Origin: Siphonobacter curvatus
Lineage (GTDB): Bacteria > Bacteroidota > Bacteroidia > Cytophagales > Spirosomataceae
Length of the DNA: 64,000 bases
Direction of reading: 5' to 3'
Assembly: GCF_002943425.1 (NCBI RefSeq)
Contig: NZ_PTRA01000002.1
Coordinates: 186,090 to 250,089, forward strand
Positions 1 through 64,000 of the stretch are shown here, piece after piece (within the stretch, counting starts at the first letter, position 1; each line of letters starts with the position of its first letter). Position numbers and translations under genes: made by a program. A model generated the notes under the pieces. The model was given only the letters and a program-made list of their open reading frames with translations, had not been told where the DNA came from and did no database searches.

Positions 1-81
1 CAGGCGTTTATCAGCTACCTGGCTATTATGGGACTGTTGGGCTGGATCGGGCACCGTAAGTTACTGAACGCTCAACGGTAG
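1..81 (+). CDS. C-terminal end of a membrane protein (5' cut by window)
   Basis: The first 26 codons are open in frame 1 and stop at TAG 79-81. The residues form one hydrophobic stretch (Y-L-A-I-M-G-L-L-G-W-I-G) followed by a short basic tail (H-R-K ... Q-R). This is what the last membrane helix and cytoplasmic end of a transporter or other polytopic protein looks like. The family cannot be told from this much sequence. The next gene lies on the opposite strand, so the two are convergent. Confidence 0.5.
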   Translation, partial: QAFISYLAIMGLLGWIGHRKLLNAQR

Positions 82-177
82 AAATAGATAGATGGGATAG
101 ACTGGGTTATAGTGTAGGCCCACTGTAACTCATTTTTTTAGAAGACGTATCTGAAAGTATTCTTGCTCTGGTAATCT

Positions 178-1113
178 TCAGGAACGACTGTATTGTTTCG
201 GTTTCGTACCGATGTGTTCGTGAAACACCTTGGAGAAATGACTCAGGTTGGTAAAGCCCAGCCGGTATCCCACCTCTGCTACCGATAGCTTTTCTTCTTT
301 CAGCAAGCGGGCCGCTTCTTTAATTCGGAAGGTTTGGTAATAACTAAAAAGGCTGTCGCCGAAAATCTGCCGGAATAGGCGTTTGAATTTGGAGGAACTC
401 ATGTGGGCCTGCCGGGCTAATTCTTCAATAACCGGCGGCGTTTCTAGTCGGGCAAGCATCTGATCCCGAATCGTGTAGATGATTTCCAGATCGTGTGGAT
501 TCAGGGCATACAGCGGCGTCTGATCCCGCTTTTTTAAAACCATCAGTAATCGGCAAATCAGCTCTTCTACCTTGACTCGTAGAAAAAATAGCTTAAAGGT
601 TTCTTCGACGGGTTCGCTAACAATCGCGTCCACTAGGGTCTGTAGCGACGGGAAAATCATTTCTTCAAAAAGCAAAGGCTGCGTGTTTTCGATAAGGCTT
701 TGCAGAAGGGGCGGCAGGTGCGAAGTATCCAGCAAACTCTTTAAATACTGAGCGTCTATTTCGATGTTGAGGGTAGATCGATGGGAGTGAATGGGAACCA
801 CACCATCGGTTTGCATGTGGCTGGTAGCAATCAAAACCGAAGGTCTATTGGCACCTTGGGTTTCGGGAATGACGTTCTGAAATTTGAAAAGAATCATTTT
901 TCCGGGAGGCATGACCTCCGGACTCTTAACAATCAGATCTTCGCGGAGGTCGTAATTCAGAATCAGTAACCGGATATGCTCATTGAAAACATAGCCGGAA
1001 CAGGTACCGCTGCCAAAGGTCTCCGGAATGACGACAATTCGGTTCTGAATGACTGTACTTAGTCGTTGTGCCAGTAAAGGTAGAATTTTAGGTACGGTTG
1101 AATCTGGGCTCAT
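178..1113 (-). CDS. AraC-family transcriptional regulator
   Basis: A 311-residue protein with an AraC-type DNA-binding domain at about residues 205-311. The first helix-turn-helix lies around IEELARQAHMSSSKFKRLF and the second carries the typical G-F-x-N-x-S-H-F-S-K-x-F motif, ending in a P-x-x-Y-R-like tail (KPKQYSRS). The N-terminal 200 residues are a sensing domain I cannot name. It is transcribed divergently from the flavin monooxygenase, with a 93-bp gap. By the usual habit of this family it may control that neighbour; this is inference. The ligand is unknown. Confidence 0.9.
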   Translation of the reverse strand: MSPDSTVPKILPLLAQRLSTVIQNRIVVIPETFGSGTCSGYVFNEHIRLLILNYDLREDLIVKSPEVMPPGKMILFKFQNVIPETQGANRPSVLIATSHMQTDGVVPIHSHRSTLNIEIDAQYLKSLLDTSHLPPLLQSLIENTQPLLFEEMIFPSLQTLVDAIVSEPVEETFKLFFLRVKVEELICRLLMVLKKRDQTPLYALNPHDLEIIYTIRDQMLARLETPPVIEELARQAHMSSSKFKRLFRQIFGDSLFSYYQTFRIKEAARLLKEEKLSVAEVGYRLGFTNLSHFSKVFHEHIGTKPKQYSRS

Positions 1114-1156
1114 GGATGATCGTTTACGACTGTTTTTAGGCCTAAGGTAGTTATTT

Positions 1157-1164
1157 TATCTTTG
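1157..1164 (+). promoter_or_regulatory. -7 element upstream of the TetX-like gene
   Basis: TATCTTTG fits the Bacteroidota -7 consensus TAnnTTTG and lies 42 bases before the ATG at 1207. A -33 element at the right distance is poor (TTAG around 1136-1139). A start point near 1171 would leave a leader of about 35 nt. Confidence 0.5.
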
Positions 1165-1206
1165 AAAGGTCGCCGACTTTTGTACCATCATTAATCAAAC
1201 AAGAAG

Positions 1207-2322
1207 ATGGTACTCAAGGATAAGAAAGTAGCGATCATTGGTGCGGGTCCGGTGGGCCTGACCATGGCCCGATTACTCCAGCAAAAAGGCGTGGATGTAA
1301 GGGTGTACGAACGGGACCCAGATGCCAACGCCCGAATCTGGGGTGGTACGCTGGATTTACACTGGGAATCGGGTCAGAAAGTCTTTCAACAGGCGGGTTT
1401 GCTGGAAAGTTACCTGGACAAAGCCGTACCGATGGGACGGACGCTGGCGGATGAACTGGGCCGTATACACTTCACAAAACAACCTACGCCCGAAAACCAG
1501 TACAACCAACCCGAAATTAACCGGAATGTGCTACGGGAAATTCTGCTGAATAGTTTAGCCGACGGGACGGTGATGTGGGACCGCAAATGTACTAGTCTCG
1601 AAGTAGCGGAGGGGAGTTGGGTACTGCATTTTGACAAGGGGCTAAAGGCCACGGCTGATGTAATCATTGGAGCGAATGGCGGGATGTCTCAGGTAAGAAA
1701 ATGGGTAACGGATCGTGAAGTGGAAGAGACGGGAACGCTGATGATTCAGGGGGAGGTGGTCAATCCCGCCGTTGAATGCCCGAATTTTTATGAATTATGT
1801 CAGGGTAACATCCTGATGAGTGCTTATACGGGAAAGGCCCTGGTGGCCAATCCCAACAACCGGGGCGTGTTGACGTACAATGTCATTCTGCCGAATAAAG
1901 GCGATACTTCCAGTACGGAAAGTATGCGGAGACTGATTGCCGATCAGTTCAAAAGTTGGGCAGAACCCTATCAGCAGTTATTTCGGGCTACCTCGGTTTA
2001 CTGGGCATTACCGACGCGGAAGTTACCGCTCGATAAAGCCTGGAAAACGAATCGTCCCTTACCCATCACGCTCATCGGCGATGCCGCCCATCTCATGCCG
2101 CCCTTTGCGGGTCAGGGGGTCAATACGGGTTTGATGGACGCTCTGTTATTGGCCGAAAACTTAACTAGTGAAAACTACGAAAGTGTATCAGCGGCGATTG
2201 CTGCGTATGAACAGGAAATGCGGGTTTACGCAACGAAAGCCCAGGAGGAGTCGGCCCGGAATGAACAGCAAATGCGGCTGCCGGACTTTTCGTTTCATGC
2301 GTTTATTCGTAGAAACGATTAA
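1207..2322 (+). CDS. TetX-like FAD-dependent monooxygenase
   Basis: A 371-residue class A flavoprotein hydroxylase. The FAD-binding GxGxxG motif is at residues 12-17 (GAGPVG) with the acidic residue closing the second strand at E35 (VYERD). The second flavin motif is GDAAHLMPPFAGQGVN from residue 291. Recalled side by side, it follows the tetracycline-inactivating enzyme TetX over its whole length, including GGTLDLH, EINRN, WDRK and EVEETGT. The TetX drug-contact residue Gln192 is kept (Q181), but Arg213, His234 and Gly236 correspond to Ile202, Thr223 and Asn225. It is therefore a TetX relative whose substrate may not be tetracycline. No signal peptide, so cytosolic; NADPH and O2 would be the co-substrates. 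Confidence 0.9.
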   Translation: MVLKDKKVAIIGAGPVGLTMARLLQQKGVDVRVYERDPDANARIWGGTLDLHWESGQKVFQQAGLLESYLDKAVPMGRTLADELGRIHFTKQPTPENQYNQPEINRNVLREILLNSLADGTVMWDRKCTSLEVAEGSWVLHFDKGLKATADVIIGANGGMSQVRKWVTDREVEETGTLMIQGEVVNPAVECPNFYELCQGNILMSAYTGKALVANPNNRGVLTYNVILPNKGDTSSTESMRRLIADQFKSWAEPYQQLFRATSVYWALPTRKLPLDKAWKTNRPLPITLIGDAAHLMPPFAGQGVNTGLMDALLLAENLTSENYESVSAAIAAYEQEMRVYATKAQEESARNEQQMRLPDFSFHAFIRRND

Positions 2323-2409
2323 GGATCATTGGTAGAAATACAGAGCGGTGATAGAAGACTAGCTACCTGATCATAGTTAACAAAAGATGCATAGACCGTA
2401 AGCTGCTTT

Positions 2410-2450
2410 GGCCTTTTAAACAAAGTTAAATCGGCCTTTTAAACAAAGTT
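2410..2450 (+). repeat. 18-bp direct repeat, period 23 bp: probable operator
   Basis: The 18-mer GGCCTTTTAAACAAAGTT occurs exactly at 2410-2427 and again at 2433-2450, separated by five bases. Its downstream copy overlaps the -33 element of the SDR promoter (TTG at 2449-2451). Paired direct repeats about two helical turns apart next to the -35/-33 region are typical binding sites for AraC-family activators. An AraC gene (3592) follows the SDR, so it is the natural candidate to bind here. Binding is inferred, not seen. Confidence 0.7.
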
Positions 2451-2476
2451 GAGGCGTAAAGCAGCTTATACCTTTG
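2448..2476 (+). promoter_or_regulatory. Bacteroidota-type promoter of the SDR gene
   Basis: GTTG at 2448-2451, 17 bases, then TACCTTTG at 2469-2476. This matches the TTG / TAnnTTTG promoter. Transcription would begin near 2483, so the in-frame TTG at 2474 cannot be the start codon and the ATG at 2498 is preferred. Confidence 0.7.
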
Positions 2477-2497
2477 TTTCAATCAAACGAAACAAGT

Positions 2498-3505
2498 ATG
2501 AAAGCTATAACATCACCTACCAATTACGAAGGCCAATGCCAAAAACCACTGGGTTCCGGGTTCAACTCCCAATCTACTGCTAGTGAAGTCATGCAGGGAA
2601 TTGACCTCACCGGAAAAATTGCCATCGTTACGGGTGGGAATACGGGAATCGGCCTGGAAACCACCCGGGTACTGGCCGCTGCTGGGGCAAAGGTCATTGT
2701 AGGGGCCCGGGATATTGATAAAGCCAAGAAAAACCTTCAGGGTATGCCGAATGTAGAACTTGAAGCACTGGATTTAATCGATACTGACTCCATTGCTGCC
2801 TTTGCCGAAACATTTCTGGCTTCGAATCGTCCCCTTCACCTGCTCATTAACAACGCGGGCATTATGTGGGTACCTTTGCGGAGAGACAGCCGGGGTCTGG
2901 AATCTCAACTCGTTACCAATTACCTGGGGCAGTTTCAACTGGTTGCCCAGCTTTGGCCCGCTCTAAAAAAGGCCGTTGGGGCTCGGGTGATTAATGTTTC
3001 ATCGCAGGGTCATCAGTTTGCTCCGTTTAATTTCGACGATCCTAATTTTACGCATCGGGCTTACGAAACTTTACAGGCGTATGGTCAATCCAAGACAGCT
3101 AGTAATTTGTTCGCTTTGGAGCTGGACGAGCGGGGGAAAGAATTTCAGGTCAGAGCTTACTCGGTGCATCCGGGTTCCATTCATGGTACGGAACTGGGCC
3201 GGGAAGCACCCCGGGAGCTATTTCAGCAAATGGGCTTCTGTGATGCGGATGGTAATCTGTTACCCGAAGTACGGGCTTCCTTAAAAACGATTCCTCAGGG
3301 TGCCGCAACGACGGTCTGGTGTGCTACCAGTCCTTTGCTCAACCCACTGGGAGGCGTCTATTGTGAAGATGCGGACGTGGCTGAATTAGCTATCGATGGG
3401 CCGGGAAGTAAAGGTGTACAACTATATTCGCTAACGAAAGAAAATGCCAAACGACTCTGGGCCTGGACTGAAGCAATAACGGGATTAGACTTTCCAATCC
3501 ATTGA
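2498..3505 (+). CDS. Short-chain dehydrogenase/reductase (SDR)
   Basis: A 335-residue SDR. The cofactor motif TGGNTGIG is at residues 45-52, NNAG at 118-121, the catalytic serine at S168 (VINVSS) and the YxxxK pair at Y195/K199. The length and the N-terminal extension of about 35 residues before the Rossmann fold resemble the retinol-dehydrogenase/WW-oxidoreductase-like group. The substrate is unknown. A longer frame from TTG 2474 exists, but the promoter overlaps it. The next gene downstream, in the same direction, is an AraC regulator 86 bp away, which may be co-transcribed or may control this gene through the upstream direct repeats. Confidence 0.9.
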   Translation: MKAITSPTNYEGQCQKPLGSGFNSQSTASEVMQGIDLTGKIAIVTGGNTGIGLETTRVLAAAGAKVIVGARDIDKAKKNLQGMPNVELEALDLIDTDSIAAFAETFLASNRPLHLLINNAGIMWVPLRRDSRGLESQLVTNYLGQFQLVAQLWPALKKAVGARVINVSSQGHQFAPFNFDDPNFTHRAYETLQAYGQSKTASNLFALELDERGKEFQVRAYSVHPGSIHGTELGREAPRELFQQMGFCDADGNLLPEVRASLKTIPQGAATTVWCATSPLLNPLGGVYCEDADVAELAIDGPGSKGVQLYSLTKENAKRLWAWTEAITGLDFPIH

Positions 3506-3591
3506 ACATCAGTACGGAAGGCTGGGGAATACGTAGCCTCCCGTAGTCATTTCTAAAACCGGACGTTTCTGGCCTCTTACCGCTGAATCAA

Positions 3592-4395
3592 ATGGAGCAC
3601 CTTTCAACGTATTTGACCCCTGAGATCAAACTTTCCTGTTACGAAGACAAATTTTTTAAGTCTGACGTCGTGTTTGATCAACATATGCTGATCTGGTTCA
3701 TTTCCGGTGAAACCAAAATTATACAGGCCGAAACGACGCATGTCTTCAAGGCTGGAGATATTTTCTTGATTCCCCGTAACAAACCGTCTACTATCATCAA
3801 CTATCCCAAAGATGGCTTGCCCCATAAAACGGTTGTCATGCTTCTGACGACGCCAATCCTGCGGGATTTTTATCGAAATCAGTCGGTTCATGTCACTATT
3901 CATCCCAATCCTACCATTCAAAGCTTTACAAATCATCCCTTACTCGAAAGTTGTCTGACTTCTCTGATTCCGTACTTCCAGCTACAGGACCCCTTCCCAG
4001 CGAGCCTGGCCTCCCTGAAAATTACCGAAGCAATCAGTATTCTGAGGACCATCGATCCGACGATTGACCGTGTACTGGCCAACTTTGACGATCCCTACAA
4101 AGTGGAACTGATTCGTTTTATGGAGCAAAACTATCAGTTTAATATGCCTCTGGAGAAGTTTGGTTATCTAACGGGTAGAAGCTTAACGACATTCAAGCGG
4201 GATTTTAGGAAAGCCTTCAATACGACGCCTCAGAGATGGCTGACACAAAAACGCCTGGAACTGGCCCATTACCAACTCGCCGAGAAAAAACAGAAACCCA
4301 TTGATGTCTGCTACGAAGCAGGATTTGAAAACTTATCACACTTCTCGTACGCATTTAAAAAACATTTCGGGTATACCCCTTCAAGCTTACGGTAA
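3592..4395 (+). CDS. AraC-family transcriptional regulator
   Basis: A 267-residue protein. Residues about 1-140 resemble the cupin-like sensing domain of the ExsA/AraC_N_2 group (WFISGETKI, then FKAGDIFLIPRNKPS). Residues about 165-267 are the AraC DNA-binding domain, with GRSLTTFKRDFRKAF in the first helix-turn-helix and GFENLSHFSYAFKKHFGYTP in the second. It follows the SDR gene on the same strand. It is the best local candidate for binding the 23-bp-period direct repeats before the SDR. Confidence 0.9.
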   Translation: MEHLSTYLTPEIKLSCYEDKFFKSDVVFDQHMLIWFISGETKIIQAETTHVFKAGDIFLIPRNKPSTIINYPKDGLPHKTVVMLLTTPILRDFYRNQSVHVTIHPNPTIQSFTNHPLLESCLTSLIPYFQLQDPFPASLASLKITEAISILRTIDPTIDRVLANFDDPYKVELIRFMEQNYQFNMPLEKFGYLTGRSLTTFKRDFRKAFNTTPQRWLTQKRLELAHYQLAEKKQKPIDVCYEAGFENLSHFSYAFKKHFGYTPSSLR

Positions 4396-5274
4396 AGGTT
4401 ACTCTAAAAAGGCTACAGTTGCGTAGGTTTGGTACCACGGATGTATCAGTAACTTTACCGGAAAGAAACGTGGTTTATCCATCGTTTCTGGCATTTATAC
4501 CGTACTCTTTAGTGCGGCTTTTCTTGCTCAAAATGCTAGTTTTCCGGAAACATCTTTCAAACTTTTTACCTTCTGGGGATGTGTTATGAATACATATCTA
4601 GTCATTCGCTTACGTCTCTTTAAAACCATATTGATCTGGCTTCTTCCATTCGTAGTTATAGAATGATTAGTTATGCATTACTAAAGCTCACGTTCAGATA
4701 GGGGTGTACCATCGAGTAGCTCTTCTGGCTCTGTCTCGGAGCTACCCAGTACACTCATGATCGTATTTACTAGAGATACGATAAGATCTCAACCCGCACC
4801 CACTAAGCGTTCTAGGAAAATCGCTTTTTTGTTTTTTCGATCTAGTGTTGCAAGTCTACTAGTATCTGAGCAATCATCATTTCCCGTATTACAAACCCTA
4901 ATCAAACGCGACCCTTGTTGACCAGGGGTTTCCAGTCAGGTAGAGGCAGTAACGAGGCAGAGGATTTACCTCACTCGTTTACTGCCTTTATTTTTGAATG
5001 GGTCAAATGCTGTCTTACATCCGGGATGCCGTAGTGGATGTTCCACAATCTACTTGGCTTTCCAACTCTATTTACTGATTAGGGGTAAAGGTTTAAGGCA
5101 AGCCCAATACCTATTTGCACTCGAATCTACCAAGGTTCGGTTCTTTCCTACCCGCTTTTTCAAAGTTCACCGTATTGAAGTTCATTTCCTTGCTAGTCAG
5201 ATCAATAGGCAAGTTACGTACCCGCTGCTTCTCGTCAGTAAGACTATCTAACTCAAAACTTATTGCTATTATTA
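4396..5274. other. Gene-poor stretch with hairpins and possible decayed coding remnants
   Basis: No convincing complete gene lies here. A start-less open frame on the plus strand (4427-4666) reads as a hydrophobic, membrane-protein-like peptide of about 79 residues ending LLPFVVIE. A minus-strand frame ending at 5111 reads through ordinary-looking residues (LPIDLTSKEMNFNTVNF) without a start. Both could be remnants of lost genes, but I recognise neither. Hairpins lie at 4704-4754 (GTGTAC/GTACAC outer and GTAGCTC/GAGCTAC inner arms), at 4760-4782 (ATCGTAT/ATACGAT) and at 4944-4987. Confidence 0.4.
4944..4995 (+). terminator. Intrinsic terminator-like hairpin without an obvious gene
   Basis: Arms AGGCAGTAACGAG (4944-4956) and CTCGTTTACTGCCT (4974-4987) pair with a one-base bulge; an inner GAGG/CCTC pair closes a five-base loop. 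TTATTTTT follows directly. It has the form of a plus-strand terminator, yet no plus-strand gene ends just before it, so it may close a small RNA or a decayed gene. Confidence 0.55.
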
Positions 5275-5305
5275 TTTGGACTTAGTATAAATAAAAATAA
5301 ATTTG
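5275..5305 (+). promoter_or_regulatory. Promoter of the iron-uptake operon
   Basis: TTTG at 5275-5278, 19 bases, then TAAATTTG at 5298-5305: a full match to the Bacteroidota housekeeping promoter. Transcription would begin near 5312 and run into the TonB receptor gene. Confidence 0.8.
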
Positions 5306-5345
5306 CGGTCAGAATCCTTCTCCCATAGAAACTACTTTACCTTAA

Positions 5346-7727
5346 ATGCTCGATCTGAAAGGGGCGTTTAACTGTCACATGTTACCGATGTATTTTAGAC
5401 AACTTTTGCTGGTGTGTTTATGCACCATCGCTCTTTCTTCGCATGCTCAACGTCTAAGTTCGATTCGAGGAGTTATCCAGAACCAGACCGGTTCTCCTTT
5501 GCCAGCCATTACTGTTCGTATTACTGAACTGAACAAGGTTACCACTTCCAATCAGGGAGGAGAATATCGTTTTTCGAATCTTACCCCAGGGCATTACACG
5601 CTGGTCTTCAGTAGTATAGGATTCAAAACGCTACATAAAAAAGTAGAACTGAAAGCGGAAGAGGAGAGTCACATCGAAGTCACCTTGCAGGAGAGTACGG
5701 TTGATCTCAATACGGTTACCGTGGTGGGTCGCACGGAGGTTCAGGAAGTGAATCGCCAGGCGTTTAATGTTACGGCTATTGATGCCAAGCAGTTGTACAA
5801 CTCGACGCTGGATCTGAGTAGTGCCCTGGACCGGGTATCCGGCGTACGGGTGCGGGAGTCCGGTGGTGTGGGGTCCAACTTTAACCTTTCGTTGAATGGT
5901 TTTTCGGGCAATCGGATTCGCTATTTTATTGATGGGGTACCGATGGACAATTTCGGTTCCTCCTTTCAAATCAACAACATCCCCATCAACATCGCGGATC
6001 GGCTGGAAGTGTACAAAGGAGTTGTACCCATCTGGCTGGGTTCAGATGCTCTGGGTGGAGCGATTAACATTGTTACGGGGGACCGATTCCGGAATTATGT
6101 AGATGCTTCGTATTCGTATGGTTCCTTCAACACGCATCGTAGTGTAGTAAACGCCGCTTTTACGACCAAAGGGGGATTCACCTTCCGGTTGAACGCTTTC
6201 CAGAACTATTCGGATAACAACTACAAAGTAACCGTGGATGCCGCTGACATCTACACGGGAGCGTACCAGCGTAATGCAGTCCTGAGACGTTTCCACGACA
6301 CGTACCACAATGAAACGGTTGTAGCCAATGTCGGTGTGGTAGGTAAAAAATTCGCGGATCAACTGCTTTTGGGCATAACCCTTGGAAAAAATTACAAAGA
6401 GTTTCAGACCGGAGCCCGGATGGTAGCGGTATTCGGCGGCTGGCACCGACGCGGTAACATCGTCATGCCCACCCTGAAGTATCGGAAAACCGACCTGATC
6501 AAGGGGCTGGACGTGACACTGAACGCCAATTACAACCTGGGTCAGGAGCGAAACATTGATACGCTGTCGGCCCGGTTTGACTGGTTTGGTAATTCCAAGC
6601 CGAATGTAAGTGGGGAAGGTCGCGGACGAAGCCTATCGAAATACTCCAACAATAATGGTCTGGCCACGGCGACGGTTAATTACAAACTATCGGAGCGGCA
6701 GGCCCTGGCCCTGAGTAATGCGTTTAGTACCTTTAATCGGAAGGGATCGGATGTGTTTAATCCAAGTTTTACCCGTGGCGATGTACGGCCCCGCCTCAAC
6801 AAAAATGTACTGGGCCTGGGATATACCTATGACGAAAAAGACAAGTGGAGCACATCTATTTTTGGCAAGTATCTGTATCAAAACACCGCCGGACAATCCT
6901 CGTTTAATAAGCTGGGCTTTGGGGCGGCTGTCAGTTATTTCGTTACGCCTACGCTTCAGTTAAAAGCTTCCTACGAGCGGGCCAATCGACTACCCGAGGC
7001 GAATGAACTGTTTGGCGATGTTGAGTTAGTAGAGGGTAATCTTACGCTTAAACCCGAAGAAAGCCAGAACATAAATGCCGGGCTTAGTTACGGTTTCGCT
7101 GTTAAGGAAGATCATCGCTTCCTGATTAATGCCAACGCCATTTACCGATATTCCTATAACTACATCTACTCTAGATTCAACCAAAATCAGTCAGCCCTGG
7201 TACTCGATAACCTCGATGGCGTCTTTACCGTCGGCGGTGAAGGAGAAGTGCGGTATTCCTATAAAAAACTCTTCACGCTCGGCACTACGCTAACCTATCA
7301 GTACTTGCAAAACCAGCAGGAATACGTACTGGATAATTATGGTAACTGGGTGAAAAGTCCGGTCTATAAGGATCAAATGCCTAACATTCCCTTCTTTTTC
7401 GGCAATGTCGATGCCTCAGTCACCCTACGCAATCTGGGCCAGAAGGGGAATGTCCTCAATATTGGCTACAACATGCTCTATGTCCATTCTTTCTGGCTAT
7501 ACTGGCCTAGTCGGGGCATTGCTAGCGATATCACGAAATCCGGTATTCCTATGCAGTTGACGCACGACATGAATGCCGTCTACAGTCTCAAGAACGGACG
7601 GTACAATATCGGCCTGGAAGTAAGAAACCTTACCAATAGACGTCTATACGACAACTTCAGTTTACAAAAGCCCGGTCGTGGCTTTTACCTCAACGTTCGC
7701 TATTTCTTTAATTCCTTTAAAATTTAA
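5346..7727 (+). CDS. TonB-dependent receptor (probable siderophore receptor)
   Basis: A 793-residue outer-membrane receptor as written from ATG 5346; the signal peptide makes better sense from internal ATG 5379 (MLPMYFRQLLLVCLCTIALS, then SHAQ). A carboxypeptidase-like regulatory domain follows at about residues 38-118 (IRGVIQN ... GHYTLVFSSIGF), then a plug with the VDGVPMDNFGSSF and GGAINIVTG segments, and a beta-barrel ending RYFFNSFKI. It carries no SusC-type VVVVGYG motif. It leads an operon with a DUF4374 lipoprotein and PepSY-TM genes, which in this phylum points to iron-siderophore import. The partial receptor at 63343 has a closely similar C-terminus. Confidence 0.9.
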   Translation: MLDLKGAFNCHMLPMYFRQLLLVCLCTIALSSHAQRLSSIRGVIQNQTGSPLPAITVRITELNKVTTSNQGGEYRFSNLTPGHYTLVFSSIGFKTLHKKVELKAEEESHIEVTLQESTVDLNTVTVVGRTEVQEVNRQAFNVTAIDAKQLYNSTLDLSSALDRVSGVRVRESGGVGSNFNLSLNGFSGNRIRYFIDGVPMDNFGSSFQINNIPINIADRLEVYKGVVPIWLGSDALGGAINIVTGDRFRNYVDASYSYGSFNTHRSVVNAAFTTKGGFTFRLNAFQNYSDNNYKVTVDAADIYTGAYQRNAVLRRFHDTYHNETVVANVGVVGKKFADQLLLGITLGKNYKEFQTGARMVAVFGGWHRRGNIVMPTLKYRKTDLIKGLDVTLNANYNLGQERNIDTLSARFDWFGNSKPNVSGEGRGRSLSKYSNNNGLATATVNYKLSERQALALSNAFSTFNRKGSDVFNPSFTRGDVRPRLNKNVLGLGYTYDEKDKWSTSIFGKYLYQNTAGQSSFNKLGFGAAVSYFVTPTLQLKASYERANRLPEANELFGDVELVEGNLTLKPEESQNINAGLSYGFAVKEDHRFLINANAIYRYSYNYIYSRFNQNQSALVLDNLDGVFTVGGEGEVRYSYKKLFTLGTTLTYQYLQNQQEYVLDNYGNWVKSPVYKDQMPNIPFFFGNVDASVTLRNLGQKGNVLNIGYNMLYVHSFWLYWPSRGIASDITKSGIPMQLTHDMNAVYSLKNGRYNIGLEVRNLTNRRLYDNFSLQKPGRGFYLNVRYFFNSFKI

Positions 7728-7731
7728 TTCT

Positions 7732-8934
7732 ATGCAATTGAGATCAACGCTCGCATTGGCTGTGGCAGCAGGTATGCTGGCATCCTGTTCTAAAAACGAA
7801 TCCGGTCCGAGTAATCCGGGTAACTTTATATTGACCGTTAGTCCGGCCGCTACGACGGGTGTGGCCGATTATCTGCTGACCGCCCAAACGCTCGATTCTG
7901 ATACTATTACGACGAAAGGGAACGGCGTAGAGCAGGATGGAACCTACCGCTATTATGTCACGCACAATGGCAAGTTTTTTAGTATGCTCTACGGCCAGGG
8001 CAACCCCGGAGCCGTAACCGCTTATAATATCCAGGATGGCAAGCTGAATAAACTCACCAACTTCCAAACGGAAACGGTACAGGCCTTTGCACCGGTAAAT
8101 GATGACTTACTGCTGTTTAAAATTTCAAGAAACCTGACCGCTCCAACATCTAGCTGGTACAAGGTGAATACCAATAGCCTGACCATCACCTCCGAAGGAA
8201 CGGTTAATACGCTGGAGATGACGAAGCTGGGCGAGCTGGCCCATTTTACCTGGCTGAAACAAGTGGGTACCAAAGTGTTTGCCCCGTATCAAACCATTCT
8301 GGATAGAAGTTTCAATACCAAGTATCCGAACCAGGCGTTCATTGCCATTTTCAACTACGCGGATATGAAACTCGAAAAGGTAATCACGGATGATCGGGCG
8401 AGTTTCATAGGTAGCTACTTCCAGGATGGTCTGTCCGTTCAGGAAAATGGCGATGTGTACGGATTCTCTCCTTCAGCCGCAACAACGGATAATAAAATTT
8501 CTTCGACCAAACCTTCGGCGATTTTGAAAATCAAATCCGGTACCACGGAGTTCGATCCCAGCTATTACTTCGACGTAGAAGCGGCGAGTGGAGGGATGAA
8601 CATTACGTCCTGGCAGTACTTGGGAAACAACACCTACATCGTGCATTCCCAGTCAAAAGCTGAAAAAACTTCTTTTCCGGCTGGATCGCGAGTGGGCATT
8701 GTGAACGTCGTGGATAAAACCTACAAAACCGTAACGGGACTGCCGAAACTGGAAGACATTGCGGATCTGACTACCAACAACTACACGCCCAAAGACGGGA
8801 AAACGGGTTACGTAGGCGTGAACCTGAAAGACGGAAACAGCTTCGTTTACAAGATCGACGCCAGTACGCAAACCGCTACCCGTGGCCTACGAGTGGAAGG
8901 TGGATCCATTACGGCCATCCAGTACCTGAAATAA
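7732..8934 (+). CDS. DUF4374-type lipoprotein of the siderophore uptake operon
   Basis: A 400-residue lipoprotein. I take the start at ATG 7732, four bases after the receptor stop, because it gives a proper lipoprotein signal with lipobox L-A-S-C; an earlier in-frame ATG lies inside the receptor gene. The body looks like a beta-propeller, with the blocks DDRASFIGSYFQDG, SSTKPSAILKIKSGTTEFD and YYFDVEA that I associate with DUF4374. Members sit beside TonB siderophore receptors and may bind or release the ligand at the cell surface; that role is inferred. A related protein at 61999 is likewise paired with a receptor. Confidence 0.8.
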   Translation: MQLRSTLALAVAAGMLASCSKNESGPSNPGNFILTVSPAATTGVADYLLTAQTLDSDTITTKGNGVEQDGTYRYYVTHNGKFFSMLYGQGNPGAVTAYNIQDGKLNKLTNFQTETVQAFAPVNDDLLLFKISRNLTAPTSSWYKVNTNSLTITSEGTVNTLEMTKLGELAHFTWLKQVGTKVFAPYQTILDRSFNTKYPNQAFIAIFNYADMKLEKVITDDRASFIGSYFQDGLSVQENGDVYGFSPSAATTDNKISSTKPSAILKIKSGTTEFDPSYYFDVEAASGGMNITSWQYLGNNTYIVHSQSKAEKTSFPAGSRVGIVNVVDKTYKTVTGLPKLEDIADLTTNNYTPKDGKTGYVGVNLKDGNSFVYKIDASTQTATRGLRVEGGSITAIQYLK

Positions 8935-8948
8935 GATACGCTACTAAA

Positions 8949-8980
8949 CGAACCGGGAGATGCGAAGCTCTTCCGGTTCG
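8949..8980 (+). other. Intra-operon hairpin
   Basis: Arms CGAACCGG (8949-8956) and CCGGTTCG (8973-8980) flank a 16-base loop. No T-run follows. It lies between the lipoprotein and the first small membrane gene, where it could act as an mRNA stabiliser or partial attenuator that sets different levels for the surface and inner-membrane parts of the operon. Confidence 0.45.
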
Positions 8981-9010
8981 TTGGTTTGTAATTATTATCC
9001 TGAATGACTT

Positions 9011-9340
9011 ATGATTAGCACCTTGTACCTGATTCAGTTCATCGCTTTTTACCTCTGGCAAATTACATCGGCGTCGAATAAACGGCAGGCTCCTACCGGT
9101 TTGATGGGCTATGCCTTCACGCACAAAGCCCAGACTCGTCTCGTCGGGGCTTTTCTGGGGCTACTGGCCATCGTGGGCTTTATCTGGTTTTGGGGCGTGG
9201 CGAGTGGCCTTGTGGGTTTTGTTGTGGGGCTGATGGCCGTTGGTTGTCTATCCGTAGTGATCGAGCCTTTCCAGTACCTCCGCACGCCGGGTGTGGCGGT
9301 CATCTATGTTTGTTGTGTACTCCTTGAACGATTCCTCTGA
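9011..9340 (+). CDS. DUF3325-like small membrane protein, iron-uptake operon
   Basis: A 109-residue hydrophobic protein with about three or four membrane helices (ISTLYLIQFIAFYLW, LVGAFLGLLAIVGFIWF, SGLVGFVVGLMAVGCLS and VAVIYVCCVLL). Size, topology and position between the siderophore lipoprotein and a PepSY-TM gene fit DUF3325, a family found in iron-uptake operons; I judge this from pattern and context, not from a search. It ends two bases before the next gene, so translation is probably coupled. The function is unknown, perhaps a partner of the PepSY-TM protein. Confidence 0.65.
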   Translation: MISTLYLIQFIAFYLWQITSASNKRQAPTGLMGYAFTHKAQTRLVGAFLGLLAIVGFIWFWGVASGLVGFVVGLMAVGCLSVVIEPFQYLRTPGVAVIYVCCVLLERFL

Positions 9341-9342
9341 CG

Positions 9343-9618
9343 ATGCCTGCTAACAAAAAATACCTGACCCAATCACCGTGGATCAAACTATCTAAGATAC
9401 TGGCAGGCTCCGTGGGAGGTTACCTGGTTACCCTCAGCTTTCACGCCGCCCTGACCCGATTGATTCCGAAAGAATATGTGATCGTGACTTCATTCATTAC
9501 CGGCTATCTGCTTTGGGCAACGCTTTTGCTCGTGGCTTTTCTCATTCCCAAAGCGTGGAAGACCTGGGCTCTGTATGTGGTGTTGATCGGTATATGTACG
9601 GGTATTTACTTGATTTAA
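9343..9618 (+). CDS. Small membrane protein of the iron-uptake operon
   Basis: A 91-residue protein with three likely membrane helices (around residues 18-36, 45-66 and 71-90). It starts two bases after the preceding gene stops and ends seven bases before the PepSY-TM gene, so the three are almost certainly one translational unit. The position matches the small DUF3649-like proteins seen between DUF3325 and PepSY-TM genes elsewhere; I am not certain of the family. No catalytic motif is visible. Confidence 0.65.
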   Translation: MPANKKYLTQSPWIKLSKILAGSVGGYLVTLSFHAALTRLIPKEYVIVTSFITGYLLWATLLLVAFLIPKAWKTWALYVVLIGICTGIYLI

Positions 9619-9625
9619 AACGGCT

Positions 9626-11305
9626 ATGGATAACCGGAAATACAATATCTACTTTAACACGCACACCGTCAGCGGGATCATCATCTGTGCGATTTTGTAC
9701 GTCATGTTTTTTGCGGGTTCATTCTCTTTTTTCAGGGACGACCTGGCAGCCTGGCAAAAGAATGAGTCATACCTGAGCCAGAAAGGTCTAATTAAAAAAG
9801 ATTTCAACTACGTTCTGGATTCGCTTTCCCGTCATCATACGCTCAAAGGTCGGGATGTTGATTTTACCATCCAGCGGAACGTACCGGGAGCGTATGTTTC
9901 CATGACCGCTTCCCACGATCCCGAGGTACAAAAACTGAAGTCTAAGAAAAAACCGGAGGCCAAACGCGGCGGTCGGGGCCGGAGGGGCGATGGCGACTCG
10001 GCTTTTTTTACTTATGATTTCAGTAAAAAGAAGGAAGCCGACTACGCCACTTCCTACACTATGGGCGAATTTCTGTACCGCCTGCACTTTTTAGCCCAGT
10101 TGAATCAGGTTTTCCCCTTCCGGTTGGGCGTTCCATTCGGATACTTGCTGGCGGGAATTGTTTCCTTCATTTTCCTTTTTGCCCTGATTACGGGATTGCT
10201 ACTACATTGGGATAAGCTCGTCTCTAACTTTTTTACCTTCCGACCCTGGACTAAATGGAAGACCGTCTGGACCGATCTTCACACGGTACTCGGCGTCATT
10301 GGCTTTCCCTATCAGCTCGTTTTTGCCTTAACGGGTGTGATCCTGATCTTCAATTCTTTCCTGATTATTCCGTACACAAAATTGTTTTACAACGGTAACG
10401 AAGAGAAGATTTACAAGGATTTAAATTATGGCGTCAAACAGGAATTTCCCTACGCTCGTAAGCCCTTACAATCCTCATTTGACATCAACCAATTGGTAAG
10501 TCAGGTACAACAAAAATGGGAGAGGAGTGACATCAGTCTGGTAGCCATTCGGAATTACGGCGATGAAAACATGCACGTGATCATTCAGGGAAAAGCCCAT
10601 ACGGATGCTCAGCTCAACGGACAGGGAGAATTCATTTACCGCGTCCGTGATCAGAAAGTGATGGCAGAGCATTCGCCCCTGGATACGCCGTCGTATATTG
10701 ATACCGTTAAAGGGTTCATCTACCATCTGCATTTTGGTGATTATGGCGGACGGCCGTTGCGGGTCATCTATTTTATGTTAGGAATCATGGGTTGTCTGGT
10801 CATTAATTCAGGCGTGATGATCTGGCTGGTTGCCCGGGATAAAAAAAACATCCCCGTCCGCAAAAGAGCATTCAATTTCTGGACGGCCAATGTCTATATC
10901 TCCTCCAGTTTAAGCATGCTGCCGGTTACTGCCTTTGCCATGATCGCCCTGCTCTTTCTGGACAAACCGGGTCAACCCGAAATTTACCACTGGTACTTTT
11001 ACCCCTGGTTGGTGTTAAGCATCTACTTTCTGATTCGGAAAGATCTGGATCTGGTGAATCGGCAATCCACCTTCCTGGCAGCGGTGACCTGCTTTCTGCT
11101 GCCCGTATTGGATGGCGTGGTTCGCAGCAACTGGTTCTGGAACACGCTGAATCGACAGGCGTATGATATTCTGTTTATCGATGTACTCTTTCTGATCCTT
11201 TCCCTGTTGAGCGGAGTAATCTGGTGGAAGATGGAACAAAAAAGGCGAGCAGAGCCCAGTGCCGTACTAACCAAAGAGAAAGTCGGTCAATTGGGGCAAG
11301 CCTGA
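9626..11305 (+). CDS. PepSY-associated transmembrane protein (PiuB-like)
   Basis: A 559-residue inner-membrane protein. It opens with a helix at about residues 16-36 (SGIIICAILYVMFFAGSF), followed by a large periplasmic part with a basic low-complexity patch at about 106-125. Further helices lie near 175-195 and 225-250. A second periplasmic region carries YHLHFGDYGGRPLRVIYF, a PepSY-TM hallmark, and four or five C-terminal helices follow. Relatives (PiuB and similar) are linked to reduction or processing of ferric siderophores in the periplasm, which fits the operon. It is the last gene of the five-gene unit. Confidence 0.8.
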   Translation: MDNRKYNIYFNTHTVSGIIICAILYVMFFAGSFSFFRDDLAAWQKNESYLSQKGLIKKDFNYVLDSLSRHHTLKGRDVDFTIQRNVPGAYVSMTASHDPEVQKLKSKKKPEAKRGGRGRRGDGDSAFFTYDFSKKKEADYATSYTMGEFLYRLHFLAQLNQVFPFRLGVPFGYLLAGIVSFIFLFALITGLLLHWDKLVSNFFTFRPWTKWKTVWTDLHTVLGVIGFPYQLVFALTGVILIFNSFLIIPYTKLFYNGNEEKIYKDLNYGVKQEFPYARKPLQSSFDINQLVSQVQQKWERSDISLVAIRNYGDENMHVIIQGKAHTDAQLNGQGEFIYRVRDQKVMAEHSPLDTPSYIDTVKGFIYHLHFGDYGGRPLRVIYFMLGIMGCLVINSGVMIWLVARDKKNIPVRKRAFNFWTANVYISSSLSMLPVTAFAMIALLFLDKPGQPEIYHWYFYPWLVLSIYFLIRKDLDLVNRQSTFLAAVTCFLLPVLDGVVRSNWFWNTLNRQAYDILFIDVLFLILSLLSGVIWWKMEQKRRAEPSAVLTKEKVGQLGQA

Positions 11306-11413
11306 TTGAAAGGTATTTCTGCGAATAAAGAATCACGCGAATACCTCACGCCAAGTATGGAGGAAGTACGAAAAATACCTGGGTTCATTTTAATCGGTTA
11401 ATGCCTATTTGCT

Positions 11414-12004
11414 ATGAAAAATTATGTGGTATGGGGCGTATTGAGCCTATTTGTGCTTACGAGTTGTAAGGATGATAAACCCGTCGTTCCCGACGATTAC
11501 CTGACGTCGCACATCGACAAGGATCAGGTTAGTACAAAACTCATGAACGATCTGGTGCCTCAGCTTAGAGGAAAATGGCTCATTAAACAACTTAAGGTCA
11601 AACCTCGGAATGATACCTTCCATAGTGAAATAGGCATCAAAAAAGATACCGTACTGACTGATTTCGCCAAGCTTACGCTGGCCCCATCCACTGTGCAATA
11701 TTTCCAAACGTCAACTCAGTACGAAGGGCATATTGAATTTGCCGGTAAGACATACCCCATCCGGTTTGAATTAAGGGCTACTTCCAATTGGATTTTTAGT
11801 AACGAAATACCGCAGGCTTTTTTCTTATTAGAATATAATTTTCCCGACGGCTATTCGGCAGTTACCACAAAAGAACAATATTACCTGCAACAGATAGGCC
11901 TATTGTTAGACAACTTTACCCTGGAAACCACCATCGGTCAAACTCAGATGACCTGGAGAGGGTTAAACCGAGGAATTGACCAGGTAATTCTGGTTAAGCA
12001 GTAG
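11414..12004 (+). CDS. Hypothetical lipoprotein
   Basis: A 196-residue protein with a clear lipoprotein signal: MKNYVVWGVLSLFVLTSC, with lipobox L-T-S-C at Cys18. The mature part begins KDDKPVVPDD and holds alternating strands that look like a small beta-rich fold. I do not recognise the family. It stands alone between the iron operon (108 bp upstream) and a strong hairpin terminator, so it is probably its own transcription unit. Confidence 0.75.
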   Translation: MKNYVVWGVLSLFVLTSCKDDKPVVPDDYLTSHIDKDQVSTKLMNDLVPQLRGKWLIKQLKVKPRNDTFHSEIGIKKDTVLTDFAKLTLAPSTVQYFQTSTQYEGHIEFAGKTYPIRFELRATSNWIFSNEIPQAFFLLEYNFPDGYSAVTTKEQYYLQQIGLLLDNFTLETTIGQTQMTWRGLNRGIDQVILVKQ

Positions 12005-12341
12005 CCTGTTACTAACACCAGAGGGGATTTTCTCTGGGGGAAAGACGTTAGCGACAAGTATGGAAAGAACCGTAGTGTATCAATGAAAGGCTCAGAGATC
12101 CCTGAGCCTTTCATTGATACACTTTCTTTTAAGAGGTAACTCTATTGTACAGGCATCATGGCATGACTTCACGGGAATCCTCATTCCGAAAAGGACCAGG
12201 TCTCCGCTGTAACTTCGTTCGGAGCCTGACTTACCATTTGAAGGGAATTATAAACATTGAGAAAATGTGATTTTAAATTGATTCGGGTAGATCATATGGT
12301 TTTCGTTTTAGGCTTGACCTTCGTAAAATCTAAGAAATCAT
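12005..12341. other. Intergenic stretch holding one terminator
   Basis: Apart from the hairpin at 12075-12122 I see no gene, repeat or consensus promoter here. The 219 bases before the cytochrome gene have no good TAnnTTTG element. Confidence 0.5.
12075..12126 (+). terminator. Strong terminator with a perfect 21-bp stem
   Basis: Arms 12075-12095 and 12102-12122 are perfect inverted repeats (outer ends GTGTATCAATG and CATTGATACAC) with a 6-base loop AGATCC. A short T-rich tail follows. It closes the lipoprotein gene. The stem is longer and more perfect than a usual terminator. Confidence 0.8.
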
Positions 12342-15300
12342 ATGAGTTATACTGCTTTTCGATTAAAAATGAATCACGCCCGTCTGGTAAGGCTGCTGAC
12401 TACTGCGATTTTAGGGGCGGTAGTTAGTACCGCCTTTATTACGCCTCCATCCACTCAAAAAACGGTTGCCGCGAAGCATCGCCCGAGAGAAGCCTGGGTA
12501 CTCCGATCCGTATTGGATGGTCGGCCCCGCATGTTGAGTGTGGCCTTAAACGACAAACTCTGGTTAGCGTACAATACCCAAACCGCTTCCCTGTACAAGG
12601 CCTGGCTGGGTACCATCAATTTTGGCGGCCCGGTGTATACTTCGGCTCACGGTCCGCAGCCCGTTTCCTCGGGTGTTGCGTACATGGAAGAGCCAGCGGA
12701 TAACCCCTGGCGTATCGTAGAAAATGCGAAAGAAATAACGCCCACCATCACGTACAAAGGGCACACCATTCACCAGAATCGCTTGACGCTGAAGTACGAA
12801 CTGGATTACCAAGGTAAGAAAATTCAGATTGAAGAAAATCCCGAGTTTTTCGATGCTTCCGGTAATAGGGCCGGATTTGAGCGAGCGTTTGTAACGAAGC
12901 ATGTACCTACTGGGGTACAGGTTACGCTGGCTATGCACCTGAATTCGCTTGCCGCCGCCAGCGATTACCAAACCGACGGAACCTTTACCGTTAGCGAAAC
13001 AGGCACGGAGCAAAGTGGAGACAAATCTTTTCAAACGGTTGCCGGAAAATTACAGCTCAACGCCAACGGCAAGACTACCTTTAAAGTCAGTTTTACGGCG
13101 AAACCCGCAGTAAAACAGGCTAGCGAGCAAAAAAATCAGGAACAGATGGTCGCTGATCTTTTTGCAAAAAGCGACTGTAATACCTGTCACAACCGTGATG
13201 TAAAAACGGTAGGTCCATCGTACATGGCCATTGCGGAACGCTATGATCGTACGGACAAAAACCGCGAAGCACTGATCACGAAAGTAATTAAAGGAGGAGC
13301 GGGTAACTGGGGTCAAATTCCGATGACCGCTCACCCGGACCTGAAACGCGAAGACGCGGCTACGCTAGTTTCCTACATTCTGGATCTGGACGCTGAAAAA
13401 GAAAGAAAGCGGGAAGCGGGTAAGCTGATGCCTAAACCGAGCTACCCGGTTACCTTTAAGCCCCTCAATCCTGCCAAAGTAGCCGCCAATACGGAGCTGC
13501 CGGGTATGGCCGTCAATGTGTATCAGTTTAGCAGCACTCTTTCGACGCTTCCCGAAATCAACGACGAAATGGCTCCCATTCAGTCGGGATCGATGAATGC
13601 TCTGCACTGGGAGGATAATGATTTTGGTGCATTAAAGACCAATTTCGTCATGCATGCCAGTGGGATACTGAACATTCCCAAGACGACCAACGTCGTGTTT
13701 CGTCTCGTATGCGACGATGGCGGCCGCTTGTTTATCGATGACAAACTAGTCGTAGACAACGGGGTGAATCATGGCCTGAAACCCACCGACGGGGAGTTGA
13801 TTCTGAAGGCGGGAAAACACGCCTTTCGCCTGGAATACTACCAGGGTGAATATGGGAAAGGCGTTTCCCTGCAATGGCGGCCCTACGGTAGCAAAGCTTT
13901 TGTAGTCGTGCCGCCCAGCGTATTTACGTTCAAAGGAAAGGATATTAAACGGACGCAACAGGGAGCAATTGAAGTGACCAAGGACGAAGTGCCCGGTGAT
14001 CAGTCGCCGCTAGTTGCCGTACATCCCAGCTTTACGTTAAGCCAAGCCCGACCCGAGTCGTTTAAACCTAAAGTCGGCGGTATGGATTTCCTCTCCGATG
14101 GTCGAATGGTGGTCAGTACCTGGGATTCATTAGGTTCCGTGTACTTAGTTGATGCCCGGAAAGCAAGCTCGCCCGAGCAGATTCAGGTAAAACGAATTGC
14201 CTACGGTTTGGCAGAACCCCTGGGTCTTAAAGTGGTGGATAATGAAATCTACGTCATGCAGAAACAGGAACTGACCAAGCTAGTGGATTCGGATAAAGAT
14301 GACCTCATCGACGAATACCAGACCGTATGCAACGGCTGGAAAGTATCTGCTAATTTTCACGAATTTGCCTTCGGACTGGTGTACAAAGACGGGTATTTCT
14401 ATGGTACGCTGGCAACGGCTATCAACCCGGGAGGAGCCAGTACACAACCCCAGATTCCGGATCGTGGCAAAGTAGTAAAAATCAATCGGAACGATGGGTC
14501 GTTCTCGCTCATTGCCTCGGGCCTGCGAACACCCAATGGGATTGGACTTGGTGTAGATAATGAAATCTTTATTGCGGATAATCAGGGTGACTGGCTACCG
14601 GCAAACAAGATTGTTCATCTACAAACGGGTGCCTGGTATGGTTCACGATCGGTTGATTTTGCGGGTACAGCGAATGCCAAGGAAACCTTACCGGTAGTTT
14701 GGTTAACGCAGGACGAAATCGGTAATTCGCCGAGCCAGCCGGCTACTCTGAACGTCGGCCCTTATCAAAATCAGATGATTCACGGCGATGTGACGCACGG
14801 CGGGTTGAAGCGAGTATTCGCTGAAAAAGTAAACGGTGCGTACCAGGGCGTAGTGTTTCGGTTTACGCAGGGGCTGGAAGCCGGCGTGAATCGGCTAGCT
14901 TGGGGCCCCGATGGGTCGCTGTACATTGGTGGCGTGGGTTCTACCGGCAACTGGGGCCAAACGGGCAAGTTGGGCTATGGACTTCAGAAACTGACGTTTA
15001 ACAACACCCCTGCCTTTGAAATGCTCGCGGTACGGGCCAAACCCAAAGGCATTGAAATTGAATTTACCGAACCGTTGAAGGAAGGCAGTGGACAGTCAGC
15101 CAGTGACTATACCATCCGACAATGGTGGTTTAAACCAACGGCCGATTACGGTGGACCCAAGCTGGATGATCAGCGACTGGCCATAAAAACGGTACAGGTT
15201 TCTGCAGATCGTAAGAAAGTCTTTTTGGAGCTACCGGGTATGCAAAGCAAACATGTCGTGTATGTGCGACTGAATCGCAATACGATTCTCAGCACCACGG

Positions 15301-15368
15301 GAATGAAGCTTTGGACGACCGAAGCCTGGTATACCATGAATACCATTCCGACTGGTTTGGCTCAGTAA
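12342..15368 (+). CDS. Secreted multidomain protein: cytochrome c, PA14 and beta-propeller
   Basis: A 1008-residue exported protein; the ATG at 12369 is an alternative start that shortens the region before the signal segment (LVRLLTTAILGAVVSTAFI). Residues about 50-255 form a beta-rich domain I cannot name. A class I cytochrome c domain follows, with haem site CNTCH at 279-283 and probable axial Met328 (QIPMTAHPD), then a PA14-like domain at about 390-535 (FRLVCDDGGRLFIDDKLVVD). A six-bladed propeller like sorbosone or PQQ-type dehydrogenases lies at about 560-870 (ASGLRTPNGIGLGVDNEIF), and the C-terminal 120 residues are a Fibronectin-like tail. It probably oxidises a carbohydrate and passes electrons to its own haem; substrate and cofactor are unknown. 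Confidence 0.85.
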   Translation: MSYTAFRLKMNHARLVRLLTTAILGAVVSTAFITPPSTQKTVAAKHRPREAWVLRSVLDGRPRMLSVALNDKLWLAYNTQTASLYKAWLGTINFGGPVYTSAHGPQPVSSGVAYMEEPADNPWRIVENAKEITPTITYKGHTIHQNRLTLKYELDYQGKKIQIEENPEFFDASGNRAGFERAFVTKHVPTGVQVTLAMHLNSLAAASDYQTDGTFTVSETGTEQSGDKSFQTVAGKLQLNANGKTTFKVSFTAKPAVKQASEQKNQEQMVADLFAKSDCNTCHNRDVKTVGPSYMAIAERYDRTDKNREALITKVIKGGAGNWGQIPMTAHPDLKREDAATLVSYILDLDAEKERKREAGKLMPKPSYPVTFKPLNPAKVAANTELPGMAVNVYQFSSTLSTLPEINDEMAPIQSGSMNALHWEDNDFGALKTNFVMHASGILNIPKTTNVVFRLVCDDGGRLFIDDKLVVDNGVNHGLKPTDGELILKAGKHAFRLEYYQGEYGKGVSLQWRPYGSKAFVVVPPSVFTFKGKDIKRTQQGAIEVTKDEVPGDQSPLVAVHPSFTLSQARPESFKPKVGGMDFLSDGRMVVSTWDSLGSVYLVDARKASSPEQIQVKRIAYGLAEPLGLKVVDNEIYVMQKQELTKLVDSDKDDLIDEYQTVCNGWKVSANFHEFAFGLVYKDGYFYGTLATAINPGGASTQPQIPDRGKVVKINRNDGSFSLIASGLRTPNGIGLGVDNEIFIADNQGDWLPANKIVHLQTGAWYGSRSVDFAGTANAKETLPVVWLTQDEIGNSPSQPATLNVGPYQNQMIHGDVTHGGLKRVFAEKVNGAYQGVVFRFTQGLEAGVNRLAWGPDGSLYIGGVGSTGNWGQTGKLGYGLQKLTFNNTPAFEMLAVRAKPKGIEIEFTEPLKEGSGQSASDYTIRQWWFKPTADYGGPKLDDQRLAIKTVQVSADRKKVFLELPGMQSKHVVYVRLNRNTILSTTGMKLWTTEAWYTMNTIPTGLAQ

Positions 15369-15391
15369 ATTTCTCGCTTTACTTAAACACG

Positions 15392-15434
15392 AAAAACAAG
15401 CCCTCGTACATGAAGTACGAGGGCTTGTTTTTTT
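15392..15434 (+). terminator. Terminator of the cytochrome fusion gene
   Basis: Arms AAAAACAAGCCCTCGTAC (15392-15409) and its complement at 15415-15432 form a perfect stem with a five-base loop, followed by more T. The A-run on the left and T-run on the right would let it work in both directions. Confidence 0.9.
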
Positions 15435-15904
15435 CGTCAATGTCCACATACTACGGCTCCACCTAGAAAATGAATGGCAACTTGATGAAAGGTTCAGCGA
15501 AGCTGCTTCGCTTGGCATCTTCCGTAGTGAATGGAAAACCGTATACCGTTTGCTTAACAATTACGAAGAAAATAGCTACGGAATGTTAAGCATCTACTCA
15601 GATTAGCTCAAGGTCAGAAACGCGGGTGCTTAATCATTTTCACTCGTTACGGGATATAAAGGAAGTAGTCAACAAACGTGCTTTTTATTGATATGATGGA
15701 CCCGAAAAGATGAATGATAGCCTATACGTTGAGCGAAAATCAGAAAACCACGTCTATTAATTCGTAGAGTCTAGATGGCAAAGCTTTTTTAAAATAAGCC
15801 TTAACAAATGATCTTACTACTTACATTTACGGGGGAATCACCTACAGAAAAGCGTACAGTACTTAGGCCTCTCCATTGCTCTATTATCGTCACCCTTGAA
15901 ATCA
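15435..15904. other. Gene-free stretch before the histidine kinase
   Basis: No complete gene is visible. A plus-strand frame from about 15436 to the stop at 15604-15606 stays open with protein-like composition (for example FSEAASLGIFRSEWKTVYRL) but has no start and runs through the terminator, so it may be a decayed fragment or chance. A short palindrome, AGCGAAGC/GCTTCGCT, lies near 15500. The last 100 bases are AT-rich, with TACATTTA as a poor -7 candidate. Confidence 0.35.
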
Positions 15905-18154
15905 ATGCACAACACCCAGTACTCATTTTTAGGTCCGGGCGGGAAATCAGGGCAACGGATTCGTGCCTATGATTGGTCGAAAACCTTGCTAGGAAATCCC
16001 GAAAGCTGGCCGCTGAGCTTAAAGTCTATCCTTGGCTTATTACTAAATGCAGAATGTCCTTCCTTTTTGTTTTGGGGAAACGAATACGCTTGTTTTTACA
16101 ATGATGCGTACCTTCCTATTTTAACAAAATTGGGAAAATTCGTGCTGCCGGGCCAATCGGCCGCTGAGGTCTGGGGAGAGTATTGGACTGATTTTGAACC
16201 TTTTCTACAGGGTATCAGGACGGTAGGAGAGGCTCGGTGCGATAATGACGTATTCACGGACCGACAGGGACGGGGAATAGAAACCAGCGGTACGTTTTGC
16301 TACAATCCTGTTTATGATGAGTCAGGACATACCGCTGGCGTATGGGTTACGCTCACGTATCCAACCCAGAACCTACAGGAAAGTGAAATCCACCAGCGAT
16401 TTTTACTTAAGCTAAGTGATCGCCTGCGTTCCCTGACGGACCCAGCCGAGATTCAGTACGAAGCAGCTCGGGCTTTGGGTGAACAGTTGGCCGCGAACCG
16501 GGTTGGATACGCCGAGGATCAGGGCGATCAAACCCATATTGTCGTCACTCGGAATTACGTAAATGGGGTATTTAATTTAGAAGGCCTGTATCAATACGTC
16601 GATTACGGCCCCAGTTTGCTCGCCGATTTTTTGGCGGGTAAAACGGTTGTTCGCCCGGATATTGCTAACGATCCAACATTGACGGATGCTGAGAAAGAGG
16701 CTCACCGGGTTTTGCAGTTAGGAGCAACGGTGAATCGACCCCTGATGAAGCAGGGCCAGTTGATTGCTGTCCTGTTCATTCATTATGAACAACCCCATGC
16801 GTTTACTCAACTGGAATTAGACTTACTGGAAGAGACGGCTGAGCGAACTTGGGAAGCGGTAGACCGGGCTCGGGCTCATAAAGCTCTGCGTCAAAGTGAA
16901 GAACAGTTTCGGCACCTGGCTAATACCATACCGCAGGCCATTTGGGAGACGAATGCCGAGGGTGATTCGACGTTTTTAAACCAATGGTGGATTCAGTACA
17001 GTGGTGTTCCCTATGAAGCCACTACGGCGTGGCAAATCGCTACGGATATTTTGCATCCCGAAGATGGTCCCGTACTGGTAGCTGCCTTTAAGGAAGCCAT
17101 GCGAACGGGAAAAGGCTTCGAAGTCGAGCAACGGAACCGTTCGGCCTCGGGCGAGTACCGCTGGTTTTTAAATAAGGGAGCACCGTACCGTCATCCTGAG
17201 ACGGGGCAAATTATTAAATGGATTGGAATTGGCGTCGATATTCACGACCGTAAACTGGCGGAGGAGCTGCTCCGGGATAGTGAAGCCCGTTACCGGCAGC
17301 TGGCTACTCATTTAGAAGAGCAGGTTCAAAAACGTACGGAAGAATTAACGGTATCCAATCAGGAGCTAGCCCGTACCATTGAACAGTTGAAGACAGCGAA
17401 TGAAGAACTGGAAGAATCGAATCGCTTGTTATTACGGTCAAACGAAAACCTGCAACAGTTTGCTTATGTAGCCAGTCACGACCTACAGGAGCCTTTGCGT
17501 AAGATTCAGTCCTTTGGAAACCTGCTCATCCGACAACACGCTGCGGAGCTGGGTAGTGGCGTAGATTATGTGGAACGGATGCAGGCCGCAGCCTCGCGTA
17601 TGTCTATTCTTATTGAAGACTTACTGGCATTTTCCCTAATTTCTACACAACGCGAAGCCAGCGATCCGGTTGACCTGAATGTCGTGGTGCAGACCGTACT
17701 AAGAGATCTTGAATTAATTAGTACGGAAACGTCGGCTTCCGTTGAAAGGGATGACTTACCAACCATTGCCGGGAATCGCTTTCAATTAGAACAGCTCTTT
17801 CAGAATCTCCTTTCCAACGCCCTGAAGTTTAGAAAACCAGGGGTTGCTCCGCACATTCACATCCGGGCACAGCAGATAACTTCCAGGGAATTGCCAACGG
17901 GCGTTCGGCCCCTGGGTACGAGTGAAGTCTACTACTGGATTTCAGTTGCCGATAATGGAATTGGTTTTGATGACCGCTATCTGGACCGCGTCTTTCAGGT
18001 TTTTCAGCGATTACACAAACGCAGCGACTATGCAGGAACGGGTATTGGATTGGCCATTTGTGAAAAGGTGGTAGCCAACCATGGGGGCGTAATTACAGCC
18101 CATAGCCAGCCTAATCTTGGTTCTACTTTCGAAATCTATTTACCCGTTATCTGA
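15905..18154 (+). CDS. Soluble PAS-GAF-PAS sensor histidine kinase
   Basis: A 749-residue kinase from ATG 15905; a TTG three codons earlier is possible but less likely. Domain order: an N-terminal PAS-like sensor of the type with WPLSLKSILGLLL (about 20-155), GAF (about 165-320) and PAS (about 335-450). A coiled coil follows (460-520), then HisKA with the phospho-accepting His525 in ASHDLQEPLRK, and a HATPase with N, G1 and G2 boxes (ADNGIGF, GTGIGLAIC). There is no membrane segment or receiver domain, so the signal is cytosolic or bound by the PAS/GAF domains. The partner regulator is not adjacent. The ASHDLQEPLRKI form of the His box is that of the phytochrome-like kinases. Confidence 0.9.
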   Translation: MHNTQYSFLGPGGKSGQRIRAYDWSKTLLGNPESWPLSLKSILGLLLNAECPSFLFWGNEYACFYNDAYLPILTKLGKFVLPGQSAAEVWGEYWTDFEPFLQGIRTVGEARCDNDVFTDRQGRGIETSGTFCYNPVYDESGHTAGVWVTLTYPTQNLQESEIHQRFLLKLSDRLRSLTDPAEIQYEAARALGEQLAANRVGYAEDQGDQTHIVVTRNYVNGVFNLEGLYQYVDYGPSLLADFLAGKTVVRPDIANDPTLTDAEKEAHRVLQLGATVNRPLMKQGQLIAVLFIHYEQPHAFTQLELDLLEETAERTWEAVDRARAHKALRQSEEQFRHLANTIPQAIWETNAEGDSTFLNQWWIQYSGVPYEATTAWQIATDILHPEDGPVLVAAFKEAMRTGKGFEVEQRNRSASGEYRWFLNKGAPYRHPETGQIIKWIGIGVDIHDRKLAEELLRDSEARYRQLATHLEEQVQKRTEELTVSNQELARTIEQLKTANEELEESNRLLLRSNENLQQFAYVASHDLQEPLRKIQSFGNLLIRQHAAELGSGVDYVERMQAAASRMSILIEDLLAFSLISTQREASDPVDLNVVVQTVLRDLELISTETSASVERDDLPTIAGNRFQLEQLFQNLLSNALKFRKPGVAPHIHIRAQQITSRELPTGVRPLGTSEVYYWISVADNGIGFDDRYLDRVFQVFQRLHKRSDYAGTGIGLAICEKVVANHGGVITAHSQPNLGSTFEIYLPVI

Positions 18155-18210
18155 ATCAATCGATACGAGCCAGTAACGCACTCGTTTCCAAATAAAAAAG
18201 AATGATGGCT

Positions 18211-18252
18211 ACTACTCCTGACATAGGGCTGTCATCAGTCCTTTTTTTCTTT
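18211..18252 (+). terminator. Weak terminator after the histidine kinase
   Basis: TGACA and TGTCA pair around a six-base loop, extended by ACT/AGT across a small internal loop, and CCTTTTTTTCTTT follows. The stem is short but the T-run is good. Confidence 0.5.
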
Positions 18253-18290
18253 ACGGTGTCAAGCAACGTTTTAAGTGAACGACGTAAAGC

Positions 18291-18884
18291 ATGGAAGAAA
18301 ATACGGTAGAAACTTTTTGCCCCCAGAGCCCACAGCACTGGCGGGACTGGTTACACGAACACCACGCCACCCAGCAATCAGTTTGGCTGTTGTTTTATAA
18401 AAAGAAGTCAGGACTATCCACGCTGACCTGGAGTGAAGCCGTGGACGAAGCCCTGTGTTTTGGCTGGATTGATAGCATACGCAAGCCAGTTAGTGAGGAG
18501 GCCTTTCTGCAATTTTTCAGTCGAAGAAAAGCTCGCAGTACCTGGTCGAAAGTAAATAAAGAAAAAATCCGTGTATTGATGGAACAGGGCCTGATGATGC
18601 CAGCTGGCTTCCAAAGCATCGAAATCGCCCAGCAAAATGGCTCCTGGACTATTTTGGACGAGGTAGAAGAAGGCATCATTCCTGAAGATCTGCGAGTCGC
18701 TCTGGAAGAAAAACCCCGAGCCTTAGCCTACTTTTTGCAGTTAAGCAAAACCGACACGCGGAACATTTTACAGTGGCTGGTACTGGCCAGACGAGCCGAA
18801 ACGCGGCAAAGTCGCATTGCCGAGGTCGTCGAACGAGCAGATCAGCGACTGAAACCCAAGTTCATTCAGGGAACGAAAAAGTAG
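18291..18884 (+). CDS. YdeI/OmpD-associated family protein
   Basis: A 197-residue soluble protein. Features of the YdeI family are visible: WLHEHHATQQSVWLLFYKKK at the N-terminus, then L-T-W-S-E-A-V-D-E-A-L-C-F-G-W-I-D-S, and FFSRRKARSTWSKVNKEK. E. coli YdeI was linked to envelope stress and peptide tolerance through an OmpD/OmpF-related effect, but the biochemical role is unknown. The gene ends 11 bases before the WYL regulator, so the two are likely co-transcribed. Confidence 0.85.
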   Translation: MEENTVETFCPQSPQHWRDWLHEHHATQQSVWLLFYKKKSGLSTLTWSEAVDEALCFGWIDSIRKPVSEEAFLQFFSRRKARSTWSKVNKEKIRVLMEQGLMMPAGFQSIEIAQQNGSWTILDEVEEGIIPEDLRVALEEKPRALAYFLQLSKTDTRNILQWLVLARRAETRQSRIAEVVERADQRLKPKFIQGTKK

Positions 18885-18895
18885 CGTATCCATCC

Positions 18896-19864
18896 ATGCC
18901 CGATTCTGAATTTACCCGTCTTTCCCGCCTGGTATCTCTTTTGACTCTCCTGCAAAGCAAGCGGCTACTAACGGCCACCGAGCTGGCCCAGCGTTTTTCA
19001 GTCAGTACCCGCACCATTTACCGGGACATGCGTACCCTCGAACAGGCGGGCGTACCGCTCGTTACGCTCGAAGGCAGAGGCTACACACTGCTCGAAGGCT
19101 ACCGATTACCGCCCATTCTTTTCACCCGGGAAGAAGCCATTGCCCTGTTAACGGCCGAAAAGCTGACCCGCCAGCGAACCGACGCAGTTACAGCCGTACA
19201 TTGCCAGACGGCCATGGACAAGCTACGATCCGCCCTGAAACGCAGCGACCGGGATCATCTGGAAACGCTGACGCCGCTCATTGAGGTGCTGGATTCTGCC
19301 CGGCCCTTTAGTTATCCCAACACCTATGAGCCTTTATTGACGGCCATCTCGACGCACCGGGTGGTACATTTGCACTATCAGGCTGCGGAATCCGGAAGTA
19401 CTTCCATTCGATCGATTGAACCCATTGGGCTGTATCTAAGTCAGCACTGGCATGTGGTTGCGTATTGTCGGCTCCGGCAGTCGTTTCGGGATTTTCGGCT
19501 GGATCGTATTCAACAGTTAACGCTGGCTACTGAAACGTTTTCGGCTCGTCCAGAAACCTTGCAGGACTACTGGGCAACGGAAGCTAAGCGGCGATCCAAA
19601 GAAAAAGTAGTGATTCGCTTTCGGCGTACGGAAGTATTGCCCGCTCTGGCTCAACACCTGCTGGACACCCGGCACCAATACGGCTGGATGCACGATCAGT
19701 CCCAGACAGACGGCAGCGTTGACATGACCTTTCTGGTAGGTTCTTTACCGTACTTGGCGACCTGGTTAATCCCCTACGCCAGCGGCGTTACCATCCTCGA
19801 ACCGCCAGCCCTGCAGCAGCACCTTCGCGAGTTAGCAAAACGGGTGTATGAGCATTGGTGTTAG
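18896..19864 (+). CDS. WYL-domain transcriptional regulator (YafY type)
   Basis: A 322-residue regulator starting at ATG 18896; an earlier in-frame ATG at 18773 lies inside the preceding gene and would add residues unlike the family. The N-terminus is a winged helix-turn-helix of the DeoR/HTH_11 kind (LTATELAQRFSVSTRTIYRDMRTLEQAGVP). A WYL domain covers about 140-225 (HYQAAESGSTSIRSIEPIGLYLSQHWHVVAYC) and a WCX extension the C-terminus. WYL proteins sense ligands, often nucleic-acid or nucleotide signals; the ligand here is unknown. Confidence 0.9.
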   Translation: MPDSEFTRLSRLVSLLTLLQSKRLLTATELAQRFSVSTRTIYRDMRTLEQAGVPLVTLEGRGYTLLEGYRLPPILFTREEAIALLTAEKLTRQRTDAVTAVHCQTAMDKLRSALKRSDRDHLETLTPLIEVLDSARPFSYPNTYEPLLTAISTHRVVHLHYQAAESGSTSIRSIEPIGLYLSQHWHVVAYCRLRQSFRDFRLDRIQQLTLATETFSARPETLQDYWATEAKRRSKEKVVIRFRRTEVLPALAQHLLDTRHQYGWMHDQSQTDGSVDMTFLVGSLPYLATWLIPYASGVTILEPPALQQHLRELAKRVYEHWC

Positions 19865-19911
19865 AGAAGAGTTTACCTAGGTATTTTATGAGGGACATCT
19901 CATGCTAGCAA

Positions 19912-20285
19912 TCGACAGCTATTAACTAGTCTAATAGGATCACTATTTCGTCCTGCTGAGTTGGCTGGTCATTTAGTCCATATCGCGAACGCCACTCTTT
20001 TCATCCTGCTCAGGGCCACCGTGTTACGGATGAAAAAGGCGGCTTTTCGCGATAGGACGGGGTTCGGATTTAAGCCGTCCATGAAGGCCTTCGACTATAG
20101 TTTAATAACAATAAACTATCAACTAATGAAATGTCAGAAGAAGAAAACCTCCCCGCCCGTGAGCAACGGAACGACCTACGACAGCCGCAAAGCGGTGGCC
20201 CAAAGCGGGCTGTCGTGAGGCGTGGAGGGGCTCACGGGCTACTAGTCGGTCGTCGCTAAAGGACCGAACTCCGTCTAGGTGGATA
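19912..20285 (+). ncRNA. Putative structured RNA element, copy A
   Basis: This 374-base non-coding stretch shares at least nine short conserved blocks, in order, with 29092-29540. They are ATGCTAGC (19912), TTTCGTCC (19946), GGCTGGTCATTTAGTCC plus TAT (19963-19983), GCGATAGGACGGGG (20049), GCCGTCCATGAAGG (20074), GAACGACCTAC (20169), CGTGGAGGGG (20221), CTACTAGTCGG (20239) and GTCTAGGT (20273). Between blocks the sequences differ but still pair: TATCGCGAA with TTCGCGATA, ACGACAGCC with GGCTGTCGT, CGTGAG with CTCACG, and CGGTC with GACCG. Differences that keep pairing only as G·U on the plus strand argue that this strand is transcribed. It lies between two convergent genes. I do not recognise the family. 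Confidence 0.65.
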
Positions 20286-20331
20286 ACGAGATTTTAATGT
20301 AAATACTATACCCCTGCAATTCAAAACTACC

Positions 20332-22803
20332 TTACTTATAATCCAACAACGCCGTCGCCGTACAATTCTGATCCGTTTTCAGGCGAATCCAGCGGGCCTG
20401 AAATGCGTTTGGAAAGCTATGCTTGATCGTTTTCCCCGCGGGTACCGTAAAGGTTTGGTAGGGCATCCATACCCCCGTACCTACGGGGTCGGCTTCCAGT
20501 GTAAAAGTGACCGACTTGGACGACTGATGACTCAGTTGCACGCTACGCTGGTCGTAAAAACCAATCAGATACGGATCGGAAGGCTGCTGAGTAGCTACCG
20601 AGGTATTTTTCCAGGGGCCTCCATGTCCTTTCGGTTTGCCCAGTTTCCAGAGATCATCGATCGTACCCGCCCAGACGGCGGCCTGTTGATCTTCCGAAAT
20701 GATAATGTGCTCATTTTTCGAGGCTCCAGCCAGATCAATACCCGTGAGCAGCAACAAACCCCGATAGGAAGCAAAATCATGGATGCGGTAGTTATGTGAA
20801 GACACCGGTCTGATTTTGGCAAAGCCGTCCGCGTTTTCGGCGGGAAGTTCATAAAAGGTACCGTGACAGTTGAATAAATCACGTTCCGTGGCCACTTCCC
20901 GACACAGGCGTAAGGCTCCCTGATTCGTTAAATTCGTAAAAGCATCGGCACCCAGCGGCAGTCGCCAGCGTCGGTTCTGGTCATCCACGATCAGCACGCT
21001 TGATTCATCGACGGTAACGACATTTTTAGGAATGGCGAATTTGCTGGTAATAAACGACTCCATCTTCGGATTCTCCTTCCGTACCAGTTGCATCTGGTCA
21101 TTGAATTCGTAATACCCCGTCGTGACGGGTTGTTTGTTTTCGAAACGTACCGCTGCCATGCCCAGCGTTTTAAGATCGTTTCCCAGCCCATACAAAAGCC
21201 CCCCTACGGATCGATCCGATTGTACGGTACTCAGACCCGTAAATAAAGCCTGGGGTTTTTCAGGGCGGGAATCGGGCGTTGCGTACGAAAAATGGGCCGT
21301 CAGTTTAGCCTTCGTACCAGGCTGAATACGAATCCATTCGCCGGCTTCTTTTTCGGCGAACGTCAGGTGTTTCGAACCGCCTGGAGCGAGTACGACCTTT
21401 TGCAGCGTGGTCCAGGTATTTGTGCCTTTCTGATCTACTTCAAAGGTCAGCGTCACCTCCTGCGAGTCGTGGTTCTGTACCCAGGCCGAGCGGTGTTTCC
21501 AGCCCGCAAACAGAAAGGGTTCGGAAGCCGAGTCCACAGTTTCCGCAATCCACACGGCTCCTTCGGCGGTATTAGGCCCCAGCTCATCGGGCATTTGCAG
21601 CGAAGTAAACCACAGGTTGGAATTGGACTGGCCGGGGCCTTCGATGCTGCCTTTAACCTTTCGTTTATTTAAAAATTCTTTCTGAGCCGAATCATCACAT
21701 CCAAAAACCAGCTGATTATTCCAGCGAGTGTAATCACCAATGACTTTCAGATACGCCGAACGGGGACGAATCCCGGCCGAGTTAGCCGTAGTAAACGTCG
21801 CCGGAAACCGCCAGAATAGCCCATGCATAGTCATCAGGTAATCCGATTGCTGAGGCGTACCAACATCCCGGATGCGGGGCCATTCCGTATTCCAGCCGTG
21901 GGCTCCGTCGTAGGAATGGCTGGCTTTGGGTAGCCGGAAAAATTGCCAGCCCGTTTGCGGATTCCGCACGCCCAGCAAAACGGATTTATGGTCCCAGCCC
22001 GTCGCCCAGATCGGGTCCGCCTGCGGGTTTTTATTGCCGTAAATACCTCCGGGGCCCGTTACTTCCACGAATTGATTGCGACGAACGACTTTCCAGTCAT
22101 GACCATCCCACTCGGAGAGCGAACCCGCCGGAACATCGAACTGCTCAAGAGCCCTTTTGCCGGGTTCACCGTTGTTGGAATAGACCAGTACGCCCTGCCC
22201 CGAATACAATCCTTTGCCGTGAGCCCCGGGAAGCAGGGCATTCTGGAGGTTGTTGGATTCATCGGAGTCTTTCTGGCGATTTACGTTTCCGTCTTCGTAT
22301 AAGAGCTTGGGTTTGAGCGTTTTTACATCCACTTCGTAAAAACCTTCTTCCATGGTACCGTAGTAAATCTTGTGGGCGGGATCGGTAAGGTGGCGGGCAT
22401 TACCCGTATGCCGACCAGGCATGGCCGTGTACGGAATGGTCCGAACCTGTCCCTTCGCGTCAATCGCGTAAGGTCCGATGAAGAGTTGATTGCTTTCCGG
22501 GTGAATCATTCGATTGGCGGGCGTACCGCCGATGCTTTCCGAACGAATCGTTTGCTGCAAATCCGGACTGATGGCGTACAATTTATCCGAAGAACCAAAC
22601 GGTAAATGCGGACCGTAGGTGATGACCCACAGCTGATTGGCCCAGGGGACGACGGCTCCCGTACCACATTCGCCTTCGCGGTTGTACATGGCCAGATGCG
22701 GATATATGCCACTGAACGAGGGGCGGCGGAGGGATTGGGCCCCGCAGGAATCCGCGAGTAGTACATGAGCGGCTACGCAAGCCGAAAGAAAAAGTTTCTT
22801 CAT
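20332..22803 (-). CDS. Secreted protein of unknown function, SusCD operon
   Basis: An 823-residue exported protein with signal peptide MKKLFLSACVAAHVLLADSC and a probable cleavage after GAQ. The N-terminal half has repeated strand blocks that look like a beta-propeller (GTGAVVPWANQLWVITYG, NRMIHPESNQLFIGPY, HKIYYGTMEEGFYEVD). The C-terminal half repeats sandwich-like segments (SHQSSKSVTFTLEADPVG and NHDSQEVTLTFEVDQKG), suggesting two copies of one domain. I do not know the family. It is the third gene after SusC and SusD (46-bp gap), so it probably binds or cleaves the substrate imported by that pair; no catalytic motif is recognised. Confidence 0.75.
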   Translation of the reverse strand: MKKLFLSACVAAHVLLADSCGAQSLRRPSFSGIYPHLAMYNREGECGTGAVVPWANQLWVITYGPHLPFGSSDKLYAISPDLQQTIRSESIGGTPANRMIHPESNQLFIGPYAIDAKGQVRTIPYTAMPGRHTGNARHLTDPAHKIYYGTMEEGFYEVDVKTLKPKLLYEDGNVNRQKDSDESNNLQNALLPGAHGKGLYSGQGVLVYSNNGEPGKRALEQFDVPAGSLSEWDGHDWKVVRRNQFVEVTGPGGIYGNKNPQADPIWATGWDHKSVLLGVRNPQTGWQFFRLPKASHSYDGAHGWNTEWPRIRDVGTPQQSDYLMTMHGLFWRFPATFTTANSAGIRPRSAYLKVIGDYTRWNNQLVFGCDDSAQKEFLNKRKVKGSIEGPGQSNSNLWFTSLQMPDELGPNTAEGAVWIAETVDSASEPFLFAGWKHRSAWVQNHDSQEVTLTFEVDQKGTNTWTTLQKVVLAPGGSKHLTFAEKEAGEWIRIQPGTKAKLTAHFSYATPDSRPEKPQALFTGLSTVQSDRSVGGLLYGLGNDLKTLGMAAVRFENKQPVTTGYYEFNDQMQLVRKENPKMESFITSKFAIPKNVVTVDESSVLIVDDQNRRWRLPLGADAFTNLTNQGALRLCREVATERDLFNCHGTFYELPAENADGFAKIRPVSSHNYRIHDFASYRGLLLLTGIDLAGASKNEHIIISEDQQAAVWAGTIDDLWKLGKPKGHGGPWKNTSVATQQPSDPYLIGFYDQRSVQLSHQSSKSVTFTLEADPVGTGVWMPYQTFTVPAGKTIKHSFPNAFQARWIRLKTDQNCTATALLDYK

Positions 22804-22849
22804 TCGAATCGAAAAATGATTTGGGAAAGGATAGATCAGTACGGAGATT

Positions 22850-24526
22850 TTAGTAACCCGGATTTTGAGTCAGTTTGGGGTTGACGCGGATCTCCAGGGC
22901 GGGAATCGGCCAGAGGTACTGACGGCTGGCGTCAAAGCTGCGTTGAGCCACGATTTTAACGTCAGTGCCAAAACCGGAGTAGTCCGCCAGTCCATCCGTA
23001 TCGATGGGAGTAACCCCGGGGAAGGGCCATTTCGAGCGGTTCTGGGCCGCCGGATCGGGTAAGCCAATGACGGGTCGGGTGAGTGCCTTTTCCGCCAGTC
23101 GCCAGCGGATGAGGTCCATGTATCGCAAGCCTTCTTTGGCAAATTCCACCCGACGCTCCCGACGAACGACTTGCCGCAGTTCGTTCGCGTTGGTAGTTGT
23201 AATGGCCGGGTATGCCGCCGGATCGTCTACCCGCACCCCGTAAGCCCGAGCCCGTACTTGATTGATGGCCTGCAAGACCGTCGGGTCGATTTCGCCGAGC
23301 TCGATTTTCGCTTCGGCGTAGGTAAGCAGTACTTCCGCGTAACGGATCAACAGGGCATCGGCGTCTTCGCTCTGCTTGTCGGCCCAGCTTTGATCGATGC
23401 CTTTTTTCCAGAGAAAACCTGTAAAACTGGCAAATGCCGCGACGCTTCGGGTATCCTGATTGGCCACTCGCCGATTTTCCTTGCTACTGAAAACGGTAAC
23501 CGAATCGGGGTGCGGCTGATAGGTATACCCCAGCCAGTTCGTACCGAATTCAACAACCGTAGCCGTTAAGCGGGGATCGCGGTTTTTAAAGGGTTCCCGC
23601 GGATTGTACAGCGGAGATTCGTCGATGGGCTTGCCATCCCGGCATTCGTAGGCGTCAACCAGCTCCCGGGTAGGAATCTGGGCTCCAAAACCGCCGGCAA
23701 TCCGAGGCAGCTGATCCCGCACGGGTGTGCCCGTTGTAAATACCTTCTGCATTTCATCCCGGGGAATACTGAGAATGATTTCCGGACTGGTTTCGCCAGG
23801 TTTCAGAAAGAGCTGACCGTAATTTGAATGCAGACTGTATACCCCGGTCTGCTGCATAATGGCCTGCGAAGCGTCTTTGGCTACTGCCCAGTTGTTCGTA
23901 TATAGAGCCGTACGGGCTTTGATGGCCAGGGCTACCCCTTTAGTCAACCGGCGTACAGCCGAAGTGGGGTACGAAGCGGGCAGGTTCGCAATGGCAAAAT
24001 CAAGCTCATTGAAAACGAAGGTCAGGACTTCATTGCGGGGCGTACGGGTCACGCTATACGATTGTTCGAGTACCAGCGGGTCGGTAATGAGCGGAACGTC
24101 GCCAAAATGCGTCAACAGTCTGGAATACTGGTACGCCCGGATGAGTCGCATTTCTGCCTCCAGTCGCGTCAGTATGGTCGCGGGTGTATTCGCCGCCGCC
24201 CGGTCTTTGTTGGCCAAGAAGGAATTCGCCCGGGCAATGGCTTTGTAGCAGACTGTCCAGTAAGCCTGTGCCGTGGCATCTTCAGAATTCATCGTGCCGA
24301 AGGTGACCGCATTGCCCAGCATACCCCGATGCCAGTAATTATCCGTGAACTGTTCATTGTCGTTCCCCCAGAAATCCAGGCGATACAGATCGTTCACCGC
24401 CAGTTCGAGTTCAGTTTGATTGGCGTAGAACGTAGCCGTGGAGGGTTCTGACAAAGGATTCAAGTCAAGTGAGTTGCAGGCGGTAAGGCCTATAACTCCC
24501 AGCAGAAGAAACAGGTATTTTTTCAT
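22850..24526 (-). CDS. SusD/RagB-type nutrient-binding lipoprotein
   Basis: A 558-residue lipoprotein with lipobox L-T-A-C at Cys17. SusD features are the N-terminal TPR-like helices (AEMRLIRAYQYSRLLTHFGD) and the C-terminal block RRERRVEFAKEGLRYMDLIR, ending NPKLTQNPGY. It would cap the SusC channel at the cell surface and bind an oligosaccharide or other polymer fragment. The gene lies 23 bp downstream of susC in the same operon. No glycoside hydrolase is nearby, so the substrate cannot be guessed. Confidence 0.95.
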   Translation of the reverse strand: MKKYLFLLLGVIGLTACNSLDLNPLSEPSTATFYANQTELELAVNDLYRLDFWGNDNEQFTDNYWHRGMLGNAVTFGTMNSEDATAQAYWTVCYKAIARANSFLANKDRAAANTPATILTRLEAEMRLIRAYQYSRLLTHFGDVPLITDPLVLEQSYSVTRTPRNEVLTFVFNELDFAIANLPASYPTSAVRRLTKGVALAIKARTALYTNNWAVAKDASQAIMQQTGVYSLHSNYGQLFLKPGETSPEIILSIPRDEMQKVFTTGTPVRDQLPRIAGGFGAQIPTRELVDAYECRDGKPIDESPLYNPREPFKNRDPRLTATVVEFGTNWLGYTYQPHPDSVTVFSSKENRRVANQDTRSVAAFASFTGFLWKKGIDQSWADKQSEDADALLIRYAEVLLTYAEAKIELGEIDPTVLQAINQVRARAYGVRVDDPAAYPAITTTNANELRQVVRRERRVEFAKEGLRYMDLIRWRLAEKALTRPVIGLPDPAAQNRSKWPFPGVTPIDTDGLADYSGFGTDVKIVAQRSFDASRQYLWPIPALEIRVNPKLTQNPGY

Positions 24527-24549
24527 AACGAAACCGTGTCTGAAAGAGC

Positions 24550-27500
24550 TTAAAAACGTAAGGTGATACCGCCCAGAAAGGTGGTGACGATGGGGTAGGA
24601 GGAGTTCGCGGCTTCCGGATCGGCGTAGCGGGGGAAGTGGTGAATCCGGAGTACGTCGTTGGCCGAAACGTACAATCGCGTCGATTGCAGGCCCAGTTTC
24701 TTGAGCACGTCTCCTTTTAGGGTATAGCCCAGCGTGATGTTTTTGACGCGGAAATACGATCCGTTGATGAGCCAGAAATCAGACGCTTCGTAATTGGCTG
24801 CCAGCGATTGTGTTGAAAGCCGCGGATACCGGGCCCGGGCGTTAACCTCCGCCGCATTGGTTTTGCTCCAGAATTTACCCACAATTTCCTGCGGTACGTT
24901 TCCAAAAGCTTCCCCAAAGGGTCGTACGATTTCATCGGGCAGGCGACTGAGTTTTTTACCAACGCCTTGAACAACCAAGCCCAGATCAAAACCCTGATAA
25001 TCCAGTCGAATCGTGCTACCGTACAGAAAACGGGGGAGGGAACCGCCCAATAGTACGCGATCATCGGGCGTGATGCGGCCATCGTTATTGATATCCACGT
25101 AGCGAACATCGCCCGCCGTAACGTTGGTATTCAGTCGCGGCGATTGACGGGCTTCTTCGGCGGTTTGGTATAACCCCGCCGAGCGGTAGCCAAACCATTC
25201 GTTGTACTCACTGCCTTTGAACGTAGACTGACTACCCAGAATCTGGGTACCTTTCAAATCCACAATTTTTGATTTGGAATCGGAAATGTTGAAGGCAATG
25301 GAATAGTTGACTTTCCCAATTCGATCCCGCCAGCTGGTTTCCAGTTCCCAACCTTTCACGTCCATGATCCCGGCATTTTGTTGTGGCCGTTCATAGCCCA
25401 GGTACAGCGGAATGTCCAGAGCCAGCAGGATGTCGTAGGTGCGTTTATGGTAGACGTCAATGGCTGCACTCAGTCGGTTTTTGAAGAAGGCGGCGTCAAT
25501 ACCCGCATCCAGCGTCCGGGTAGTTTCCCAGGAAATATTCTCAACGGCATAGTCCACCTGACCACCCCCGTTCAGCGGAACGACTACCCCATTTTGGTAG
25601 AAAAGAGCATTGCTAAAACTGATGGTCGCCTGATACGGATAATTCCCTATTCGCTCATTGCCCACCACGCCGTACGAACCGCGTACTTTCAGAAACGATA
25701 GCCAGGGGGTATTCCGCAGAAAGTTTTCTTCGGAAATCGTCCAGCCCCCTGAAATCGAAGGGAACAAAGCATCGCGGTGCTGGCGATTGAAGCGGGAAGA
25801 CTGATCATAGCGTAGGTTACCCTGGATGTAGTACTTGTTCTGATAATCGTATTTGAGTCGACCAAATACCGAACGCAGGGCGGCCTCACTGGCACTGCCG
25901 GAGTTATCGCGTAACTCCTGCGAACCGGCATTCAGGTACGGAAAATCAATCAGGGCAAAACCACTCCGCGAGGCCGTCAGCGTTTCGCCGAAATTATACA
26001 GTTCTTCATAACCCGCCAGCACATCCACGTTATGGCCCGAGCCGATTTCTTTGGAATAGTTGGCTAAAAACTGACCCGTGATATTGGTCGTTTCCTGACG
26101 TTTTTCGTTCAGCGTCGTGCGGGGCTGATTACTAAAGGCACTCGGACTACCGTCGAGGTTCGTAAACGTGATTCGCTTGGAAAAAGCTTTGCCCCGGTCA
26201 AAATCGAAACTCGGAGCGACTAGGGCCGTCAGCGTTAGTCCATCGATGGGTTTGAAGTTGAAGGCCAAGCGGCCCATCACCTGATTGTAGTACTCGTTGT
26301 TGGTTCCCCCTTCGTTGAGCTGAGCAATCGGGTTGCGACCATCTTTGCCCAGGGCGTATCGACCATCTGAATAGTAATCATCAAAAATTGGAGGCATCAA
26401 CCGGGCTTCGTACAAGGGGTTGACCACGGGCGAAAGCGACTTGGTCCGCTTGTAGGTGACATCCAGCGTAATGCCCAGTTTCGAATTAACCTGTAAATCG
26501 TTGTTGACCCGAAGCAGGTACCGCTCATAGTTATAGTTGTCGTAGAAGGCACCGGATTTCGTGTAGCCCAGCGAGGCCTTGGTTTTAATTTTACCCGTTC
26601 CCATGGTAAACACCAGATCGTGGCGGACCCGGGGGGCCGTCGCCCGCGTCAGAATAGTTTTCTGCCAGTCGGTATTGGCAAAGGGAAAGACGTCCGGTTT
26701 TTCCCGGTGGTACTGATCAAAATTCGTGATATAATCGGCCGCGTAAGGACCCGTCGAGGACCCGTCGTTGGTAGCCTGCTCGTTAAACAGCCGCATGTAC
26801 TCCGGAGCATTGACGTAAGCGGGCAGGGCCGTCGGCTTCTGAAAACCGTATTCGGCGTTGTATTCAAAGCTCGTTTGGCCTTCCTTGGATCGTTTGGTTG
26901 TTACCAGAATAACCCCAGCAGCTCCCCGCGATCCATAAATGGCGGCCGAAGCGGCGTCTTTCAATACGGTAATATTCTCCACGTCATTCGGATTGACGTT
27001 ATCGATCGTACTGACCGGAACGCCATCCACAATGATCAGGGGAGCGTTGGTGCCCAGCGTTGTAATGCCCCGGATGAGAATGTTGGAGCTGGCTCCGGGG
27101 GCTCCACTGCTCCGGGTGACCGATACGCCCGCAATACTGCCTTGTAAGGCTTCCGAGATTTGAACGGTCTGACGCCCCGCTACATCTTTAGCATCAATGG
27201 TGGAAATGGCCCCCGTCAGATCCTTTTTCTTTTGTGTTCCGTAGCCGACCACAACGACTTCATCCAGCGATTGTTCGGTTGCCTTGAGGGTAATGTTCAG
27301 GACAGCCTGATCTGTGATTAGAATGTCTTGGCTCTGGTAGCCAATGGAAGAGAAGGTAAGGGTAACTGACCCCGTATCCGAGATGGCCAGTCGGTAATCG
27401 CCTTGAGCGTCAGTAGTCGTACCCCGGGACGTTCCTTTGATGGCTACACTGACACCCGGTAGCTCCTTGGCCTTTTCATCCGTGACGCGACCCGTGATGG

Positions 27501-27573
27501 AACGGCTCTGAGTAAAAGCAGGCAACAGGATACTTAAGTATAGCAGACTGCTTAGTAGTAGTTTTAAATGCAT
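24550..27573 (-). CDS. SusC/RagA-type TonB-linked outer-membrane protein
   Basis: A 1007-residue receptor. It has a signal peptide (LLLSSLLYLSILLPAFTQS), then a carboxypeptidase-D-like regulatory domain at about 25-105 (ITGRVTDEKAKELPGVSVAI). The SusC hallmark SLDEVVVVGYGTQKKKDLTG is at about 113-132, followed by a plug with ILIRGITTLGTNAPLIIVDG, and a beta-barrel ending in FLGGITLRF. It imports a ligand captured by the SusD partner, using TonB energy. First gene of a three-gene operon and divergent from the PKD membrane protein at 27741, which may regulate it. Confidence 0.95.
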   Translation of the reverse strand: MHLKLLLSSLLYLSILLPAFTQSRSITGRVTDEKAKELPGVSVAIKGTSRGTTTDAQGDYRLAISDTGSVTLTFSSIGYQSQDILITDQAVLNITLKATEQSLDEVVVVGYGTQKKKDLTGAISTIDAKDVAGRQTVQISEALQGSIAGVSVTRSSGAPGASSNILIRGITTLGTNAPLIIVDGVPVSTIDNVNPNDVENITVLKDAASAAIYGSRGAAGVILVTTKRSKEGQTSFEYNAEYGFQKPTALPAYVNAPEYMRLFNEQATNDGSSTGPYAADYITNFDQYHREKPDVFPFANTDWQKTILTRATAPRVRHDLVFTMGTGKIKTKASLGYTKSGAFYDNYNYERYLLRVNNDLQVNSKLGITLDVTYKRTKSLSPVVNPLYEARLMPPIFDDYYSDGRYALGKDGRNPIAQLNEGGTNNEYYNQVMGRLAFNFKPIDGLTLTALVAPSFDFDRGKAFSKRITFTNLDGSPSAFSNQPRTTLNEKRQETTNITGQFLANYSKEIGSGHNVDVLAGYEELYNFGETLTASRSGFALIDFPYLNAGSQELRDNSGSASEAALRSVFGRLKYDYQNKYYIQGNLRYDQSSRFNRQHRDALFPSISGGWTISEENFLRNTPWLSFLKVRGSYGVVGNERIGNYPYQATISFSNALFYQNGVVVPLNGGGQVDYAVENISWETTRTLDAGIDAAFFKNRLSAAIDVYHKRTYDILLALDIPLYLGYERPQQNAGIMDVKGWELETSWRDRIGKVNYSIAFNISDSKSKIVDLKGTQILGSQSTFKGSEYNEWFGYRSAGLYQTAEEARQSPRLNTNVTAGDVRYVDINNDGRITPDDRVLLGGSLPRFLYGSTIRLDYQGFDLGLVVQGVGKKLSRLPDEIVRPFGEAFGNVPQEIVGKFWSKTNAAEVNARARYPRLSTQSLAANYEASDFWLINGSYFRVKNITLGYTLKGDVLKKLGLQSTRLYVSANDVLRIHHFPRYADPEAANSSYPIVTTFLGGITLRF

Positions 27574-27633
27574 AATTTTTTCTGATAATTAGAGGTTCTT
27601 CTGCAATTTTACCGGGCTTGTGATTTAACTTAA

Positions 27634-27641
27634 CAAACATA
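27634..27641 (-). promoter_or_regulatory. -7 element of the SusC operon
   Basis: On the minus strand this reads TATGTTTG, a full match to TAnnTTTG. It lies about 60 bases before the susC ATG. The -33 region has only TTTC at about 20 bases spacing, so the promoter may need an activator. Confidence 0.5.
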
Positions 27642-27740
27642 ATTTTGGACTATACGGTGTTGAAAGCAGGAGGGGTATCCAATCCCTTATACAGAATTAT
27701 GGACAAGGTAAGTATCTGATGTACAGTAATGTAGAAACTA

Positions 27741-29075
27741 ATGGTTACGGATAAAGGCCAGGAGCAAACCTGGAGTTATTACTACTTGGAGCGTTGTTGC
27801 CAGCGAGTCGCCGAGACGTATGGGAGGGAAGAGTGGTCAGAATGGACGAACGGAGACTATATTTTGCTGAGCCGAATCCTGTTTCGGAAGACGCGGGTAC
27901 AAATCAGTCCCAATACGCTGAAGCGAATTTTTGGAAAAATCAAGACGGATGCCCGGTATTATCCGCAAAAAGCGACCCGCGACGCCCTGGCTGCGTACGC
28001 GGGCTTCGGGGATTGGGACCAGCTCGTGGAAGCGGTGGCGGAGGAGGAATCCCTTTCGGAGGTAGAAGAACCCCTGATCGAAGAAGGACTCCATCAAAAT
28101 GTGCCCGAACAAAACGAAAGTCCGGTTCCGAAACGATCCGTAAAACGTACGCTTTTGTGGACGGGGATGAGTCTACTGATCCTGCTGGTCCTATGGGCAG
28201 GCTGGAAAATCAGTCAGGGGTCAACTCCGAAAGGCACGCCTTCCCTGATCTGTAAAAACCCGCTCGGCGAAAATCCGCATTCGGCCATTTTTACGGTACA
28301 AACACCCCATGAACGAGCGGATGATTATTCGCTGGATTTCGGGGATGGCAAGCGTACATCGGTGAATCCGAACACGACTGTCTATAACCATTATTACGAA
28401 GTGCCCGGCCGGTATCAGGCTGTTTTAATACAGGGCAATGAACCCCTGGATTCCACCACGGTGTACCTGCCCACGCAGGGTTGGGCGGCGACGGCTTATA
28501 TGATGTACGACACCTCGCGGGTATATCCCATTGACGTACCGGCCTTATTTACGGGTGGAAAGCGTACCATCAACACGCAGGAGCTGTCTCAGGCGGGTAT
28601 TGATACCAATCGTACCTTTTTTGTAGAATTTACCAATGCTCAGCAAACGGGTATTAGCGGGGATAACTTTGAACTACAAACGCATTTGATCACTACGCCC
28701 GACCGAACAGGTATTCGGTGCTCTCAGGTAGATGTTCGGATTATGGGGGAGTCATCCAACCATATGTTTGTCGTCACCAAACCTGGCTGTGTCTACTGGT
28801 CAAAGCTGAATTTTTCGGAAAAAGGATGGTCCGGGCGACAGGAGGATCTAAGTTTCCTCGGAGCCGATTTCCGTCGCGGAGGTACGTTACGCTTGCTGGT
28901 AAAAAATCAGCAGGCCCGGCTGTACATCAATGACCGACAGGTGTTCGAAAGCACTTACACGCATCCCTTACAGCAAATCTACGGCATAAGTATCCGCTTC
29001 TCCGGAGTAGGGACAGTCAGCTCGCTGAATTTGAAGGATTTGAATACGGGGAAAATGTTTCGGGGGAGTTTTTAA
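27741..29075 (+). CDS. Single-pass membrane protein with HTH-like N-domain and PKD domain
   Basis: A 444-residue protein without a signal peptide. Residues about 30-105 hold a block common in Cytophagales (ISPNTLKRIFGK, then YYPQKATRDALAAYAGFGDW), which looks like a small helix-turn-helix. An acidic linker follows, then one membrane helix at about 137-155 (LLWTGMSLLILLVLWAGW). A periplasmic PKD domain covers about 175-240 (DDYSLDFGDGKRTSVNP and YEVPGRYQAVL), and a jelly-roll-like C-terminal domain covers 290-444 (LRLLVKNQQARLYINDRQVF). The layout suggests a ToxR-like sensor regulator acting on the divergent SusCD operon; that function is inference. Confidence 0.75.
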   Translation: MVTDKGQEQTWSYYYLERCCQRVAETYGREEWSEWTNGDYILLSRILFRKTRVQISPNTLKRIFGKIKTDARYYPQKATRDALAAYAGFGDWDQLVEAVAEEESLSEVEEPLIEEGLHQNVPEQNESPVPKRSVKRTLLWTGMSLLILLVLWAGWKISQGSTPKGTPSLICKNPLGENPHSAIFTVQTPHERADDYSLDFGDGKRTSVNPNTTVYNHYYEVPGRYQAVLIQGNEPLDSTTVYLPTQGWAATAYMMYDTSRVYPIDVPALFTGGKRTINTQELSQAGIDTNRTFFVEFTNAQQTGISGDNFELQTHLITTPDRTGIRCSQVDVRIMGESSNHMFVVTKPGCVYWSKLNFSEKGWSGRQEDLSFLGADFRRGGTLRLLVKNQQARLYINDRQVFESTYTHPLQQIYGISIRFSGVGTVSSLNLKDLNTGKMFRGSF

Positions 29076-29091
29076 TAAGACCTTTGACGGT

Positions 29092-29540
29092 ATGCTAGCT
29101 GATGCTCAAGCCTGTACCGTCAGTTTTCGTCCCCTAAAAGACGGCTGGTCATTTAGTCCGTATGCATTCCATGCCGGGCATCGCATGCCGGCACGCCCAC
29201 CGCTGACTTGCTCTTATTCCAGGCTAACACATTGCCGAGGGAGCCACTATGGAATGAACGGTAGGCGACTTGAACCCCAGAATGCGATTCCCGGAATGGA
29301 ATTCCAGCATGGCATGCGATAGGATGGGGATCAGGTTAATGCCGTCCATGAAGGTATTTTATTTTTTCTAGCAACCCTCAACTAGGGTCAAGGGATGAAA
29401 ATATCTTCCGCATGTGGACCGCAGAACGACTTACTATAGCTGCAATGGCGGGGGCTCTGAGCAAGCTATCGTTAGTCGTGGAGAGGACCACATGTTACTA
29501 GTCAGCCAGTTATGAAGACGAAACCCAGTCTAGGTTAATA
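29092..29540 (+). ncRNA. Putative structured RNA element, copy B
   Basis: A 449-base partner of the element at 19912-20285. The same blocks occur in the same order: ATGCTAGC (29092), TTTCGTCC (29125), GGCTGGTCATTTAGTCC plus TAT (29143-29163), GCGATAGGATGGGG (29316), GCCGTCCATGAAGG (29341), GAACGACTTAC (29424), CGTGGAGAGG (29477), TTACTAGTCAG (29495) and GTCTAGGT (29528). It is longer mainly because the stem between the third and fourth blocks is 152 bases instead of 65. Pairing is kept with other bases: ACGACT/AGTCGT, ATAGCT/AGCTAT and GTGG/CCAC. A candidate promoter, TTTC (29058) then GACCTTTG (29079-29086), would start RNA near the first block. It too lies between convergent genes. Confidence 0.65.
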
Positions 29541-29583
29541 AAACATTTCAGTTGAATCAAACAGCAAAATCAAAGCCACCACC

Positions 29584-32500
29584 TTAACCTTTCCCATTCA
29601 TATACTGACTAGGCGTGATGCCAAACTGCTTCTGGAAATCACGCGAAAAGTTCGTCGGCAAACTGTACCCGACCAAGGCGGCGGCTTCATTGACTTTGTA
29701 GTGCCCCGTAGCCAGTAACTCAGCGGCTTTTTTCAGGCGGGAAAGATTAATCAATTCATTTGGACTTAAATCCGATAAACCCTTGATTTTGCGGTAAAGC
29801 GTCGGCCGACTCATGTTCATAAGCCTGGAAAGCTGATCCACGTTCAGTTCCATGTCGATAATGTGATCGTAGATGACTTGATTCAGTTGTTCCAGAAAAG
29901 CTTTATCCGCCGGTGTATACGCCATCCCCTTGAAGGGCGTTAGCGGCGAGCGGGCAAAGTACTCTTTCACCCGGTTCCGGTTGGTCAGTAAGCTTTCGAT
30001 CTGGGCTTCCAGGTGAATCACCGAAAACGGTTTTTCCAGGTACGCATCCGCTCCGACTTCCAGCCCTTCCACTTTCGACTGTAGCGAGTTCTTCGCCGTG
30101 AGCAGTACTACGGGTACGTGACTGTAAGCCAAATCTGATTTGATAGTCCGGCACAACTCAATGCCGTCCATAACGGGCATCATGATGTCGCTGATGACCA
30201 ATTGCACGTTCTCCTGCTGCAAAACTTCCAGAGCCTGCTGACCGTGGTAGGCGATGAGGACATTATAACGGTCACTGAATTCTTGCTGAATGTACGCACT
30301 GATTTCCCGCTGATCCTCGACGAGTAAGAGCGTCGGTTTGGAAGGGTCCAGGTCCTGCGGAGCTAGTACGTCTTCTGACGGAGGTTCGTTGGTTGAAAAG
30401 GATTGAAAGTCCAGCTCATTTTCCTGATGAATCGGTAAACTCACCCGAAAACAGTTGACCTCCAGTCGGTCGGTTTCCAGCGTCAGTGTACCCTTGTGCA
30501 GCTCCGCCAGCGTTCGGGACAGGGGTAAGCCAATGCCCGTACCGGGTTGCTGGTCAGTTTCCTTAATTCGGTAGAAGGGTTCGAAAATCTTATCTTTTAA
30601 CTCCTGCGGAATGCGGTAGCCATCATTACTGACCTCAATTCGGAACAAATCATCTTCACTACTAAACGGCAGCAATTTCACCAGAATCGAGGAATCGGCG
30701 TACTTAATGGCATTACTGAGCAGATTACTCAGGATTTTCCGTAGGGCTTCTTCATCGACAAAGCCGTGCAGGGTAATCCTTGGTAATTCCAGTTTGAAGC
30801 TAAGTTTCCGCTCGTCCGCCGCGGGCTTGAACCAAATCCAGAGTTCGTTAAGCAAGGCATTAATGTCGGTATTAGCAAAATGGAGACGAATGCTCTGGGA
30901 TTCGGCTTTTCGAAAATCCAGTAACTGATTCGTTAACTCGATCAGACGATTGGTATGTTTTTTCATCATGTGCAGGCTTTCACGTAAAAGGGGGTCCTGA
31001 ATTGGCTGAAACAACAGTTTATCCAGGGGTAACTTAATGAGCGTTAACGGTGTACGAATTTCGTGGGCAACGTTGGTAAAAAACTCAATTTTGCTCGTAT
31101 AAATGGCCCGTTCCGTTTCTATCTCAAGCGATTTTATCTGCCTTTTGTTCTTTTCCGTAACGGCTAAATGATAGTATCGGAAAATGATGAGAATAATGGC
31201 CAAAACCAGACTGGCATACAGAACATACGCCCAGGGCGTCGCCCAGTAAGGAGGCAGAATCTGAATGCGAAGTACGGTTTCTTTGGGATTCCAGATGCCG
31301 TCATTATTCGAACCCTGTACCCGAAAACGGTATGACCCCGCCGGAAGGTTCGTGTAATAGATCTTTCGGTTATTACTTAAATGAATCCAGTTTTGATCCA
31401 TTCCCTCGAGCATGTACCGGTACTGATTGATCGGAGCATTGGTATAACTCAGGGCCGCTACATCCAGACTCAACGTAGACTGTCGGTGGGAAAGCACCAG
31501 GGCCGCAGTATGGGTAATGGACTGCCGCAGAATCGAGTCTTTCGCTCCGATCCGTACTTCCTGGTTATTCACCTGTAACCCGGTGATGTACACGGGCGGA
31601 ATATACTGATTCGGGTGAACCGATGAAGCCGGATCCCAGTGAACGAGTCCTTTGACCGTACCGAAATAAAGACTTCCATCGGTGTCTTTAAACGAGGAGT
31701 TGTAGTTAAACTGCTCGGTGGGTAAGCCGTGGGCGGTGAAGTAGTGCTGCCACTGGTTTCGCTGGGGATCAAACCGGGCCAGACCCCGGCCCGTTGAAAT
31801 CCATATGTATCCGAAGCGGTCTTCCTCTACCCGGAAAATCTGATTATCCGGCAAACCATTTTCCACGGTATAATGCGTGAAGCGGTGTTGGGCCGGATCA
31901 TAACGGGTCAAGCCCCCTTCGGTACAAATCCAGAGCTGATGGTGACGATCTTCGTAGAGGTGATTGACGTAATTGGTACGAAGACCCGAACGGGTGGTAA
32001 AATGCCCCCGTTTGCCGGTTCGTTCATTCGCGTAATAGATGCCATGACCGTAACTTCCTACCCAAAGCGTACCGTCACTGGCTTCGTGAATGGTTTGGGT
32101 CTGAATATTAAAAAAAGGTTCAGCGGCAAAATCATCCTCTTTAGGCCGGTAGCGGAAGAGGCCATTCCAGGTACCCACCAGAATATCACCATTGCGGCGT
32201 TTATACAGGGTGACGATAAAGTCGCTGCTAAAGTGGCCGGGCTGGGGGGCAGATCGGTACCGACGGATCACTTTTTCGGTTTTCAAATCCATCAGGTCAA
32301 GGCCGTGTTCGAGCGTACCAATCCATAATCGGTCTCCATCGACCAGCAATCCATGAACATTCTGATAACTGATTCCGTGCTGACCCGAACTGGGGCGAAA
32401 GGATTTAATATGCCCCGTGGCCAGATTCAATTTGTTCAAACCTGCGTCTTCGGTACCGATCCACAGGTTCCCCTGTCCGTCCTTCTGAATGCTGTGTACG

Positions 32501-33519
32501 ACGTTGCCGCTCAGGCTGTTTTGTCCCGGTAAAGGCAGGTATTTGGTAAAGTGGGTCAGGTGATCGGAGTAGTAATTAACGCCCCCAAAGGCCGTACCAA
32601 TCCAGATTCCCTTTTCCCGATCCTGGTACAAACAGGCAATCGCATTGTTCGTAATCGAATAGGGATTTCCGTACTGGGCCTGAATGTGCGTCAGTTGTTG
32701 CGTGCAACTATTGTAAACGTAGATGCCCGATTCGGTACCAATCCAGAATTCGTACGGCGATTTTCGGAGTACGGAGTTGACCCTCATTTCGAGGCCGTTG
32801 CTGCCCGTTAAAGGAACCGTCCGTCGCTGCTGGATGTGGTGGAGCAACACCTGATTACCCTGCCGTAGTAGCAGCGTCGTATCAGCCATGGAGTACATCG
32901 TCTCAATGCGGGCATATACCTGGCTTGGGTGGGGGAGTTCCTCAAAACGATCCGAACGAGCATCGTACCTTTTCAAATGACCATTCTCCGTCGTTACCCA
33001 AACCGTACCTCGCTCTGAAACGTGTAGGAAGATCGACTGATCTTGAGCAAAGGGATAGACTTTAATCCGGTTGTGCTGATAACAGTAAAGCTTAAAGCCT
33101 GCAATAATCCATACGCGGTGTTGGGCGTCCGTTTGTAAGAAACGGATTTCATTGGCTGGAACACCCGTAAAACGCTGGAATGTTTCCAGGCGGGGATCGT
33201 ACCAGTAGACGCCCCTGGATGTACCCACCCACAGGCGATGCTGCGGATCTTCGCACAGGCTATAAACGGTATTACTTCCCAGACTCAGCGAATCCTTCAC
33301 CGAGTGATGGAAAACTTTCACCGTATGCCCATCGAAACGATTCAGACCATTGCGGCTGCCAAACCACATAAAGCCCCGCTGATCCTGCAAAATACAGGTG
33401 ATGGTATTGCTGGAAAAACCGTCGGCAACCTGGTAGGATTTAAAGTTGGAATAGTGGGGTTGAGCCCCGGAACCGATTCCCCACAGAAGCAGGAAGACTA
33501 AAAAAAGATAACGCCTCAT
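29584..33519 (-). CDS. Hybrid two-component system sensor-regulator (HTCS)
   Basis: A 1311-residue one-protein two-component system. It has a signal peptide (1-19), a periplasmic double propeller of Reg_prop repeats at about 35-635 (for example GFMWFGSRNGLNRFDG and LWVGTSRGVYWYDP) and a Y_Y_Y domain at about 690-755. One membrane helix (763-783) is followed by HisKA with His819 (VAHEIRTPLTL), HATPase, a receiver domain with Asp1111 (DIMMPVMDG) and an AraC-type DNA-binding domain (1205-1311). HTCS proteins bind an oligosaccharide in the periplasm and switch on the neighbouring SusCD locus. The divergent SusCD at 33775 is the obvious target, 255 bp away. Confidence 0.95.
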   Translation of the reverse strand: MRRYLFLVFLLLWGIGSGAQPHYSNFKSYQVADGFSSNTITCILQDQRGFMWFGSRNGLNRFDGHTVKVFHHSVKDSLSLGSNTVYSLCEDPQHRLWVGTSRGVYWYDPRLETFQRFTGVPANEIRFLQTDAQHRVWIIAGFKLYCYQHNRIKVYPFAQDQSIFLHVSERGTVWVTTENGHLKRYDARSDRFEELPHPSQVYARIETMYSMADTTLLLRQGNQVLLHHIQQRRTVPLTGSNGLEMRVNSVLRKSPYEFWIGTESGIYVYNSCTQQLTHIQAQYGNPYSITNNAIACLYQDREKGIWIGTAFGGVNYYSDHLTHFTKYLPLPGQNSLSGNVVHSIQKDGQGNLWIGTEDAGLNKLNLATGHIKSFRPSSGQHGISYQNVHGLLVDGDRLWIGTLEHGLDLMDLKTEKVIRRYRSAPQPGHFSSDFIVTLYKRRNGDILVGTWNGLFRYRPKEDDFAAEPFFNIQTQTIHEASDGTLWVGSYGHGIYYANERTGKRGHFTTRSGLRTNYVNHLYEDRHHQLWICTEGGLTRYDPAQHRFTHYTVENGLPDNQIFRVEEDRFGYIWISTGRGLARFDPQRNQWQHYFTAHGLPTEQFNYNSSFKDTDGSLYFGTVKGLVHWDPASSVHPNQYIPPVYITGLQVNNQEVRIGAKDSILRQSITHTAALVLSHRQSTLSLDVAALSYTNAPINQYRYMLEGMDQNWIHLSNNRKIYYTNLPAGSYRFRVQGSNNDGIWNPKETVLRIQILPPYWATPWAYVLYASLVLAIILIIFRYYHLAVTEKNKRQIKSLEIETERAIYTSKIEFFTNVAHEIRTPLTLIKLPLDKLLFQPIQDPLLRESLHMMKKHTNRLIELTNQLLDFRKAESQSIRLHFANTDINALLNELWIWFKPAADERKLSFKLELPRITLHGFVDEEALRKILSNLLSNAIKYADSSILVKLLPFSSEDDLFRIEVSNDGYRIPQELKDKIFEPFYRIKETDQQPGTGIGLPLSRTLAELHKGTLTLETDRLEVNCFRVSLPIHQENELDFQSFSTNEPPSEDVLAPQDLDPSKPTLLLVEDQREISAYIQQEFSDRYNVLIAYHGQQALEVLQQENVQLVISDIMMPVMDGIELCRTIKSDLAYSHVPVVLLTAKNSLQSKVEGLEVGADAYLEKPFSVIHLEAQIESLLTNRNRVKEYFARSPLTPFKGMAYTPADKAFLEQLNQVIYDHIIDMELNVDQLSRLMNMSRPTLYRKIKGLSDLSPNELINLSRLKKAAELLATGHYKVNEAAALVGYSLPTNFSRDFQKQFGITPSQYMNGKG

Positions 33520-33774
33520 ACACGCGATACAACTAGTCTTTAAAACTACAACGCCAGCGTGAAACGGTAGTTATTATGATACAATTTGAATCAAAATTGA
33601 TACGCAGGGATTCTCAGTACTTTCTTTCTAAATCTTACTTTGCAGGATACTATTTATTGTGTGAATGATGCAAAATAGCCCTTGCTTTCTCTTCTTTTCT
33701 TCCTGATTTAGGTCCCGGTGTACTGGCACTTTTCGTAGCCCCAACTGCCCCTTAATCCTAACACTTTTACTTGC

Positions 33775-36765
33775 ATGCTTTCGTATTTACATGTTTCTGG
33801 TCCACGCCGCCGATGGAGCGGCCTGTGGCTGTTGTTGCCCGCACTTCTAGTCAGCTATTCGCTGATGGCTGTTCCCCGGCTAGCGGCCGTACCCATCACG
33901 GGGAAAGTCATTAGTAACTCGGGCGATCCGCTACCCGGCGTATCCATTCTTGAAAAAGGAACAAATAACGGTACGCTCACGGATGCCGAAGGGAATTACA
34001 AAATTAACGTTCAGGGAGCCAGTTCCGTATTGACGTATACGTACATCGGTTTCGTCAAACAGGAAATTACTGTAGGTAATCAACCCGTGATTAACGTCAC
34101 TTTGGAAGAATCCAGTAGTTCCTTGAATGAAGTAGTGGTAGTGGGTTACGGTACCCTGGATAAAAAAGAGGTAACCAGTGCCATTACGCACGTTTCGGGG
34201 AAAGACCTGTTAACCGTAGGTGTTACCAACCCTATTTCTGCTTTGCAGGGTAAGGTTTCCGGTCTGACTATTACGAATACGGGAGGTGGTGATCCGAACT
34301 CGATGCCGAGCATTCAGTTACGGGGCGTATCCTCGCGGGATGCGGGTCTGGGACCGCTGGTCGTCGTGAACGGCGTACCCGGTGGTGTACTGGAAAACAT
34401 CAACCAGAACGATATTGAGTCGATTGACGTCCTGAAAGGCGGAGCGGCTTCGGCCATTTATGGTACCCGCGGTAGTAACGGGGTGATCATCATTACGACG
34501 AAAAAAGGCTCTCAGGGCTCTCGAGTGGATTACAACGGGTACGGAGCGTTTGATTTCGCTGCGATGCCTTTGAAAACGCTCTCGGCCAGTGAGTTTCTGG
34601 CTCAGAACCGGGGTACGGACTTCGGTGCACAGACGGATTGGCTCAAGTCCATTACGCGTGCCTCCGCTTTTTCCCACAAACATAGCCTGTCCTTTTCCGG
34701 CGGCGATGCCCGCAATAACTACCGGGCTACGGCGGATTACCGGGATGCTCAGGGTCTGGATTTACGCTCGGGTCGTGAAGAGTACGGGGCTCGTCTGATG
34801 TTGAATCACACCTCGGCCAACAATCTGTATACGCTGACTCTGAACGTAGCTCCGCGTTACTTCAAAAGCAATAATGCCGATTACGATTCTTTCGATCAGG
34901 CTCTGACGCTCAATCCAACCCTCCCTATTTTTGATCCCCAGAATCCAACGCGTTATAACCGCATTCAGTCGGGCTTTTCGTCACCGTTCAATCCCGTTGA
35001 GCGGCTACGTACTGAACAAAGCGGTACTGAAGGAAAGATTCTCGATTACAACGCCAGTTTGCTCGTAAACATCCTGCCGACGCTGACCACTCAGCTGACG
35101 TTTGGTCAGTTTACCCGGGATTACTTTGACTTTTTCTTCCGGCCCTCGACTTCTACCTACGCGGCTCAGTACCAGGGTAGCATGAACTCGGCCAGCCGGG
35201 CGTATAACAAGTACGACCAGCGAAGTCTGGAGTGGGTAGGTAACTACTCATGGACGAAAGGAGCCCATGACGTGAAGGTACTCGGAGGGTACTCCTACCA
35301 GTACTTCCAAAGCTCAGGTCTGTCGGGCGAAAACCGCCAGATGCCTTCCGACGCCTTGACGTATAACAACATCGGCACGGGACTCTATCAGCAGGTGGAA
35401 GGCCGCAACGGTATGGGAACGTACAAAAACGATTCCCGCCTGATTGCCTTCTTTGGTCGGATCAACTACGCGTTGCAGGACAAATACCTGTTCTCGGCCA
35501 GCTTACGCCGCGAAGGTTCTTCCAAGTTTGGCTACAATCACAAGTGGGGTAACTTCCCCGCGGCTTCCGTGGGTTGGCGTTTGAGCCAGGAGGCATTCAT
35601 GAAGCCCCTGACCTGGATTGACGATCTGAAACTCCGGGCCGATTACGGGGTGACCGGAAACCAGGATTTTGGTAACTACCTGTCATTGGATACTTACAGT
35701 GGTTATGGCTACTACCCCCTCAACGGATCGCAGTATCAGGTATGGGGACCCAGCCAGAACACGAACTACGACTTACGCTGGGAAACGGCGGAAAACCTCA
35801 ACTTCGGCGTTGACTTCTCGATCTTTAAGGAACGGTTTTCGGGAAGTATCAACTACTACACCCGCAAAAACAAGGATCTGCTGGGCTTTTACTCGGTTCC
35901 GCTGCCCCCCAACATTCAGGGTTCTACCTACGCTAACGTAGGAACGATGCAAAACTCGGGGATCGAATTACAACTGAATGCCCAGGTGGTTTCAACGTCT
36001 GCCTTTACTTATAGTGTGGCCTTTGCGGGAGCTACCAACAGCAATAAGTTCGTATCCTTCTCGAATGCGGCGTATCAGGGACAAAACTACATTGACGTCG
36101 TTGGTCTACCCAGTCCCGGTTCGCCCGGAACGGCTCAACGCTTACAGGAAGGTCAGCGGATCGGTACGTTCTACATGCTGCACGCAGCGGGTGTGGGTGA
36201 TGATGGCAAATTGCTCGTGTACAACCAGAAAGGAGACATCATTCCCGCCGATAAAGCCAACAACGACGATAAACGCGTGGTAGGAAACGGCTTACCAAAA
36301 GCGACCCTGAGTTTAAACAACACGTTTACGTACAAAAAGTGGGATGCTTCGGTATTCTTCCGGGCCGTGGTAGGTTACAAATTATTCAATACGCAGGCGT
36401 TCTATACCGGTACGCCGGGTACACAATCCAACGCGAACGTGTTGACTTCAGCCTACGGCGGAGGTAAGTATGCTAAATTAACCAACCAGGCTACGACTGT
36501 AATTTTATCGGATTACTTCCTGGAAGATGGCTCGTTTCTGAAGCTGGATAACGTGACACTGGGTTATACGCCAAAGGTAAATCTGAAATCCATCCGCTCG
36601 ATTCGTCTGTACGCGGCGGCTCGGAACCTGTTGACCTTTACGTCGTTCACCGGCGGCGATCCGGATCGCTACCCCATCAACGGTTTGTACCCAGGTATCA
36701 ACAGCTCACGTTCCTATTATCCCACGACAACCCAGATTCTGGCCGGAATCCAACTGGGTCTGTAA
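33775..36765 (+). CDS. SusC/RagA-type TonB-linked outer-membrane protein
   Basis: A 996-residue receptor. The signal segment (GLWLLLPALLVSYSLMA) is preceded by a basic stretch; then comes the carboxypeptidase-like domain (ITGKVISNSGDPLPGVSILE). The SusC hallmark SLNEVVVVGYGTLDKKEVTS is at about 118-137, followed by a plug with VVNGVPGGVLENINQNDIES and GGAASAIYGTRGSNGVIIIT. The barrel ends ILAGIQLGL. It pairs with the SusD gene 12 bp downstream and is divergent from the HTCS, which probably controls it. It differs clearly in sequence from the other SusC at 24550, so the two loci likely take different ligands. Confidence 0.95.
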   Translation: MLSYLHVSGPRRRWSGLWLLLPALLVSYSLMAVPRLAAVPITGKVISNSGDPLPGVSILEKGTNNGTLTDAEGNYKINVQGASSVLTYTYIGFVKQEITVGNQPVINVTLEESSSSLNEVVVVGYGTLDKKEVTSAITHVSGKDLLTVGVTNPISALQGKVSGLTITNTGGGDPNSMPSIQLRGVSSRDAGLGPLVVVNGVPGGVLENINQNDIESIDVLKGGAASAIYGTRGSNGVIIITTKKGSQGSRVDYNGYGAFDFAAMPLKTLSASEFLAQNRGTDFGAQTDWLKSITRASAFSHKHSLSFSGGDARNNYRATADYRDAQGLDLRSGREEYGARLMLNHTSANNLYTLTLNVAPRYFKSNNADYDSFDQALTLNPTLPIFDPQNPTRYNRIQSGFSSPFNPVERLRTEQSGTEGKILDYNASLLVNILPTLTTQLTFGQFTRDYFDFFFRPSTSTYAAQYQGSMNSASRAYNKYDQRSLEWVGNYSWTKGAHDVKVLGGYSYQYFQSSGLSGENRQMPSDALTYNNIGTGLYQQVEGRNGMGTYKNDSRLIAFFGRINYALQDKYLFSASLRREGSSKFGYNHKWGNFPAASVGWRLSQEAFMKPLTWIDDLKLRADYGVTGNQDFGNYLSLDTYSGYGYYPLNGSQYQVWGPSQNTNYDLRWETAENLNFGVDFSIFKERFSGSINYYTRKNKDLLGFYSVPLPPNIQGSTYANVGTMQNSGIELQLNAQVVSTSAFTYSVAFAGATNSNKFVSFSNAAYQGQNYIDVVGLPSPGSPGTAQRLQEGQRIGTFYMLHAAGVGDDGKLLVYNQKGDIIPADKANNDDKRVVGNGLPKATLSLNNTFTYKKWDASVFFRAVVGYKLFNTQAFYTGTPGTQSNANVLTSAYGGGKYAKLTNQATTVILSDYFLEDGSFLKLDNVTLGYTPKVNLKSIRSIRLYAAARNLLTFTSFTGGDPDRYPINGLYPGINSSRSYYPTTTQILAGIQLGL

Positions 36766-36777
36766 CCTTTACTTCAC

Positions 36778-38469
36778 ATGAAAAAGATACTTTCCTATAT
36801 TTTACTGACGAGTGTGCTCAGTAGTTGTACGAACCTGGACGAGACACTGTACGATCGGATTACCTCCGAAAACTTCCTCCAAACCAAGGAAGATGTGTAC
36901 CGTACGTTTCTACGGACTTTCGAACACGGGTACTGGACGGTGCAGGGCGATCAGTTTATTATGCAGGAATTGCCCGCCGATCAGTTCATGACGCCCAACC
37001 GCGAAGGAGACTGGTACGACGGTGGCCAGTACATCCGGGCTCACCAGCATACCTGGACGTCGCAGGATGGCTACACCAGTGGTGCCTGGAACAACCTCTA
37101 CACGGGCGTAGCCCTGGCGACGAACTCGCTGCAGGACATTGAAGCGATCGATCCGGCCAAATTTAATTTAACGGTGGCGGAGCAGAAGCAGTTTATTGCC
37201 GAACTCCGCACCATGCGGGCCTGGTATTACCTCCGTCTGTTTGATTTCTACCGCAACATCGAAATCATCACCCGGGTCAAAGGCGAAACGCAGGGTACGA
37301 CCCAATCGACACCGCAGGAAACGTTCCGCTTTATTGAAACAGAATTGAAGGAAGCACTGCCCGATCTGGCCATGAAAGGCGATGCCGGTACCGAGCTGTT
37401 TCAGGGTCGTTGGACGAAGGCGGGAGCGATGACGCTGCTGGCCCGTCTGTATTTGAACGCCAAGGTATACATCAACGAAGACCACTTCGCGGATTGTGCA
37501 ACCATCTGTCGGGATATTGTGGATGGTAAATACGGGAACTATACCATTGAAAACCGTTGGGATGCTCCCTTTGACTGGAACAACGATCAATCGCCGGAAA
37601 CCGTTTTTGCCTTTCCGGGTACCTTTGGTCGCTCGCACTGGCAGTACGAAGGCGGGATGTACTGGTGGATGATGCCCTATAACGCTCCGCAGAACTACCT
37701 GGGCTTCACCGACTGGGGCGGCAGTAACCCCCGTTTTGCCCTCCAGCCCGGTCGCAACGTCGATAACGTGGAGTATCCGTTTACGCTGGGTAAGCCCTTT
37801 GTGAAGTTCCAGAAGTACAGCGATGACGTTCGGTTGAAGAAGTACCGCAACCTGGGCAACAACAGTCGTGAAGGGATGTTTCTCTACGGGTATCTGACCT
37901 ATAACAACAACCGCGATACCCTGGCGAGTACCCGTGGCTATAAATTGTACATTCGGGATCAGGTGGGCTGGTTCAAAAACACGCCTCCCAATCAGGTACC
38001 GGCGGATAAGGAGTCGAACATGAACCACGCCGATCAGAACTCCGGCGTATACATGCTCAAGTATCCATTCTACCGTACGGAAGACGAGCACAAAATCGAA
38101 GCTGATTATGCCGAAATTCGTTTGGCGGAAGTGTATTATACGCTGGCGGAATGCGAATTCCGGGCCGGAAATAAAGCGAAAGCAGCCGACTTACTGAATC
38201 GCGTTCGGAAGCGGTACTACCCGGCGGGCTCGCCGAGTTTGTATCCAGCGGATGGCAGTACGCTGACGGAACAAGAATTACTCGACGAGTGGGGCCGCGA
38301 GTTTTTGGGCGAAGGCCGTCGTCGTACGGACCTGATTCGCTTCAATCAGTTCAATACCGGAACCTGGTGGGACAAACAACCCGATGCCGATTCGCACACG
38401 AGTATTTTCCCCATCGGCTTCAACGTACTGAACGTATCGCCGCAATTGAAGCAGAACCCTGGGTACTAA
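36778..38469 (+). CDS. SusD/RagB-type nutrient-binding lipoprotein
   Basis: A 563-residue lipoprotein with lipobox L-S-S-C at Cys17. SusD features are TMRAWYYLRLFDFYRNIEII in the N-terminal helices and GREFLGEGRRRTDLIRFNQF near the C-terminus, ending LKQNPGY. It is the partner of the SusC gene 12 bp upstream and the last gene of the locus, being followed by a terminator. No enzyme gene follows, so this is a minimal uptake locus. Confidence 0.95.
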   Translation: MKKILSYILLTSVLSSCTNLDETLYDRITSENFLQTKEDVYRTFLRTFEHGYWTVQGDQFIMQELPADQFMTPNREGDWYDGGQYIRAHQHTWTSQDGYTSGAWNNLYTGVALATNSLQDIEAIDPAKFNLTVAEQKQFIAELRTMRAWYYLRLFDFYRNIEIITRVKGETQGTTQSTPQETFRFIETELKEALPDLAMKGDAGTELFQGRWTKAGAMTLLARLYLNAKVYINEDHFADCATICRDIVDGKYGNYTIENRWDAPFDWNNDQSPETVFAFPGTFGRSHWQYEGGMYWWMMPYNAPQNYLGFTDWGGSNPRFALQPGRNVDNVEYPFTLGKPFVKFQKYSDDVRLKKYRNLGNNSREGMFLYGYLTYNNNRDTLASTRGYKLYIRDQVGWFKNTPPNQVPADKESNMNHADQNSGVYMLKYPFYRTEDEHKIEADYAEIRLAEVYYTLAECEFRAGNKAKAADLLNRVRKRYYPAGSPSLYPADGSTLTEQELLDEWGREFLGEGRRRTDLIRFNQFNTGTWWDKQPDADSHTSIFPIGFNVLNVSPQLKQNPGY

Positions 38470-38507
38470 TCGCTGAAGCTGTATCCCATTTACCTCTAAA
38501 ACTAGTT

Positions 38508-38549
38508 AGGCAGCCTGTAAGAACTCGTTTCTTACGGGCTGCCTTTTTT
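38508..38549 (+). terminator. Terminator of the second SusCD locus
   Basis: Arms AGGCAGCCTGTAAG (38508-38521) and CTTACGGGCTGCCT (38531-38544) pair around a nine-base loop with one mismatch, and TTTTT follows. Confidence 0.9.
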
Positions 38550-38648
38550 AGGAAGGAGCAGCGATCAGGTTGGAATAAGCTTTTTGTAAAGGGATGAGCT
38601 TTTCGAGGCGAATCCGTAGTTTCGATCCAATGAACGAATGTATGCCGT

Positions 38649-39038
38649 ATGAATGAAGAACCCCTTCCCCTGAAAAAAGCCAGTGCTAATGATCACCTAG
38701 CGAATGAACGAACCTTTTTGGCCTGGGTTCGGACCAGTATCGGGGTGATGGGATTTGGCTTTGTCGTCGTCAAGTTTTCCCTGTTTATCCGACAAATTTC
38801 GGCTGCATTAGGCCGAGAAAATCAACTCCATTCAACGGGTTACTCACCCATCATCGGCATTTTACTTATCGGCTTGGGTTCCCTTACGCTGCTGCTGGGG
38901 TACCTGCGTTACCAAACTACCAAACGGCAACTGGATCAAGGGCAGTACTATCATTCCGCACTAGCCATGCAGGTGATTACGGGGCTCTTATTCATCGCCA
39001 GTATGCTGCTTTTATGGTACGTGATTCAAACGACCTAA
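38649..39038 (+). CDS. DUF202 (YidH-type) membrane protein
   Basis: A 129-residue inner-membrane protein. The N-terminal block LANERTFLAWVRTSIGVMGF is the signature of DUF202; three membrane helices follow (about residues 28-48, 68-88 and 104-124). The molecular role of the family is unknown. The gene lies alone between the SusCD terminator and a promoter-bearing gap before the Crp/Fnr gene. Confidence 0.9.
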   Translation: MNEEPLPLKKASANDHLANERTFLAWVRTSIGVMGFGFVVVKFSLFIRQISAALGRENQLHSTGYSPIIGILLIGLGSLTLLLGYLRYQTTKRQLDQGQYYHSALAMQVITGLLFIASMLLLWYVIQTT

Positions 39039-39059
39039 CGCTAGTATGTGCGGGGTATC

Positions 39060-39120
39060 TTTCTCCCATAAGACCTGCATGGCTTTGTCCAAGGCTTTGT
39101 TTGTATCAAATGTTGCCCGG
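39060..39120 (-). pseudogene. Possible remnant of a TetR-family N-terminus
   Basis: Read on the minus strand, this 61-base stretch gives R-A-T-F-D-T-N-K-A-L-D-K-A-M-Q-V-L-W-E-K. This follows the start of TetR/AcrR regulators (F-D-x-x-x-A-L-D-x-A-M-x-V-F-W-x-K-G-Y). After W-E-K the resemblance stops, where G-Y-E-x-T-S should follow, and no in-frame start codon precedes it. It would be the trace of a deleted regulator gene. The match is short and judged by eye. Confidence 0.35.
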
Positions 39121-39138
39121 TAGGTGTTCAGGTAGAAG

Positions 39139-39170
39139 CTTGAAACAGTCCTTCTGCCTTAGTATCTTTG
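39139..39170 (+). promoter_or_regulatory. Promoter of the Crp/Fnr gene
   Basis: CTTG at 39139-39142, 20 bases, then TATCTTTG at 39163-39170, a full -7 match. Transcription would begin near 39177, giving a 20-nt leader before the ATG at 39197. Confidence 0.65.
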
Positions 39171-39196
39171 TCAGCTACCTTCCCCAATGAACACGC

Positions 39197-39784
39197 ATGC
39201 ACGCCTATCTGCTCGACTACATCAAGACCCGATCCCACAGCCCGATCACTGAAGCGGAGGTAAGCTTGATAAAGGAAGCCTTCATTCCCAAAAAGTTAAG
39301 GAAAAGACAGTTTCTTTTACAGGAAGGGGAGGTGTGTAAGTATATTGGTTTCATTATTAAAGGAGCTACCCGTCAGTACACCGTTGATGAGAAAGGTTAC
39401 GAACACATTCTTAATTTGAGTATTGAAGACTGGTGGGTATCCGATCGGGAAAGCTTCCATAAAGAAACGCCTTCCATCTACAACATAGACGCCTGGGAAG
39501 AAACGGATTTCCTATTGTTACCCAAAGCAGAAGGCTATTATGAACGGGTGAACAACATCCCCGCCTTTAATGAAATGCGGATTCAACTGGATGATAATCA
39601 TCACATTGCCTCTCAACGGCGGCTCCACGACTCCATCTACCATACCGCTGAATACCGTTACGAAGAACTCATTAAGCAGCATCCCGAATTCCTGCAACGC
39701 TTCCCCCAACACGTGATCGCTTCGTACCTGGGCATGACCAAGGAAACGCTTAGTCGCATACGTAATCAGTCCGTCAGAAAATGA
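39197..39784 (+). CDS. Crp/Fnr-family transcriptional regulator
   Basis: A 195-residue protein. The cyclic-nucleotide-binding-like fold covers about residues 20-125 (RQFLLQEGEVCKYIGFIIKG, then DWWVSDRESF). A C-terminal winged helix covers about 145-195 (FPQHVIASYLGMTKETLSRI). No Fnr-type cysteine cluster is present, so it does not bind 4Fe-4S like Fnr; the phosphate-binding cassette is also degenerate, as in most Bacteroidota members. A group of minus-strand stress-type genes lies next to it tail to tail, but regulation of them is only a guess. Confidence 0.9.
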   Translation: MHAYLLDYIKTRSHSPITEAEVSLIKEAFIPKKLRKRQFLLQEGEVCKYIGFIIKGATRQYTVDEKGYEHILNLSIEDWWVSDRESFHKETPSIYNIDAWEETDFLLLPKAEGYYERVNNIPAFNEMRIQLDDNHHIASQRRLHDSIYHTAEYRYEELIKQHPEFLQRFPQHVIASYLGMTKETLSRIRNQSVRK

Positions 39785-39838
39785 GGGAATCAGGTTTCAA
39801 GCAAATACAGGAAAGTTGTGTCTACCGATGAATGTTAC

Positions 39839-40186
39839 TTAGCCCATAAAGACATACAAGTGACGCACCTTATTAGCTTCCATTACCATAAAATCCATGC
39901 TGCTGAGCGTACCCTGTGCGGTACCAATGGTTCCGTATAGCCGAACCCCGTTTTGGGTAGCTTCGATGGGTTGAGCGGCGGAAAAAAAGTAATGTGGATC
40001 TTCGTTGATTAGTTTTCCAATAAAGTCCGATACGGCGTTGATTCCCTGTAGGATAAAGTGCGTATCGTACAGCTGCATGTCTTCCGCATAAATCGTTTGC
40101 AAAAGCCCCGTACGCTTAACGGCATCTTTTTCATTCCAGGCGGCCACGTGTACGTCTTGTAGCGTCTGTAAGGTTTTGGCATCCAT
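39839..40186 (-). CDS. NTF2-like (SnoaL-type) small protein
   Basis: A 115-residue protein from ATG 40186. A longer frame to 40282 adds 32 residues that do not belong to the fold. The body follows the NTF2-like pattern: an N-terminal helix (LQDVHVAAWNEKD), then AEDMQLYDTHFILQGINAVSDFI, and strand pairs at the C-terminus (VRLYGTIGT and SSMDFMVMEANKVRHLYVFM). Members are ketosteroid-isomerase-like binding folds of varied use. No catalytic residue can be assigned. Last of a run of minus-strand genes. Confidence 0.75.
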   Translation of the reverse strand: MDAKTLQTLQDVHVAAWNEKDAVKRTGLLQTIYAEDMQLYDTHFILQGINAVSDFIGKLINEDPHYFFSAAQPIEATQNGVRLYGTIGTAQGTLSSMDFMVMEANKVRHLYVFMG

Positions 40187-40328
40187 AGGGGATTCTTTCC
40201 AATTAAGGTTAGAGAAAAGTTTACGAGGGATAGCTGTAAAAAAAGAAGGTAATCGATGTAAAAAACTGTCCTTGATCAGCATTTTACACCGGTTCTAGTA
40301 CGTAGGGGATACTACTTGAATTCCAAGG

Positions 40329-40538
40329 CTATTCCGTTTCCCGATAGCTTAGGGCACCCGACGGGCAATGATTGATCTGATGAATCAGCTCAGCGGTACT
40401 AGCATTTTGGGGACTTACCCACGGATGTTCTTTAGGATGGTAGACCTGGGGCAAAAGTCTCACGCAATTACCCGAGTGAATACAAAGTTCCGGCTTCCAG
40501 AGAATCGTAATCTCGCCGTTCGAATATTCCTTGGTCAT
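40329..40538 (-). CDS. Divergent 4Fe-4S mono-cluster protein (Fer4_19 type)
   Basis: A 69-residue protein with cysteines in LCIHSGNCVRLLPQVY and CPSGAL, the pattern of the divergent mono-cluster ferredoxin family Fer4_19. Three cysteines are visible (Cys19, Cys25 and Cys58), so the cluster, if bound, has a fourth ligand of another type or is a 3Fe-4S form. The next gene upstream is a small GNAT protein of a kind often found with this family. Its partner is unknown. Confidence 0.8.
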   Translation of the reverse strand: MTKEYSNGEITILWKPELCIHSGNCVRLLPQVYHPKEHPWVSPQNASTAELIHQINHCPSGALSYRETE

Positions 40539-40679
40539 AGGTAGGTATCGTAAATGGTGAGTAATCGGATGAATCTGTTAAACAGACAAATTAGAAAAAA
40601 GCCTTTACAAAAACAGAGGAATAGCTTCTTTCATGAGTCAAAAATGTTTGGGAGCAAGACAGGAATCGGACCATAATCG

Positions 40680-40961
40680 TCAAAATAAAACATCCTGAAA
40701 GTCAGGCGTTTTCTTGAATACGGCGTTAGCGAAAGGACAAAGCGGGAGTATTTTTATTTGTTTTTCGCGGGCAAAATCTACGGCGGCCTGTACTAATTGT
40801 TTTCCCACCTGCTGCCCCTGCAGTACGTCACTGACTTCAGTATGGTCACTAATGATGCGTTGTTCTCCCGACCAGAGGTACGTCATTTCGGCTTCGGAAA
40901 CCTCCGCCACTTCTACATAAAATTTCCCGTTTTTCCCGTTGTCCTGATGTTGAATGACCAT
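40680..40961 (-). CDS. Small GNAT-family N-acetyltransferase (COG2388 type)
   Basis: A 93-residue protein with the acetyl-CoA-binding block TEVSDVLQGQQVGKQLVQAA; the usual R-G-x-G-x-G form is here Q-G-Q-Q-V-G. It is followed by VDFAREKQIKILPLCPFANA, the motif of the minimal YjdJ/COG2388 acetyltransferases. The length of about 90 residues is normal for this group. It follows the F420-reductase-like gene by 24 bp and is probably in its operon. The substrate is unknown. Confidence 0.85.
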   Translation of the reverse strand: MVIQHQDNGKNGKFYVEVAEVSEAEMTYLWSGEQRIISDHTEVSDVLQGQQVGKQLVQAAVDFAREKQIKILPLCPFANAVFKKTPDFQDVLF

Positions 40962-40985
40962 GAATAAATCGTGTTTATGTTTTGT

Positions 40986-41597
40986 TTACCTGTTGACTTG
41001 CATGAGTTCGATCCCGGATAAAGGGCCGCCTACGTCCTGAAGTTTGCCGCCTTCCGTTAAGTTGCCCAGAACAATCGGTTCAAAACCCATATCCTTTGTG
41101 ATACGGCTTACGGTTTGGATGGCTTCGTCATCGTTGCCACTCATGAAAATAACTCGGGTCCCCGTGCTATTTTTTGGCGGTAGAGCAAGCGTAGCGGCTG
41201 CCAGGGTATTAAAGGCTTTCACGACGTGATGAGTCGGAAAAAGGCTGGCTACGTACGAACCGGTGGTTGCTCCTCCCGTATCCGCCAGTTGAAAAGGGTT
41301 TACAGATACGATGTTGTTCGTCGCATCTACCAGGACTTTACCCTGAAAAGCGGCGAAATCTTTAGCTAGCTCTTCTAGTCGGTTCCAGGGTACGGCTACA
41401 AACAAAACTTCAGCGTTCTCAATCGTTTCTTGTAGCTCCGCAGCCCGTAAGGACCCTCCCGTGGCGGCTACCCACGCTTCCAGGGAAGCGGCCCCCCGGC
41501 TATTGGTAAGCCAGACCGGATGGTTTGTTTGCGATAGATGCGTAGCCAGGGCCCGTCCGATATGCCCGGCACCAATAATGCCAATCGTCTTCGTCAT
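40986..41597 (-). CDS. NAD(P)-binding F420-dependent oxidoreductase-like protein
   Basis: A 203-residue Rossmann protein. The GxGxxG motif is at the N-terminus (IGIIGAGHIGRALATHL) and the NADP-binding loop has TNSRG. The blocks VLFVAVPW and KVLVDATNNI, then VVKAFNTL, are those of the F420:NADP reductase/YqeC-like group. Bacteroidota do not make F420 as a rule, so the natural partner is probably a flavin or another NADPH-dependent substrate. It lies 14 bp after the pirin gene, likely co-transcribed. Confidence 0.85.
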   Translation of the reverse strand: MTKTIGIIGAGHIGRALATHLSQTNHPVWLTNSRGAASLEAWVAATGGSLRAAELQETIENAEVLFVAVPWNRLEELAKDFAAFQGKVLVDATNNIVSVNPFQLADTGGATTGSYVASLFPTHHVVKAFNTLAAATLALPPKNSTGTRVIFMSGNDDEAIQTVSRITKDMGFEPIVLGNLTEGGKLQDVGGPLSGIELMQVNR

Positions 41598-41611
41598 GAT
41601 TCGTACTTGGT

Positions 41612-42475
41612 TTAATAGATCAGTTTCTGAGCATCCGATGCCGCGGCAATGTGTTGCAGGTTACCGCTGCGGTACTGGCTGTACAGGTCCTTGATTTCTT
41701 CGGGCGTGTTGGCAATGAAAAGGCCGTGCGAAACAATCGCATCGTGCGTGGGCTTGGCCGCGTATAAGACAAACCGTACGCCCGCTTCCCCGGCCTGCAT
41801 ACGTAACTCACTAGCCGTTTGCTCCTCAAAGAGGTCCAGCCAGGCAACCTGATCCTGGTTGATGGTTTGGGTACCAATTTCCAGGGAACCGCTAATCACG
41901 TAGAGGAAAGCATTGTAATTAGCCGGGAACTGCACCGGATAGGCTACCGAGGGCTGTAGTTCAAATTCTGCTACGATCAGGGGTGTATAGTTTTGTACGG
42001 GCGAGTGAATACCCACCAAAGAACCACTGTACAAACGCAACTGTACGCCCTCCTGATTGAAGGTGGGTACCCGTTCGGCGGGTAAAATCTGTAGTCGAGG
42101 CGTCACCCAGCGGTTGACTTTGGGAAGGCTCAGCCACATTTGAAACAAACGACCTTTGGTAGGGCCATCGATGGTTTCCGTATGAATGGTGCCACTACCG
42201 GCAGTCATTAGTTGGAAGTCGCCCTTTTTCATCGACTCCAGGCGTTCTTTAATTTCTCCGTCGATGAGTAAAGATACGGTCTCAAATCCCGCGTGCGGAT
42301 GCGGACCACCCGCAGGGTCGTGATCCTTTTTATCCAGCATGTCGTCCATCAGGAAAATAAAAGGATCGGTTTGACTAAAGCCACCAGTAACTACGCTACG
42401 AGCGATGTGACCGCCTCCCAGAAAGCCCCGTTCATTAGGCGGCGTATAAATCTTGGTAACGGATCTTTGTATCAT
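41612..42475 (-). CDS. Pirin-family protein
   Basis: A 287-residue bicupin. The N-terminal cupin has PHPHAGFETVSLLIDGEI, holding two of the metal-binding histidines, and TAGSGTIHTE with the third His and the Glu; the C-terminal cupin (WLDLFEEQTASELRM) lacks a metal site as usual. Bacterial pirins such as YhhW act as quercetin dioxygenases or as redox-linked regulators. It is the first gene of a minus-strand run, with a -7 element just upstream. Confidence 0.9.
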   Translation of the reverse strand: MIQRSVTKIYTPPNERGFLGGGHIARSVVTGGFSQTDPFIFLMDDMLDKKDHDPAGGPHPHAGFETVSLLIDGEIKERLESMKKGDFQLMTAGSGTIHTETIDGPTKGRLFQMWLSLPKVNRWVTPRLQILPAERVPTFNQEGVQLRLYSGSLVGIHSPVQNYTPLIVAEFELQPSVAYPVQFPANYNAFLYVISGSLEIGTQTINQDQVAWLDLFEEQTASELRMQAGEAGVRFVLYAAKPTHDAIVSHGLFIANTPEEIKDLYSQYRSGNLQHIAAASDAQKLIY

Positions 42476-42498
42476 TATTTTCAGTGTTAAATCTCGTA

Positions 42499-42506
42499 CA
42501 AACGTA
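42499..42506 (-). promoter_or_regulatory. -7 element of the pirin operon
   Basis: On the minus strand the bases read TACGTTTG, a full TAnnTTTG match 23 bases before the pirin ATG. No good TTG lies at the -33 position. Confidence 0.5.
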
Positions 42507-42624
42507 CTCGAATCTAACGCCTGAAGCCGATGAGCTAGGATAATTAAAAACGTTGATCTAAGTCAACAAAAGTTGGAAACGTTTTAAGAAGAAAATAACC
42601 TGAAGATTCGGTTGTTTGGACGGA

Positions 42625-42648
42625 ATAAACCCTGTATTCAGGGTTTAT
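42625..42648. other. Perfect 10-bp hairpin after the TPM gene
   Basis: ATAAACCCTG and CAGGGTTTAT pair around the tetraloop TATT. No T-run follows on the minus strand, so it is a processing or stability hairpin more than a classic terminator. Confidence 0.5.
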
Positions 42649-42671
42649 ACGCGATCTAACCTGAAGGCTGC

Positions 42672-44207
42672 TTACCAACTGCCACCGGCTCCACCGCCGC
42701 CCGTGGTACCCCCTCCCCAGCTGCCGGAAGACGAGGAGGAAGAAGAACTACTACTGCCGGACAAGGTTGAAGACCCGGAGCGTTGCTCGGCGAGGGGAGC
42801 TTTAACGACCGATTTGATGAAAACCTCGTGTTTGCAATGCCGACAAATTCTCACTTGCTTGCCCGTACCCGCCTGATGTTGCGTCGCCCGCGTGACCGTA
42901 AGCGTAATGGGTTCGCTGAGGGTTCGGAAGCCGCAGGCAGGGCAAGCCAGATGCGTCTCGTACTGATCCGACGGATGCGGAATGATCTTGCGTTCCCCCT
43001 GACTTCCTAGCCAAACATCGTACGTCAGACTATTGAGCTTTTCTTCGACTTGTTGTCCGGTAGAAAGAAAACCGTTGCGGTCGGAGGCTTCATCCGGGTT
43101 GAGCCGTTGCATGGCTTGGCCCTGACTGTCGAGTGGTGGCGTAAAACGGCTGGTGCTACGTTGCGATCGAATTCTTTCCAGCATCGGATACAAAAGCGTA
43201 GGCGGCGAAAGCAGTACCTGCCACCAGGTAGCCCGGAATAGATGCTGTACCGAACTGAAAAATGTTGGATCATCCCGGTACTGGCTTCTCAGGTGAGCCA
43301 GCGTATGGAGGTGCTTGAAAAATAGTACAAATACAATCGTAACGTAGGTTAAGTAGGGAAGTACCTGAGCAAAATGCTGAAATAATTTTGAAATGGATCC
43401 CGTAAAAAAAAGAAGGACGATCAGGATACCCACCACGAAAACCAAACCCAGCACGACAATTTCCAGCGTTTCGGAGTAACGGTTCGGAATGATTTTTACT
43501 GAAGCTCCTTTCGTAAAGCTGGACAGTTGCCAGAATGCCAATCCGGCAAATCCCACCAGTACGAGAAAGATAATGAAACCCGATGAATCGGTACTGGATC
43601 GGGGTTTGTACTGCCTGAGCAGGGAAGACAGTTCTTTTTCGTGAGCGGGCTGTTGCAGGTAATCCGACAAAGTTCGCACGGTTGCCAGGATACCTTCGCC
43701 GTACTCCTGCTTACGGAAAGCCGGTACCAGCAATTCCTCGCCCATGGTTTTTAACGTGGCGTCCGGCAGTATCCCTTCCAGCCCGTCACCCGTAATAAAA
43801 CGGTACTGCCGTCGCTGCGTGGCAATGAAGAGCAAAAGACCATTATTGGCTTTAGCTTTTCCAATACCCCACTGACGAAACAGTTCGGTAGCAAAGCTGA
43901 AATCGTCCTCATCTTCGTTAAAATCAGGAATGATTACGATGGCCGTTTCGACACCCGTACGACGTTCGAGTGTTTCTAAAACGTGCGTAATGGAATCAAA
44001 ATCGGAAAGAGGCAGTAACCCGGCGGGGTCGCTAATGTAGCCCTGACCGCCATCTTTGGGATTGGGAATATCTTCTACGGTCGAAAAGCTCTGAGCCTGT
44101 ACTTTCACCAATCCCAGCCATAAGATCAGTCCGAGACTTAGGCAAGAGGTCCAATGGACTAATCTTACTGAAAATATTCTGGAGCAAAGAAGCGTCGTTG
44201 GATTCAT
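42672..44207 (-). CDS. TPM-domain membrane protein with zinc ribbon and Ser/Gly tail
   Basis: A 511-residue protein. A signal peptide ends near residue 39 (VKVQAQ), and a TPM domain covers about 58-185 (YISDPAGLLPLSDFDSITHV and NNGLLLFIATQRRQYRFITG). Three membrane helices follow (about 208-225, 248-270 and 280-300), then a cytosolic part with a C-P-A-C ... C-R-H-C zinc ribbon. The extreme C-terminus is a run of serines followed by glycine-rich GGGTTGGGGAGGSW. TPM proteins have acid-phosphatase-like folds and act in photosystem repair or the envelope; many bacterial ones end in such Gly-rich tails. The role here is unknown. Confidence 0.85.
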   Translation of the reverse strand: MNPTTLLCSRIFSVRLVHWTSCLSLGLILWLGLVKVQAQSFSTVEDIPNPKDGGQGYISDPAGLLPLSDFDSITHVLETLERRTGVETAIVIIPDFNEDEDDFSFATELFRQWGIGKAKANNGLLLFIATQRRQYRFITGDGLEGILPDATLKTMGEELLVPAFRKQEYGEGILATVRTLSDYLQQPAHEKELSSLLRQYKPRSSTDSSGFIIFLVLVGFAGLAFWQLSSFTKGASVKIIPNRYSETLEIVVLGLVFVVGILIVLLFFTGSISKLFQHFAQVLPYLTYVTIVFVLFFKHLHTLAHLRSQYRDDPTFFSSVQHLFRATWWQVLLSPPTLLYPMLERIRSQRSTSRFTPPLDSQGQAMQRLNPDEASDRNGFLSTGQQVEEKLNSLTYDVWLGSQGERKIIPHPSDQYETHLACPACGFRTLSEPITLTVTRATQHQAGTGKQVRICRHCKHEVFIKSVVKAPLAEQRSGSSTLSGSSSSSSSSSSGSWGGGTTGGGGAGGSW

Positions 44208-44432
44208 GCGTACGTGGCGGGTAGTTCGAAACAGTACTTCTTTTGTTAACGGTCGAAAAAAGATAAGGTTTGCTTAAAACCTACGCAAAAGCACTTAATT
44301 CGCGTTCGGTCCATGGGAGATTCGGCAGTTAGGTAACTAAAAAAAATCAGCGATTTATCCTTAAAACACGTTTAAAGTAGATGCCGTTGAGTCGCGAACA
44401 GTTTCAATTTTTTAATGGTATACGCATTCCTT

Positions 44433-44849
44433 ATGAAAGTCCCTTTTCTTTTACTTTTTCTCTCTTTTCTGACGAATAACCTTTTTGCTCAGGAACTCCG
44501 AACCGGTTCCCATGACCTGCGAATTCAGTGGATCGAATTCAATAATGCCAAACCGGGAACGGTTGAGGTAACGTCTTTAGGCAAAGGCAAATACAAAATT
44601 GAAGGTGAACAGCGGGACCCGACTCGAAACGAATACGTAACCATTAAAGGAACACTTGAAGTAGCCGAACGAAAACTTTTGTTTGACGGAAAAATCGTTT
44701 CCAGAATCGAATACATCAACGAAGGAAAACCCTGCGAACGCGTGGGACCTCAGGTATTTCGGGCTACGGGTACTCGCAAGTACTGGCGGCTGTTCGAGAA
44801 GCTCAACTGCGACCGCATCACTACCGATTACATTGATATTTTCTTCTAG
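44433..44849 (+). CDS. Small secreted protein of unknown function
   Basis: A 138-residue protein from ATG 44433, which gives a clean signal peptide (MKVPFLLLFLSFLTNNLFAQ); an ATG six codons earlier is possible. The mature part is one small beta-rich domain (KPGTVEVTSLGKGKYKIEGE, then KLLFDGKIVSRIEYIN) with two cysteines that could form a disulfide. I do not recognise the family. It precedes the DUF4153 gene by 43 bp and may share its transcript. Confidence 0.7.
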   Translation: MKVPFLLLFLSFLTNNLFAQELRTGSHDLRIQWIEFNNAKPGTVEVTSLGKGKYKIEGEQRDPTRNEYVTIKGTLEVAERKLLFDGKIVSRIEYINEGKPCERVGPQVFRATGTRKYWRLFEKLNCDRITTDYIDIFF

Positions 44850-44892
44850 CTGATCCGATAGCTTTTATCCAACCTTCAACTTAATCAGTACT

Positions 44893-46827
44893 ATGGCTCT
44901 TAAGCTCCCAACTGCCACCGTTCTCTTTCAGAACACGGTTCATACCCTGAGACGTTATCCGCTGGAGTGTACCTTCGCTCTCATCGGCACGGTAGCAGCG
45001 GCAATTCTAACCGCAGATGAGCCCGCGGGCCCATTGACTCGAGACGAGTACATTCGCCTGGTGATGATGGCTGCGTTGGGACTGCCGCTTTGCTTGTCGG
45101 CGTCGCTGCTTGGGCAGAGTAAAGGCTGGCCCCAGGAACGCCGATGGATAGTACAGGGTTTAGCCGCGGCGATCGCTTTTTTCTTTTTCTGGATACTTCG
45201 GCCGGAAGCGTACCCGCAGGATGTGGTACACTTTGGGTTACTATTCGTTGCCACACACCTGCTGGTTTCGTTTGCGGGTTTTACGGGTACGGGTGATACG
45301 CTGTTTTTCTGGCAATTCAACAAAACGCTCTTTATCCGATTTCTGACGGCTGTTTTGTACAGTCTGGTGCTGGTGATTGGATTAACAACTGCTTATACGG
45401 CCGTTAATTCCTTATTTGGTTTGAATATGGCCTGGCATCACCTGTACAAAATCTGGGCGGTGATCTTTGGCTTGTTCAATACGTTGTTCTTTCTAAGTGG
45501 AATTCCCGAGCAGCTCCGGGAAGATGAAAATCCCGAGTCGTATCCCAAAGCTTTGCAATTTTTCAGCCAGTACATTCTGGTGCCGCTGGCCCTGGTGTAT
45601 CTGGTTATTCTACTAGCGTACGAGTTGAAAATACTGATCGAATGGCAATTGCCGAAAGGATTGGTTTCGGGACTTATTCTGGGTTATGCGGGTCTTGGGT
45701 TGCTGGCACTTTTGTTAGTATATCCCATCCGCAAGCAGGAGGGCCGCGGCTGGATCAATGCCTATAGTCAATACTTTTACGTAGGTCTGATTCCTCTGCT
45801 GATCCTATTGGTACTGGCCATTACCAAGCGAGTGACTACGTACGGCATCACCCAGCATCGGTACTTTCTGATAGTGCTAGCGGCCTGGCTTACCTTTCTA
45901 ACCGTATACTTTCTAGGATATAAAAAAGCAACTATTAAAACAATTCCCGTTTCGCTCGCCTTAGCGATTCTGTTGATTACGTACGGTCCGCAGAGTGCGA
46001 CGTCCGTCAGTTTCCGTTCTCAGAAGAACATTCTCGTAGATCTGTTCACGCAGGCAAAGGCCGTGCGTGAAGAAAAACTGGTTCCGGTTGATGCTACTAC
46101 CCTGAAACCCCGCACGGCGGTACGGATGGCAAGTGCTCTGGGATATATTTTAAAGAATTACGAGTTTACGGCTTTGCAACCCATTCTTAGTATTGATTTA
46201 GCCCAGAAGGAGGATTCACTCCGCCGAGCGTATAAGAAGAGCGGGGATTACATGCCTTCTGAGCAGGAAATCAGATGGGCGGGTACTGCCTGGGTACAAA
46301 ACTATTTGGGCCTGAGTGGGTATGAGTACCGCTCGTACGAGGCTGAAGAAGAGAATACACCTGAACTGACTACCAGCTACTTCATTCGCACGAGAAGTAA
46401 CGTATCCAGCCTGAAAGGCTATGATTATATGTTGGATAGGTCCATGTTTCTGGATACCAGTCTATCGGATACGCTGGCTGGTTCTGTAATTACGTATAGC
46501 GATAGCGTTGATTATAGCCTGACTTTTATGATCGGAAAAACCCGCTTTGTGTTCCCAACGAACGAACTGGCCTTGCGAATCGTACAGCAGGAAAAGCAAT
46601 TGAAAGCGTACGAAAATCAGGCGAGTTCGCAGGCCCTGAATCGAAATTATACGCTGCCGAAGGAGATGTTGCAGTTAATGCAGGAGAAAGAAGGCTTCCG
46701 GGTGATGGCACAGCTTCAGGAGTTGAATTTCGAATACGCCAAGAAGCAAGGCCCCAAAATCCTTTCCTTTCGCGTATTGTATTTCATCAAGCAAACCCGT
46801 ACGGTTGACCAGCGGGCCTCCCAATAA
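44893..46827 (+). CDS. DUF4153 polytopic membrane protein
   Basis: A 644-residue protein with about ten membrane helices in residues 25-370 and a soluble C-terminal domain of about 270 residues. The long helical part with FNTLFFLSGIPEQL, and helix pairs flanking ELKILIEWQLPKGLVSGLIL, fits DUF4153, widespread in Bacteroidota and of unknown function. The soluble part holds repeated ELTTSYFIRTRSNV-like strands and would lie in the periplasm. Convergent with the gene at 46891, with a perfect palindrome between. Confidence 0.85.
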   Translation: MALKLPTATVLFQNTVHTLRRYPLECTFALIGTVAAAILTADEPAGPLTRDEYIRLVMMAALGLPLCLSASLLGQSKGWPQERRWIVQGLAAAIAFFFFWILRPEAYPQDVVHFGLLFVATHLLVSFAGFTGTGDTLFFWQFNKTLFIRFLTAVLYSLVLVIGLTTAYTAVNSLFGLNMAWHHLYKIWAVIFGLFNTLFFLSGIPEQLREDENPESYPKALQFFSQYILVPLALVYLVILLAYELKILIEWQLPKGLVSGLILGYAGLGLLALLLVYPIRKQEGRGWINAYSQYFYVGLIPLLILLVLAITKRVTTYGITQHRYFLIVLAAWLTFLTVYFLGYKKATIKTIPVSLALAILLITYGPQSATSVSFRSQKNILVDLFTQAKAVREEKLVPVDATTLKPRTAVRMASALGYILKNYEFTALQPILSIDLAQKEDSLRRAYKKSGDYMPSEQEIRWAGTAWVQNYLGLSGYEYRSYEAEEENTPELTTSYFIRTRSNVSSLKGYDYMLDRSMFLDTSLSDTLAGSVITYSDSVDYSLTFMIGKTRFVFPTNELALRIVQQEKQLKAYENQASSQALNRNYTLPKEMLQLMQEKEGFRVMAQLQELNFEYAKKQGPKILSFRVLYFIKQTRTVDQRASQ

Positions 46828-46828
46828 A

Positions 46829-46860
46829 ATCGGACGAAGCAAGGCCTTGCTTCGTCCGAT
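46829..46860 (-). terminator. 32-bp perfect palindrome between convergent genes
   Basis: Sixteen bases (ATCGGACGAAGCAAGG) are followed at once by their exact reverse complement. On the minus strand TTTATTGG follows, so it can end the gene at 46891. On the plus strand it starts one base past the DUF4153 stop and has no T-run. Confidence 0.7.
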
Positions 46861-46890
46861 GGCTACTGATGGATTACCTACGTTTCCCTT

Positions 46891-47883
46891 TTAACCTTCC
46901 ATGATCTGGTAGAGCTCATCGACGAAACGTTCTACCTGAGCACTCTTCCGCAAACTAGCTACGGCAAACACGTCCTGCCGATCGGCCTTGCCGGGTACGT
47001 GAAAATGCATGTTAATGGAGGTGCCCGTGTACACGAAATTAATGGATTGACGGACGGTTTGCAGTCCAGCGAAAGTTCCAAAGTGATACTTTTTGTTCAG
47101 AGCCTTGATCCATCCGGTTCGTTCGATCAACTGCGTATCGGTGTTGAAGGTCGTTTGGGTGTAGGCGGCATTGAAGAAAATAAATCCGAGTCCCAGCATA
47201 ATCGCGATGATTACCACTTTCGCCAATAGACCGTTGGTTTCCAGTCCTAGCAGCGAAATACCAATGGCTATGAAAATTAAGCCAATTATGATTGCTCCGG
47301 TTTTAGCGTTTTTAATCGTAAAAACAGGCCCTTCCTTCGTAAAAAATTGATAGGAAGTAAGCGGTACCTTTACATAATCAGCGGGCGTATCGTATTGATC
47401 CAGGAACTGGTGGATCACTGGTACGACTTCCTCGACAAAAGCCAGGGCATTTGGGTCATTAGATTTTGTATACCCGCAGGAAACAACCAAGCCCTTCCCA
47501 TAGCGGGAATCTTTACGAAATAGCCGGTAATTGTAGCTGCCCGCGAGATTACTTACCGCATTGATTCCCTGGAGTTTGGATAATGGCGTAGTAGTCGTTG
47601 GAATAAATCCCAAGAGCATCTTACGCATGTGACCTTTGTTGTGATCAAATTCGACGAATGTACTCGCGTGACCCCAAAACATCGCCACGATCAGGAGTAG
47701 AAAAAGCACAAAAGGAAGCGATTCGGTAAACGTGGTGTTTTGATAGGTGACGTAAAGTAACAGGAGTCCCGTAGCAAACAAGGCAAAGACAATCGTAAAT
47801 AGGTAAAATACTCCGTACGGGTAAATAACCACCCGCTGTGGTTCAAGGCTCCAGCGGGTTTTTGACAGACTTTTCAAAGACAT
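46891..47883 (-). CDS. Membrane protein with PH-like domains, unknown function
   Basis: A 330-residue protein. Two helices lie at about residues 25-45 and 55-72, then a soluble segment of strands (FVEFDHNKGHMRKMLLGFIP, TTTTPLSKLQGINAVS). A second helix pair at about 195-235 (AIIIGLIFIAIGISLLGLE) precedes a C-terminal stranded part. The two similar helix-pair-plus-strands units suggest a duplicated bacterial PH (bPH) layout; this is a structural guess. No signal peptide. Function unknown. Confidence 0.65.
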   Translation of the reverse strand: MSLKSLSKTRWSLEPQRVVIYPYGVFYLFTIVFALFATGLLLLYVTYQNTTFTESLPFVLFLLLIVAMFWGHASTFVEFDHNKGHMRKMLLGFIPTTTTPLSKLQGINAVSNLAGSYNYRLFRKDSRYGKGLVVSCGYTKSNDPNALAFVEEVVPVIHQFLDQYDTPADYVKVPLTSYQFFTKEGPVFTIKNAKTGAIIIGLIFIAIGISLLGLETNGLLAKVVIIAIMLGLGFIFFNAAYTQTTFNTDTQLIERTGWIKALNKKYHFGTFAGLQTVRQSINFVYTGTSINMHFHVPGKADRQDVFAVASLRKSAQVERFVDELYQIMEG

Positions 47884-48036
47884 AGGAATAGATTGAAAAA
47901 GGTTTTAACAATAACTTTCGGCTAGTAAAATGGTTTTCTGAAGAAATGGATCGCTACTATTGAAACTGAAAACGCCGTTCATTCCTTGAAGCACTTCTTT
48001 CTACGAGATTGTACTAAGTTTAGGTCTTACCGAATT

Positions 48037-48627
48037 ATGATACTTCTACGCTTGCTGAGTACCCTTTTCATCGTCTCGATTCAGTCTATCGTGTGGGGAC
48101 AAGTACAGTCTAAAGTAGTACCACTTACCGCCTTACCTGCTGGCCTGGTATATAAGGGAAAGCCCTTACAGGCCCTTCAGTTTCAGGATCAAACGGGCGA
48201 TTACGTAGCCCTTACTACCGAAACGACTACGTTGGAAGATCAGGCTCATCTTGCTGCGTATGTGTATACGTCCAACGCTTCAATGCTCTGGCAATTACGT
48301 GATGGTATAAGCGATTGTCCGCTGGATCGGGTCGCTGTCTTTGTACCTGGTTCTTTTAAAGTTACGGATCTGAACAAAAATGGGAAGGCGGAACTATGGG
48401 TAGCGTATCGGATCGGTTGCCGGGGAGATGTGAGTCCCAGTGAGCTGAAAATCATCATGCACGAAGGCACTACGAAATACGCAATGCGGGGTATGGGCAA
48501 ACTGAAAGTGGGCAATGCTGTACAACCCGACGGCGGAATCATGACCAGCAATGGCTTTCGAAAGAGTACGTTTGAAAGGTATGCCGAGCAGCTATGGAAG
48601 GCCTATCTGGTGGAAGTGATGGAATGA
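48037..48627 (+). CDS. Secreted protein of unknown function
   Basis: A 196-residue protein from ATG 48037, chosen because it gives a normal signal peptide (MILLRLLSTLFIVSIQSIVWG); a longer frame begins at TTG 47986. The mature part has a segment like the calcium-loop repeats of FG-GAP proteins (TDLNKNGKAELWVAYRIGC) and two cysteines. Such segments occur in many Bacteroidota lipoproteins that report or bind at the surface. No family is recognised. It ends six bases from the end of the convergent gene at 48634. Confidence 0.7.
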   Translation: MILLRLLSTLFIVSIQSIVWGQVQSKVVPLTALPAGLVYKGKPLQALQFQDQTGDYVALTTETTTLEDQAHLAAYVYTSNASMLWQLRDGISDCPLDRVAVFVPGSFKVTDLNKNGKAELWVAYRIGCRGDVSPSELKIIMHEGTTKYAMRGMGKLKVGNAVQPDGGIMTSNGFRKSTFERYAEQLWKAYLVEVME

Positions 48628-48633
48628 ATAAGA

Positions 48634-48900
48634 CTAGGGCGTCTTCGTGAAAAATCGGGCTTTAATTAATTGCCAGATCACGTACAAGACCAACAACACA
48701 CCCAGCCACCGATACCGCTGAAACCAGTCCTGCCAGTACGCTCCCCGGGCTTGCCAGCGTTCGTGGGCGGTTACGTCTAGATCTCGTATCACATATTCGT
48801 TGAGACCGGAGATACTTACTTTTCCACGAATGGTTTTTCGGTTTTTCAACCAAAAATAGCTACTTCGGGAGGCTTCCAGATGGATCGGTTTCTGATTCAT
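48634..48900 (-). CDS. Small membrane protein, hypothetical
   Basis: An 88-residue protein: a soluble N-terminal part of about 60 residues (KTIRGKVSISGLNEYVIRDL) and one C-terminal helix (WLGVLLVLYVIWQLI) with a basic tail, so a tail-anchored layout. No family is recognised. It lies 11 bp after the gene at 48912 and is probably co-transcribed with it. Confidence 0.6.
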   Translation of the reverse strand: MNQKPIHLEASRSSYFWLKNRKTIRGKVSISGLNEYVIRDLDVTAHERWQARGAYWQDWFQRYRWLGVLLVLYVIWQLIKARFFTKTP

Positions 48901-48911
48901 CCGTAGCGTAA

Positions 48912-49286
48912 CTAGGGTATGGACGAAGCCCGCCCGTCCGGCAAAAACTTTTTCGACGGCACCGATCGGTCACTGTTGTTCAGTACCGGGCCGCGTAACC
49001 ACACTCCAGAGCAGATCCAGTTTTTGACGGTGAAATAGGCGGATAGAACGTAAAAACCGACGATGGCGAAAGCAATGAGCACAGTACCGTACCACGGCCA
49101 TTCGAGGCTAGGCAGGAGCCGAAAGAGGGTATACACCGCCAATGGCAATACCGCCACACCGGCAACGAGTGCCACCGTACCGGAATCCGTGAACGTGTGC
49201 AAATCCAGAAAATAGTCGATACTGACGTGAACCATCAGAACCAAGGCCCCGTATCCGAGCAAGAATCCGGTGGCGAAACGATGCAT
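48912..49286 (-). CDS. Small polytopic membrane protein, hypothetical
   Basis: A 124-residue protein with three likely helices (about residues 6-26, 38-58 and 68-88) and a polar C-terminal tail of about 30 residues. No family is recognised. It is divergent from the zinc-ribbon gene at 49409. Confidence 0.55.
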   Translation of the reverse strand: MHRFATGFLLGYGALVLMVHVSIDYFLDLHTFTDSGTVALVAGVAVLPLAVYTLFRLLPSLEWPWYGTVLIAFAIVGFYVLSAYFTVKNWICSGVWLRGPVLNNSDRSVPSKKFLPDGRASSIP

Positions 49287-49408
49287 ACGCGTACTAATAA
49301 TACGGGTTCAGGTTAGATCAGAACGTGAAGGGATGGCAGAAAGGGGGCTCCCAAACCGACCTACTTTTCCTAAAACCTAATCCAGGTTCCGATTGTTTTT
49401 ATCCACGC

Positions 49409-50623
49409 ATGGCCCAACAAATCAAAGCAATCCATTGTCCGCATTGCGGCAGTACGCTCAAAATTGAGCTCAAACCAAACCTATTTCAGTGCCAGAATTG
49501 CCGTACGGAATACTACCTGGATAGCAACGATACCCATGTGTATCACCACTACGATCCGGTGCCATCCCGGCCCAGCTCCGCACCTCCAGGGAATGGTCGG
49601 CTGCCAATGTTCCTGCTGCTTGGTCTTATTGCGGGCATTTTGATCGTGTATGGTATGGTGATTGGGTTTCAATCCAAAAAAGCAACCACGTATACGGTTT
49701 CTACGTATAAGCCGCCCCGCATGTACTACGACAGCTTCGTGTACACCAACGCCCTCACGGGCGACCCGGTCTATCTGCGTTTGGGGACGGATCATATCGA
49801 CCAGGGGAACGGTACCGGAAAGCAGGAAGTACACGCTCAGTTTAATCGAGTAATGGACGGAAAATTATTGATAGACCGCGTAATCACCGACGAAACATTT
49901 GGTACAAAGCGGTGTGCTCTGGATTTCAAAACCTATGCTCCCCATTTGATCTACGCCATTGGTTGTAGTACGCAACTGGTACAACTCGATGTCGAGCATA
50001 ATGAGTTAAAAGAAGTGACGCAGGAAGTTTTTAAAGACTTCCCTGCCCTGAGTTCAGGCGTAGCCCGACTGGACTTTGATTACGCTAAAGCGATGATCAA
50101 GGTGATGAACAACGAAGGGAAAAGCTATTACTATTTCCCAACGATTCGGCGACTGGTAGAAACAGTAGAGCAGGCGGAGGAGGTATGGAAAACGGAGTTC
50201 GACCGCCATTTCTTCGAATTTGGTTACCTGGGTGGTCCCTTCGATAAAAACCGGGAGTATGAGCTCATCGAAACGCATTATTCCAAAACTACGGGCGAAG
50301 TAAAGCGGCAAAATCTGACCCCCGGAAGAAAATACTTTGCTCCCAAAGTTCTGTATCAGGATGATAAAGCATTGCTGATTGTGGTCAATACGACACCTGC
50401 CCCCAATCCGCCCATCACGATTCAGCGAATCGATGTACAAACGGGAAAAATTTTATGGGCATTAGCACCCGACACGTTCACCTTACAAAGTACGGCGAAA
50501 TGTAAACAGGGATTTGCCATCGAGTACCGCCGGGGCCCGGAAGCGGATTACGTCCACGGCGTACTAGTGGTATCACCAGCAGGAAAGGTTATTCACGATT
50601 ACAAGCTCACTCGTATGGAATAA
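49409..50623 (+). CDS. Zinc-ribbon membrane protein with beta-rich C-domain
   Basis: A 404-residue protein from ATG 49409; the frame is open for 28 codons upstream, but the zinc ribbon starts right after this ATG. The N-terminus has C-P-H-C-G ... C-Q-N-C-R, a two-CxxC ribbon at residues 10-32. A proline-rich linker leads to one helix at about 65-85 (FLLLGLIAGILIVYGMVIG). The rest, about 300 residues, is beta-rich and may form a propeller (KILWALAPDTFTLQSTAKC near the end). By topology the ribbon is cytosolic and the large domain periplasmic. Function unknown. Confidence 0.7.
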   Translation: MAQQIKAIHCPHCGSTLKIELKPNLFQCQNCRTEYYLDSNDTHVYHHYDPVPSRPSSAPPGNGRLPMFLLLGLIAGILIVYGMVIGFQSKKATTYTVSTYKPPRMYYDSFVYTNALTGDPVYLRLGTDHIDQGNGTGKQEVHAQFNRVMDGKLLIDRVITDETFGTKRCALDFKTYAPHLIYAIGCSTQLVQLDVEHNELKEVTQEVFKDFPALSSGVARLDFDYAKAMIKVMNNEGKSYYYFPTIRRLVETVEQAEEVWKTEFDRHFFEFGYLGGPFDKNREYELIETHYSKTTGEVKRQNLTPGRKYFAPKVLYQDDKALLIVVNTTPAPNPPITIQRIDVQTGKILWALAPDTFTLQSTAKCKQGFAIEYRRGPEADYVHGVLVVSPAGKVIHDYKLTRME

Positions 50624-50651
50624 GCAGTAGGTTAAGCGTAGGGTTTGTACG

Positions 50652-50688
50652 GTTCCAGGTACTGATTTGAAATCGGAATACCTGGAAC
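50652..50688. terminator. Hairpin between convergent genes
   Basis: GTTCCAGGTA (50652-50661) and TACCTGGAAC (50679-50688) form a perfect 10-bp stem; an inner GATT/AATC pair closes the loop. No strong T-run on either side, so the terminator call rests mainly on its place between two gene ends. Confidence 0.5.
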
Positions 50689-50714
50689 GGAACTACTACC
50701 GTATTTTAATCAAC

Positions 50715-53700
50715 TCAACGAGGTAAAACCTCATTCAGGGCTTTTTCCAGGACTGCTCGTGCAACGGGTTTGGTCAGGTACTCATCCATACCCGCCGCCA
50801 GACACCGTTCGCGTTCGCCGGGTAAGGTTCCCGCGGTCAGGGCTAAGATCGGTGTGTGAGTGCCCCTCGAGGCCTCTAAGGCCCGGATCGCCTGCGTAGC
50901 TTCGTAGCCATTCATTTCCGGCATTTGAATATCCATTAGAATCAAATCCGGCTGGTAATTTTGATACGCTTTCACGCCCTGTAAGCCATCCTTTGCTTCG
51001 TAAAGTCTCAGATCGGGTCTAAGGGAGCCGATGAGCTTCTTCGCCAATAAAAGATTGACCGGATTATCTTCGACAATCAGTACGGAAAAGCTCTTTGCTG
51101 TGTCTTGTTCCGACGCGATAGAAGTATTCCCAGCGGGAGTTCGGAGCGGTTCAAACAAGCTTGAAAGTACGCTAAACAATTGATGCGTTCGTACGGGTTT
51201 AATGAGCCGCTGGGCTACCTGTAAATCCGGCGAAATCCGTTCCAACTGCTCATCGTCGGAAGAGCTGTACATGATCACAAAGGGTTGCTGAGCTTTGCGA
51301 CTGTACGTTCGCAGTTGCGTCAAGGTATCCAAACCGTTGAGCGAAGGCATGTGGTAATCCAAGATGATCACATCAAAATCCTGACGAGCGGCTAACGTTA
51401 GAGCCTCTATTCCGTCTTTCGCCTGCGTACTGGCAATATTTTCGAGCAGAAGCATCCGTTCCAGGATGAGCCGATTACTGGCATTATCGTCCACAATTAA
51501 TACAGAGCGGATCGCTTTTAAGTTAGGCCAGTTTTTACGGGGTTGGGATTCAATCGGTACATCCAGATCAAAGCTGAAGGTACTGCCTTTGGGCGTGCTC
51601 TCCAAAACAAAGGCACTGTTCATCAGTCGTAAGAGGCGGCTTGAAATGGTCAGTCCTAAGCCCGTACCGCCATATTTTTTCGTGGTGGAAAGGTCTTCCT
51701 GCGTGAATGCTTCGAAGATTTTCTGCTGATTTTCAAAGGCGATCCCCACGCCTGTATCTCGAACGGAAAAGCGTAAAGTGGCCTGATTACCTTCGGTTTT
51801 GATCACATTAATACTCAACTCAATTTCACCGCTGAGGGTGAATTTAACGGCATTTCCCAGCAGATTGACCAGGATTTGTCGTAAACGAACACCGTCGATC
51901 CAAATCCAGCTTGGCACCGCTGGATCAATATTGAGGAGAACTTCCAGGCCTTTCTGGTGGGCTTGCGAAGTGATGATCGTTAAGGCCTGTTCGGTAAGTT
52001 GCCACAGATTTATTTTATCGGGATTGAGAGCCAGTTTGCCCGCTTCAATTTTTGAAAAGTCGAGAATGTCACTGATGATGTCCAGCAGGGAATTGGCTGA
52101 TTGCAGCACCATCTGCTGGTACTGTACTTGCGTCTCGTCAAGTCGGGATTTTAGTAAAAGTTCCGTAAAGCCGATAACCCCATTCAGGGGAGTGCGGATT
52201 TCGTGGCTCATATTGGCCAGAAACTCCGATTTAGCCCGGCTTGCTGCTTCGGCCTGCTGGCGGGCTTTTTCGGTTTCGGCCTCGGTATGTTTGCGGTCAT
52301 CAATGTCCTGAAAGGTTCCAAATACCCGTACGCACTGTCCGTTCACAAATTCAGTCCGACCCTTCGACCGGACCCACCTGAGCTGGCCACTAGCCGTTCG
52401 GATGCGGGCTTCCATATCCCAAGGATTACCCGTTTTTATGGCCTCTTGTACCACCTTCAGAACGAGTTCTTGGTCTTGAGGCGTGGCGTAAAAACTAAGT
52501 GCGGCAGCTAAGGTGGGTTCAAACTCCGGAGATACGTCGTGTATTTCTTTCGTAACCGAAGACCAGTAGAGCTGCTCGTTGGGCAGACTTAATTCCCAGC
52601 CGCCGACTTTGGCCATCCGGCCCGTATCTTCCAGAAATTGTTGCGTTCGTAATAACTCTATTTGAGCGGCTTTTTGCTCGGTAATGTCCTGGGTAGTACC
52701 AATCAGGCGGTCACACGTACCATTTTTAAATTCAGCTCTTCCCTGACTTCTAATCCACTTGCGATTGCCCTTCGCGGTTAAAATCTCGCCCTCGAAATCC
52801 CAGGTAGTACCCGTGTCCCTCGCATGTAGAAGGATAGCCCTAGCCTGTTGACGGAGGTTTACATCCGTAAAAGCTTGAAAAACGCTATCAGTATCCGAAA
52901 TTTCACTCTGCTCTATTTCGTAAATGGCCTGGGCTTCCAAAGAGCGATATACTTTCCCCGTACTGACAATGTACTGCCAGCCTCCCACCCGAGCGATCTG
53001 AGCGGTTTGTTCTAAAAGCTGTTGCGTCCGTAGCAACGCTTCTTCCGCCTCTTTACGATCCGTTATGTCATCACTGGTCCAGACGATTTCTCCGCTTACT
53101 TCGTGCCGATTTGCTTGCGTTTGCATCCATACATAATGACCGTCCTGGTGCCGTAGTCGCTGAATCAGGCGGGCTCGTCCCGACGTGTTAGCTTGTTGCA
53201 TCGCCTCCCAAGACGCAGCCATGTCTTCCGGATGGATAAATGCATCCAGTTGTTGGCCTAAACAAGATTCTACCTCATAGCCCAGTACGCGAGTCCAGAC
53301 GGGAGTCAAATAGGTAATGAAACCCTTGGGCGTACTCATGAAAAAAATATCACTCATGCTGGAAAGCAGAACCGATAAATCAGCTTCGGTCCTTACGCTT
53401 TCGGAAACGTCACGGCCTAAAAAAAGAATTTCTGATACCTGACAATCTTTCCCATCCGTCAAGCCCAGGTACGTCCATTCGTAAGCTTTTACCTGATTTG
53501 GATAGGTTCTTTTTCTTAATAAAATCGTAATGGGTACTTCCGGTTGTTGAATACAAGCTTGGTATGCTTCCTGTCCAATGGCTAAATCTTCTTCAATGAC
53601 ATCTTCACTGGCAAATCGGCCCAGCAGGTATTCCGGCGTGTGCCCCAAAACTTTGGCGTAATACTCACTCACAAAGGTGTATCTGCCTTCTAAGTCCGTC

Positions 53701-54176
53701 TTGGCAATGTATAGAACTTCGCTATTGGTAATATATTGATAGAGAAGCGACTCCCGGCGGGCTTTTAATTCAGCTTCTTTTTCTTTCGTAATGTCTACAT
53801 GCGAGACCAGCATGCGGATCGCTTTACCCGATTGGTCACGTAACGCAATGCCCCGGCAGCGAATCCATACCAAGGAGCCATTTTTATGCAAATACCGGAT
53901 AATGGCTTCAAACGGTTGCGAGGGGTCCGCTAGATGGGTCTGTAACAAATGTTGAACCGATTTGACATCATCCGGATGAATCAGGGTTCGCCAGCCTTGG
54001 AAAATTTCGGGCATCTCGTCAGCCTCATAACCTAACGTTTTCCAGAAGGTATGATTCATCCACTGATTGTCGGGATTGACTAAATCCCAGGTCCAGATGC
54101 CCGCATCTTGAAAAAAATCAAAAATGCGGTCATCGTTCACTAGTAATTTCAAAAGTTCTTGTCTCAGATAGTGCAT
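50715..54176 (-). CDS. Five-PAS hybrid histidine kinase with two receiver domains
   Basis: A 1153-residue cytosolic kinase with no membrane helix. Five PAS/PAC units cover about residues 15-130, 145-265, 270-375, 390-505 and 510-630; the fourth and fifth are close copies of each other (RVGGW and KVGGWEL entries). HisKA has His658 (NMSHEIRTPLNGVIGF), followed by a HATPase with GTGLGL. The first receiver has Asp940 (ILDYHMP) and the second Asp1082 (LMDIQMPEMNG). No Hpt or output domain is attached, so phosphate should pass to a separate Hpt protein. It is a lone gene. Confidence 0.9.
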   Translation of the reverse strand: MHYLRQELLKLLVNDDRIFDFFQDAGIWTWDLVNPDNQWMNHTFWKTLGYEADEMPEIFQGWRTLIHPDDVKSVQHLLQTHLADPSQPFEAIIRYLHKNGSLVWIRCRGIALRDQSGKAIRMLVSHVDITKEKEAELKARRESLLYQYITNSEVLYIAKTDLEGRYTFVSEYYAKVLGHTPEYLLGRFASEDVIEEDLAIGQEAYQACIQQPEVPITILLRKRTYPNQVKAYEWTYLGLTDGKDCQVSEILFLGRDVSESVRTEADLSVLLSSMSDIFFMSTPKGFITYLTPVWTRVLGYEVESCLGQQLDAFIHPEDMAASWEAMQQANTSGRARLIQRLRHQDGHYVWMQTQANRHEVSGEIVWTSDDITDRKEAEEALLRTQQLLEQTAQIARVGGWQYIVSTGKVYRSLEAQAIYEIEQSEISDTDSVFQAFTDVNLRQQARAILLHARDTGTTWDFEGEILTAKGNRKWIRSQGRAEFKNGTCDRLIGTTQDITEQKAAQIELLRTQQFLEDTGRMAKVGGWELSLPNEQLYWSSVTKEIHDVSPEFEPTLAAALSFYATPQDQELVLKVVQEAIKTGNPWDMEARIRTASGQLRWVRSKGRTEFVNGQCVRVFGTFQDIDDRKHTEAETEKARQQAEAASRAKSEFLANMSHEIRTPLNGVIGFTELLLKSRLDETQVQYQQMVLQSANSLLDIISDILDFSKIEAGKLALNPDKINLWQLTEQALTIITSQAHQKGLEVLLNIDPAVPSWIWIDGVRLRQILVNLLGNAVKFTLSGEIELSINVIKTEGNQATLRFSVRDTGVGIAFENQQKIFEAFTQEDLSTTKKYGGTGLGLTISSRLLRLMNSAFVLESTPKGSTFSFDLDVPIESQPRKNWPNLKAIRSVLIVDDNASNRLILERMLLLENIASTQAKDGIEALTLAARQDFDVIILDYHMPSLNGLDTLTQLRTYSRKAQQPFVIMYSSSDDEQLERISPDLQVAQRLIKPVRTHQLFSVLSSLFEPLRTPAGNTSIASEQDTAKSFSVLIVEDNPVNLLLAKKLIGSLRPDLRLYEAKDGLQGVKAYQNYQPDLILMDIQMPEMNGYEATQAIRALEASRGTHTPILALTAGTLPGERERCLAAGMDEYLTKPVARAVLEKALNEVLPR

Positions 54177-54438
54177 TTGGCGGGAAACTTATAGCTGGAG
54201 TACAAGCACCAAGATAAGTCTATTTGCTCTTATATAGGTATAAAAAGACGATGTTAACTTTTTTTCTAGAGTTGCAATAGTAGATTTTTTTAGGGTACTC
54301 ATTCGTGTAGGGGTAAGCCTAACTAACGACTTTTGAAATACTGTAAAAAGTTGATTAATCCATCCAAGATTTAGAGGGCTTTCGTAGGGCAAGAAGGCTG
54401 ATTCAACGATTGAGTTGACCCATCCAACGATTCTCGCT

Positions 54439-54468
54439 GTTGCATTCTGATCGGGAATTATAGTTTTG
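54439..54468 (+). promoter_or_regulatory. Promoter of the dps locus
   Basis: GTTG at 54439-54442, 18 bases, then TAGTTTTG at 54461-54468, a full -7 match. Transcription would begin near 54475, just before the ATG at 54493. The intact promoter suggests the gene was lost recently. Confidence 0.7.
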
Positions 54469-54492
54469 TCAACACATAAAAACGCTACGATC

Positions 54493-54976
54493 ATGAAAGT
54501 AAATATTGGTATTTCCGAACCCCATACGCACGCCGTATCCGCTCAGTTAACCAAGGTTTTAGCCGATGAGTATCTGCTTTACACGAAAACCCGTAACGCC
54601 CATTGGAATGTAACCGGCGATGATTTTCACGCCATGCATCTCTTTTTTGAAACGCAGTATCGGCAACTCGATGAACTCATCGATAGTGTAGCCGAACGCA
54701 TTCGTCAGATTGGTCATTACGCTCCCGCCAGTATGAAAGTGTTTCTGCAATTAACCCACCTAACCGAATACACCGAACATACTAATGATGGTCGGGGATT
54801 TTCGGGGATTTATGAAAGATTTACTGGCTGATCACGAAAGTATCATTGCTTTTCTACGGGGTAACATCGTGCCTTTTGCGGAGCAATACAAAGATTACGG
54901 CACCAGTGACTTCATTACGGGCCTGATGGAAAAACACGAACAAATGGCCTGGATGTTGCGGTCTTATTTCCGGTAG
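54493..54976 (+). pseudogene. dps: dps (ferritin-like DNA-protection protein), frameshifted by a 10-bp tandem duplication
   Basis: The first frame gives a Dps N-terminus with the ferroxidase residues His37, His49, Asp64 and Glu68 (NAHWNVTGDDFHAMH, QLDELIDSVAERI). After about residue 103 it runs into nine foreign residues and TGA at 54829. The rest of Dps continues in another frame (FMKDLLADHESIIAFLR ... EKHEQMAWMLRSYFR) to the stop at 54976. The cause is visible: TCGGGGATTT occurs twice in tandem at 54792-54801 and 54802-54811. Without one copy the frame is whole and encodes 157 residues, the normal Dps length. As written, the product lacks the last helices and could not build the 12-mer. A sequencing or assembly slip is the alternative. 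Confidence 0.9.
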
Positions 54977-55053
54977 ATTGCTGTTTTTTATTAGGCTAGC
55001 AACCCAAGAGGCAATTTTGCGGCTGAAAAGAACGAGCATGATAGGGAATCAAA

Positions 55054-55061
55054 TATATTTG
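55054..55061 (+). promoter_or_regulatory. -7 element of the LytTR gene
   Basis: TATATTTG, a full TAnnTTTG match, 24 bases before ATG 55085. No TTG is at the right distance upstream. Confidence 0.5.
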
Positions 55062-55084
55062 AAAGCAACAACCGAATCCCCGCT

Positions 55085-55780
55085 ATGACCGGCCTAATTG
55101 TCGACGATAATGCCATTGCCAGATCCATTCTAAGTCAGCTTGCCAAACAGGTAAATGGCCTGACGATTGTAGGAGAGTATTCCAACGCAATGGATGCATA
55201 TAACCACCTGCAGCAGCAGGAAGTAGATCTGCTGTTTCTGGATATTGAAATGCCCGAAATGACGGGCTTGGAGTTAACCCGAAATTTAGTAGGCAAAAAT
55301 CTGGTTATCGTATTTACGACTTCAAAAAAGGAGTATGCACTGGAGGCGTTTGAACTGAACATTGCCGATTATCTGCTAAAACCCGTTACACCGGCTCGAT
55401 TCATTCAGGCGATTACTAAAGCAAAATCCATTGTCGATAGCAAACGAGAAAATGTGCACTATGAAAACGATGAGTTTTTATTTGTTCGGGATACCACGAT
55501 CATCCGACGGCTACGGTTCGAGGATATTCTGTACGCGGAAGCTATGGGGGATTATGTAAAGTTTTATACGGCCCAGAAGATGTTTGCCATTCACGGGAAA
55601 CTGAAAACGGCGGAAGAACGACTACCCTCTACCCAATTTATCCGGATTCATCGGTCGTACATTGTGTCCGTTAATAAAATCGATACGCTTCAGGATGGCG
55701 GTGTGACGATTGGGGATAAATTTCTGCCCGTAGCCGATGCGTACCGAAAAAGCCTTAATGCTCGAATGAATGTGTTTTGA
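55085..55780 (+). CDS. LytTR-family response regulator
   Basis: A 231-residue regulator. The receiver domain (1-115) has acidic residues Asp7/Asp8, phosphorylation site Asp53 (LFLDIEMPEMTG), and the conserved Thr and Lys (FTTSKKEYA and YLLKPVT). The LytTR DNA-binding domain covers about 130-231 (IRRLRFEDILYAEAMGDYVK, then FIRIHRSYIVSVNKI). These regulators normally work with a LytS-type kinase. Here the next gene, 66 bp on, is a hybrid kinase of a different class, which may form an unusual pair with it. Confidence 0.95.
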   Translation: MTGLIVDDNAIARSILSQLAKQVNGLTIVGEYSNAMDAYNHLQQQEVDLLFLDIEMPEMTGLELTRNLVGKNLVIVFTTSKKEYALEAFELNIADYLLKPVTPARFIQAITKAKSIVDSKRENVHYENDEFLFVRDTTIIRRLRFEDILYAEAMGDYVKFYTAQKMFAIHGKLKTAEERLPSTQFIRIHRSYIVSVNKIDTLQDGGVTIGDKFLPVADAYRKSLNARMNVF

Positions 55781-55846
55781 TCTCCTTCGGAAAAGGTCAA
55801 TTCATAAACGTAATGGACTTATCCTCATGCATACCCAGAGCTTCCA

Positions 55847-58057
55847 ATGACAATTATTTCTTCGGTAATGGGTTATAAGCGTTTCGCCTATTTCATTTTG
55901 CTGGCATTTATTGCCGGTACTGTGTTGCTTTTGGCCTTACAAATCAATTCAACCCGTAACACGGTGAAGCTGATTAACACGAATACAACGCTGCTCAAAG
56001 AGCTGAGGGCCGGGAATTACCTCCGCGAAATAGACCGGGATATTTTAAGCGTAGAAAGTCGAATCAGGGCATCCATTGCTACTAACGACACCTCGCACCT
56101 GAAAGGGGTGGATGAGAATATCGATAAGGTGGAAATGTTCTTGGATTCGCTTTCAACCAATACAACGGATACGGCCGTTCATCGGATGATCCGTCGATTG
56201 AGTGTGCTGGCACTGGAAAAGAAAAAAACCAAAGAAAGGCTGTTGAGTCGTTTTCTGGTAAAGGGGAACATGAATGAAACCAGTTCAATTGCCAATCCCC
56301 GAGCCCGGAAAATCTCGGATGAAATTACGGCGACAACGGCTAAAATCTACGAAAGCCGGCAGTACGAAATGATGCAACTGAGTCAGGAAAGCGAAGAACG
56401 GGGGAACAAGGCCCGCTGGTACGATCTGTCGATTTTGATTCTACTGTTAGCAGGCGGCGGGGTCATTTGTTTCTTCATTGTCCGACAGTTTCAGCGACAA
56501 AACCAGCTTATCCAGGAGCTGAATGAATCGGAGAAGAAAGCCTCCGTTGCCGCTCAGGCCAAAGAAAATTTTCTGGCGAATATGAGCCACGAGATTCGTA
56601 CGCCCCTCAGTGGTATGTTAGGCTTCACCAATTTACTGCAAAAAAGAAAGCTGGATGCTGAATCCATGGCGTTCGTGCATTCCATTCAAAAGTCAGGTGA
56701 AAGTCTGCTGGCCATTATCAATGAGATTCTCGATTTATCCAAAATTGAGGCTGGAATGATGCGGATTACACCCGGCGTATTCAGCGTAAATGGGTTAGTA
56801 CACTCGATTCAAACCTTATTCGGTGAACGACTGAAAGAAAAAGGGTTACAACTGTACGTAACAATCGACCCTGCCATTCCCGACACGCTAATCGGCGATG
56901 CTACCCGACTTACGCAAGTCTTAGTCAACCTGATTGGTAATGCCATCAAGTTTACGCAGCAAGGCCATATTAGTATTGACGTATATAACAAATCGTTAGG
57001 AAATAAGATCATTCAACTGGGCTTTCGAATTACGGATACTGGCATCGGCATTGAAAGTGAAAAACTCGAAGAAATCTTTGATCGGTTTAATCAGGGCGAA
57101 GCCTCAACCACCCGAAATTACGGTGGTACGGGCCTAGGCTTATCCATCGCTAAAAATCTCATTCTCTTACAGCAGGGGGCGATTACGGTTCAAAGTAAAC
57201 CGGGAAAAGGTACCACCTTCGACTTTTACATTCCGTATGAAGTGGCCGAAGAGCAGTTGGATCAAAAGCCCGTTTCGGAGGCTATTTATTTGAAAGACAA
57301 AACCTACATGCCGCTGTCTATTCTGGTTGTTGACGATAATGCGACGAATCAGAGTCTGATGAAGCATCTGTTACTACAATGGAATGTAGCATTTGATACA
57401 GTTAGTAACGGTTTAGAGGCCCTGGAAAAGCTGCGGGATAGTACCTACGATTTGATATTGATGGATATTCAGATGCCGCACATGGATGGCTACACGGCTA
57501 CCCAGCAGATCCGGGAAGTGTTTCAACTGGATATACCCATCATTGCCATGACGGCTCATGCAATGGCTGGGGAAAGGGAAAAATGCCTTAGTCGAGGCAT
57601 GAATGAATACATTTCCAAGCCTATCAATGAAGAAGAACTTTTCAACGTAATCTCGCGATTCGGCTTTTTGAAACCGAAACAACCCGTAGCGGCTTCCGAA
57701 GTCATTCCTGGCCCGTACGAAAAGATTGATCTGAGTTACATGCGATTAATCAGCGGTGGCGACCAAAATTTTGAGAAAAAAGTCACCTTGCAATTCATCG
57801 AGGAGGTACCCCAAGCTCTAAAACAATTGATACAGGCGTATCAATCGGGCCACTATCCATTAGTTAATCACATGGCTCACGATTTAAAGACCAGCGTTTC
57901 GATGATGGGGATACTGCCCTTGCTGGAAGACCAACTGGATTTTCTGGAACATCAATCCCAGCCTGTCCCGGAGATACCGCAGGTACTACAGGAAGTTCAG
58001 ACCATTCTTGAAACTTCCCTGAAAGAGGCCATGCATTACTACGCCCATCACCCTTAG
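55847..58057 (+). CDS. Membrane hybrid histidine kinase with receiver and Hpt domains
   Basis: A 736-residue kinase. Two membrane helices (about 13-33 and 193-213) frame a periplasmic helical sensor of the CHASE3 kind. HisKA has His248 (NMSHEIRTPLSGMLGF), followed by a HATPase (DTGIGI, GTGLGLSI), a receiver with Asp540 (LMDIQMPHMDG) and a C-terminal Hpt domain with His678 (MAHDLKTSVS). All phosphorelay steps but the last are in one chain, so it can pass phosphate from its Hpt to a separate regulator, most simply the LytTR protein encoded just before. Confidence 0.95.
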   Translation: MTIISSVMGYKRFAYFILLAFIAGTVLLLALQINSTRNTVKLINTNTTLLKELRAGNYLREIDRDILSVESRIRASIATNDTSHLKGVDENIDKVEMFLDSLSTNTTDTAVHRMIRRLSVLALEKKKTKERLLSRFLVKGNMNETSSIANPRARKISDEITATTAKIYESRQYEMMQLSQESEERGNKARWYDLSILILLLAGGGVICFFIVRQFQRQNQLIQELNESEKKASVAAQAKENFLANMSHEIRTPLSGMLGFTNLLQKRKLDAESMAFVHSIQKSGESLLAIINEILDLSKIEAGMMRITPGVFSVNGLVHSIQTLFGERLKEKGLQLYVTIDPAIPDTLIGDATRLTQVLVNLIGNAIKFTQQGHISIDVYNKSLGNKIIQLGFRITDTGIGIESEKLEEIFDRFNQGEASTTRNYGGTGLGLSIAKNLILLQQGAITVQSKPGKGTTFDFYIPYEVAEEQLDQKPVSEAIYLKDKTYMPLSILVVDDNATNQSLMKHLLLQWNVAFDTVSNGLEALEKLRDSTYDLILMDIQMPHMDGYTATQQIREVFQLDIPIIAMTAHAMAGEREKCLSRGMNEYISKPINEEELFNVISRFGFLKPKQPVAASEVIPGPYEKIDLSYMRLISGGDQNFEKKVTLQFIEEVPQALKQLIQAYQSGHYPLVNHMAHDLKTSVSMMGILPLLEDQLDFLEHQSQPVPEIPQVLQEVQTILETSLKEAMHYYAHHP

Positions 58058-58076
58058 TAGCTCTGTTTATTTGCCT

Positions 58077-58113
58077 AAAAGCCCCGCTGTCCTGTGACAT
58101 CCGGGGCTTTTTT
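58077..58113 (+). terminator. Terminator of the LytTR/hybrid kinase operon
   Basis: AAAAGCCCCG (58077-58086) pairs with CGGGGCTTTT (58102-58111); an inner TGTC/GACA pair closes a tetraloop. The T-run continues for two bases. Confidence 0.9.
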
Positions 58114-58240
58114 AATCTGAACGATCCGGCTCTTGATTTCAACGATTGCTTTTGCCTGTTCAACGATTCATCCTGGGTTCAGACCTGGAAGGGTGATACT
58201 TTTAATTCAGAAAACAAAACAACCTCTTGTCTAATCAATC

Positions 58241-59272
58241 ATGGCTCAGGGGAAAATTAGTTTTAAATACGAACTGGAGAAAAAAGAACCTCGGCTCGGT
58301 GATGGTGGAATTACCCGGGGAGCATCCGTAGTGGATTTTCCGGTATCGGTCGGTCTGGCGGGCGTTTCCATGCGACTGGACCCTGGAGCCATGCGGGAAC
58401 TTCACTGGCATGCCAACGCCGCCGAATGGGCCTATGTTATCTCGGGTAACCTTCGTACCACCGTAGTTGATCCGCAAGGCAATACACACGTAGACCTTTT
58501 TTCACCGGGGGACGTCTGGTACTTTCCCAGGGGATACGGGCACGTGCTCCAGTGCATCGGCACGGAACAATGTCACTTCATTCTCATTTTCGATAATGGT
58601 AACTTCTCAGAAGACCACACCTTTAGTATTACTGACTTTATTTCTTCGGTACCTCCTGAAATAGCCGCCCAAAATCTAGGGATCAGCGTGGAAGAGGTAG
58701 TCAAGCTTCCGCACAAAGAAGTCTACTTCGCTCAGGGGCAAGTGCCATCCGTCAGCTCAGGCATTGGATTACCAAGCCCTATCGCCACGTTGACTTCCCC
58801 ACACCGGTATCCACTGGGAGCCCAACAGCCCCGTATCGTTCCGGGCGGCGGAACCCAGCGAGTCGTAACGCAGGCCGAGTTTCCCATTGCAAAAACAATT
58901 ACCGGAACCGTGTTCGAAATTGAACCCGGCGGGTTACGCGAACTCCATTGGCATCCGAATGCGGATGAATGGCAGTACTTTATCCAGGGCAAGGCCGAAA
59001 TGGGCGTATTCCTGGCGGAAGGAAACTTTGTTCGGGATGACTTCGAAGCGGGAGATGTGGGGTACGTACCCATGGGTGCGGGCCATTACATTAAAAACAC
59101 TGGTGATACAAAACTGATTGTATTGCTCGGGTTCAACAGTGGTCACTATGAAGCCATCGACTTGAGTATGTGGCTAAAGGGCAACCCTGTAGACCTGCTG
59201 GAAGGTAATTTCGGAGTAGGGGCGGAGATCGTGAATCAATTCCCGCATACGCAGAAATTCCTGATTCCCTAA
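58241..59272 (+). CDS. Oxalate-decarboxylase-like bicupin
   Basis: A 343-residue protein with two cupins, each with a full manganese site: His55, His57, Glu62 and His101 in the first, and His236, His238, Glu243 and His282 in the second. The shared pattern is RELHWH ... A-x-E-W. The order and the lid region match OxdC. The lid, SENST in Bacillus OxdC, is here SEDHT (123-127): the catalytic Glu is kept, but two lid residues differ. No signal peptide, so cytosolic. It probably splits oxalate to formate and CO2, though a related activity is possible. It is followed after 3 bp by a DUF1275 gene. Confidence 0.85.
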   Translation: MAQGKISFKYELEKKEPRLGDGGITRGASVVDFPVSVGLAGVSMRLDPGAMRELHWHANAAEWAYVISGNLRTTVVDPQGNTHVDLFSPGDVWYFPRGYGHVLQCIGTEQCHFILIFDNGNFSEDHTFSITDFISSVPPEIAAQNLGISVEEVVKLPHKEVYFAQGQVPSVSSGIGLPSPIATLTSPHRYPLGAQQPRIVPGGGTQRVVTQAEFPIAKTITGTVFEIEPGGLRELHWHPNADEWQYFIQGKAEMGVFLAEGNFVRDDFEAGDVGYVPMGAGHYIKNTGDTKLIVLLGFNSGHYEAIDLSMWLKGNPVDLLEGNFGVGAEIVNQFPHTQKFLIP

Positions 59273-59275
59273 AGT

Positions 59276-59929
59276 ATGCAAGCGTCATTGGCGGCTCAGC
59301 AACGACTGGCTGTTATGCTGGCCCTGCTGGCAGGATTCATCGATGCCGTGGCTTTCCTGCAATGGAAAACGTACGTATCGTTCATGAGTGGCAATACGAC
59401 GCAGGCTGGTTTTTCGATTACTCAAGAAAACTACGACATCGTGCTTACCTGTATGACGGCCATTGTAAGCTTTACGACGGGCGTATACGCGGGAACTTAC
59501 GGCCTGATTGGCGGAGATGAACGTACGAGAATCAGACTCTTTCGGGTGATTTCCGGCATTCTGTTTTTTTACGTATTTTTATCGCACGTCCTTACCCTCA
59601 TCCCAATAATCTCCGTAGGAGTTATTGCTTTGGCGATGGGGCTGATGAATACCCTCATTACTGCGGTGGGTAAACAGGCGGTCAATACCGATTTTGTAAC
59701 GGGTACGCTTAGTACCATTGCCCGTCAGATGGCTTTGTTTACTGCGGCAAAAACCTTTGCTGATAAGCAGCAAAGCAAAAAGAACGCTCTGCGTCTGTTA
59801 CTGATTTGGCTGGGTTTTACCGGCGGAGCGGGACTTGCAGTGCTCTGTTTACAGGCCTTTCATTCTTGGATATTGTGCGTACCGGCTGGAATAGTATGGT
59901 TTTTGTCGTATATCTATACTCGTTTGTGA
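59276..59929 (+). CDS. DUF1275 (YoaK-type) membrane protein
   Basis: A 217-residue protein with six likely helices. Family marks are LLAGFIDAVAFL near the N-terminus, then SFMSGNTTQAG, and the later block ALAMGLMNTLITAVGKQAVN followed by TDFVTGTLSTIAR. The function of the family is unknown. It begins three bases after the bicupin stop, so the two are translationally coupled. It could serve transport linked to the bicupin, but that is a guess. Confidence 0.9.
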   Translation: MQASLAAQQRLAVMLALLAGFIDAVAFLQWKTYVSFMSGNTTQAGFSITQENYDIVLTCMTAIVSFTTGVYAGTYGLIGGDERTRIRLFRVISGILFFYVFLSHVLTLIPIISVGVIALAMGLMNTLITAVGKQAVNTDFVTGTLSTIARQMALFTAAKTFADKQQSKKNALRLLLIWLGFTGGAGLAVLCLQAFHSWILCVPAGIVWFLSYIYTRL

Positions 59930-59975
59930 AGTAATTAGCCTACGGGCCAACACGTTATCTTAACCTCTACTGCTT

Positions 59976-60437
59976 ATGTTGACTGTTCATGACAAAGCTC
60001 CGGATTTCACCTTGTTCGCCACCCCCGATCAGAAAGTTAGTCTGAGCGAATTTAGAGGTAGTAATGTTGTCCTGGCCTTTTACCCCGCCGACTGGAGTCC
60101 AGTATGCAGTGACCAAATGGCCTTGTACAATGAAATGCTGAAGTATTTCAAAAAGTACAATGCCCAAATCTTGGGTATTTCGGTAGACAGTAGGTGGTGT
60201 CATCTGGCCTTCTCTCAATCCAGAAATTTACACTTCCCGCTACTGGCCGATTTTGAACCGAAGGGAGACATCTCCAAGCAATACGGGGTCTATAACGAGG
60301 CCGAGGGTGAATGCGATCGGGCTCTTTTTGTCATCGGTAAGGACGGCGTCATTGCCTGGAGTTATCGGTCACCGACGGCAATAAACCCCGGTGCCGATGG
60401 AATTTTGGATGCTCTGGAATCTCTAACCAATCACTAG
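59976..60437 (+). CDS. Peroxiredoxin (AhpC/TSA family)
   Basis: A 153-residue cytosolic peroxiredoxin. The active site PADWSPVC (37-44) gives the peroxidatic Cys44 with Pro37 and Ser41 in place of the usual Thr; the conserved Arg is at 115. Other cysteines are Cys75 and Cys113, either of which could be the resolving residue. The usual AhpC C-terminal cysteine is absent and the protein is short, so it is closer to the AhpE/BCP-like group. The next gene (2-bp gap) is a DsbA-like thiol protein that may reduce it. Confidence 0.9.
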   Translation: MLTVHDKAPDFTLFATPDQKVSLSEFRGSNVVLAFYPADWSPVCSDQMALYNEMLKYFKKYNAQILGISVDSRWCHLAFSQSRNLHFPLLADFEPKGDISKQYGVYNEAEGECDRALFVIGKDGVIAWSYRSPTAINPGADGILDALESLTNH

Positions 60438-60439
60438 CC

Positions 60440-60955
60440 ATGCTATTAAAACCATCCGTTAGCAGTCAAGACCACGCAATTGGCAAGGCAGATGCCAATC
60501 TGGTAATCGTCGAATATGGGGATTACCAATGTCCCTATTGTGGAGCGGCGTATCCGGTTCTGAAAGAATTAATGCGTGAATTCGGGGATCAAATCAAGTT
60601 CGTGTTCCGAAACTTTCCCTTATCTGAAATTCACCCCTTTGCTCGTCCAGCAGCACTCGTAGCCGAGGCCGCCGCGTTGCAGGGGAAATTCTGGGAAATG
60701 CACGACGCTATTTACGAAAACCAATCATCACTAAGTACCGACTTTCTGTTTGAACTGGCCGATCAACTGGGACTCGATCCGACCCAATTGCAAAGTGATT
60801 TAAAGCAGGATTCGGTGGAAGAACGAGTAGACGCTGACTTTGAAAGTGGGATGCGTAGCGGCGTGAATGGTACGCCTTCCTTCTTTGTGAACGGTCAAAA
60901 GTTTAATGGGGGAGCCGAAAATCTACTCGATCTCATTCGATCAAACGCTAGCTAA
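60440..60955 (+). CDS. DsbA-family thioredoxin-fold protein, cytosolic
   Basis: A 171-residue protein with YGDYQCPYCGAAYPVLKEL: the active site CPYC is at residues 31-34. The family block NGTPSFFVNGQKFNG lies near the C-terminus with the cis-Pro in GTPSF. No signal peptide is present, unlike periplasmic DsbA; this is the Thioredoxin_4 or NhaA-C-like group. It is coupled to the peroxiredoxin and is likely its redox partner or a stress disulfide reductase. Confidence 0.85.
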   Translation: MLLKPSVSSQDHAIGKADANLVIVEYGDYQCPYCGAAYPVLKELMREFGDQIKFVFRNFPLSEIHPFARPAALVAEAAALQGKFWEMHDAIYENQSSLSTDFLFELADQLGLDPTQLQSDLKQDSVEERVDADFESGMRSGVNGTPSFFVNGQKFNGGAENLLDLIRSNAS

Positions 60956-61067
60956 AATCGGGTCTTTCTCCCCAATACGTATAGCTGGTTTCTGAAAAAG
61001 CTTGTAGTAAACCGCTTAAATTTCTAGTATTTTCTGAATAGTGAACAACCTTTTAATCCCAAAAACC

Positions 61068-61889
61068 ATGAGTAAATTAACGCTTAAAGACGGCACCGAA
61101 ATCTATTACAAAGACTGGGGAACGGGTCAACCCATCGTGTTTCACCACGGCTGGCCTCTGTCGAGTGATGATTGGGATGCTCAGTTAATGTTTTTCCTAG
61201 AAAAGGGATTCCGAGTGATTGCCCATGATCGTCGGGGACACGGGCGGTCTACGCAAACCGATACCGGCAACGACATGGATACCTATGCAGCCGATGTCGC
61301 CGAGCTTACTACTTTTCTTGATTTGAAAGATGCCATCCACATCGGGCATTCCACGGGTGGGGGTGAGGTCATTCGGTACGTAGCCAAGTACGGAAAAGAT
61401 CGCGTAGCCAAGGCGGTTTTGATCAGTGCCGTTACGCCCATTATGGTTCAAAACGAAAATAATCCCGATGGCGTACCCTTATCGGTTTTTGATGAAATCC
61501 GGGAGGGAACCGCCACGAAGCGACCCCAGTATTTTAAAGATTTTACGACGGCTTTTTACGGATACAATCGCGAAGGAGCGAACGTTTCGCCGGGTATTCA
61601 GGATAACTGGTGGCGGCAGGCCATGATGGGCGGGATCAAAGCTCACTATGACTGTATCAAAGTGTTCTCGGAGACGGATTTTACGGAAGACTTAAAAGCG
61701 GCGGATATTCCCGTCCTGGTACTGCACGGCGAAGACGATCAGATCGTACCCTTCCCTATCTCAGGTGAAAAAGCGGTGAAGCTACTCAAAAACGGAAAAC
61801 TCATTTCCTACCCAGGATTTCCGCACGGTATGCCTACAACTGAAGCCCCAACCATTAATGCCGATATATTAGCCTTTATTCAGGCGTAA
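61068..61889 (+). CDS. Alpha/beta hydrolase (cofactor-free haloperoxidase/esterase type)
   Basis: A 273-residue protein from ATG 61068; a GTG nine codons earlier is less likely. Family marks are the oxyanion region HHGWPLSSDDWD, DRRGHGRS, and the nucleophile elbow GHSTGG with Ser95. The catalytic Asp lies in LHGEDDQIVPF and the His in PGFPHGMPTTE. The close pattern is that of non-haem chloroperoxidases, which also act as esterases or perhydrolases. No signal peptide. The gene stands alone, ending at a two-way terminator. Confidence 0.9.
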   Translation: MSKLTLKDGTEIYYKDWGTGQPIVFHHGWPLSSDDWDAQLMFFLEKGFRVIAHDRRGHGRSTQTDTGNDMDTYAADVAELTTFLDLKDAIHIGHSTGGGEVIRYVAKYGKDRVAKAVLISAVTPIMVQNENNPDGVPLSVFDEIREGTATKRPQYFKDFTTAFYGYNREGANVSPGIQDNWWRQAMMGGIKAHYDCIKVFSETDFTEDLKAADIPVLVLHGEDDQIVPFPISGEKAVKLLKNGKLISYPGFPHGMPTTEAPTINADILAFIQA

Positions 61890-61935
61890 CTGAAGCCCGC
61901 TCTTGGTAGGGGGAGTTACCTACGGGCTTAATCAA

Positions 61936-61976
61936 CAAAAAAGCTGTTTCCTGTTCAATGGGAAACAGCTTTTTTG
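61936..61976. terminator. Two-way terminator between convergent genes
   Basis: CAAAAAAGCTGTTTCC (61936-61951) pairs exactly with GGAAACAGCTTTTTTG (61961-61976) around a nine-base loop. T-runs lie on both strands, so it serves the hydrolase and the minus-strand gene at 61999. Confidence 0.9.
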
Positions 61977-61998
61977 TTAGTGCTCGTGCGAAAGAGTA

Positions 61999-63330
61999 CT
62001 AGAAAATACCGATGTAGTGGTTTCCGGCTTTGTTTACCAATTTAGCCCCTTTGGTTACGGCACCGGACGTACGGTTGATGATGTAAATATTGCCATCTTT
62101 TCCTACGGGAGTGAAGGCAATGTATACTTCGTCACCGCTCACCAGGATGCCCTGATACTGACCAAAATCAAGACCATCTTCGTAGGGCAAATCTACTTTC
62201 GTAGCCGTTTTCGCGTTCAAGTCCAGACGAGCTACGTAACCCTGATCCGAACCATCCTGGCTATACAAAGCATACGCTATGCCATTACCCGCATATTTCC
62301 AGCAATCCACGTATACGTTTTTCACGCCCAGAGCAGCGTCTAAGCTGAATACATAGGAGTTGTCGTATTCGTTACTCTGGTTGATTCTCAGAATGTGTGA
62401 ACCTTTCGAATCACGTTGCGTAGCTTGATAAATGTTACCATCATCCGCTAAGAATGAGTTGTGGCTACGGTAACCGCTATTATCCCCAAAGCCTACGGTT
62501 GAAGTAATCACTTTCGGATTTTCTAGGGAAGGATAATCAACGATTACAGCTTTACTCCCCAGACGCGTAAAGTTGCTTTCGGTAGTACCCGTTGCCGGAT
62601 TTCTTTTCTGCATCCAGGTACCCACGATCAGTTTGTTCTGAGCTTTGTTCAGTACCGGAGCATCCAGACGGAAAATCGTGTGACCCTGTAATTCTTCGGC
62701 CGCCGTTAAAGGAATCTGATACTGCTTGTAACCCGTAATCAGAACGTCCTGTAAGTTCAGAGCCAGGATCGTCGCGGTACCACGGAAATACGCGAAGGGA
62801 GCCGATGGAGTCGGACCACTTGAAGCGTTGTTAGCCGTAGGCGTCGTTACGTTTACGGCGATACCCGTTTTGTCACCATCGAAAAGCTTCACCCAGCGTG
62901 GGGTTGCACTGGCGTACTGCGAGATGTTCACCGTTACATCTTCCTGCGTGTATTTTCCGGCACCTTCTACTTTATAGCGGGCAAATTCACCGCCATTATC
63001 ACCATTGTAAGCAATGTTGAAAAGCGTCTTGCCATCTTCGGAAGCTTGTAAACGAGCGGTACGCGTTGATTTTACACCGAAACCGTTATCGTAAACACTG
63101 ATGGATACGTTCGGGTTTTTGGCATCTTCTTTGCTTACGGAATACACCATCGTACCCCCGTTTCCATCACCGGGCGTAGTGCCCATCAAGGCTCCTGCTA
63201 CCGTAATCCAACGATCCGCATTAGGGTCGGTTTCTGGGTCGGTACCCGTATTACTATCCTTACAACCCGTCAGGGCAACCGTCATCAAAAGACCGGCTAA
63301 CAGGGAAAGATTCAGACCTTGTTTTCTCAT
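61999..63330 (-). CDS. DUF4374-like lipoprotein, second copy
   Basis: A 443-residue lipoprotein with lipobox L-T-G-C at Cys23. The mature part is beta-propeller-like (VGFGDNSGYRSHNSFLADDG, then NIYQATQRDSKGSHILRI, and NGIAYALYSQDG). It is similar in type and position to the protein at 7732: both directly follow a TonB receptor. I assign it to the DUF4374-like group with less certainty, as the sequence is more divergent. It probably helps import the ligand of the receptor gene 12 bp upstream. Confidence 0.7.
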   Translation of the reverse strand: MRKQGLNLSLLAGLLMTVALTGCKDSNTGTDPETDPNADRWITVAGALMGTTPGDGNGGTMVYSVSKEDAKNPNVSISVYDNGFGVKSTRTARLQASEDGKTLFNIAYNGDNGGEFARYKVEGAGKYTQEDVTVNISQYASATPRWVKLFDGDKTGIAVNVTTPTANNASSGPTPSAPFAYFRGTATILALNLQDVLITGYKQYQIPLTAAEELQGHTIFRLDAPVLNKAQNKLIVGTWMQKRNPATGTTESNFTRLGSKAVIVDYPSLENPKVITSTVGFGDNSGYRSHNSFLADDGNIYQATQRDSKGSHILRINQSNEYDNSYVFSLDAALGVKNVYVDCWKYAGNGIAYALYSQDGSDQGYVARLDLNAKTATKVDLPYEDGLDFGQYQGILVSGDEVYIAFTPVGKDGNIYIINRTSGAVTKGAKLVNKAGNHYIGIF

Positions 63331-63342
63331 GGAAGCGATTGA

Positions 63343-64000
63343 TTAAAAATTGTTTATAGTGTAATTTAACTTCAGGTAAAAGGCTCGACCGGGCTTCTGA
63401 ACGGCGAAATTGTCGTACGCCTGTCGGTCGAACATATTCTTGACGTCGGCACTCACGATGAAGCGTTTGTTAGGGAACATGTAACTCGCTCCCAGATCCT
63501 GGATGTACTGACGCGGGGTGCGGAAATCCTCAATGATCATCCAGGTGGTGTAAAACCGCTCTACGAAACGAAATCCGTAATACATATTCAGTCTTGAGTT
63601 TGACTTCAGCACATTTTTGAAGGAATACTGAACGGTACTGTTAATGGTGAAGAAAGGCTCATTGGGCAATTGACGACGGTAGTAATCATATTCCCGACCA
63701 TTCGGGTCGTACTGCATATTGAAGACCGAATTGAATTTTGAAGCACTCAGTCCAATGGTCAGATTATTGTTATAGATGTAGTTACCCTCGACTTCAAAAC
63801 CAATCGATTTCGTCTTGCCCAAGTTTTCAAAAGGATCAGTTTGTACGGCATCGTTCAGACGCGGGTTCACCCGTTGGACAATCTTATCCCGGGTATCCCG
63901 AATAAAGCCGGACAGAGCAAAGTTGTACTTGTTTGAGCCAGACGTGTACGTACCGGCTCGGAAACCCACGTTGAGGTTGTTACTGATTTCCGGACGGATT
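63343..64000 (-). CDS. TonB-dependent receptor, C-terminal part (5' cut by window)
   Basis: The frame stays open to the window edge; the visible C-terminal 218 residues or so are a receptor barrel. Typical is P-E-I-S-N-N-L-N-V-G-F-R near the cut and the end AYDNFAVQKPGRAFYLKLNY. That end closely matches the receptor at 5346 (YDNFSLQKPGRGFYLNVRYF), so the two are paralogues. Probably a siderophore or iron-complex receptor. Confidence 0.85.
   Translation of the reverse strand, partial: IRPEISNNLNVGFRAGTYTSGSNKYNFALSGFIRDTRDKIVQRVNPRLNDAVQTDPFENLGKTKSIGFEVEGNYIYNNNLTIGLSASKFNSVFNMQYDPNGREYDYYRRQLPNEPFFTINSTVQYSFKNVLKSNSRLNMYYGFRFVERFYTTWMIIEDFRTPRQYIQDLGASYMFPNKRFIVSADVKNMFDRQAYDNFAVQKPGRAFYLKLNYTINNF

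Follow-up and report, generated by a model that had tools for sequence, protein, structure and literature searches.

The window, i.e. the whole 64,000-nucleotide stretch of the Siphonobacter curvatus genome analyzed here, carries two copies of a folded non-coding repeat together with what looks like a polysaccharide-utilization locus (22850-33519), in which SusD (22850-24526), a TonB-dependent receptor plug protein (24550-27573) and a hybrid two-component regulator with an AraC domain (29584-33519) are encoded. Copy 2 of the repeat adjoins the regulator gene. Four promoter-like sites are predicted around copy 1 (19865-20331), against 0.5 +/- 0.7 in shuffled sequence, and none is predicted around copy 2.

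Copy 1 spans 344 nt of the plus strand (19946-20289), from TTTCGTCC at its 5' end to GTCTAGGTGGATAACGA at its 3' end, and copy 2 spans 421 nt of the same strand (29125-29545), its hairpin 1 being longer and including GCATNNCATGC palindromes; both extents follow from the family boundaries and an own-genome search (for copy 2, G000:C2:215405-215592). Conservation sets in sharply at TTTCGTCC (19946 and 29125) among 64 copies carrying that motif, and stops just past GTCTAGGTGAATAACGA (about 20289 and 29545) among 56 motif-carrying copies. The initial annotation, which began the element at 19912, had located it correctly but set its start about 33 nt too far out.

Within copy 1, the 5' arm (19946-20072, plus strand) comprises an end repeat and hairpin 1 (GTCCATATCGCGAA...TTTTCGCGATAGGAC), and its reverse complement matches the 3'-arm covariance model; the inter-arm spacer (20073-20142, plus strand) lies between the covariance-model hits and holds the block GCCGTCCATGAAGG and an A-rich tract; the 3' arm (20143-20289, plus strand), defined by model R1 and pair counts, contains the helix GCCCGTGAGC/GCTCACGGGC, the inner stem ACGACAGCC/GGCTGTCGT and the other end repeat. 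Model R1, the 3'-arm covariance model, which was built from 22 copies with both window copies among them, scores 119.2 bits on copy 1 (20143-20251) and 108.2 bits (E 3.6e-28) on the portion of the copy 2 3' arm that it matches (29397-29507, plus strand). In local comparison the two copies align at 67% along a 201-nt segment (E 6.5e-9 for a search of the window) and at 95% along one of 21 nt (E 0.002). A global alignment, in which the 5' portion of copy 2 is set in the wrong place, brings out 3' blocks that are common and in the same order with variable stretches between them. The two stretches are thus related and block-conserved, as first described.

Architecture and helices of the repeat

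Full-length copies measure roughly 340-450 bp and are ordered as end repeat, hairpin 1, spacer, hairpin 2 and second end repeat. The 5' end motif occurs 28 times, against 0 in a reversed control. Terminal inverted repeats are present that are imperfect, about 30 nt long and of unequal clarity among copies; e.g. in the copy L003 GTCCCGCA pairs with TGCGGGAC. We read a full copy as an inverted duplication that has since diverged: on the opposite strand, the 3'-arm model also picks up the copy 1 5' arm (19963-20072 minus, 41.5 bits, E 2.2e-9); in 23 of 53 full-length copies the similarity between the 5' arm and the reverse-complemented 3' arm exceeds that in every one of 100 shuffles; and the apical loops of hairpin 1 (GCTCNAGGCCACCGCATTGC) and hairpin 2 (GCAATGCGGTGGCCTNGAGC) are, by eye, near reverse complements. 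This inverted-arm signal is patchy: the other 30 of the 53 do not beat all shuffles in the pairwise arm comparison, copy 1 being among them by a narrow margin (22 vs a shuffle maximum of 24), and in the window only its 5' arm is matched by the model, the 5' arm of copy 2 giving no hit.

In many copies the stems are lengthened by short palindromes such as CCATTCCATGG and GGGCATYSCATGC. Independent spreading of these small palindromes was rejected, since 38 of the 45 CCATTCCATGG sites in the window genome and all 23 GGGCATYSCATGC sites lie inside known copies (reversed controls 4 and 7). Three tandem CCATTCCATGG sites at G000:C4:224580-224618 lie outside the tabulated copies and possibly mark a further degenerate copy, and tandem GGGCATNCCATGC palindromes occur at 1486-1542 of L193, a Siphonobacter stretch (genome G002) that gives no element profile hit.

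Covariation was scored in the 22 insert-free 3' arms out of 59 extracted. In this set 92.4% of cells are paired, and double changes occur at 15 of the 29 pairs; the double-change cells number 51, against 12.9 +/- 2.9 in shuffles (0/500), and the covariation score of the 3' arm is 0.279 vs 0.127 +/- 0.010. Further pair types in the 3' arm are no more numerous than in shuffles (83/500). For helix P2 (GCCCGTGAGC/GCTCACGGGC in copy 1) 33 distinct versions were counted, with 291 of 330 cells Watson-Crick, and the inner stem has two unrelated versions topped by the same apical loop GCAATGCGGTGGCC, a comparison that covered 55 of the 59 extracted 3' arms. With stem covariation this strong, the structural claim of the initial annotation, that stems are kept with different bases, was right. 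A hairpin is missing in several copies, such as L031, L037 and L038. A crossing helix, CCTCTCC/GGAGAGG, is 87% paired in 22 copies and covaries little (1/6 pairs, one cell). Within the window (20148-20230) a CCTCCCC/GGAGGGG helix crosses the well-supported GCCCGTGAGC/GCTCACGGGC helix with no linker, so that simultaneous formation of the two is hardly possible; across the family the crossing helix covaries little.

Copy number, distribution and orthologous sites

The two copies first reported are both real but amount to a sample of a repeat family, since about 47 distinct copies are present in the S. curvatus genome, counted as stretches with a profile hit at E <= 1e-3 that were fetched and merged; the own-genome search with copy 1 as query returned 66 matching pieces. 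The table of 43 own copies referred to below omits four found later (L125, L140, L164 and L165). No ORF of 100 aa or more lies within either window copy, and 42 of the 43 tabulated copies lie between called ORFs, the remaining one (L026) overlapping one ORF by 29 nt with the simple ORF caller used; the element is non-coding, as had been stated.

Looking for further copies in relatives as well as in this genome, which the initial annotation had suggested, brought out at least 43 distinct copies in Siphonobacter sp. BAB-5405 and a single remnant copy in a third Siphonobacter (G001), where it occupies the orthologous site of own copy L036. Of 59 genomes searched at the DNA level, the window genome included, two contain the repeat at E 1e-6, i.e. 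the window genome and BAB-5405. From a public genome collection, which may omit the window genome's own records, the 5' core pattern retrieved 23 stretches; 18 are BAB-5405, and the 5 from elsewhere (L054, L058, L066, L070 and L073) give no element profile hit, nor does the viral contig L076 reached by the same pattern. The 3'-arm covariance model, run over 222 family genomes with strict filters and a limited number of candidates scored per genome, hit at least three, two Siphonobacter and one weak match, and missed the G001 remnant. The weak match is a single 3'-arm hit (E 7.5e-4) in L201, from a genome (G131) of another genus of the family. Apart from this hit, the repeat appears from these searches to be confined to Siphonobacter. 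A search for plasmid carriage gave no plasmid match; for phage carriage, one 37-nt phage match (E 8e-4) was taken as chance. The literature searches made for this analysis brought up no paper on such a repeat family in Siphonobacter.

Orthologous sites could be compared with both flanks in BAB-5405 for 39 of the 43 tabulated copies; L022, L038, L039 and L097 could not, L038 having a BAB-5405 copy beside its left flank. All 39 sites are occupied in BAB-5405 by an element profile hit, and flank identity is 89.3-99.8% (median 94.5%). Since every comparable site is occupied, the positions would predate the split of the two species. No target-site duplication was found, and the 39 comparable sites include no empty site for comparison.

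The interiors at these fixed sites have been replaced. When each copy was compared with all others, its ortholog came out as the closest in 16 of 39 cases, with one further tie (11 of 28 pairs in an earlier run); every ortholog here competes with about 90 other copies, which biases the test toward the latter. Ortholog alignment scores, at 2 points per matching base with 2.0 as identity, are at least 1.4 per nt in 8 of the 39, 0.7-1.4 in 10 and below 0.7 in 21, low scores being partly due to deletion. Six of the 39 copies (L003, L006, L012, L017, L035 and L040) are inverted relative to their orthologs by alignment and seven by profile strand, the extra one (L030) being a mosaic. Copy 1 has BAB-5405 flanks of 98% and 94% and an element of 71%, both hairpins having been replaced as units; copy 2 shows mild change only (89% over 1083 nt). 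The pair L002/L100 is almost identical save for insertions and a hairpin 1 base altered on both arms, with the middle nearly unchanged. The cleanest flip, L006/L112, is inverted at 88.5% over 321 nt and takes in sequence past the usual 3' end. On the L112 side, in BAB-5405, the usual ends are flanked on the outside by inverted repeats of greater length (about 30 nt, judged by eye), which may have mediated the inversion.

Origin of the repeat and alternative readings

The two stretches probably belong to a MITE-like family of non-coding palindromic repeats that is restricted to Siphonobacter; its members keep their positions, and their interiors would be rewritten through exchange among copies and through hairpin-templated mutation. 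The repeat is short, non-coding, dispersed and multi-copy, and its copy number and inverted ends would place it in the MITE-like class. We infer that it spread by transposition before the sister species split, with a transposase that was lost or is yet to be recognized, and then fell dormant, no movement being seen since the split. Ectopic recombination or conversion between copies by way of the shared blocks would swap whole hairpins, both arms at once; replication template switching inside hairpins would keep the arms complementary; and recombination across the inverted ends would flip copies in place. For the proposed exchange a donor was looked for among 52 hairpin-1 sequences, and none was identical, the closest match along the whole length being 96% (76 of 77 nt). 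Template switching in DNA replication can produce compensatory stem changes and create and maintain stems (PMC8794818). It had been argued originally that decaying transposon copies would not show such a pattern; the argument does not hold here, since stems are replaced at fixed sites and template switching can make compensatory changes (PMC8794818). The 3'-arm covariation is also expected from template switching, and covariation alone thus does not single out an RNA.

The Siphonobacter repeat works most like the BOX elements of Streptococcus pneumoniae and the BrickBuilt elements of Porphyromonas gingivalis, the latter organism belonging to the same phylum as Siphonobacter. BOX elements are described as modular, strongly folded intergenic repeats of 67-637 bp that are judged parasitic and now dormant, about half of the insertions being common to all strains (PMC3049150). 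Compared by description, the two are alike in being modular, folded, intergenic, variable in length and largely static, whereas BOX grows by modules and the Siphonobacter repeat swaps whole self-complementary hairpins and flips in place (PMC3049150). BrickBuilt is a one-species intergenic MITE of 19 copies whose ends are small inverted repeats and whose interior is repetitive; it shares with the Siphonobacter repeat the intergenic location, inverted-repeat ends and repetitiveness, but its interior is a 23-nt minisatellite rather than two inverted hairpin arms (PMC4596501). The GTAG- and CGTC-tagged REPs are likewise dispersed palindromes, reported as single hairpins of 20-40 bp, with CGTC repeats lacking a dedicated transposase (PMC3733652). 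The Siphonobacter end contains CGTC, four bases that may match by chance, and its unit is about ten times longer than these REPs as described and has two arms instead of a single hairpin (PMC3733652). Mobilization by a REP/RAYT system was rejected, given a unit of about 340-450 bp vs 20-40 bp and 0 matches to the Y1 transposase PF01797 in the window genome; PF01797 has 3 matches in BAB-5405. In this search, which covered the PF01797 family, no transposase whose ends match those of the repeat came to light.

The designation as a candidate new structured RNA holds insofar as the element is structured and has no Rfam match, but an RNA gene is not supported over a transposon-like repeat, given the occurrence in both orientations, the inverted duplication, the confinement to Siphonobacter and the strand tests. 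A transcribed structured RNA, multi-copy in the manner of a mobile ribozyme or guide-RNA element and with its fold selected on one strand, is therefore improbable. Such an RNA would fit the strong 3'-arm covariation, the many versions of P2, the one apical loop atop two unrelated stems and the conserved unpaired blocks, which a functional RNA would also have, but it fits less well with copies that lack a hairpin and with further pair types no more numerous than in shuffles. Orientation to genes is mixed: 26 of the 43 own copies are in co-directional contexts (10 sense and 16 antisense, read from the context table), 11 in convergent and 6 in divergent, and a gene-linked regulatory RNA of the ordinary kind is unlikely for this reason. 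GT over AC leans to the plus strand in P2 (12 vs 4, p 0.08) and in the inner stem (17 vs 9, p 0.17), neither helix being significant alone and the combined counts being 29 and 13, in copies with at least 6 Watson-Crick pairs (46/63 for P2; all 45 for P3b); a ratio of 27 vs 5 arises only on post hoc omission of P3b pair 1 and is not relied upon. Against this, single mismatches in Watson-Crick-only folds of the whole element give GT 29 vs AC 44 (p 0.10; by arm, 7/17 in the 5' arm, 10/9 in the 3' arm and 14/19 spanning), and folding energy slightly favors the minus strand (-0.341 vs -0.332 per nt), the plus strand being lower in 37 of 89 and the minus-strand lean having p 7e-5 against shuffles. 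The Rfam search of the window gave 0 matches at the gathering threshold, in agreement with the original placement outside known RNA families; with the E-value limit relaxed to 10, only sub-threshold matches appear, led by WLE3 (E 0.0082, 23 bits vs a threshold of 50). None of the strand, orientation or Rfam evidence singles out a transcript. The helix order can be drawn in an HDV-like ribozyme topology, a candidate that was dropped on finding insert-free copies without a linker between GGAGAGG and the next helix. Least probable of the alternatives is a terminator or attenuator, in which the minus-strand helix CCTCTCC/GGAGAGG runs into TTTTCTTCTTCT and could be mutually exclusive with the alternative GCCCGTGAGC/GCTCACGGGC that it crosses. 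A terminator-like site is indeed predicted once in each window copy, at corresponding places in the element (20171-20151 and 29426-29406, minus strand), where 0.4-0.5 per region are expected in shuffles, and the crossing helix is well paired, but it barely covaries, its loop is about 70 nt and the orientation of the neighboring genes differs. The predicted terminator-like hairpins of both window copies (minus strand) adjoin an A-rich tract on the plus strand.

About as improbable as the structured RNA is a system of cassette exchange or inversion, in which a dedicated recombinase acting on the end repeats keeps exchanging and flipping the interiors. The inverted orthologous copies noted above, the 23 of 39 copies (one tie included) for which the ortholog is not the closest match in spite of intact flanks, and the well-conserved ends would all be accommodated. 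The breakpoints of inversion vary, however, that of L006/L112 including sequence past the usual 3' end, and L038 and L019 carry deletions between short direct repeats (by eye), which point to ordinary recombination or slippage. In its broadest form, i.e. a dedicated Siphonobacter exchange system that rewrites some 40 fixed intergenic structured cassettes by swapping hairpins and flipping, with structure kept while sequence turns over and with a function that may depend on shape alone, the idea is an outside chance.

The copies of the repeat look more like dormant mobile DNA than like a new RNA gene. Strong covariation and block conservation here occur in an apparent mobile-DNA palindrome, and consequently covariation among many paralogous copies in one genus is not by itself evidence of an RNA gene. 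The 39 natural orthologous site pairs offer material for measuring how hairpin interiors are exchanged, how copies flip and how complementarity is kept, and they open the template-switching account of compensatory changes to a direct test in a bacterium.
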